IMG/VR virus record: IMGVR_UViG_3300046797_000001
Span: 1-29,391 of that record
Origin: a virus
Direction: 5' to 3' (one strand)
Length of the DNA stretch: 29,391 nt
The notes under the pieces were generated by a model, which worked only from the letters and a program-made list of their open reading frames with translations, did not search any database and had not been told where the DNA came from. The position numbers and the translations under genes are program-made. Numbering within the stretch: the first letter of the stretch is position 1; each line of letters starts with the position of its first letter. Shown one piece after another: positions 1 through 29,391 of the stretch.

Positions 1-922
1 AAAAGAGATTTGCATTGTCTTGAGAGTAGATACCGGCGGCGCCCGCGAACACTACTGACCCGGCTGTAAACTGCGTTGCCGTCCCTGTGCCGCCATTTGT
101 GACCCCAAGCGTGCCCGAGACATGCGTTGCCAGGCCGATCTTGCCCCAGGCGGGCGCAACGCCCACACCGCCAGAGATGAGCGCGTTACCAGTGGCGACA
201 TCTGCCAACTTGCTGAGTGCAGTTGTGCCCGAAGCGTAAAGTAGATCCCCGATTGCGTAAGAGGGCTGCCCTGTTCCGCCCTTGTTTGCTGTTAAGGTGC
301 TGGTGACGTTTGTTCCACTGAGATTAACCGGGTTTGCGGTGATTACCTGCCCGGCAATGGACAGATAGTTTTCCCCTGCCAGTGTTACATCACCAGTGTT
401 TGATCCGGTAAGGCCGAGCATGGTTTTTGCCGTCGCGACACTCAACACTTCTGGGTCTCCGGTTCCTGCTGTGTTACGACCTAGAAACGACGCTGTAGCG
501 ATGTCTGCAAGCTTGGCTAAGGAGACGGCATTGTTTGCAATGGTAGTGGTGACGGAGCCAGCAGAACTTGTAACGTCTCCTGTCAGCGCCGGCATCCTCG
601 CAGACGGAAGTGTTCCACTCGATAGATCCCCTGCACTTCGGGTTGCGAGATCCGCAAGACTTGAAGTGGTCTTATCTATTTGCGCCCAAGTGTAATCATT
701 GGTTGCCGAGACAATGGCCCCAGAACGCCCAAACACTGATGTAACGAGTCCACCAGATCCAGCCACAATGTCGGCAATGGTTGAGCCGCCGTCTTTGATC
801 AACTTCCCGGTCGTGCCATCGAAGACAGCAATCCGATTGTTGACCGCGCTGGCTGGCCCTACCACATCTCCCCCGGATGAAGTGGCGCCCGCGCGTGTAA
901 GTGGATCTAAGCCAGTGGTCAT
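1..922 (-). CDS. Tail fibre protein, C-terminal part cut by the window edge
   Basis: The frame is open from the ATG at 922 to the window start with no stop, giving at least 307 residues. The ATG overlaps the TGA of the upstream gene as ATGA. The sequence is low in charge and rich in Gly, Ser, Thr and Ala. It carries phrases that recur in phage and prophage fibres: VTSVFGRSGAIVS near residue 60, YTWAQIDKTTSSLADL, LPALTGDVTSSAG-like text (here MPALTGDVTSSAG), and ASFLGRNTAGTGDPEVLS. These are fibre shaft repeats, usually ending in a receptor-binding or chaperone domain, which would lie outside the window. Its place directly after the tail-tip genes fits a fibre attached to the tip. The family call is firm; the receptor is unknown. 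Confidence 0.85.
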   Translation of the reverse strand, partial: MTTGLDPLTRAGATSSGGDVVGPASAVNNRIAVFDGTTGKLIKDGGSTIADIVAGSGGLVTSVFGRSGAIVSATNDYTWAQIDKTTSSLADLATRSAGDLSSGTLPSARMPALTGDVTSSAGSVTTTIANNAVSLAKLADIATASFLGRNTAGTGDPEVLSVATAKTMLGLTGSNTGDVTLAGENYLSIAGQVITANPVNLSGTNVTSTLTANKGGTGQPSYAIGDLLYASGTTALSKLADVATGNALISGGVGVAPAWGKIGLATHVSGTLGVTNGGTGTATQFTAGSVVFAGAAGIYSQDNANLF

Positions 923-1326
923 GGAGTAATCTCTGCAGCCGCCGAGTAGACGTTCACGTTATCGTGAAAAAGCAGCTTCACCTTGTTTTGGGTTATAGCA
1001 ACCCCAGTCGAGCCCGCCGCTGTAGTTTTTATTGTCAACGTGAACGCGCCCGAAGTTGCATTCCAGACAGAGATAAATCGTGACGCACCTAGAGTGTGGG
1101 GAATCAGCACAACTCTATTGCCGGTGAGTGTTCCGGTGAACTTAAATACTGGATGCAGTGCTTCAGTGCGTGTCAGGGTAACATTTCCAGTGCCCGCAAC
1201 GGACTTCTCACCATAGCCAAGCGTGGCAGCATCTAGTTCATCCAGAGCGTTGTTGTACGTCGCAACCTTTTGAGCGTCGTTCTCACTTAATGGCTTTGTT
1301 ATGCCCGCGTTAAGAGTTGTTCCCAT
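919..1326 (-). CDS. Small tail-tip-associated structural protein
   Basis: 135 residues, preceded by an AGAGG ribosome binding site and lying 11 bases after the tail hub gene. The N-terminal 50 residues look helical (KPLSENDAQKVATYNNALDEL). The rest is beta-rich and Thr/Val-rich (VTLTRTEALHPVFKFTGTLTG and on), like the small trimeric modules that link phage fibres to tail tips. There is no signal peptide or enzymatic motif. Its stop overlaps the fibre start by 4 bases, so the two are probably made together. I do not recognise a named family; the structural role is inferred from position and composition. Confidence 0.6.
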   Translation of the reverse strand: MGTTLNAGITKPLSENDAQKVATYNNALDELDAATLGYGEKSVAGTGNVTLTRTEALHPVFKFTGTLTGNRVVLIPHTLGASRFISVWNATSGAFTLTIKTTAAGSTGVAITQNKVKLLFHDNVNVYSAAAEITP

Positions 1327-1337
1327 AATTTGCCTCT

Positions 1338-4300
1338 TTACACAGTTGCTTCTGCGAAAGGCCCCCGGCCAACTAGCGAACTAATCTGGTAAACGCGAAC
1401 CCTGATCGCGCTCTGTGTCGAGCCAAAGTCGTTTACTTGCTGGGCCACCTGATAAACAGTTGACGGAGTAGTAAGTTGGCCCATAAATATATTTTGCACT
1501 TTTGATATTTGGGCCGTCGCGTTGATCGTGGAAACGACCCCGACCAACGGAAGTGGTGCGGGAATGTTGGACACATAAAACGGCACTGATCCGTCTCCTG
1601 TGTAGTCCCAATAATAACGAACTTCTGAACCGGCGATCATAATCCGAATCCGCACCGCGTTAACGCCAAGTGACCCGCTGGAGTATTTTACGGTGGATGA
1701 TGTATCGCCTGGGGCCGCCTCAGTAACCTGAATGCCCGGCACACCCGTGGGACTAAAGTCAAGCGTAGATCGATAAATGCCCGTGGGCAGTTGATAGCCC
1801 CAGCGCGGGGCATATTGAGGCTCTATCAGTCCAATACTCGCGAAGTCCGAGCCGGCCGTGCTGAGATGCGCTTCGATCCAAGAGCCTGAACGATCAAGAC
1901 GTTGGGTGGTATAGGCATTGGCCCCGGTATCAGCCAGCGTGGGACTAAGCAGACTATTGAAACTAACGTATTGAGGATTTACGCTTCCCGTTAGTAGCAC
2001 AGGGTCGCCCCCGTCCACGGTGACCCTGATCGTTCGCAGGACTACATTTGAGCCATCAAGAATCTCCACGTCATAGAGTTCATCTTCTTCGGCTAACGGA
2101 ACATCAGATCCAGGGAGCATCCCCGACCCAAGCCGAGAGCGTCTGGTCCATTGAATTAAAAGATTGCCATCTGCGTCTCGTGAGCCGCGCAAGTTTCCGG
2201 GAGCAAGTGGTCGAAGTGTCATTCCAGTCCATACAAAGCTAACCGTGGCTGCGTCTCCCAGAGACTGCCCACTCGTCACGGCGCGATAGTCCATTAAGTT
2301 ATTCAAACTGCTGAGTTCGGTCGCTACAAACTTCACCGCGCCGTCTATCAGCACAAACCGTTTTCCGGTAAATGAGTCTGTAACGTGATCTTCTGTCCCT
2401 CGACGTCCATTCAGTAACACGCTGAGATCCCAGCGATTGTCAAAACCCGCTACCTGAGTCGCTGTAACAAACTGGATCACCATGTCTCCAACCACCGCGA
2501 GATTCCTTGTTGGGTCTTGCAAGGCATCTGTTTCCGTGATCGATGAAAGCGCAGTCGCGCCGTAAAGATCGACTACAAAGTGTCCGGAGCGATCAAAGAT
2601 GCTTGTGTCAGTCGATAAACTTGTGGCGCTGACTATTGTTCCCATCGTGCCCGGAAGTGACGAGCTGCCGAGTAAGGTCCAGGTGCTATTGCGATTGACG
2701 TATAGGCCAAAGCCAACCCAGTTGACGTCAACCCCAGTGCGAGGCGTGCCGCACATATAGAACCCAACGCCATTGTTTTCCGTCTCATCCCCGTCTCGCA
2801 GTAGTGGGGTATCCAACAACATTACAATAGTCATCGCTGGAATAGGCTGGGGTGGTCTATATCCGGGCGGGAACACTCCATTGGCAGGCTGATTAAACGT
2901 CTCCGGCTCTAATGCCACTCCTTCGCATTCAAGTATGCCTACGCCCCCGGTAATGGAAGTTAATCTCATTACATGAGTGAAACCCTCGGCCCGAGTAATT
3001 GTTAGCTTGTAACCAGGGAATAGATAGAGATACGTCCACGGTAACGTGAATTTATGCGCCGTCCCTGCCACATAGTCTCGGTAGAGTTTGCGCTGTGCTG
3101 TTTCTCTACGCTCATCCGAGAGCTGCGTGATTTGCAGCTCTAAGAGTTCAACGGCTGAACCGTCTGTAATCTGCCTGATCGCGCTTTGGGTATTTGGTTC
3201 CCAATCGCTGTCAGGATCGATTGACTTAACATTGACCTCTCGCGGCAGACTAATTTCCGGCGCGATGATCGAATCAACTTCAGGGGCAATGTCTGGCAGT
3301 TCTGCGTCTCCTTCGAGCCACCCGACTTCTGTATCCGGAATGGTTACAGACGGTTCGCTACCCTCTTCATAGCCAATGATCTGTCCCTCTGCCTCGGTAA
3401 CAAAATAGTTGTAAGCAACTTGTAGATCGGGAGAGCCAATAATCTCCTTCGGCGCGTAAGTGCGGCCGCCGATCAATAGTCCTCTGCACTCAATAGGAAT
3501 CCCGGAGAAGTCATAATCGCTATTAGCCGCCTTCACGTTCACGCGTTCGCAGAGCGCACCGAATATGTCGTCGAGAGTCTTTAGTGTTTCGTGCTCCCAG
3601 ACTGCCGTAATGTTGGGGACGATCCCGCCCCAGCGTGATAAGGAAAGAGTGTTGTGAACAACTAAAGAGTGGTTCCGATAAGCAGGCGTCGAACCGGCTC
3701 CATACCTGGCGTCTATGTCGGCTTCAATGGTTGGATCGGGCTGCTGAGTAGCGTTGCCGGGATAGATCGCAAAGCTTGATCCGCCACCTTGGACAGTTCC
3801 GGTTCCGACTCCATCACCATCTAACGGAATGTCACCGTCAACACGAAGAAACGAATACGGATGGTTCAGTCTTGGGTCAGGTGGTAGGGTGGGATCGTAA
3901 TCCGGATCGGCCCCAGTAGTAGGATTGTACACTCCCGAAGGATTTGCTGATTGCGCATATTGATCGATGAGAATGTCGGCATTGGCGTACTCTCTCAAGA
4001 GGGTTACAGGACCACGAGAGAACATTAGCCCGAGGTCAATATTGTAAGTGATGTTGTCGACTGTTTGAGTGCGCGACCCACCACCTTTACCGCCACCTGT
4101 CTGCACTTGAGTGGTACTGACGACTTTTCGTATTCCGGAACTCCAAACAATGATCGCCGGCACCTTCACTCCACCCCGCCCGGAGTTAGGTGTCGCGCCA
4201 ATACTGCCGATCTGAACCTTCGACGCGGAAATCCCGGCGCCCACATCCTGAATTGCGATTCCCATGAATAACGGATAGCTCGGTGAAGGGAATAGAAAGT

Positions 4301-4985
4301 TCTCCGGAACGATTTCTGCCGAGCCTTTGAAAATGCGGAACCGGCCACTGCGAAGCTCTAACCTGAACGTGTCGCCAGTGGCCCATGTAGTCACACCACC
4401 CAACACAAGAGTTGAGCTGTATTTGATCGAGACTGAACTGTCAGGATTCCACTGCAAGGCAAAAAGAAAGTCTGTGTTGCCACTGGTAGGGCTGGAGTCG
4501 AGAGTAAATCCCGCAGTCGCGTAGCCACTCAGAACCGTGAACTCATAAAACGCGTCTTGCCCAGAACTGATTGAGGTATTGTGGCTCGCGCCTGCATTCC
4601 AACTTGATCCGCCTGAGGTTTTAGTTAGTGCGCCGCCTGCTCCCGCCGTCACATTCGCAAGATTCTGATAGGTAGGATTAGAGCCTGTCACTACTGAGGC
4701 AGTAGGCGAGCCTCCGTATATCTCAGGAATGAATATTCCCTGCTCGGAGTTTTGGAATTGAAGAGAGCCGGTGAGTTTACCGACTTGTTGGCGTGGCGGT
4801 TTAGGAGCAAGGGCGCGGCTGATAAAAAACGACGCCGCGGAAAGAGACGCTGACACTGCAAGGGAAATTAAAAATGCTGGAGTAAAGATTGGATCGGCTA
4901 TGTCACCACGTTCAAGAGACGCTTCTATTTCAGCACGTTTCTGCGCTTCGAGTTCCTTCCATCTTTCTTTAAGCGTTTGGATCAT
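1338..4985 (-). CDS. Central tail hub / host-specificity protein (GTA gp15 / lambda J type)
   Basis: I chose the ATG at 4985, which overlaps the NlpC/P60 stop as ATGA and gives 1215 residues. A GTG 39 bases upstream (5024) would add 13 residues but has no better ribosome site. The N-terminus is a charged helix followed by a hydrophobic segment (about residues 38-59, FLISLAVSASLSAASFF), as in GTA-type hub proteins. Hub text follows: GGVKVPAIIVWSSGIRK near residue 270, and a gp27-like region around residues 500-700 (QRKLYRDYVAGTAHKFTLPW). A beta-rich domain of about 170 residues with concanavalin-like character appears to be inserted near residues 95-265, before the VKVPAIIVW strand. A second similar one lies near the C-terminus. 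The protein should plug the tail tip and contact the host; the extra lectin-like domains suggest carbohydrate binding (inference). Confidence 0.85.
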   Translation of the reverse strand: MIQTLKERWKELEAQKRAEIEASLERGDIADPIFTPAFLISLAVSASLSAASFFISRALAPKPPRQQVGKLTGSLQFQNSEQGIFIPEIYGGSPTASVVTGSNPTYQNLANVTAGAGGALTKTSGGSSWNAGASHNTSISSGQDAFYEFTVLSGYATAGFTLDSSPTSGNTDFLFALQWNPDSSVSIKYSSTLVLGGVTTWATGDTFRLELRSGRFRIFKGSAEIVPENFLFPSPSYPLFMGIAIQDVGAGISASKVQIGSIGATPNSGRGGVKVPAIIVWSSGIRKVVSTTQVQTGGGKGGGSRTQTVDNITYNIDLGLMFSRGPVTLLREYANADILIDQYAQSANPSGVYNPTTGADPDYDPTLPPDPRLNHPYSFLRVDGDIPLDGDGVGTGTVQGGGSSFAIYPGNATQQPDPTIEADIDARYGAGSTPAYRNHSLVVHNTLSLSRWGGIVPNITAVWEHETLKTLDDIFGALCERVNVKAANSDYDFSGIPIECRGLLIGGRTYAPKEIIGSPDLQVAYNYFVTEAEGQIIGYEEGSEPSVTIPDTEVGWLEGDAELPDIAPEVDSIIAPEISLPREVNVKSIDPDSDWEPNTQSAIRQITDGSAVELLELQITQLSDERRETAQRKLYRDYVAGTAHKFTLPWTYLYLFPGYKLTITRAEGFTHVMRLTSITGGVGILECEGVALEPETFNQPANGVFPPGYRPPQPIPAMTIVMLLDTPLLRDGDETENNGVGFYMCGTPRTGVDVNWVGFGLYVNRNSTWTLLGSSSLPGTMGTIVSATSLSTDTSIFDRSGHFVVDLYGATALSSITETDALQDPTRNLAVVGDMVIQFVTATQVAGFDNRWDLSVLLNGRRGTEDHVTDSFTGKRFVLIDGAVKFVATELSSLNNLMDYRAVTSGQSLGDAATVSFVWTGMTLRPLAPGNLRGSRDADGNLLIQWTRRSRLGSGMLPGSDVPLAEEDELYDVEILDGSNVVLRTIRVTVDGGDPVLLTGSVNPQYVSFNSLLSPTLADTGANAYTTQRLDRSGSWIEAHLSTAGSDFASIGLIEPQYAPRWGYQLPTGIYRSTLDFSPTGVPGIQVTEAAPGDTSSTVKYSSGSLGVNAVRIRIMIAGSEVRYYWDYTGDGSVPFYVSNIPAPLPLVGVVSTINATAQISKVQNIFMGQLTTPSTVYQVAQQVNDFGSTQSAIRVRVYQISSLVGRGPFAEATV

Positions 4986-5413
4986 TCCGTTATTCGCCAA
5001 GTTGAGTGAATCCGGCGCCGCCACGCTGAATCAATCCGGTGTCTTCTTACTCCGTGAGCAGATGCATGGATAATAAACACTGTGTTGGGCGTTACGTCTT
5101 GAACGAAAGCTAAGTGTCGAGGCGTGTCGGGCTTTTGCAATGCTTCATCGCAAAACGCTAAAACATCTCCCGGTTGCATTTCATCTGTTGGCACCATCGC
5201 CATGTGCTCGTTGAGCAATTGAAGCATTACCACACCGTCTTCGTTGGGGCGATAATCGTTGGGAATTTCCAGATTGCTTACGCCTGCATCCTTAGCAACT
5301 TCTGAAATGAAGCCAACACAGTCCACGCCTAAGCCTTTTATGCGGCCTTGATGCTGATAACGAGTGCCAATCCACGTCTCAGCTTCGTGTACTAATTGTT
5401 GTGCAAGTGTCAT
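4982..5413 (-). CDS. NlpC/P60-family tail peptidase (GTA gp14 type)
   Basis: 143 residues, close to the usual size of tail-associated NlpC/P60 cysteine peptidases. The catalytic Cys32 sits in a typical VDCVGF context, His100 in RHLAFV, and a third polar residue, His116, in FIIHAS. The motif QPGDVLAF near residue 80 is also standard. The fold cleaves peptide stems in peptidoglycan and helps the tail tip pass the wall. The ATG at 5413 overlaps the DUF2163 stop by 4 bases, and the gene is followed by the hub gene. This order (DUF2460, DUF2163, NlpC/P60, hub) is the one of the Rhodobacter-type gene transfer agent tail. All catalytic residues are present, so it is probably active. Confidence 0.93.
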   Translation of the reverse strand: MTLAQQLVHEAETWIGTRYQHQGRIKGLGVDCVGFISEVAKDAGVSNLEIPNDYRPNEDGVVMLQLLNEHMAMVPTDEMQPGDVLAFCDEALQKPDTPRHLAFVQDVTPNTVFIIHASAHGVRRHRIDSAWRRRIHSTWRITE

Positions 5414-6258
5414 TCGGGATATTTTATGATCGCTTTCAATCCGGGAAGGTCAGGTTCTCCATTGAACGCTTCCGCCGCGCTAAACTTATCTCTCGCCGCC
5501 TCGCGCGATCCGTCATAGCCAGCGATCAATGTAACAGTGTTCCCACTGGCAATTACCGAACGCATTGGTAACTGCAGTTCAACCGCATTTCCTATATTGT
5601 TTTTTATTTCCATTTTTAGGCCAGCGTTAGCGCCACTGGTAAATTCTGCGCGGCCATATTTCAGGTACTCGTTTGCGAAGGTAGCTCCAGTCACAGTGAA
5701 GTTCATCCGATCAGGTGGCGTACCCGTAACACTCCGCGCGAACGTGAATGGCGCCATTGAAACCCCGAGGTCTTCGGGCCTGCGATTCCGGTCCACCGGG
5801 CTCGTGAGCTCGCCAATCTCCTGACTAAGTAAATCTGAGAGTGATCGAAACTCCACTCTGAACGTTCCATTGTTGATCGTGAATTTGCCTGCCTGGCCCT
5901 TCATCTTGCCAACTGATCCGGTAACAGTTGCGCTGGCTGCGCCAGTAGCGGGGTCGTAAGCGATGTACTCAAATGTGATCTTGGCGTTCTTCCAGCGCCC
6001 ACCTTGTATGTCAGGCTCAGTTACCGTGGTATCCAGCACTCCGAATAGCTCAACGTGATTAGCGTCGAGTCCCAGTGTTTGAGTGAACTGAGAAGGCTCA
6101 ACAGGAGCCGCGGAGTAGGCAATAGAGTTGAACGTGATATTTCGCGTGTGCGCGGCGTATGAAGCTCGCGTGTTGTCAGTCGCCAGCATGGTCCAGATGG
6201 GGATCAAGAATGTCACGTTGCTTTGCAAGTGACTGAGCATCGACGCGCTGACAGCCAT
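5410..6258 (-). CDS. DUF2163 / BR0599-type tail hub protein, lacking cysteines
   Basis: 282 residues. The N-terminal half (LSHLQSNVTFLIPIWTMLATDN, then SQFTQTLGLDANHVELFGVL) and the middle (GRWKNAKITFEYIAYDPATG) are typical of DUF2163, the proximal tail-hub protein of GTA-like tails. In most members the second half carries cysteines in motifs of the form SPTCRxxLGDxxC and CDxxxxTCxxxF, which in related hubs bind an iron-sulfur cluster. Here the matching stretches read SPVDRNRRPEDLG and GYDGSREAARDKF, and the protein has no cysteine at all. The gene starts without a clear ribosome site and follows an unrelated plus-strand gene. The family call is strong; loss of the cluster is inferred from my memory of family motifs. 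Confidence 0.82.
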   Translation of the reverse strand: MAVSASMLSHLQSNVTFLIPIWTMLATDNTRASYAAHTRNITFNSIAYSAAPVEPSQFTQTLGLDANHVELFGVLDTTVTEPDIQGGRWKNAKITFEYIAYDPATGAASATVTGSVGKMKGQAGKFTINNGTFRVEFRSLSDLLSQEIGELTSPVDRNRRPEDLGVSMAPFTFARSVTGTPPDRMNFTVTGATFANEYLKYGRAEFTSGANAGLKMEIKNNIGNAVELQLPMRSVIASGNTVTLIAGYDGSREAARDKFSAAEAFNGEPDLPGLKAIIKYPE

Positions 6259-6310
6259 AGATAGGTCAGCATAAAGTATTCAGTGGGTTTAAGTTTTGCG
6301 CGTCTCGGCC

Positions 6311-6339
6311 TTGACAATCAGCTAGGATTAGGGATTAAA
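6311..6339 (+). promoter_or_regulatory. Possible promoter for the plus-strand moron
   Basis: A perfect TTGACA (6311-6316) is followed 17 bases later by ATTAAA (6334-6339), a poor match to TATAAT. The predicted start would fall almost on the ATG at 6349, giving a near-leaderless message. An alternative is CTGACA (6248-6253) with TAAAGT (6272-6277), 18 bases apart, giving a leader of about 65 bases. One of these would be needed because no other plus-strand gene lies upstream. Weak evidence. Confidence 0.3.
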
Positions 6340-6348
6340 GTAGGAGCC

Positions 6349-6828
6349 ATGAAGCCTCTACTCCTAATCCTTGCCCTCGCGTTTTCAGTATCCGCGCAGG
6401 ACATCAAAGAAATTGAGAAGATTAAAAACTGGAAACTGATTAAGGAAATGTCAGGCGAGGTGCCTAATCATCCTGGTCTGACAGTAGAGTTCCGGGCCGC
6501 AGAAATAGCTAGAGGTGATGATGTCGTAAAACTTATCTGGAGAATGGATTTTCCGTGGGGAAGTCCGGGCGATCTTCTCAAGGAACATGTTCCTCACGGT
6601 TTCGATCCCACCAGCATTAGTCGCGTTGAGAGTAGAGTAGAGCTAAACTGCAAGACCCACGTCGTCAACCCTGTAACTAACTCCGCAGATGTTTACCAGT
6701 TCAACGGGAAGCAACATAAAAGCAAAGAACAGCCGTTTTCCGTTAAGTCATGGGATATTTTCTTCACTTATTTTTGTGAGCAAGGCGAGGCTCCGACTAA
6801 AGCGCCAACACTCAAACTTAAGCCCTAA
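6349..6828 (+). CDS. Secreted moron protein, antisense to the tail operon
   Basis: The only convincing plus-strand gene in the window. I start it at the ATG at 6349, not at 6283, because it then opens with a textbook signal peptide (MKPLLLILALAFSVSA, then QD), giving 159 residues. AGGAG precedes this ATG but only 2 bases away. There is no lipobox cysteine, so signal peptidase I cleavage after SVSA is likely. The mature part has two cysteines (ELNCKTH and YFCEQ) that could form a disulfide, and a layout loosely like small surface-adhesin-E type exported proteins; I am not sure of that family. It lies between two tail-hub genes, and its TAA overlaps the stop of the convergent DUF2460 gene by 3 bases. 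A cargo role in the lysogen or in superinfection exclusion is plausible but unproven. Confidence 0.75.
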   Translation: MKPLLLILALAFSVSAQDIKEIEKIKNWKLIKEMSGEVPNHPGLTVEFRAAEIARGDDVVKLIWRMDFPWGSPGDLLKEHVPHGFDPTSISRVESRVELNCKTHVVNPVTNSADVYQFNGKQHKSKEQPFSVKSWDIFFTYFCEQGEAPTKAPTLKLKP

Positions 6829-7550
6829 GTAATCAGCAATTCTGCGGGTAATATTTCTACCAACTGCAACCCGCCCACGTCCGAAGTCACGCCCGGTTTT
6901 TGTTGAAATGAATTGTTCATGAAGCGAACGGGTGTGTCGTACTCGCAAGACACTTTCACGCTCACGCCGTTCGACGGCGCGGAGTTCATCGTGATCACGC
7001 CGGTTGTGTTGTTGATCGTGTACGCAGTTGTCGGAGTGGTATTCAATTTCACAGTGAATGCGGGAACTCCTAAAGCGGCCCCTAGCGTGCTCGGAATGAC
7101 TCTCGGGGTTACGCCGTTGGCTTCAAATAGCGAGACACTTGATCCAAGAGGCGAGGGAACAACAACGGGCTTGATAATTCGTCGCTGGTAGTTATGGCTT
7201 GCGCCCGGCCGGGTGTAGGTGCGGATGATCGGAAATATAGTTTGCGATCCAGTTCCGGTGCCGATCACTTCGTCAATCATGTAGAAGTCACTGATGATTC
7301 GGATGCGGAACCCATAAGCCGATCCAAACCCGCCGGCCCAAAACTCGTTGAAGTAATCAAGCTGCGCCGCACTTAAGAGATTTGTATTGATATTCCAAAC
7401 GTGCTGAAAATCGTAGCGGTTGACATTGATCTTGTAAATGCCGGTCGCTGGATTGCGAATCATCGTGTTCGCATACTCAGGCGAGCCTACGGCAGACTCC
7501 TCGGTGAGAAGGTCGGAGTTGAAAAGTATCTCGTCAAAAAGTGTTGCCAT
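6825..7550 (-). CDS. DUF2460 distal tail protein (GTA gp12 type)
   Basis: 241 residues. The N-terminal half shows DUF2460 features: a start such as LFDEILFNSDL, YDFQHVWNINTNLLSAAQLDYFNEFW, then GFRIRIISDFYM. The second half holds the usual repeat of beta strands with YTINNTTGVITMNSAPSNGVSVKVSCEYDTPVRF. The family forms the distal tail ring between tube and hub. The start overlaps the tape measure stop as TAATG. The TAG stop overlaps the convergent moron stop by 3 bases; the next tail gene lies beyond it, so transcription must cross the moron in antisense to reach DUF2163. Confidence 0.9.
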   Translation of the reverse strand: MATLFDEILFNSDLLTEESAVGSPEYANTMIRNPATGIYKINVNRYDFQHVWNINTNLLSAAQLDYFNEFWAGGFGSAYGFRIRIISDFYMIDEVIGTGTGSQTIFPIIRTYTRPGASHNYQRRIIKPVVVPSPLGSSVSLFEANGVTPRVIPSTLGAALGVPAFTVKLNTTPTTAYTINNTTGVITMNSAPSNGVSVKVSCEYDTPVRFMNNSFQQKPGVTSDVGGLQLVEILPAELLIT

Positions 7551-9958
7551 TATGTTTGTGCCTGCTGCAAAGCCGCTATCAGAGTTTCAGATAGTTGTCG
7601 CTTGGAACGGGGTGCTGAATAATTGCCGCGCGAATCCGGTGGAAGGTTGATCGTATAGTGATTGTTAGTAATTACTTGCGGGCCATTCTTACCGTGGACC
7701 GCCGGGACCACTTGTGCCCCGGTCGGAGTTGAATACACTCTTTCGTTATCGTGAACAACTCCCCATTGGCCCATCGGAATTGTACCGCCAGACGCGAACG
7801 CCCCGGCAAAGGCTGAGCCTAGACCACCCGCAGAGCCTGAGCCGCCGCCAAGTCCGCCTACGGCAGCGCCGGCTATTGGAATAATGTATTTGGTGAGAAA
7901 GTTTCTCCCGCCACCGCCGGACGCCAGATTCGTTAAGATATTTTCCAGCCCTTCCGCCATGCGGCGTAGGAATATATCTTCAACAATTTGCAGAAGCCCC
8001 TGGCCCAGCCTCTCTAGGCCAGCATCTACGCCCTGAGTAAAGCCAGTCTTCACGCTATCGGCCCAAATACTTGTCAGTTCACCACTCAGATCGCGCATTC
8101 GTTCGCGAATCATTGCCAGCCGATCACGCATTGCCTGCTCCTCGGCTGTTGCAATCCGTGGTCGCGTAGTAGTTCCCGGCTCGCCTCCAACCGTTGAGCC
8201 GCCGCCCAAATCTTCCCACGGTGGTCTATTTCTACCCGCCTCCGTCGCAAACCGCTCACGGGTTGACTTCAACACCTGACGTACACGTATCTGCTGCTTG
8301 ACTAAATCGATCTCTTTGAGAACCTGAATATTGCTTTGTATCCGACGTTTGGTGTTCGCTTCGATCTCGACACCTTCATCTCTTAGCGTGTCGACCAGAT
8401 CCTCGTATGCGCGATCCCACTGGTCAGTAGCAGAGGTTAGCCCCTGAACTTCGCGCTCCTGGTCGCGCATGAACTTTTCAATTTGATCAAGGATGTGAGC
8501 GCGTTCATCCAGCACCTTATTGCGATTTTGCTCGTGCGTTGTATTTTCCGCGGTTCGTTTGTTCGCGATCTCGAGGAGCGCAACGTCTCTCCCCTTCTTA
8601 AGTTTTTCAGCGGCTTTTTGCTCGGCATCTAATCCGTCCATCACTGCTTTATGGCGACGGTTTTCAAGGTCTACATAGTGGGTCGCGTAGCTATTAAAAT
8701 CCTGCCGGCGAAGATCCAATGATCGCTTATTCGCTTCATCCTCAGCTCGTAGCCCAGACACCACGGCTTCTAATTGAAGTGCGGCGATTCTCTGTGCGGT
8801 CTGCGCCGGATCGGGACCGCCTCCGCCACCTCTTCGACCACCGCCTCCACCAAGTCCCTTGAACTCAGTGCCCGTTGATCTCCGCTGTGCGGCTAGCCAC
8901 TCTGGCGTGCCAGGCAATGCTTTACGGCCGCCCCGAGCTGCGCCTCCAGGCCCGAAAAAGTCCTCAGTCGGCCTATCCGTAGCAGAACCAAGCGCGCCAA
9001 GACCTTGCGCTACCAAGCCTGGGATGGTTAACCACTTAACGCTAAACTCCGAAATGCGGCCAATCATCTGCCCGATTTCGCTGTGAACAACAGCGCTTAC
9101 GCCACGCAGCACGTTGGCTATAGACGTTCCCCATGAGGACCACGCATCTTTATTTGCACGCAGCCCCGCGGAGATGCTTTCCAGCGCGTCAATTGCCACC
9201 GGCAACAGTTCCATGCCGATACTTCGCGTGACCGCTTCCAGTTGTAGGGTTGTTTCCTCCAGGAGATCGTTAAATTTGTCGCTGGCACTCGCCGCACCTG
9301 TGGAGATGATCAGCCCCATCTCGGCATACTTTTTACTGGCCGCATCGAGGTTCCCGTTAGTCTCTTTAACTATCGCTAGGACGTCCTTGCCTGAACGGCC
9401 AAACAACTGCATGGCAAGTGCGGTTTGCTGAGATCCTTCTTTCATCTTTCCAAGCGCTGTGAATGCTTGGCGAAGCGCTTTCTCGTTGTCGTGGGTGTCG
9501 ATACTAAGAGCGCGGAATAGGCGGCCCTGTTTGCTGGTTGCGTCGCCTGCGGCCTCCATGTTCTTTTGAAAAATAACCAACGACGGCGCCATCCCATTGA
9601 TGTCCAAGCCGGTTGTCTTAGCGGCAATTGATAACGCGGAAAGCGTCTCAACCGTAATGCCGGTTTTTTGGGAGAGGTCGAATAATTCGCCTCCAGTTTT
9701 GGCGGCTGATTTTGTGAGTTCGAATAAACCAACTGCTAGCGCACTGATAGCTGAGGCGGCCACCACTGAAGCACCAGCCGCCAGCGCTAATGGGCTCGCC
9801 AAACCGGATAGCGTTCCTATCGCAGAGGACGCGCTGCCGGTCAGCCCACGGAGAGAACTGTCCAGCACCGTGACTTTGGACGCAACGCCGCGGAAGCCTG
9901 AATCGAATCGGCGAGTGTCTGCGTCGAAGACTGCTGTTAATTTGCCAAGTTCGGCCAT
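7550..9958 (-). CDS. Tail tape measure protein
   Basis: 802 residues, the usual largest helical gene between the tail chaperones and the tip. The N-terminus contains a hydrophobic Ala/Ser/Leu-rich segment (about residues 40-80), followed by the typical tape measure text TGITVETLSALSIAAKTTGL and LFGRSGKDVLAIVKE. The middle is strongly coiled-coil (residues about 390-560, many Glu, Arg and Lys). Gly-rich linkers lie near residues 365-380 and 700-730. The C-terminus ends with Gly-rich text and a conserved-looking WGVVHDNERVYSTPTGAQVVP motif. It sets tail length; 802 residues would correspond to a tail of roughly 120 nm at 0.15 nm per residue. Its ATG overlaps the end of the frameshifted chaperone frame (TAATG). 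Confidence 0.95.
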   Translation of the reverse strand: MAELGKLTAVFDADTRRFDSGFRGVASKVTVLDSSLRGLTGSASSAIGTLSGLASPLALAAGASVVAASAISALAVGLFELTKSAAKTGGELFDLSQKTGITVETLSALSIAAKTTGLDINGMAPSLVIFQKNMEAAGDATSKQGRLFRALSIDTHDNEKALRQAFTALGKMKEGSQQTALAMQLFGRSGKDVLAIVKETNGNLDAASKKYAEMGLIISTGAASASDKFNDLLEETTLQLEAVTRSIGMELLPVAIDALESISAGLRANKDAWSSWGTSIANVLRGVSAVVHSEIGQMIGRISEFSVKWLTIPGLVAQGLGALGSATDRPTEDFFGPGGAARGGRKALPGTPEWLAAQRRSTGTEFKGLGGGGGRRGGGGGPDPAQTAQRIAALQLEAVVSGLRAEDEANKRSLDLRRQDFNSYATHYVDLENRRHKAVMDGLDAEQKAAEKLKKGRDVALLEIANKRTAENTTHEQNRNKVLDERAHILDQIEKFMRDQEREVQGLTSATDQWDRAYEDLVDTLRDEGVEIEANTKRRIQSNIQVLKEIDLVKQQIRVRQVLKSTRERFATEAGRNRPPWEDLGGGSTVGGEPGTTTRPRIATAEEQAMRDRLAMIRERMRDLSGELTSIWADSVKTGFTQGVDAGLERLGQGLLQIVEDIFLRRMAEGLENILTNLASGGGGRNFLTKYIIPIAGAAVGGLGGGSGSAGGLGSAFAGAFASGGTIPMGQWGVVHDNERVYSTPTGAQVVPAVHGKNGPQVITNNHYTINLPPDSRGNYSAPRSKRQLSETLIAALQQAQT

Positions 9959-10221
9959 TAAAATTCTCTCAGAGCCACCGTCGCGGCACCGGCCAGACCT
10001 GATGCGCCCTTACCAGTCAAATGCAATCGTGCCTCGTGCTGCGCTTCTAAAATAATGGCCGCTTCATCTATGTAATGAGCGGCCACCTGCGGTAATTCCC
10101 AAACTCTCACGCCGAGAAAGCGCGCAATCATGTGGTTTCTTACATACCCTGGCCGACTACCCGAAGTCCCGCCGAACCACCTTGAGCATTCCCCGAAGTC
10201 GCTGTTGAACTCTCGGCCCTT
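9958..10221 (-). CDS. GT extension of the tail assembly chaperone, reached by -1 frameshift
   Basis: The minus-1 frame is open from the A8 slip site (10227-10220) right through to the TAA at 9960-9958, adding 87 residues after Lys142 of the upstream gene for a 229-residue fusion. The extension contains an ATG at 10131 that could start a free 57-residue product (MIARFLGVRVWELPQVAAHY and on), but it has no clear ribosome site and the frame is already open 90 bases before it. In lambda and many siphoviruses the T domain recruits tail tube subunits to the tape measure, while G coats the tape measure. The position, just before the tape measure and joined by TAATG, is exactly as expected. Confidence 0.85.
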   Translation of the reverse strand, partial: KGREFNSDFGECSRWFGGTSGSRPGYVRNHMIARFLGVRVWELPQVAAHYIDEAAIILEAQHEARLHLTGKGASGLAGAATVALREF

Positions 10222-10646
10222 TTTTTTACTGTGTCAGCATGGTCTAGTGAGAGGTTCCAGATGTCTTTAACTAACAGGGGCGGTAACGTGAGGAGCGCTT
10301 CGTATGTGACCTCTATGGGTCTGTTGTCGTCGTCTGTAATGTCCCAGCCCTTCAATATGCCGGCCGCTAAGAGCTCTGCGTGGATCTGCCTGCCAATTTC
10401 CAGCTTTAGCGCCTCCGACTCGAAAAACGCTAAGGCTTCGTCTGTTGGGGTTGAAGGTTTCTCTTCTGTCGGTTTGGACACAGGCTCGACCTGTCGCAGC
10501 GAGTTCATGCGCTCTTCAAACTTCTTCGCGACTTGTCGGAAAAACTCAGGCGTGAAGGCGTCGATGTTGATCTCTAGGTTGACGGTCTCACCGGATCGCT
10601 CATACGGAACCGTAACGATGTTTTCACTAAAGGATGAGAGTTTCAT
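10140..10646 (-). CDS. Tail assembly chaperone, short product (G-like)
   Basis: 168 residues, acidic and helical, between the major tail gene (3 bases upstream) and the tape measure. Residues 1-50 are a small beta and helix unit (TVNLEINIDAFTPEFFRQVAKKFEE), 55-70 a Pro/Glu/Thr linker, and 70-140 helical, ending in LLVKDIWNLSLDHADTVKK. The last 26 residues after the slip site are low complexity (SSTATSGNAQGGSAG), as is common for the non-shifted tail of G-type proteins. Codons 141-142 (AAA AAA) lie on the slippery run. No name-level similarity is recognised; the role rests on gene order and the frameshift. Confidence 0.85.
   Translation of the reverse strand: MKLSSFSENIVTVPYERSGETVNLEINIDAFTPEFFRQVAKKFEERMNSLRQVEPVSKPTEEKPSTPTDEALAFFESEALKLEIGRQIHAELLAAGILKGWDITDDDNRPIEVTYEALLTLPPLLVKDIWNLSLDHADTVKKRAESSTATSGNAQGGSAGLRVVGQGM
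10151..10229 (-). other. Programmed -1 frameshift site with possible downstream stem
   Basis: On the minus strand the zero frame reads GTA AAA AAA AGG. The A8 run (10227-10220) provides the heptamer A AAA AAA, a classic slip sequence in which both Lys tRNAs can re-pair one base back and continue with AAG GGC. Directly downstream, GGCCGA (complement of 10213-10218) can pair with TCGGCC (complement of 10151-10156), a 6-bp helix enclosing 56 bases that themselves contain smaller pairings such as CCGA with TCGG. Such a structure could stall the ribosome; the stem is inference, the slip sequence and open frame are seen. Confidence 0.8.
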
Positions 10647-10649
10647 AAA

Positions 10650-11630
10650 TTATAGCGCCGTAATTGTATTCACCACTTCAATGTCAAATAGCTTGTTGCC
10701 AAACGATGAATCGTAGACAGGATTTAGAACGTATTCATAACCCCACACGCTTTCGACTTCCTGCTGGTTCATATCGATCACCTGGGCCGCAACGTCCAAC
10801 TGTAAGCTGTAGGGAATAGCGCCCTCAATAATTGCGCCAGTGGATTTCAGCCGCACGTACTGTACCGGGTTAGATGAGGGGGTAACGCTCGCAAACAAAT
10901 TCCGGCTCTGTAAGTTGTGCTCGGTGACGAAACCGGCCTGTAGCGCTGGCACGGACTCAATCGATTCCTTGAACGACTGATAAGTGGTGTTGAGGACACG
11001 CTTTTTCACCTGCTTGTTGCCGATTGAGAAGTTATAGCTCAACGCATCGGACACTTTAGTTGTGCCGATGGCCCCAAATGTCGGATCGATGTAAATGTCA
11101 ATCTCTCGTGGACCAATCGGTAGTTGCGCGATCGTTGTGGGACTGCTCGTGAGCGTAACGTTTGTTGGCGCCCAGCCAATAAGCGTTCCAGTAATGTCGG
11201 CCCCTGAGTCGTTCGCGGTGACCCCAAAGTCCGTTAGAAGGGAGTAGGCCATCTGCACGGCTGCGGTTGCGTCGCCCTCCTGAATGGTGAGCGTCTTGAA
11301 GGCGTCTGTGCCCGCCGCCGTCGGAGAGAATTTGTGTTTACGCGAGAGAGTGCCGCCGCCGGGCGTTGTGATCACACCCGTAACAATGGTATTCAGCAGA
11401 TAAACGATCTCGCTGTAGTTGAGTGGGCCAGACAGCGAGGCTCCGCCATCGAAGTGAATAATCTTGTTTGCAGTCGGAAGTTTGAAGCCTTGACTTGCAT
11501 AGCTCTTGTTATCAATCTCGGGACTGAGAACCAGAGACATTGACGGCAAGAGCCGGTTCGCCGCTACGGGAATACCGGGAGTGGTTTCTACGCCGACTTG
11601 AACCTGCCTGTTTACTGATCCGCGTCCCAT
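10650..11630 (-). CDS. Major tail tube protein
   Basis: 326 residues with a good ribosome site (TAGGAGAT, 8-9 bases before the ATG). It opens with RQVQVGVETTPGIPVAANRLLPS, the typical start of a long-form major tail protein, and contains mostly beta structure with paired motifs such as IQEGDATAAVQMAYSLLTDFG and DITGTLIGWAPTNVTL. These build hexameric rings that stack into the tail tube. It lies between the tail terminator gene block and the G/GT chaperones, the invariant place of this gene. The length is at the long end of the family, as in actinophage and GTA-unrelated siphophages. No cysteine-based or immunoglobulin-like extra domain is evident. Confidence 0.85.
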   Translation of the reverse strand: MGRGSVNRQVQVGVETTPGIPVAANRLLPSMSLVLSPEIDNKSYASQGFKLPTANKIIHFDGGASLSGPLNYSEIVYLLNTIVTGVITTPGGGTLSRKHKFSPTAAGTDAFKTLTIQEGDATAAVQMAYSLLTDFGVTANDSGADITGTLIGWAPTNVTLTSSPTTIAQLPIGPREIDIYIDPTFGAIGTTKVSDALSYNFSIGNKQVKKRVLNTTYQSFKESIESVPALQAGFVTEHNLQSRNLFASVTPSSNPVQYVRLKSTGAIIEGAIPYSLQLDVAAQVIDMNQQEVESVWGYEYVLNPVYDSSFGNKLFDIEVVNTITAL

Positions 11631-11657
11631 AGTGGTGATCTCCTAATCGGGAAGTCG

Positions 11658-11849
11658 TTATCCGTTCTCGCCTTTGTTCTCTTCAGGCGGCGGTAGTGGC
11701 GCAGGGATAAACTCAAGCGGCTGCGTTGGATCGACATCGGTATTTGGCGGCAAGTAGAACGAGGTGTTAACCCCGGCGTTGTTCATTACGAACACCTCAG
11801 TACGTGACGCGTCTTTGTTTACGCGAATAGTGCAATTTTCAATTCTCAT
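11658..11849 (-). CDS. Small hypothetical protein upstream of the tail tube gene
   Basis: 63 residues. Its ATG overlaps the stop of the tail terminator-like gene (ATGA) and the major tail protein follows after 27 bases, so it is part of the operon. The N-terminal 35 residues look like a small beta sheet (IENCTIRVNKDASRTEVFVMNN); the C-terminal half is proline- and glutamate-rich and probably disordered (FIPAPLPPPEENKGENG). I do not recognise a family. A minor tail or assembly role is possible from position only. Confidence 0.6.
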   Translation of the reverse strand: MRIENCTIRVNKDASRTEVFVMNNAGVNTSFYLPPNTDVDPTQPLEFIPAPLPPPEENKGENG

Positions 11850-12292
11850 GGCTGTCTCCCGATGTATAGTCGATAAAGGCCGCCGACGTTTGAGTAATAC
11901 TTCCCACTTCCGCTATCAAGCTCAGGTCGATCAATTGGTTGCTCTCTTCTGGCTGAGAAGTAGTAGTCACCACTTGGCTGGTAGACCGCGTTCTGCAAGG
12001 CAAGGTCAATCTCTTTATCCAGTTTGCGTGTAACTGCTGTTGGTCTTCCTTCATTGACAACCCTGACCTGGAATAGCGGTTGAGACTGAAGGCGGTTAGT
12101 ACCAAGTCCGTCAACGTCAGGCCCACCCATAAAATTAAACAGAACGTAAGGATAAGTCCGATTAACAGGAGGCTCAGGAACGTAACTATCGTAGATGCGA
12201 GTGCCGACCTGGCTCGCGATGTACGTGCGGGCGTGGAGTGCTCCGTACAGCCACGCTTTAGCCTGTTGGATCTCAGTAACATCGTCTACCAC
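11846..12292 (-). CDS. Tail terminator / tail completion protein (DUF3168-like)
   Basis: 148 residues. The pattern is that of DUF3168/gpU-like tail terminators: an N-terminal helix (EIQQAKAWLYGALHA), then VGTRIYDSYVPEPPVNRTYPYVLFNFMGG, a beta strand FQVRVVNEG, a helix DKEIDLALQ, and a C-terminal strand YSNVGGLYRLYIGR. Such proteins cap the tail tube and join it to the head. The gene starts one base after the HK97-gp10-type gene and sits two genes before the tail tube gene. The family call rests on pattern and order. Confidence 0.78.
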   Translation of the reverse strand: MVDDVTEIQQAKAWLYGALHARTYIASQVGTRIYDSYVPEPPVNRTYPYVLFNFMGGPDVDGLGTNRLQSQPLFQVRVVNEGRPTAVTRKLDKEIDLALQNAVYQPSGDYYFSARREQPIDRPELDSGSGKYYSNVGGLYRLYIGRQP

Positions 12293-12293
12293 A

Positions 12294-12662
12294 CTATTTC
12301 AGCGCCTTCAACAACCCGTTGTTTACCTGACGTCGGGCGGATTCAAACGCCGGTGTAGCGCTGGGCTGCGCCGCGCTATTGACTGTTCCGTACTCAACGA
12401 GCGCGTCATACGCCTCGTTGTTACCGCCTCGGTGTGGGTTGTTTGACGAATCGCAAACCATGACTACCCGCAAATGATCGGGCGTCGCCGTTTCTTCTAC
12501 ATGCGTCTGTTCAGCCATCCATCCCGTGTCTTTCGGTGCGAGTTGCTTTCGTAGCGACACGAACGAGTCCCCGCCCTCGTTCAGCACGTCCGCGATATTG
12601 CTCCGCGTGTTGCGTGAAAGCGCCGCGAAGTTAAAGCCTGATTTTCTAATCGTTACACTCAT
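12294..12662 (-). CDS. HK97 gp10-family head-tail joining / tail component
   Basis: 122 residues with the hallmark pattern of the HK97-gp10 family: an early helical region, LAPKDTGWMAEQTHV near residue 45 (the family's KDTGxLxxS motif), YDALVEYGT near residue 86, then QPSATPAFESARRQV, which is the PFLxPAxE-type C-terminal motif. The family takes part in tail completion or neck assembly. Its ATG overlaps the stop of the preceding head-closure gene by 4 bases. Confidence 0.88.
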   Translation of the reverse strand: MSVTIRKSGFNFAALSRNTRSNIADVLNEGGDSFVSLRKQLAPKDTGWMAEQTHVEETATPDHLRVVMVCDSSNNPHRGGNNEAYDALVEYGTVNSAAQPSATPAFESARRQVNNGLLKALK

Positions 12663-13060
12663 CGAACTTTTGTAGCCGCAACTTTCATAAAGACGTCCAT
12701 AGAACCCGTCAGCGCCACAGGGTTTTCAAACAATTGCTCAGGCATCCCATGATGGCCCTGAACCATGATTTGATAGTGCGGCTGAATTAGTTTTGTTCGT
12801 GCGTTTGCGCCCATTGTGATCTTGTGTCCCTGCGTTGTTATCTGCGCTCCGCCAATCTCTCTATCCGATCTTCCTAATGGATCGATCCTGCACGGTATGT
12901 CTCGATAGGTAGTCGGCTCGCCTTGTGTCTCTCCGCCAAAATCGTCTGGGACAGTCGCGGCCGGGATAATGAGATTGCAAAGATCGGTAAAGATGTCTGG
13001 GCCAACCTGATCGAGTTCCAGCCTTACATCTTCGATAACATCTGCTAGATCAAGGCCCAT
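12659..13060 (-). CDS. Head closure / head-tail joining protein
   Basis: 133 residues. The composition is beta-rich with the phrase TYRDIPCRIDPLG, then HKITMGANARTKLIQPHYQIMVQG, resembling the head-closure (stopper) proteins that follow the connector gene in siphophages, where a short barrel closes the portal channel. Its ATG overlaps the connector's stop as TAATG. I infer the role from the place between the connector and the gp10-type gene; sequence similarity alone is weak. Confidence 0.68.
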   Translation of the reverse strand: MGLDLADVIEDVRLELDQVGPDIFTDLCNLIIPAATVPDDFGGETQGEPTTYRDIPCRIDPLGRSDREIGGAQITTQGHKITMGANARTKLIQPHYQIMVQGHHGMPEQLFENPVALTGSMDVFMKVAATKVR

Positions 13061-13383
13061 TACCAGTCACACGCGTTCTCGTAGCCGATGCCGACGGGGA
13101 TCTGAAAGATTCCCCCAGAACTACTCGCAACGGGCAGATCGAGCCTCTGTCTGACTCGGCGTTTCAAAGCATTGCGCGCACGTTCGTTGTCGATGTCGAT
13201 CCCATCACTACCGCCCGACATCTTGACGTGCTTGTTCTTAATGCGATCCCACTCGTCAATGTCATCCGACATCGCGGACTCCTGGGCCGCATTCAGCCCG
13301 GCACAGAGGGATTGGATGGTGGAAAATAGTTTGTCTCCCACCATCTCCCTAACTGATTCCAGTTGTGCCGTGTCAAGGGCCAT
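13060..13383 (-). CDS. Head-tail connector (adaptor) protein
   Basis: 107 residues. Its ATG comes directly after the TAA of the 58-residue gene upstream. The N-terminal part is helical (LESVREMVGDKLFSTIQSLC), then DDIDEWDRIKNKHVKMSGG, then a basic helix (RARNALKRRVRQRLDLP), ending in a short beta tail. Small helical proteins in this place form the ring under the portal. No specific family is recognised; the call is by order and size. Confidence 0.6.
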   Translation of the reverse strand: MALDTAQLESVREMVGDKLFSTIQSLCAGLNAAQESAMSDDIDEWDRIKNKHVKMSGGSDGIDIDNERARNALKRRVRQRLDLPVASSSGGIFQIPVGIGYENACDW

Positions 13384-13560
13384 TTACTTCTTTTCGGGCG
13401 TCGATGTTTCCGGCGTTGGCTTGTCTTTCAATACGCCACCTACTGTGTAGTTTTGATTTGGCGTCTGATCGGGCACTGTGCCGGAAAAGCCCTGCTCTGT
13501 TTCAGTGTCGACCTTCTTCTGCACTTCCGACGATCCAAGATCGTCACTCTTCTTAGTCAT
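13384..13560 (-). CDS. Small acidic/basic disordered protein, 58 residues
   Basis: An ATG at 13560 with a ribosome site AGGGAG 9 bases upstream opens a 58-residue frame ending in TAA at 13386-13384, immediately before the connector ATG at 13383. The protein (MTKKSDDLGSSEVQKKVDTE and on) is rich in Lys, Asp, Glu, Thr and Pro, lacks hydrophobic stretches, and ends in TPEKK, so it is probably disordered. Its start overlaps the end of the next upstream small gene by 8 bases. Tight packing and the good ribosome site support a real gene. Function unknown. Confidence 0.65.
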   Translation of the reverse strand: MTKKSDDLGSSEVQKKVDTETEQGFSGTVPDQTPNQNYTVGGVLKDKPTPETSTPEKK

Positions 13561-13726
13561 TGCTCGTATCTCCCTTTGAACCTTTGAGTAAGGGTTTGGT
13601 TTTTAGACAGAGTTGGCGCCGGGCGTAATCGTCACCCTTGCGTTTCTGTGCAAGGAATTGTTGAAACTCCCTGCGACGCTCGCACTGGCGCCGATACTCA
13701 GCCGCCCTCTCGTCTTCCTCAGTCAT
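13553..13726 (-). CDS. Small basic helical protein, 57 residues
   Basis: The ATG at 13726 overlaps the decoration gene's stop as TAATG and opens a 57-residue frame ending in TAA at 13555-13553. The product is highly charged (MTEEDERAAEYRRQCERRRE, then QKRKGDDYARRQ), basic and helical. Nothing about it suggests an enzyme. It is stitched between decoration protein and a second small gene by overlaps, so it belongs to the head operon. It could bind DNA or be a minor capsid-associated peptide, but this is a guess. Confidence 0.6.
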   Translation of the reverse strand: MTEEDERAAEYRRQCERRREFQQFLAQKRKGDDYARRQLCLKTKPLLKGSKGDTSND

Positions 13727-14142
13727 TACGATCCAGCCGTGCGGCTAATGTCGATCTGCACCGTACCGCCGGGGTCAACTACTCCCGTGCCCGTAGCGGT
13801 CGATACAAACGCGAGCACGTCGCCCGCCGCAACGGTGGTAGCTCCTGCTACGGCGGATAAGGTAAACGCCTTTTCGTCAAAGGCCACGAGGTTAACGCCT
13901 GTCGTTAACGCCAGAGTGCCGATCACTGTGGTTCCAGTGCCCGCCGCGCCCTTATTCACGACTGTAAAGGTCCGAGCGTTAGTGTTGTCGCCGGTCGCCG
14001 CCGCGTCTGGCATGTACGTGATTGCCGTTACCGTCCCTGCAACCGGAGCCTTACCCAGCGAGAAAGAGTCGGTCGCGGCAATTGTCGCGCCTGGAACGGT
14101 GTTTCTTAGAGATGTAACAAGTGGAGCACCTTCGTTAGCCAT
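13726..14142 (-). CDS. Probable capsid decoration / head stabilising protein
   Basis: 138 residues directly after the major capsid gene, with the strongest ribosome site in the window (AAGGAGG, 9 bases before the ATG), which fits a protein needed in high copy number. The sequence is Ala, Thr, Gly and Val rich and all-beta (VAGTVTAITYMPDAAATG, then ARTFTVVNKGAAGTGTTVIG), with few charges, like small beta-sandwich proteins on capsid surfaces. It has no catalytic motif. The role is inferred from place, expression signal and composition. Confidence 0.68.
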   Translation of the reverse strand: MANEGAPLVTSLRNTVPGATIAATDSFSLGKAPVAGTVTAITYMPDAAATGDNTNARTFTVVNKGAAGTGTTVIGTLALTTGVNLVAFDEKAFTLSAVAGATTVAAGDVLAFVSTATGTGVVDPGGTVQIDISRTAGS

Positions 14143-14155
14143 TAGTCATTCCTCC

Positions 14156-15091
14156 TTACGCAGTCCGAAGAACGCCAACCGGATAACGATTAGCTTCTGT
14201 CTGGTTGTCGTAGCTGATTGGGTTCGCAACTTGCCATGCAGCGCGGAATGTGAGTCGCATCGCGACCATATCCTGCTGCGCGAGGTTGTAAACGATCGCG
14301 CCCGTGTTGTCCTGGATCACCGCCTGGTCGAGAATCTTGTAAGTCATGTCTCGACGTACTGCGAGCACGAACTGCATCCAGTCACCCGCGAAGAACTCCG
14401 CGGAGCCTGAGCCGGAAGGCCATAAACCATTCAACGCATAGACCACCCGCTCGCCTTCGATTGTGTTGAGAGCGATGTCGAGAAGTTTCTGTCCCGTGGT
14501 GTCACGGGCATTGCGGAGGAACCGACGATAGGAACGGGAGGTAACAAAGCCGTTCACGTCGAAGCCGTCTGCTTCTACGGTCGCCATCACATCGGAAATG
14601 TCTGTTGCGATCCCGCCGGCCGCTGCGTTGTTAGTACCGCGGTTGACAGTGTTGCCAGCCGCCACAGCAGCAGCCGCAATGTCAGTCGGCCAGCTTGAGG
14701 GCTTGTTGACGCCAAAGAAGACCGCCGCATCGAGCGTGCGACCTACGGCTTCTTCAAGCTTCGGACGAATCTCAGCCCAAATGTCAAAGTTCGCATCCTC
14801 AAGCACTGCTTCAGGGATCGGCACAATGCACGCGATCTCTTCAGCGTTGAGGTACTTGTTTGCCCACGCGACTTCCGTGGTCTGTTTCAGGCCAGTGTCG
14901 CCGTTAACGAAGTAGGCCACGGGGAGAGCGGAAAGCACCGGCATTCGCTGCTGGTTCGTTGCCATTGTGGCTCGACGAAACAGCGTCAGCGCTGCCGACT
15001 CCTTCACCATGTTTTGAATGATTTCTGACGCGACATCCTCGGGGATGAGGGCTTGTGCGTCAGTGCGGGAAATTATGTTGTCGTAAGCCAT
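14156..15091 (-). CDS. Major capsid protein, HK97 fold
   Basis: 311 residues with an AAGGAG ribosome site 7 bases before the ATG. Family features: the N-terminal arm and LIPEDVASEIIQNMVKESAAL, the P-domain-like RMPVLSALPVAYFVNGDTGLKQTT, E-loop and spine helix text VPIPEAVLEDANFDIWAEI with RPKLEEAVGRTLDAAVFFG, and the A-domain near GLWPSGSG and FFAGDWMQFVLAVRRDMTYKI. There is no extra N-terminal delta domain; scaffolding is given by the separate gene upstream. It forms the icosahedral shell. The gene order scaffold, capsid, decoration is typical. Confidence 0.95.
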   Translation of the reverse strand: MAYDNIISRTDAQALIPEDVASEIIQNMVKESAALTLFRRATMATNQQRMPVLSALPVAYFVNGDTGLKQTTEVAWANKYLNAEEIACIVPIPEAVLEDANFDIWAEIRPKLEEAVGRTLDAAVFFGVNKPSSWPTDIAAAAVAAGNTVNRGTNNAAAGGIATDISDVMATVEADGFDVNGFVTSRSYRRFLRNARDTTGQKLLDIALNTIEGERVVYALNGLWPSGSGSAEFFAGDWMQFVLAVRRDMTYKILDQAVIQDNTGAIVYNLAQQDMVAMRLTFRAAWQVANPISYDNQTEANRYPVGVLRTA

Positions 15092-15106
15092 CAGCAGCTC
15101 CTTACA

Positions 15107-15757
15107 TTAGGAGGCGTAACCAGCTTGCTGACGGATCATCGAGTTCATATCGAACTTCGCGGGCTGTCCATTGCCTTCTCCGCCGTTAGCTGAGCCTGTG
15201 CGTTTGGCCTGCTCTGCCTTGAGAGATGGCAAATAGTCCGCCCAATTCTTCTGAGCGTACTGCTCTAGTGGGGTTTCCTTGTCCCCCTCTTTCACGTAAG
15301 CAACCTTGCGCTTGTCGCGGCCCTCTTCCTTCACGGAAAATTGGATATTGCCGCCAGCGGCCTTGACACGATCCTCCAGTACCGAGAACCGAAGTTTTGA
15401 ACCGCCAATTCCCACGTCTGCGACCTCGCGCAGAGAGTCCCGAAGTTTCAAGTCCTTGTTTTCATCTTCGAGTGTGGGATACGCGTCAACGCGATCCTTC
15501 AGCTCTTTCGGCGTACCGAGTGCCTTGTAGGCCTCGTAAGCCTTCGCGTCGTCCGGTGCGAGCACGAGTGTGCCATCAGCAGGAAGCCTGCCCTGGGTCG
15601 CGGTCAACTGCTCGTTGAGTTGACGCTTGTCTTCTCGTAGACGATAGTTCTCATCGAACAATTGCGTAGCAAACGCCATCGCGTCGCCGTTCAATTTGTT
15701 CAAACGATTCTGAAATGCTTGTGTTGGGTCGGCACCTTGGCCGGGTTCGTCTGGCAT
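15107..15757 (-). CDS. Capsid scaffolding protein
   Basis: 216 residues just upstream of the capsid gene, with a GGAGG ribosome site 7 bases before the ATG. The first 70 residues are helical and coiled-coil (RLNKLNGDAMAFATQLFDEN, then REDKRQLNEQLTATQG). The middle is charged (ELKDRVDAYPTLEDENKDL), and the end is disordered with Gly, Asn and Gln. Phage scaffolds look like this: helical, charged, low in hydrophobics. It should guide capsid assembly and then leave or be degraded. No protease domain is fused to it. Confidence 0.85.
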   Translation of the reverse strand: MPDEPGQGADPTQAFQNRLNKLNGDAMAFATQLFDENYRLREDKRQLNEQLTATQGRLPADGTLVLAPDDAKAYEAYKALGTPKELKDRVDAYPTLEDENKDLKLRDSLREVADVGIGGSKLRFSVLEDRVKAAGGNIQFSVKEEGRDKRKVAYVKEGDKETPLEQYAQKNWADYLPSLKAEQAKRTGSANGGEGNGQPAKFDMNSMIRQQAGYAS

Positions 15758-15795
15758 TCAATACCTCCGATAGAACTAAAACACAGATTCAAGAT

Positions 15796-16296
15796 TTAAG
15801 TTTTGGAGTCAGATGTAACCTCCCGATTATCCGACACGCCGCGCACGGAGTGACCATTCAGAATCAGGCGAGTCAGGTCCTGCGTAACTGATTCTCCACG
15901 CTCTCTGATTTGCTCTCTGGTCGCCTTGTTGAACTTCTCGGCTTCATTAGCCGGGATCAGCAACTTCACGATTTCGCGGGCGTAATCAGCGAGCGGCGCG
16001 ACAAACAAATGCATCAGCTCATGAATCAGAGCCTCGCGTTTAAAGTCTTCCGTCTGATCCAGCCAGGAGGCGTAGACGTTCACCCTCGCCCACCTGTAGT
16101 CGTAATAGGCGGTCACGTCAGCCACGGTTGAGTCGTTCCCCGAATCATTCGCGCTCCACGCAATCCAAACATGCGAGCACCAATCCGGGATTAGATGGGC
16201 GAGGTCTGTAAAAACCCGTTCCAGCTCTACACGGATAAGAGGCGGAACCTCGTCGTAGATTCGTATCCTCTGCTCCATAGCCGCGCTACCCGTCAC
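15796..16296 (-). CDS. HExxH metallopeptidase-like protein in the head module
   Basis: Up to 166 residues, starting at a GTG at 16296 or at the ATG at 16278 (160 residues); neither has a strong ribosome site. The motif ALIHELMHLF holds His92, Glu93 and His96 (GTG numbering), the zinc-binding HExxH pattern. A Trp/Tyr-rich beta region precedes it (HVWIAWSANDSG, YYDYRWARVNVYASW), as in SprT-like and other small zincins where strands flank the active-site helix. The C-terminal third is helical and charged. The usual prohead protease position is between portal/MuF and scaffold, which is where it lies, and no serine-type prohead protease is visible. It may be an unusual maturation protease or an unrelated zincin. 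Confidence 0.6.
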   Translation of the reverse strand: MTGSAAMEQRIRIYDEVPPLIRVELERVFTDLAHLIPDWCSHVWIAWSANDSGNDSTVADVTAYYDYRWARVNVYASWLDQTEDFKREALIHELMHLFVAPLADYAREIVKLLIPANEAEKFNKATREQIRERGESVTQDLTRLILNGHSVRGVSDNREVTSDSKT

Positions 16297-16498
16297 CCCG
16301 GCAAAACAGCCTTACCAGATCGCGTACTTTGCCCCTGTTCTCTGGCGTAACTTCAAAGACCACCCCACGCTTCATCTCGCGAAAAAAGTCAATCGGGCTG
16401 GTTGTGTCTCTTAAACTCCAGAGAATTCGCTGGATGATGAAGTCGCATTCCGCATCCGTTAATTGAGATTTATCTGGCTGTGGCTGAGCTTTTGGCAT
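16286..16498 (-). CDS. Small hypothetical protein, 70 residues
   Basis: 70 residues, helical (LTDAECDFIIQRILWSLRDT, then RGKVRDLVRLFCRG). No family is recognised. It follows a 99-base gap with a stem-loop and overlaps the possible GTG start of the metallopeptidase-like gene by 11 bases. No ribosome binding site is evident before its ATG, so its start may be controlled by the upstream structure or be wrong. Confidence 0.5.
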   Translation of the reverse strand: MPKAQPQPDKSQLTDAECDFIIQRILWSLRDTTSPIDFFREMKRGVVFEVTPENRGKVRDLVRLFCRGDG

Positions 16499-16535
16499 CG
16501 GTGAAGGATGCTAACTAAACGCGGAGGTTTATTTT

Positions 16536-16576
16536 TGACAGTCTAAGAGGCGGCCCTGAAACGTGTCACCGCCTCT
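16536..16576. other. Stem-loop / possible pseudoknot in the 99-base gap before the 70-residue gene
   Basis: AGAGGCGG (16546-16553) is perfectly complementary to CCGCCTCT (16569-16576), an 8-bp stem with a 15-base loop. TGACA (16536-16540) can also pair with TGTCA (16564-16568), which would make a pseudoknot with the first stem. There is no T-run after it on either strand, so it is not an ordinary terminator. The rest of the 16499-16597 gap holds nothing that I recognise. Confidence 0.5.
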
Positions 16577-16597
16577 GTTGTGCGCCGTTACGAAACT

Positions 16598-17473
16598 TTA
16601 TTCCAGTTCTACCGAGCCGCCATACGCCTCTTGCCCGCCTACAACGCCGCGGAACAGTTCAGACGTAGCAAACTCAGTGCCGTCAACGGAGAACTCAAAT
16701 TCACATCGGCAGTTATTCAAGCATTGTAGCGAGCCAATTTCAGCCAGGTCATCCAGTGGCACGAACTCCTCGGTGGCCGCGTCAACGCATTCCTCGCAAC
16801 TCGCGCCGTCTTGCTCGCAAATTCTGCGTCCGAGCGTAACTCCATTATCGCGCTCGCGCTCCAGCATTTCCATTTCGTGAGTCGTCCAAATGGCGTTCGG
16901 ATACATCTCTGCGCGGGGCTCAATAGTTCCCCCAATCAGGAATCCCGCCTCTGGGCCTACATTTATGGGAAGTTCCGAGCCAACAACTTCAATCACAGAC
17001 TGTTTTGCGATTGTAGCCGCTTCAGATGGGGGCGCGGTGAAGAGTGCTCGGGCTACCCGCTCTCTTATCTCGGCTTGGGCATCAGGAAACTCTTTCGCTA
17101 CTGCGATCGCAACCTTATTCGCGATCATGTCCACAGCCTTAAACGACGCTTCCACTTCCGACTCAAATTCCGCGAGATACCCGAGCTCGGAAAAGATTCG
17201 TTCATTGATTCTTCCCCACCTAACCGCATTCATCTGTTCTTCACCACCATAGGCTATGGTTCCAGCAATGGAATGCCAGCCTGTGATCTTCGACTCCATA
17301 AACTTGAAGAACTCAGCGGGAAGGAAACTACCAGTAATGAGTTTTTGAGCGGCTTTGACAACTAACTGCTGTTCATGAGTGATAAATTCGTCGATGTACT
17401 TTCTTACTTGGCGGGGAGGGATAACGCGGTTGCGATCATCAAGGTAAAGACGACGTTTGGGATCGAACTTCAT
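16598..17473 (-). CDS. MuF-like minor head (head morphogenesis) protein
   Basis: 291 residues. The N-terminal two-thirds are helical (EQQLVVKAAQKLITGSFLPA, ITGWHSIAGTIAYGGEEQ, AEIRERVARALFTAPPSEAA). The C-terminal part has a cysteine cluster: Cys219, Cys226, Cys229, then LQCLNNCRCEF with Cys251, Cys255 and Cys257. This matches the MuF C-terminal motif with a Cys/Asp pattern followed by a CRC-type end. Such proteins sit inside the capsid near the portal. The ATG at 17473 has no clear ribosome site, and the upstream 130-base gap holds the RNA-like fold at 17491-17600. Confidence 0.85.
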   Translation of the reverse strand: MKFDPKRRLYLDDRNRVIPPRQVRKYIDEFITHEQQLVVKAAQKLITGSFLPAEFFKFMESKITGWHSIAGTIAYGGEEQMNAVRWGRINERIFSELGYLAEFESEVEASFKAVDMIANKVAIAVAKEFPDAQAEIRERVARALFTAPPSEAATIAKQSVIEVVGSELPINVGPEAGFLIGGTIEPRAEMYPNAIWTTHEMEMLERERDNGVTLGRRICEQDGASCEECVDAATEEFVPLDDLAEIGSLQCLNNCRCEFEFSVDGTEFATSELFRGVVGGQEAYGGSVELE

Positions 17474-17485
17474 CAGGGCTATAAT
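17457..17485 (+). promoter_or_regulatory. Plus-strand sigma70-like promoter pointing into the RNA-like region
   Basis: TTGGGA (17457-17462, 4 of 6 to TTGACA) and a perfect TATAAT (17480-17485) are exactly 17 bases apart. The predicted start, about 7 bases past the -10 box, falls at 17491-17493, the first bases of the closing helix of the fold that follows. The rest of the operon runs on the opposite strand, so this promoter cannot serve the neighbouring head genes. Confidence 0.6.
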
Positions 17486-17490
17486 TCGTC

Positions 17491-17600
17491 TGGCTGATAG
17501 CTGCGCGGAAGGTCGCGCTCGAAAGAGCTAGGTAAAATACGGGCAGGCAACCTAGCAACGAAAGCCCGTTAAGTCGGTATCAAGTCCGACCTATCAGTCA
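17491..17600 (+). ncRNA. Candidate structured noncoding RNA with pseudoknot, between portal and MuF genes
   Basis: The 110 bases fill the only large gap in the head operon. Pairings seen: closing helix 17491-17500 with 17591-17600 (10 bp, with one G-U at 17493/17598); hairpin 17503-17507 with 17514-17518; helix 17527-17533 with 17550-17556 (7 bp); helix 17539-17544 with 17564-17569 (6 bp), crossing the previous one as an H-type pseudoknot; hairpin 17573-17577 with 17586-17590 directly against the closing helix. The G-U would be a C-A mismatch in the minus-strand RNA, and a GAAA loop option (17517-17528) exists on the plus strand, so the plus strand is favoured. The last hairpin loop, TATCAAGT, is one base longer than a tRNA T-loop. 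No T-run follows, so the 3' end would need processing. Function unknown. Confidence 0.6.
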
Positions 17601-17603
17601 CCT

Positions 17604-18977
17604 TCACGCATTAACCACCTTCGCCCCAAACAACGAGGCCACATTCGGCGGCGCGCTCTGTATTGCGCCCTTAGCTGTCAATGCTCCATTCGCCGCGTTC
17701 TTAGCCCGCTCCTGGGTAAACCTCTCAATCTCGGCATCCGTGTAGCCAATTTCTTTCTGAACCGTTTCCATGTCAACCCCAAGACTGGTTACTTTTGTGA
17801 CTGCGTTATTAATCTGGTTCGTCTCGTCTCTCGGAGTAGTGTCGATCCATGTCGTCTCAGGCTCAGCGTCCTGAATGCCCATAATCTGTAAGGCAAATCT
17901 CATCACATCAGACCACACCATGCCCCAAGCTTCTTGTCTGTCTTCTACCTTAGCGAGTAACGGAGCCTCAGCCGTCTTCATTGATTCGCCGCTTGGCGGC
18001 GTGCCCTCTAAGGTGAAGTGATGCAGGGGTGTGCGTGAGACGCGTGCGATCTCTTTGCGAAAGTCGTTTATGACGGCGACGAATTGCGTGAGATCGCCAG
18101 TAGGAAACGCGCCAAATTCAGCTTTTTCGCTCGTTGTTCCCCACACGCCGCCGGCCATTAATTTGTATTTCGCTGACGCTTCCTCTGGTGACATATCCTC
18201 CAGGCCAATAGCCCAGCGTTGTGGTAGTCCGTGAAACTCCGAGCCGACTAACATATCTGCAATCGACTTATTCAACGCATCCTGTAAGGGAATTGCTTCT
18301 GCCAGTTCGCTCTTGCCGAGCATTCCCACACTAGTTCTATTACCAAAGTGGAATACAGGAACCTTGTCGTAAGGATTATCAAGCGGCCACGCCTCTCCGT
18401 CGACCTCGAAAGGAATAAACCCCCGACTCGTACTCGGCATTCCGCCCTGCAATTTGTTTCGCGTGATGTACTTCTCAATCACGTCAGGGTAATAGAGATT
18501 TATTCGAGCGTAGTTATCTGCCGTGATCCACGCCTTAGCGGCTTTGATGATGTAGCCAGGTTGTTCATCGTCGTATTGAATAACGACTCGTGAGGCGCGA
18601 TTAGGGTAGAGAATTGGAATACCTTCGGCGTCAGGCCAGACAACGATATACGCATCGCCTTCGATGAACGAATCAAGGTGCACCTCGGCGGCTCGCTTCC
18701 TCATGCGATTGCGACGCCAGATTTCCGCCGCCCGATCCATTACCCTTTGATCATCTATCGTGAAGGCTCCCAGCTTTAACCGATCGCGTGGTGTTTCCAC
18801 CACGACGGGCATCAGGTTATCGGCAAAGGCAGAGAACAACGATCCGAATGTGCTCTTAAACTTCTCAGTAGCGAATGAGAGCCGGTGAGTGCCGTCGTAA
18901 TACTCGCGAGCAATCTTGTAACCATTCGCCAGTCGCGCGAATTGATCTAACGCCCATTTGAGATCCTGTTGTGGCAT
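17604..18977 (-). CDS. Portal protein (SPP1 gp6-like)
   Basis: 457 residues. Features of the gp6-like portal family: an N-terminal helical start with LANGYKIAREYYDGTHRL, then FADNLMPVVVETPRDRLKLGAF, HLDSFIEGDAYIVVWPDAEG and a stem/wing region with LNLYYPD-type text (ARINLYYPDVIEKYI). A helical crown-stem region follows with SELAEAIPLQDALNKSIADML, and VSRTPLHHFTLEGTPPSGESMK, which is a strong portal motif. The dodecameric portal is the DNA channel and the docking ring of the terminase. Its ATG lies immediately after the large terminase stop. It ends 130 bases before the MuF-like gene, an unusual gap in an otherwise gap-free head operon. Confidence 0.93.
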   Translation of the reverse strand: MPQQDLKWALDQFARLANGYKIAREYYDGTHRLSFATEKFKSTFGSLFSAFADNLMPVVVETPRDRLKLGAFTIDDQRVMDRAAEIWRRNRMRKRAAEVHLDSFIEGDAYIVVWPDAEGIPILYPNRASRVVIQYDDEQPGYIIKAAKAWITADNYARINLYYPDVIEKYITRNKLQGGMPSTSRGFIPFEVDGEAWPLDNPYDKVPVFHFGNRTSVGMLGKSELAEAIPLQDALNKSIADMLVGSEFHGLPQRWAIGLEDMSPEEASAKYKLMAGGVWGTTSEKAEFGAFPTGDLTQFVAVINDFRKEIARVSRTPLHHFTLEGTPPSGESMKTAEAPLLAKVEDRQEAWGMVWSDVMRFALQIMGIQDAEPETTWIDTTPRDETNQINNAVTKVTSLGVDMETVQKEIGYTDAEIERFTQERAKNAANGALTAKGAIQSAPPNVASLFGAKVVNA

Positions 18978-20369
18978 TTACCAGCTCATTAGCTTTCCAC
19001 TCTTCTGTTGGCTCGCGCGATAAGCGAGTGCTCCTGCCACAAACGAATCCGGGGGATGCCCCGAGCCTCGCAGATCATCGTTCGTGCAGTATCGGTGTTC
19101 GCTCTCGCAGTAGCGTATCTTTGGTGAAACAATGTGCTCGCCTTCTATGGCGGCTATGTATTGCGTAAACACGTCACCGCGGGTCTGTCCAACCAGCATC
19201 ACGCCTTCAGCAACAACGGACTTGTAATCATCCGGCGCATCGCCAATCCCCGTCGCGTCGTGACAGGCTCGCCCCTTGTATTTCGTTACCTGAGAGTCGA
19301 ACTTTGCCACCATCATCGGCCACGGTAGTCTTCCGGTGCGAGTCCAGCAAACACGTTTCATTGGGCGTACATCGATTCTGAGCGTGTCGATGATCGTGAA
19401 GTCTTTCTTCTTTGCCCAGTCACACCCGGTCGCATACTCAGCTCCTGGTATTGGTTGCTCAATAGTGACTGTTTCGCCTAACTTGCCCTCATAGACCCCC
19501 ATATCCTTCTGGAAACACAAGTCAACCTTCTCAGGGAGAATTGCGCGGTCCTCCGGGCTGGGTTCCTGTAGGTCATATTCAGCGGCCCACATTGCCGCGG
19601 TTACATCCCCACGCTTGCCCTCAATTTCCGCTTCTGTCAACCATCCATCAGGAGGTGCTGAGGTCTCCTTGTAACACCACTCGTAAACGGGCCAACCCTT
19701 CTCGCCAGCTCGGCGCATTACCTCTGTAAAAGTCGCGTCGGGATAGTGATGCGTTGAACTCATTACTGTCTGCTTGGCGATCGCGGCCGTGCCCATTGGC
19801 TGCCCCATTGCAGCATCAAGGATCGCTAGCTCCATTTCGTCAACTTCGTCAAGTCGCATTCTCTGTGGATGCGGGCCTCGAGCCGACTTAGACGAGGCCA
19901 TCAAGGCTGTAACCCTGCCGCCACTTGCGTACATTGTGCGCCTGGCGGTGTTTTCTTCATCATCTGATATCTTTTGCAGATACTCGATCACACGTAACGC
20001 CTGCTCGCCTGAGCCTCCTAGGATTGTCACGTCCGCGGCTAGAATGTCGGCCTCACAGTGTCCCAACAATGCGAGTAGATAGGATTTACCACCAAGACCG
20101 CGCGAGGCTTTCCAGACGGTAACCCCATAGCGAGCGAAGTAAGCGTCGGCGAAGGCTCTGAAGGGAGTGGTATGAGAGGGACAAACGTGGGTATCAGGAA
20201 GGCGAACCCCGAACTTCTTCCAGAGATACGCCTTTAATTCCTCGTCAGTCTGCGGCGCGCCAAGAGACTGATCAGCGAACAGAATCGTGTCTAACTCATG
20301 CAGCCTTTCCGGGCTTAACGAGTTCAAGGATTCGATTAGCTCTGTCTTCGTTAGTAACGTTTGAGACAT
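18978..20369 (-). CDS. terL: Terminase large subunit
   Basis: 463 residues. The ATPase domain has a Walker A-type loop at residues 88-96 (ASRGLGGKS) and a Walker B with catalytic acid at 170-178 (RMRLDEVDE, Asp174 and Glu175). The nuclease domain has the expected acidic residues in GCDWAKKKDFT (Asp317), CHDATGIGD (Asp371) and the C-terminal PPDSFVAGALAY (Asp441). It cuts concatemeric phage DNA and drives it into the procapsid through the portal. Its start lies 74 bases inside the small-subunit gene. All motifs are intact, so the packaging motor should be functional. Confidence 0.95.
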   Translation of the reverse strand: MSQTLLTKTELIESLNSLSPERLHELDTILFADQSLGAPQTDEELKAYLWKKFGVRLPDTHVCPSHTTPFRAFADAYFARYGVTVWKASRGLGGKSYLLALLGHCEADILAADVTILGGSGEQALRVIEYLQKISDDEENTARRTMYASGGRVTALMASSKSARGPHPQRMRLDEVDEMELAILDAAMGQPMGTAAIAKQTVMSSTHHYPDATFTEVMRRAGEKGWPVYEWCYKETSAPPDGWLTEAEIEGKRGDVTAAMWAAEYDLQEPSPEDRAILPEKVDLCFQKDMGVYEGKLGETVTIEQPIPGAEYATGCDWAKKKDFTIIDTLRIDVRPMKRVCWTRTGRLPWPMMVAKFDSQVTKYKGRACHDATGIGDAPDDYKSVVAEGVMLVGQTRGDVFTQYIAAIEGEHIVSPKIRYCESEHRYCTNDDLRGSGHPPDSFVAGALAYRASQQKSGKLMSW

Positions 20370-20709
20370 CCTTGCTTATTGCTGTCGGTGCGCCTTTCAA
20401 TAACTGCATTTTGTCAACCGCTACAATCAATGCTCCAGCAAGATCGCGAACTGAAGCGCTTGGTAACTTGCCCGGCAAGAGATCCACCAGTGTGTGCGCC
20501 AGATCTTCTAATCGCTCGCTGAGTTCTTTTCTTTTCTCCTGTCGAATATCCGACACGTCACTCGAGACATGGCGAGCGGCAATCCACTCAAGCAACGTTG
20601 TGCGAGGAATCTTTAACTGTCTTGCTGTTTGGTTGACGTTACCATTATTAGCGTCGAGTGTCGCAAGCGCGGTGCCCTTTTCCCTATCGCTGTACTGACG
20701 CTTGCTCAT
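20296..20709 (-). CDS. terS: Terminase small subunit, helix-turn-helix
   Basis: 137 residues. The N-terminus has a helix-turn-helix (YSDREKGTALATLDANNGNV, then NQTARQLKIPRTTLLEWIAAR) as found in small terminase subunits that recognise the packaging site. The middle is a coiled-coil helix (KRKELSERLEDLAHTLVDLLP) suited to oligomerisation, and the end is charged. It overlaps the large subunit gene, which is normal. An alternative is a small transposon-type or regulatory HTH protein, but the neighbours make terminase far more likely. Confidence 0.85.
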   Translation of the reverse strand: MSKRQYSDREKGTALATLDANNGNVNQTARQLKIPRTTLLEWIAARHVSSDVSDIRQEKRKELSERLEDLAHTLVDLLPGKLPSASVRDLAGALIVAVDKMQLLKGAPTAISKDVSNVTNEDRANRILELVKPGKAA

Positions 20710-20863
20710 CCTTCACTTTCTCACTCTTCGCGTCTCGCCGTTCTTTCTTTACCAACCTCACCGCACGGATGAATTTCTGCTTAATAAGCGCCTCTTCAAC
20801 GGAGTATTTCGCATCCACCCATTGAATCGCTAACTCCAGCGCCTCGCGTTCACGAGCTGTCAT
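20684..20863 (-). CDS. Small charged helical protein upstream of terS, 59 residues
   Basis: The ATG at 20863 opens a 59-residue frame ending in TAG at 20686-20684, overlapping the terS start by 26 bases. The protein (MTAREREALELAIQWVDAKY and on) is a charged helix with many Lys, Arg and Glu. No family is recognised. The frame lies on the operon strand and fills the whole gap between its neighbours, which supports it. It might assist the terminase, but that is only a guess. Confidence 0.55.
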   Translation of the reverse strand: MTAREREALELAIQWVDAKYSVEEALIKQKFIRAVRLVKKERRDAKSEKVKDEQASVQR

Positions 20864-20870
20864 TTACGCA

Positions 20871-21335
20871 CTAAGCGAATCTCAATAGACCGGTCGTCGC
20901 GTCATTGGTTGGCATAGTCAGCGTAAACGTACCGGCCGTGACGGTCTGCGATCCAAAGGTATGAACCGACACCGCCTTATTGCTTTGCGTCGAGTTGTAA
21001 ATCATCACCGCGTCAAACGCTGTTGAGAGTGTGACATTAGTAAACACGATTGAGTTTGTCGGGGTTGAGAAGGCTGTCGTGCCAGAGCTCGATGGCGCGA
21101 TCCAATCTGGAGAGCCCGTAAGATCCACGCCGCCGGCGCTGTAGTTTGTTCCTGAAACTTCTCCAGTGGCGGTGTAGGCCGTGCTTGCTGGTCCCACAGA
21201 TGCCGACGCCAGGTAAAGCGCCGCTTTGAAACTGTCTGCGGTTGTGGCCCCGCGGACGACAGAAGTCCCAAGCGCGTGGATGCCATTCAATACTTCAACC
21301 TTAAAGCTGGTGCACATTCCTTGAGAGTTCGCCAT
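20871..21335 (-). CDS. Phage structural protein of a common virion-associated family
   Basis: 154 residues. The text matches a phage protein family that I recognise by sequence but not by proven function: MCTSFKVEVLNGIHALGTSV, then ADSFKAALYLASASVGP, SGTNYSAGGVDL, AVMIYNSTQSNKAVSVHTFG and the C-terminal TAGTFTLTMPTNDATTGLL. It is beta-rich and low in charge, as expected for a virion surface or fibre-associated protein. It belongs to the block of probable virion proteins upstream of the terminase genes. Confidence 0.72.
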   Translation of the reverse strand: MANSQGMCTSFKVEVLNGIHALGTSVVRGATTADSFKAALYLASASVGPASTAYTATGEVSGTNYSAGGVDLTGSPDWIAPSSSGTTAFSTPTNSIVFTNVTLSTAFDAVMIYNSTQSNKAVSVHTFGSQTVTAGTFTLTMPTNDATTGLLRFA

Positions 21336-21344
21336 TTATGCCTC

Positions 21345-21587
21345 CTAAAAGCCTGCGACTACGCCGCCTGCCGCTTCAGTCTTCTTAACCGTTACATGAA
21401 CAGAACGATGGACGTGTTGATTGCAAAAATGAGAGGTTGTGTCAGCCTGCCCAGTAACATGCGCCGCTCCACGACAACCGATAAGGCAATACTCCACTGC
21501 GGCCGTGGTCTCGTTTTCGTTGTCCGTCAAGTCTTCGCGCTTGATCAATAGCGCCTCGTCAATCGGTCCTAAAGTGGTCGTGATCAA
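21345..21587 (-). CDS. Small His/Cys-rich phage protein
   Basis: 80 residues. The central part has YCLIGCRGAAHVTG, then TSHFCNQHVHRSVHV: three cysteines and five histidines within about 35 residues, which would suit metal binding. I associate similar short proteins with phage structural gene blocks but can give no function. It lies 9 bases upstream of the preceding structural gene and is preceded by the 115-residue gene 4 bases away. Confidence 0.6.
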   Translation of the reverse strand: MITTTLGPIDEALLIKREDLTDNENETTAAVEYCLIGCRGAAHVTGQADTTSHFCNQHVHRSVHVTVKKTEAAGGVVAGF

Positions 21588-21591
21588 TTCC

Positions 21592-21939
21592 CTACGCTCC
21601 TGTTAACACTTCCGGCGTAACAATGATCTCGCCGGTGTCGAGTGTGTGATCATTTCCGTCAACCAAGTCATAAAGCAGTTTCACTTGTGGGGATAGTTTA
21701 TTTGGCAGTGGCTGTGTGTCTTCTGGTTCAATGGTAATTTGCGCTTCTGCGGGAGTGTCGACGTCGCCAGCAACAGTAATCACAATTCCCGCCCCGACCG
21801 TCTTATCAATAATCGCATCCGCATCGGCGTCCTTCAGTTTCTTCTTAGCCATAAACCTCAGACTCGACGCGGCCGTAAAGGGCGTGATCACTGCGTTCAG
21901 TCTTTCCCTGTCTCCGTGGGTGATGGTTAAGCTCGCCAA
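21592..21939 (-). CDS. Hypothetical virion-block protein, 115 residues
   Basis: 115 residues, one base after the repeat protein gene. The start (MASLTITHGDRERLNAVITP) and the acidic middle (KKKLKDADADAIIDKTVGAG, then VDTPAEAQITIEPEDTQPLP) suggest a small alpha/beta fold. No family is recognised with certainty. It may act with the adjacent structural genes. No signal peptide or membrane segment is seen. Confidence 0.6.
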   Translation of the reverse strand: MASLTITHGDRERLNAVITPFTAASSLRFMAKKKLKDADADAIIDKTVGAGIVITVAGDVDTPAEAQITIEPEDTQPLPNKLSPQVKLLYDLVDGNDHTLDTGEIIVTPEVLTGA

Positions 21940-21940
21940 T

Positions 21941-23299
21941 TTATTCAGCCCATCGCGTCAACACAGCGGAAGGTTTCTGCTCTACTGTAATCGTTGCTGA
22001 CGGTTTATTTTCTACGGTGACGACCGCAAAGTATCTTGGGTTAGGATCGTAAGTGATCATTGAACCCGTCGAGGCTGTCGTGAAGACGCCCGAAAGTGCA
22101 AGCGTCACTTGATTTACTTCAAACGATACGTCGCCCGCCTCGCCTACTGTGGCAGCAGAGGAGATCGACGTCTCGCGACTAGACTGAACACTGCCAGCCT
22201 CTCCGCTCGCCGCTACGCCTGGCATCCCAACTGAAATTGAGGAGGCTATTGAACCAGCCAAGCCGCCTGTAGCGTTTCCGGTGAAGACTCGGGAAGTATC
22301 CGGCTGAACGTTGCCCGCGAGACTCGCCGCCTCATTGCCGCTGACCGCAGATTGCCCCGACTTGGTGAAACCTAAATTGCCTACTAGGCCAGTGACTTCT
22401 GCTCCAGTGAGTGCCAACTGACCCGATTTGGTAACACCTAAAGAGCCGACCACCCCAGTTGTGGTTGTGCCGCTTAAGCCCGCCTCTCCTGGCGACGTAG
22501 CACCGACCGATCCGACTTGTGCCGTTGTCGAGTTTCCGAGAAGGTTAAGCGTGGTACTCGGGATCGTCGATCCGCTCGCGGACGTCGACTGCTGGCCTGT
22601 CACCGTAATGCTCAAGGCCGCCGCGGAAGATCCAACAGAACCAGACAGGGCTACGCCACTAATTGCTACTTGTCCCGCCTTTGTGAGGCCCAAAGTCCCG
22701 ACCGTAGCTGTTGCTTCAGCGCCAGCAAGCGATACGTTGACCGCTGGCGAGACTGTACCTACCGCAACGGTGGCAACATTCCCCGACACACTAAGCGAAC
22801 CGCTCTTGGTAAAGCCGAGAGTGCCGGCGTCGCCAGTCACAGCGTTGCCGGTGGTGCCTACGGAATTGTTTGGGGTGAGGGTATTTACTGCGGACGTTGA
22901 ACTGGTGCCAGAGAGAGCCACAATCACAGTCTGAGAGAAGCTAACTGTTCCTACGGCACCCGCGGCTACGCTGTCTGTGAGGCTGGTTGTAGTTGACGGC
23001 GACAGCGATCCTAGACCGCTCGTAGCAGAAACTCCGCTTACCGTAGTTGAGCGACTTACGTTATTTGAACCCGCAACGCCGGACGCTGAAACACCAGAGG
23101 CCACAACCGCATCGCCGGGGCTGGCGCTCCCGGCAGTAGAGGTCAAAGCAGAGCCAGATAAAGACAGAGTGAAAGCAAGCGCTAGTGCGCCTATACCCGC
23201 AGAAGCCGACACCCCAGACAGTCCCACCGTGACATCCGCCGTGGGCGGCGACGCCGCTAATGGGTTTATCGAGCCTGATCTGAGCGCGGGGAAACTCAT
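21941..23299 (-). CDS. Repeat protein with about 18 copies of a 22-residue Gly/Ser/Val motif
   Basis: 452 residues. From about residue 20 to 425 the protein is a tandem array of a 21-24 residue unit of the form V-x-L-S-G-x-x-A-T-x-x-V-G-T/S-L/V followed by a variable linker such as GFTKSG or TPSxS. The copies have diverged, so the array is not exact at the DNA level. The last 30 residues differ and contain two close copies of a VEN/VEQKPSA phrase. The unit predicts short beta strands, as in a beta solenoid or fibrous stack, and similar arrays occur in phage virion proteins. The start overlaps the stop of the EEP gene as ATGA. A fibre or decoration role is likely. Confidence 0.7.
   Translation of the reverse strand: MSFPALRSGSINPLAASPPTADVTVGLSGVSASAGIGALALAFTLSLSGSALTSTAGSASPGDAVVASGVSASGVAGSNNVSRSTTVSGVSATSGLGSLSPSTTTSLTDSVAAGAVGTVSFSQTVIVALSGTSSTSAVNTLTPNNSVGTTGNAVTGDAGTLGFTKSGSLSVSGNVATVAVGTVSPAVNVSLAGAEATATVGTLGLTKAGQVAISGVALSGSVGSSAAALSITVTGQQSTSASGSTIPSTTLNLLGNSTTAQVGSVGATSPGEAGLSGTTTTGVVGSLGVTKSGQLALTGAEVTGLVGNLGFTKSGQSAVSGNEAASLAGNVQPDTSRVFTGNATGGLAGSIASSISVGMPGVAASGEAGSVQSSRETSISSAATVGEAGDVSFEVNQVTLALSGVFTTASTGSMITYDPNPRYFAVVTVENKPSATITVEQKPSAVLTRWAE
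22030..23240 (-). repeat. Diverged coding tandem repeat, about 66-base period
   Basis: The DNA encoding the 22-residue repeats. It runs from about codon 20 to 425 of the repeat protein. Length varies by one or two codons between copies, and synonymous changes are frequent, so the array is old or kept by selection on protein rather than recent slippage. Confidence 0.65.
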
Positions 23300-24282
23300 A
23301 ACCTCACATTAGGCAACCATGAATAATTCGTGCGTCTGACTGGGGACGCCGCCGTTTGATTAACAGTAAATGTTGCCTTTACCGGATTGTGATCTGTCGG
23401 TCGCACTCCATAATCGAGAACTGTACCAGTCAATTGATCCGTGGCGACATCAGGACAGCGCAACGGCGAGCCTGTTAACGCTCCTGAGCAGGTCACTCTC
23501 ATATCTGGAACCACGATCGCGGTCATGGTTAAAGCCCGGTTAACTGACCGCTTCTTTAGACGATCGATATTGCGCGTGTCGTGTGTAATTGTATTGACGC
23601 TTACGGTCTGATCGGCGCCCCCTGTGCCGTCGAGATTGGCCCACGGTACACTAGCGGCGCCATTCCCTACGCCCTCATACCACAGGTCCACAAAACCCGC
23701 CCTAGTAAATAGATCGTCTTGAAAGCCGCCACCGTTCAGTAAATAGTTCGACGCGAAGTTGAAGTCGGCGGCTATTAACACGTCGAGGCCGAGTAAATTG
23801 CCATTAACCCACGTAAGCAAGGTTTTAATTTGATTCTCGCGAATAGTAGAAGTTAGCGATTGATCTGCATCTGCTCCTGCGTTCTGGCATAAGTGCGTAC
23901 CAACAAAATAGAATCTTTGGCCTTCAACTTGAACCTTTGCGGCCACCGCGCATTTATCTACATTCGTAGGAATACCATCCCACGGTGATGTCGCCCCAAT
24001 ACTCAACTGCACTTCGTAAGTATTAAGAACCGTAACAGTGCTCGACTTGTACCAAATGGCACACCCGTCACCCCCGCCAATCTGGTTCGCCCTGTAAATC
24101 GCTTGCGCCATCCCTGCATTAGTTAGCGGAGTATCCCAGCCAGTGTCAGGACTTGACCGTTCCTGTACTGCAACTATGTCGGCCGATCCAGTAACCATCG
24201 CGTCGATCTGCCGCTGATAGTTAAAGTTTCCGTCGGTGCCCTCGCCATGTTGGAGGTTGAAGGTGAAGGCTGTAATGCTCAT
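23296..24282 (-). CDS. EEP-superfamily nuclease/phosphatase domain protein in the virion gene block
   Basis: 328 residues. The full set of endonuclease/exonuclease/phosphatase active-site motifs is present: Asn9 in FTFNLQ, Glu41 in AVQERS, Tyr78 in IWYKS, His130 in VGTHL, Asp173 and Asn175 in AADFN, Asp240 in RNIDRL, and Asp297-His298 in PTDHNPV. These bind Mg2+ and place the scissile phosphate in APE1, DNase I and sphingomyelinase-like enzymes. There is no signal peptide. A 4-base ATGA overlap on both sides places it in the structural operon, between a lectin-like protein and the repeat protein. It could be a virion-borne nuclease that degrades host or rival DNA, or a lipid phosphodiesterase. 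Catalytic ability is well supported; the substrate is unknown. Confidence 0.82.
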   Translation of the reverse strand: MSITAFTFNLQHGEGTDGNFNYQRQIDAMVTGSADIVAVQERSSPDTGWDTPLTNAGMAQAIYRANQIGGGDGCAIWYKSSTVTVLNTYEVQLSIGATSPWDGIPTNVDKCAVAAKVQVEGQRFYFVGTHLCQNAGADADQSLTSTIRENQIKTLLTWVNGNLLGLDVLIAADFNFASNYLLNGGGFQDDLFTRAGFVDLWYEGVGNGAASVPWANLDGTGGADQTVSVNTITHDTRNIDRLKKRSVNRALTMTAIVVPDMRVTCSGALTGSPLRCPDVATDQLTGTVLDYGVRPTDHNPVKATFTVNQTAASPVRRTNYSWLPNVRL

Positions 24283-24965
24283 CTTGCCCGCCCCGGCTTA
24301 AAGATTGCCGGCCTCAGATAGGGACCTTTCAAGTAGCCCATCGTGGGCACAACAGTGGCGCCAGAATCAACCGCCGTGATGTTCTTTCCGTGGATGCCGG
24401 TAGAGGAACTGGCCGTACCGGAAAAACGCACTCCTGCCTTACCGATTGCGGTGATGGAGGTGGTTTGATTAAAATTGGTATCTTGAACACCATCAAAAAA
24501 GCACGTTATAGAGGTGCTCGTTCTTACCAGTTTGGCCGTAACGGGACTGCCTCCAAGCGTGGGAATATGCGCCGCGACACCACTAATTAACGAATTATTC
24601 GATCCGGCGACCCGGTCAAACAAATCCCAGACAACTACACCGGCTCCGTTATCGTTCAACCGCAGCAAGACTCCCGTATCTGCGCTGGTATCCATGCCCA
24701 GAAGAATGCCCACGTTTGTGGAGAGTTGTGAGAGCCGATAGAAGTCCATCTGGACGTAATAATCAGCGCCGCCGGGGGTTCCGGTGTAGTAATAACCGCC
24801 CGCCGCGGCGGAGTTGAGATAAACGCGATCCAGTGATGCGTTGACGAGCGCAGTGCCGGAATAAATCGGATGAGACACTACCGGGCCACCGATCTCTGGG
24901 GTATGCGAAGCAAAGGTGGTATCGGTTGTCGCTTCGGTACATGAGTCGCTTACAACAGTGGACAT
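24279..24965 (-). CDS. Concanavalin-like (jelly-roll) virion protein
   Basis: 228 residues, beta-rich. The pattern is that of a lectin-like jelly roll: YYVQMDFYRLSQLSTNVGIL, then TGVLLRLNDNGAGVVVWDLF, VTAKLVRTSTSITCFFDGVQ, and GKAGVRFSGTASSSTG. The last 30 residues are an extension with YLKGPYLRPAIF. It starts after a 22-base gap and ends with a 4-base overlap with the EEP gene. A role in binding glycan or as part of a head or tail fibre is likely, by fold pattern only. Confidence 0.68.
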   Translation of the reverse strand: MSTVVSDSCTEATTDTTFASHTPEIGGPVVSHPIYSGTALVNASLDRVYLNSAAAGGYYYTGTPGGADYYVQMDFYRLSQLSTNVGILLGMDTSADTGVLLRLNDNGAGVVVWDLFDRVAGSNNSLISGVAAHIPTLGGSPVTAKLVRTSTSITCFFDGVQDTNFNQTTSITAIGKAGVRFSGTASSSTGIHGKNITAVDSGATVVPTMGYLKGPYLRPAIFKPGRAR

Positions 24966-24987
24966 AACGAAAGTGTGTTAGTGTATT

Positions 24988-25683
24988 TTAATTGCCCCCA
25001 AGCCATAAACCGCTATCACCGCGGCACTGCATGTAGTTATTCATTACGTTGGGCGGCACCTCCTTGAAATAGGCGCACACGGAACCCCAATCATCCGAAG
25101 TCGCAAAAGTCCAATTCAGATCTATTGCCGCCGCCGTGGCCTGTAAGTGGTATTGTTCGCCGCCTCCATCAGCTCCATCGTCAGTATTAGCGATCACGGT
25201 TCCAGCTTGTGCGGATGGTGCCCATGTCTGCGCCCCGCTTGCCGCAATCGCAAATCCAATATCACCATCCTGTGAAGGTGTTACCGAACCTGGGGCTGGG
25301 TTAGTGCTGGTTCCGTTTGCTCCTCCAGCCACATCAAAAGCTGAATGCCCGCCGGCTTTAGCCTTACCTGTTGCAAGCGTGTAGAAAATGGTAAGAGCGC
25401 CTGTGTTAGGAATCGTGCAGGTCCACGACCCAATCGGAGGATTTAGCAGATACCATAATTCCGCGCTGGCTTCCGGAGTTGTAGCTGCCTTTTGAGTTGA
25501 GTTGGCCTGCGTAAGAGTTAGACCAGCAAAGGTCGGCGATCCGCCCGCGCGGTTTGTCGCGCCGACCGCCTTGAGCATGAGGACCAGAACAGTTTCGCCG
25601 GCCACGATGGAGAATGCGGCCGTAGTTATAGGGTTCGACGCGCTTGATGTTCGAGTGCTGTTCTTTCCAAATGTGTGGGCCAC
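24988..25683 (-). CDS. Beta-rich probable virion protein, 231 residues
   Basis: 231 residues. Text such as AGETVLVLMLKAVGATNRAG, FAGLTLTQANSTQKAATTPE, ASAELWYLLNPPIGSWTCTI and SPSQDGDIGFAIAAS-like (VTPSQDGDIGFAIAASGAQ) resembles repeats found in phage and bacterial surface proteins with an adhesin-like beta sandwich. It carries no catalytic motif. The start is one base after the stop of the 185-residue gene, so the two are a pair. Function inferred from the block it lies in. Confidence 0.62.
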   Translation of the reverse strand: MAHTFGKNSTRTSSASNPITTAAFSIVAGETVLVLMLKAVGATNRAGGSPTFAGLTLTQANSTQKAATTPEASAELWYLLNPPIGSWTCTIPNTGALTIFYTLATGKAKAGGHSAFDVAGGANGTSTNPAPGSVTPSQDGDIGFAIAASGAQTWAPSAQAGTVIANTDDGADGGGEQYHLQATAAAIDLNWTFATSDDWGSVCAYFKEVPPNVMNNYMQCRGDSGLWLGGN

Positions 25684-25684
25684 A

Positions 25685-26242
25685 TTAGTTCAGGACTTCG
25701 AGAATGTAGTTGTGGCCTTGGATACTATTCGCCGCGTTCGCTGTTCCCCACGTAGCAGTAACAGATAACGCCGCGTCTGCGGTTAAATCAACGGTAGCCG
25801 TCGCGGGAGTAGTGCCACCAGTTGAACCGGAAGCCAGTGGATAGCCGGAGCCGGCTGCGGTGCCGGTTGAGTAGAGCGCGACCTCTCCGTTGCTCATCAG
25901 TGTGCCGGTTGAGCCGTTGCTGCGGACCTGAATAAAGACCCGGATGGTCCACAAGGCCGTCATAGAGGCACCACCGCCAACGGCGGAGCCCGTCGTTATA
26001 GCTCCTCCCTTTGCGATGACGGTGCCACTCACCCCGCCTAGGCGGACCGTGAATGTTATTGTCGGCGTTCCCGTAGTGCCGTAGCCACCAAGGAGGCATA
26101 GTCTTAACGTCCGGCCATCCTGAAGAAAGTTGGCGGGAATTGTGACGTTCGGAAACAGGATCGTTTCAGTGGTGCTATTGGCGATCGCTGTTCCGCTCTG
26201 CGTTGCTGTTGCAATTGTTTCCTGCCAAGTTTGACGAGACAT
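25685..26242 (-). CDS. Beta-rich probable head/tail fibre protein, 185 residues
   Basis: 185 residues with a GGGAGGG ribosome site. Text such as ANSTTETILFPNVTIPANFL, GRTLRLCLLGGYGTTGTPTI, WTIRVFIQVRSNGSTGTL and the C-terminal QGHNYILEVLN matches a beta-sandwich type often annotated as phage fibre or virion surface protein. It is low in charge, with a single cysteine. It is the first of the block of virion proteins (26242-20871) that precedes the terminase genes. Confidence 0.65.
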   Translation of the reverse strand: MSRQTWQETIATATQSGTAIANSTTETILFPNVTIPANFLQDGRTLRLCLLGGYGTTGTPTITFTVRLGGVSGTVIAKGGAITTGSAVGGGASMTALWTIRVFIQVRSNGSTGTLMSNGEVALYSTGTAAGSGYPLASGSTGGTTPATATVDLTADAALSVTATWGTANAANSIQGHNYILEVLN

Positions 26243-26264
26243 TTGCCGGCCCTCCCGAACTCTC

Positions 26265-26423
26265 CTAGAAAAGCTTTACTGCGTTACTTCCTAAACCCAA
26301 CAGAGTAACGAACACGCCGGAGAAGAATAAAATCCTGCCTATCTCCTGGGCCTTTGGGTTACTCGCCATCAAGTACAAAAGCAAACCAACTAAAGCAACC
26401 AACGCGGGAACGATTGTGATCAT
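26265..26423 (-). CDS. Small two-helix membrane protein, holin candidate (52 residues)
   Basis: The ATG at 26423 has a ribosome site (GAGAGG, 7 bases upstream) and opens a 52-residue frame ending in TAG at 26267-26265. Two hydrophobic segments, residues 3-20 (TIVPALVALVGLLLYLMA) and 31-46 (ILFFSGVFVTLLGLG), are separated by a short polar turn with NPKAQEIGR. This is a hairpin-like small holin topology. Similar very short phage membrane proteins occur near lysis genes, but no endolysin is seen next to it, so its role as a holin is a guess. Other options are a head- or fibre-associated membrane anchor or a small toxin. Confidence 0.7.
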   Translation of the reverse strand: MITIVPALVALVGLLLYLMASNPKAQEIGRILFFSGVFVTLLGLGSNAVKLF

Positions 26424-26434
26424 GATTCAACCTC

Positions 26435-28558
26435 TCATTGTACGTTTACCGTTACGGTTTTCGATCCACACGGTCCATTGATCGTGACCTTGCCAGACTT
26501 CTTCTTTGTCTGTAAAAGGAACTCCACCACAGCAGAAGTTCCGTTAATGCTCCGAGATGGGGGGCTAACCGTGACCTGGCCCGAGTCCGACACAGCCGTA
26601 ATCGTATGAGACCCACTTGATAGCCCGGACAGGTTTACAACTAGCTTCCCCGAGCTCCACGGTGCTAACGTGGGAGCCTGAATATTCATTGCGCACGGGA
26701 CGGGCGCAGGAGTCGGACTCGGAACCGGCGTTGGGGTCGGCGTTGGGGTCGGCGCTGGTGTCGGAGCGGGTGTCGGCGTCGGTGTCGGCGTCGGCGTCGG
26801 AGCAGGCGCGGGCGTCGGTTCAGGAAGTGGTTCAGGTGTTGGAGCTGGCTCTGTAATCACCTTGAGAAACTGGATCGCACAGTAACCATTCGCGCCATTA
26901 GTAAAACTCACAGGAGCGTACACGTTGTCGCTCGCGGTATCTTTTTGGCTTGCGCCCGTAGTTGTTCCTGATAGTCCAGCTTGCGCAACAAACTTAATCG
27001 CAGAATTGATCGACGATGCCTCTCTGACATTCACCGCGCTGATTACTTCAACCTTCGTTCCCGATGGAATACCAACAGGAGACGGAGTTGGTGTAGGTTC
27101 AGGCGCTGGGGCGGGCGCGGGCGCGGGTGTCGGCGTTGGGGTCGGCACTGGCGTGGTAATCGTCCCGCCCTGGACCGCAGTTAGCTGATCAATATCCGCC
27201 CCCTTCCCAACATAAGATGTTCGGTAGTCCGCGCCAATCGATAGCGAATCGGGATATTCATTCCCCGGTGGGTTCGACGTGTAAGGAGTCGCCATAACGT
27301 TTCTTATGAACGAGTAGCCGGGAGTCCATTTCTCAAGTGTCTGAGTGCCAGTGGTGCTCCCGCTGTCGTCGCGAATGCCGTACTGCTTCTCGACTGTTAC
27401 GTTGTCTTCGTAAACAAACCCCGGCGAGGGCTGGCCGGCGCAAACTAAAGTGTTCCCACCCTGGAGGTGCGTGACTCGCCGGACGCGGACGTTATAGAAC
27501 CCATTGAGGTTCATGAAGGTGCCAGAAATCTTGTCGAACACGCAATTAGTTACGTCAACACGATTCCCGCGCCCTGACTGAAACCCTGCCGCTACCGCCT
27601 CGTTGTCTTCGCCTAAGAAATTCAGTGCTCCATCGGCATTTAGCAGACTGCAGTTGCTCAACGTAATGTCTTCAATGGTGGACCACGGGGCAGTCTTGTC
27701 CTGGTTCCGGACCGTAAACAATATCGCGATCCCCGCCTGTCCCCAGTCACTGCCATCAGGACGCTGACCGCCCCAGTTGTTCTCCAGTCGGCAACCATCG
27801 AACGTGATTCGCCTGCCGCTCTTAATCTCTAAGAGGTTCTTGACCGTGTACCTGCGGGCTTCCGTCTTCCAGATCAGGGGTTTGTACATGTGGCAGCGCA
27901 GGACTTGTATGTCGGACGGGATCATTGCCTCCATTGCAGAGTCAGCGCCTCCAAACATAATGTTCTCGCCCGCGGCTTCTAAATAACAATCGACAATCTT
28001 GTTTCTTCCAGGAGTGTTCCAGCTAACAATCGCCTGCGAGTCTTTGCCGGTGCCGTGGATTTCCGTGAAGTAGCATCTCGTGACTTCCGAGTCTGAACCG
28101 TTGAGCTGTAGACCACTTTGAAAGTCACTCGCCGGTAATCCCCGGATTAAGCAGCGGTCAAGTTTTAGGTGATGCGGAACGGCCGCAAGTGTTGACTGAT
28201 CTTGTTTGTTTCCCCCAAACCGAACGATGTCGTAAGTGACAGTAGCCGCCAAATCAATCGAGAACTCGACACCATCAAACTTGTAATGGTGCGCGCCGGG
28301 TTTTGTTCTCATCGCTTGGTCGGCGTGTGGCGCGACGATCTTTGGCATCATTGACGCGTGAGCGGGATTAACCCTGCCCTGCGGTAGTTCACTCACACGC
28401 GAAGATTGAACCAGAATCTCAGTCGAGCCGGACTTGTTAGGTAATTCAATCGGGCCGCGAAAGGTCGCGCCCGCCTCAAGTGTAATCACGTCTCCCGGTT
28501 GAGCAGCATCTACCGCAGATTGAAGATTCCCCCCGCTATTGACTTTTATTTCTGCCAT
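26435..28558 (-). CDS. Beta-helix protein with proline-rich linkers and an SH3b domain
   Basis: 707 residues. Residues 1-460 form a right-handed parallel beta-helix: NLQSAVDAAQPGDVITLEAG, then ASMMPKIVAPHADQAMR, GAHHYKFDGVEF and many turn repeats such as KLDRCLIRG and DITLSNCSLL. A first PT/AP linker lies at about 465-494. An SH3b-like domain follows at 495-567 (GTKVEVISAVNVREASS and NGYCAIQFLKV). A second linker of about 50 residues at 568-620 precedes an 87-residue C-terminal beta domain with two cysteines (PCAMN and GPCGSKTV). Beta-helices of this type in phages are spikes or polysaccharide depolymerases. The N-terminal text resembles a family I associate with Acidobacteriota. There is no signal peptide, so it is likely a virion protein. 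It has no strong ribosome site. Confidence 0.78.
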   Translation of the reverse strand: MAEIKVNSGGNLQSAVDAAQPGDVITLEAGATFRGPIELPNKSGSTEILVQSSRVSELPQGRVNPAHASMMPKIVAPHADQAMRTKPGAHHYKFDGVEFSIDLAATVTYDIVRFGGNKQDQSTLAAVPHHLKLDRCLIRGLPASDFQSGLQLNGSDSEVTRCYFTEIHGTGKDSQAIVSWNTPGRNKIVDCYLEAAGENIMFGGADSAMEAMIPSDIQVLRCHMYKPLIWKTEARRYTVKNLLEIKSGRRITFDGCRLENNWGGQRPDGSDWGQAGIAILFTVRNQDKTAPWSTIEDITLSNCSLLNADGALNFLGEDNEAVAAGFQSGRGNRVDVTNCVFDKISGTFMNLNGFYNVRVRRVTHLQGGNTLVCAGQPSPGFVYEDNVTVEKQYGIRDDSGSTTGTQTLEKWTPGYSFIRNVMATPYTSNPPGNEYPDSLSIGADYRTSYVGKGADIDQLTAVQGGTITTPVPTPTPTPAPAPAPAPEPTPTPSPVGIPSGTKVEVISAVNVREASSINSAIKFVAQAGLSGTTTGASQKDTASDNVYAPVSFTNGANGYCAIQFLKVITEPAPTPEPLPEPTPAPAPTPTPTPTPTPAPTPAPTPTPTPTPVPSPTPAPVPCAMNIQAPTLAPWSSGKLVVNLSGLSSGSHTITAVSDSGQVTVSPPSRSINGTSAVVEFLLQTKKKSGKVTINGPCGSKTVTVNVQ
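26700..26850 (-). repeat. Coding repeat for the longer PT-rich linker
   Basis: Degenerate six-base repeats, mainly GTCGGC and GTTGGG on the plus strand, encode alternating Pro with Thr, Ala or Glu. It is slippage-prone, so linker length may vary between isolates. Confidence 0.8.
27076..27165 (-). repeat. Coding repeat for the shorter PT/AP-rich linker
   Basis: A second run of degenerate six-base units (GGCGCG, GTCGGC and variants on the plus strand) in the same gene, between the beta-helix and the SH3b-like domain. Confidence 0.75.
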
Positions 28559-28567
28559 AACAATTAT

Positions 28568-28684
28568 TTAGTTGGGCCAGAGCCGACTTACCACCAACCC
28601 TGGCCCGCCAACCAAGTCGAAAACACTATCTAAAGAACACCCGATCCACTTAGGATCGAGATCCGGCTCGTTGCCGAATGTCAT
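28568..28684 (-). CDS. Tiny ORF coupled to the membrane protein gene (38 residues)
   Basis: The ATG at 28684 overlaps the TGA of the upstream membrane protein as ATGA. The 38-residue frame (MTFGNEPDLDPKWIGCSLDS and on) ends in TAA at 28570-28568, 9 bases before the beta-helix ATG. It has no signal peptide, no lipobox and no membrane segment. It may be a real coupled peptide or just a leader; the only support is the overlap and its filling of the gap. Confidence 0.35.
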   Translation of the reverse strand: MTFGNEPDLDPKWIGCSLDSVFDLVGGPGLVVSRLWPN

Positions 28685-29073
28685 GATTGCGGTTCATCGA
28701 ACTCGCTATACTTGATTCCGTGAACGTCGAGTAACGCCTTCATCTTGCGCCTTTGTCCGTCGTTAAATCTGTCTCGTATGTCCGACATGTCGACTTTTCT
28801 TTGCAGCGCTAAGCAGTCCTGCCGTAACTGAAAGTTAACTGCTACTAATTCATCAATCCGATCATAGGCGCGGTCAATTGTTTCCCCGTCCAGCTTTCGC
28901 GTCTCTGCTTCTGTCTTTCCTGCGTTCGCTTCAAGGATCGAAAGTTCCGGTTTACGCTTGCCCCACTCCGAGAATCTTGCAATTAAAGCACCTATGCCGC
29001 CAGCAATGGGTATTGCTAAAACCTTCAGGAAATCAAGCAATACTTGTGAGGCTGATGAAGATTGTCCTTGCAT
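28681..29073 (-). CDS. Membrane protein with one N-terminal helix and a coiled coil, possible lysis-related
   Basis: 130 residues. A hydrophobic segment at about 11-34 (VLLDFLKVLAIPIAGGIGAL) is followed by a basic stretch (WGKRKPE), then a long charged helix at about 40-100 with coiled-coil character (ETRKLDGETIDRAYDRIDEL, NFQLRQDCLALQRKVD). By the positive-inside rule the C-terminal part should be cytoplasmic, unlike an i-spanin. It could be a holin-type or phage membrane-anchored protein. No name-level similarity is recognised. The start is 4 bases after the stop of the preceding ORF. Confidence 0.65.
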   Translation of the reverse strand: MQGQSSSASQVLLDFLKVLAIPIAGGIGALIARFSEWGKRKPELSILEANAGKTEAETRKLDGETIDRAYDRIDELVAVNFQLRQDCLALQRKVDMSDIRDRFNDGQRRKMKALLDVHGIKYSEFDEPQS

Positions 29074-29077
29074 CCTT

Positions 29078-29389
29078 TCATACAGCCTTCGCTCGAAATC
29101 CTTCTACGATGGGATCGGTTGCGCGTATCTTTTCCTGCAACCGTTCAAGTTTGCCTCGCGGGACCGCGGCGAAGGGTAGCGATACTCCTCGTCGATAGAA
29201 CTGCGAAGCCTCAGACTGTGGCACGTCTCCCACACCGTAACTCACCGTCTCTTCTGGTAAAGCCGAATTGAAAGGTATGGGCTTTACTGATCCGCCGTCA
29301 CAATTAGCCGCCCACCTTGCATCGGATTCGTTATCAAATATCCCGCGATACTCAATGCTCGCGTAACACTTTCCGTCACACTCTCCGCA
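29078..29389 (-). CDS. Cut-off ORF, Cys-rich start at the window edge
   Basis: A frame open from the window's right edge ends in TGA at 29080-29078, giving at least 103 residues. The visible part begins CGECDGKCYASIEYRG with a CxxCxxxC cluster and a fourth cysteine about 22 residues later, a layout that could bind zinc. The middle reads VPQSEASQFYRRGVSLPFAA, and it ends in a basic helix (RGKLERLQEKIRATDPIVEG). The true start is outside the window. Family unknown; the correct frame is inferred from its length, strand and fit to the next gene. Confidence 0.55.
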   Translation of the reverse strand, partial: CGECDGKCYASIEYRGIFDNESDARWAANCDGGSVKPIPFNSALPEETVSYGVGDVPQSEASQFYRRGVSLPFAAVPRGKLERLQEKIRATDPIVEGFRAKAV

Positions 29390-29391
29390 AT

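Follow-up and report, generated by a model that had tools for sequence, protein, structure and literature searches.

A candidate plus-strand structured RNA gene between the portal and MuF-like genes of a phage from IMG/VR

We analysed a window of 29,391 bases, the IMG/VR virus record IMGVR_UViG_3300046797_000001, in which genes for terminase, portal, MuF-like, major head and tail proteins follow in succession on the minus strand. The spacer between the portal and MuF-like genes is 130 bases long, contains no plausible gene, and holds a 110-base domain (Table 1) whose fold is very probably compact and knot-like, with one arm resembling that of a tRNA. On balance, this domain is probably an RNA gene on the plus strand. 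We hold with less confidence that its product would be a trans-acting mimic, and the complete statement, namely an RNA-only cargo gene with its own promoter and a closed fold that works in trans, is tentative and falls somewhat short of an even chance. The element is a good but unproven orphan candidate for a small RNA gene and does not amount to an established RNA family.

Table 1. Positions in the window of the candidate RNA, its helices, the promoter-like hexamers and the flanking genes
Feature	Positions	Strand	Basis or remark
Portal protein gene	17604-18977	-	phrog_104, E 2.7e-86
MuF-like gene	16598-17473	-	Matches phrog_24776 (function unknown); "MuF-like" is the name used in the preliminary description
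-35-like hexamer TTGGGA	17457-17462	+	In the first codons of the opposite-strand MuF-like gene
-10 hexamer TATAAT	17480-17485	+	Predicted start at about 17491-17493, from spacing
Candidate structured RNA, whole closed domain, 110 bases	17491-17600	+	Helices, shuffles, fold z
P1 closing helix, 5' strand	17491-17500	+	Pairs with 17591-17600
P1 closing helix, 3' strand	17591-17600	+	Pairs with 17491-17500
Hairpin GCGCG-GAAGGT-CGCGC, 5 bp	17503-17518	+	D-arm likeness (position, GG in loop) by inspection
Mini-hairpin UC-GAAA-GA, GNRA-type loop	17519-17526	+	By inspection
Pseudoknot helix S1, 7 bp	17527-17533 with 17550-17556	+	
Pseudoknot helix S2, 6 bp	17539-17544 with 17564-17569	+	Crosses S1
T-arm-like hairpin GTCGG-TATCAAGT-CCGAC, 5 bp	17573-17590	+	Abuts P1

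The spacer, its predicted fold and a promoter-like site

The preliminary description had called this spacer the only large gap in the head operon. That was wrong: in the gene list of this analysis, further gaps lie, for example, at 13384-13725, 16498-16597, and 11631-11845, and the head and tail region has other gaps of 100-342 bases. A coding reading of the spacer is disfavoured, as the longest open reading frame touching it, which begins within the neighbouring gene, runs for 40 codons. The G+C content of the element region (0.52-0.55) is like that of its surroundings, so composition gives no sign of import.

All of the helices described earlier are present: the closing helix P1, the 5-bp hairpin, the 7- and 6-bp helices of an H-type pseudoknot, and the last hairpin against P1. 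On the plus strand, P1 consists of 10 bp, nine Watson-Crick pairs and one G-U pair (17493-17598); as had been claimed, this single imperfect pair reads C-A on the minus strand. The crossing helices leave loops of 5, 5, and 7 bases, lengths that permit an H-type pseudoknot. With each closed by a GAAA loop, S1 and S2 have near-equal energies (-10.3 and -10.8 kcal/mol), so the prediction is a pseudoknot or, if the pseudoknot is sterically blocked, a two-state switch. The last hairpin carries a T-loop-like loop, written UAUCAAGU, runs straight into P1, and is the sole hairpin of its kind in the window.

This combination of helices is rare, with probabilities that are optimistic because the tests were framed after the structure had been seen: a strict descriptor, which called for 9 or more pairs in the closing helix, a hairpin abutting it, and a pseudoknot of 7 and 6 Watson-Crick pairs, matched this site alone in the window; scanned against both strands of 209 first-order Markov shuffles, each of the full window, it gave 0 matches. 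The T-arm-like hairpin, expected 0.15 times per strand, was observed once in the window; next to a helix of at least 7 bp its expectation is 0.01 per strand, for a motif written to allow an 8-nt loop. Taken alone, the pseudoknot is unremarkable, with 0.34 such arrangements expected on each strand in 29 kb. Across tiled positions, and with the pseudoknot left out, the fold z was -4.31 on the plus strand versus -2.33 on the minus strand, and the plus-strand fold ranked second of 1464 positions. With flanks included and 200 shuffles, the minimum free energy z was -2.41 for plus versus -1.37 for minus. The strongest fold among the tiled windows is at 15891-16000 (plus strand, z -5.3), inside the gene at 15796-16296.

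The promoter-like match TTGGGA-17 bp-TATAAT on the plus strand was confirmed as a sequence match, and it is the only site on either strand of the 29 kb window to reach 10/12 identities overall with 5/6 or more in the -10 box. A shuffled window is expected to contain, anywhere in it, 0.65 sites whose -10 box is perfect. The -10 box ends at 17485, five bases ahead of the start of P1 at 17491. The -35 box lies inside the MuF-like coding sequence, which we count against the RNA-gene reading. No intrinsic plus-strand terminator was found near 17600, the nearest terminator-like pattern being at 18029; an RNA from this site would therefore need processing, or readthrough would yield RNA antisense to the portal gene. 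All of these tests, the promoter search included, overstate significance for the reason given above, but their results agree, and three of the features point to the plus strand: the asymmetry of the fold, the G-U pair and the promoter.

The portal-MuF junction in related phages

The preliminary description had proposed collecting related phages by their portal-MuF gap, and at these junctions the element turned out to be absent, with other cargo or none in its place. Portal identity to the window is 71-78% in the closest phages and 75-78% in seven IMG/VR loci. The element is absent from the junction in L009-L012, L018-L024, and L184. Three of these loci, L024, L020, and L021, are syntenic with the window and have head proteins 90-91% identical (the terminase of L024 is at 86%), and between portal and MuF they carry an insert of small ORFs, 1.4 kb long in L024 and L020 and 1.9 kb in L021. 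In L022 and L184, no MuF match follows the portal gene, and the next gene is the one that follows MuF in the window. L009-L012 were found through the MuF-like protein, whose genes there lie downstream of portal-like genes, with no such spacer before the MuF-like start; in L009-L011 this start overlaps a TGA as ATGA, and in L009 the TGA is the stop of the portal-like ORF.

Since relatives carry other cargo or none at the same place, we read the junction as an apparent cargo site, with the RNA candidate as one of its occupants, seen in one contig only. The small ORF after the portal gene in L024 (MNQGD...) resembles the window's MREGD-stop at the portal end (about 11/15 bases). This likeness may mark where the element replaced an ORF of the L024 type, and is only a hint.

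Several other features of these loci were noted. The L024 cargo (11340-12790) includes a small ORF with CxxC zinc-ribbon-like motifs, partly common to L021, and a terminator-like sequence, GACCGGGATTTACGCTCCCGGTCTTTT, which is apparently the cargo's own. The MuF-like gene, intact in the window, is split at residue ~121 into two ORFs in L024 (13150-13400) and L021 (13670-14120), separated by 0.24-0.44 kb that holds unrelated small ORFs. A conserved promoter-like TTGACA-17-GATACA stands upstream of the gene after MuF in both (L024 14270-14310, L021 15495-15535). Directly after the MuF-like gene, the window has a minus-strand hairpin at 16530-16600, AGAGGCGG-TGACACGTTTCAGGG-CCGCCTCT. An identical loop is present in L018, L020, L021, L024, L174, and L175, although different genes stand just upstream of it in L021 and L024. 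The conservation may reflect an RNA element or else the encoded peptide, GGDTFQG.

A further locus, with a 64% identical head protein, lies on a 182-kb contig from one genome of the phylum to which an Acidobacteria MAG belongs, which suggests Acidobacteria as the host group. The element was not found in that locus.

Homologue searches and comparison with known RNAs

A scan of the window with Rfam 15 returned no family at the gathering threshold, and on the structure at E up to 10 it returned only a sub-threshold twister-P3 (E 1.5), a chance match at 15.5 bits versus the 39.9 required. BLAST searches of 50,697 phage and 72,556 plasmid records gave no significant match, and an exact search of IMG/VR with a central 19-mer found it nowhere else. 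Three loop-based gapped patterns with free helix positions were searched in IMG/VR, and their matches, when checked for complementarity, were due to chance; one loop pattern in GTDB genome contigs gave only chance hits among the matches listed. R1, a covariance model derived from this one sequence, found nothing convincing over the loci, the virus records and more than 900 genomes of two phyla. Its best match (31 bits) was a 12-bp tandem repeat, and its matches at 23-27 bits in the Acidobacteria phylum scan had no T-arm. Because a single-sequence model is weak and the loop patterns demand exact loops, distant relatives may be missed by these searches; no search gave a homologue or, hence, covariation, which we count against the RNA-gene reading. 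Literature searches on phage small RNAs of this kind turned up nothing relevant.

The element resembles a tRNA in that its closing helix is continuous with the 5-bp T-arm-like hairpin (0-nt linker), a D-arm-like hairpin, its loop containing GG, follows after a 2-nt linker, and the loop UAUCAAGU is close to the T-loop consensus. It differs in its closing helix (10 bp rather than 7) and T-loop (8 nt rather than 7, one extra base), and it has no CCA and no anticodon arm, the pseudoknot standing there instead. Like tmRNA, it combines within a single closed domain an H-type pseudoknot, an acceptor-like helix and a T-arm-like hairpin; it has, however, one pseudoknot, no recognisable tag reading frame, and 110 nt, whereas tmRNA is ~350 nt long. 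ARAGORN predicted no tRNA or tmRNA, by default or with introns allowed, and gave several low-confidence tRNA models at a lowered threshold. Rfam gave no tRNA match at E<=10 and no tmRNA match. We therefore reject membership in either class and speak of resemblance only.

GOLLD and ROOL are ornate structured non-coding RNAs, partly phage-linked. They are much larger than the element, which has no Rfam match. Large ornate non-coding RNAs such as these are treated in PMC12286853. Phage morons are independently transcribed cargo genes, and the element is like them in having its own promoter match, unique in the window, in being absent from syntenic relatives, and in lying at a junction that carries other small genes in those relatives. 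It is unlike them in that its product would be RNA rather than protein, no terminator was found, and its base composition is not foreign.

Proposed role and competing explanations

We propose that the element is a small plus-strand RNA gene, a moron-like, RNA-only cargo swapped into the portal-MuF junction. The host RNA polymerase with its main sigma factor would start at the first bases of P1, independently of the late operon, and transcription would run against that operon. The transcript would fold, in order, into a long acceptor-like helix, a D-arm-like hairpin, a pseudoknot in the anticodon-arm position, and, stacked on P1, a T-arm-like hairpin. Such a compact, stable RNA would show a tRNA-like elbow and a pseudoknot to a host protein or the ribosome, most likely acting in trans as a decoy or mimic. 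The sequence, the helices and their rarity, the promoter match and the lack of the element in relatives are observed, whereas transcription, its strand and ends, the fold in solution, the action in trans and the target are inferred. A more specific version is improbable on present evidence: a minimal tRNA- or tmRNA-like phage RNA, with the pseudoknot replacing the anticodon arm, carried as RNA-only cargo that binds either the host's translation machinery or a defence protein directed against tRNA.

The strongest rival, which we consider unlikely, places the function on the minus strand, where the structured spacer would set the stability, processing or translation of the MuF-like message relative to the portal message within the late mRNA, for example by drawing the next start codon near to the stop of the portal gene. 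It owes its rank to the MuF-like start, which has no clear Shine-Dalgarno sequence and has lost the relatives' overlap; given the ATGA overlap in L009-L011, translational coupling may need replacing here. The spacer would also lie within the operon transcript, most helices could form on either strand, and a 23-codon minus-strand ORF ends 5 bases before the MuF-like start codon. However, the minus-strand fold is weaker (z -1.4 to -2.3), with the C-A mismatch and competing helices, and a well-placed plus-strand promoter would be left unexplained.

That promoter is the centre of a second alternative, in which it matters and the fold does not: plus-strand transcription antisense into the portal gene would repress the late operon by collision or by antisense RNA, for instance in a lysogen. 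A single strong promoter-like site faces the operon, and because no plus-strand terminator was found before 18029, transcripts would enter the portal gene antisense, which keeps antisense control of portal, an option raised in the preliminary description, under consideration. We nevertheless judge this explanation quite unlikely, as it does not account for a closed, highly structured 110-nt domain at the predicted start, and relatives share the operon without the element.

Absence from relatives can be read differently if the element acts as DNA, either as a MITE-like insertion with inverted-repeat ends or as a site for protein binding, recombination or replication, with palindromes that fold as RNA by accident. 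The 10-bp inverted repeat at its boundaries would fit, as would the recurrence of the portal stop TGA at the far edge (TGATG, the MuF-like start), like a very short target duplication. The shared TGA is just three bases, though, the central 19-mer is single in IMG/VR with no significant BLAST match in phages or plasmids, and a MITE would not be expected to have crossing helices and a T-arm-like loop, so we regard a DNA-level role as doubtful.

Of the interpretations in the preliminary description, a structured RNA with a plus-strand promoter of its own finds support in the unequal folds of the two strands, in the one well-placed promoter and in the failure to match Rfam. A packaging role like that of phi29 pRNA is not supported: it has the neighbouring portal gene and nothing else in its favour, close relatives share the capsid, portal and terminase genes (the terminase of L024 being 86% identical) and lack the element, which is thus not conserved with the packaging genes of the phage group, and the Rfam pRNA model gave no match even at E<=10, leaving this role very improbable.

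If the RNA is made, it would represent a type of structured RNA absent from Rfam 15, and a case of phage cargo that encodes an RNA, possibly a tRNA mimic, in place of a protein. The portal-MuF junction of this phage group is also marked out as an apparent cargo site at which to seek other small genes, whether they encode protein or RNA.
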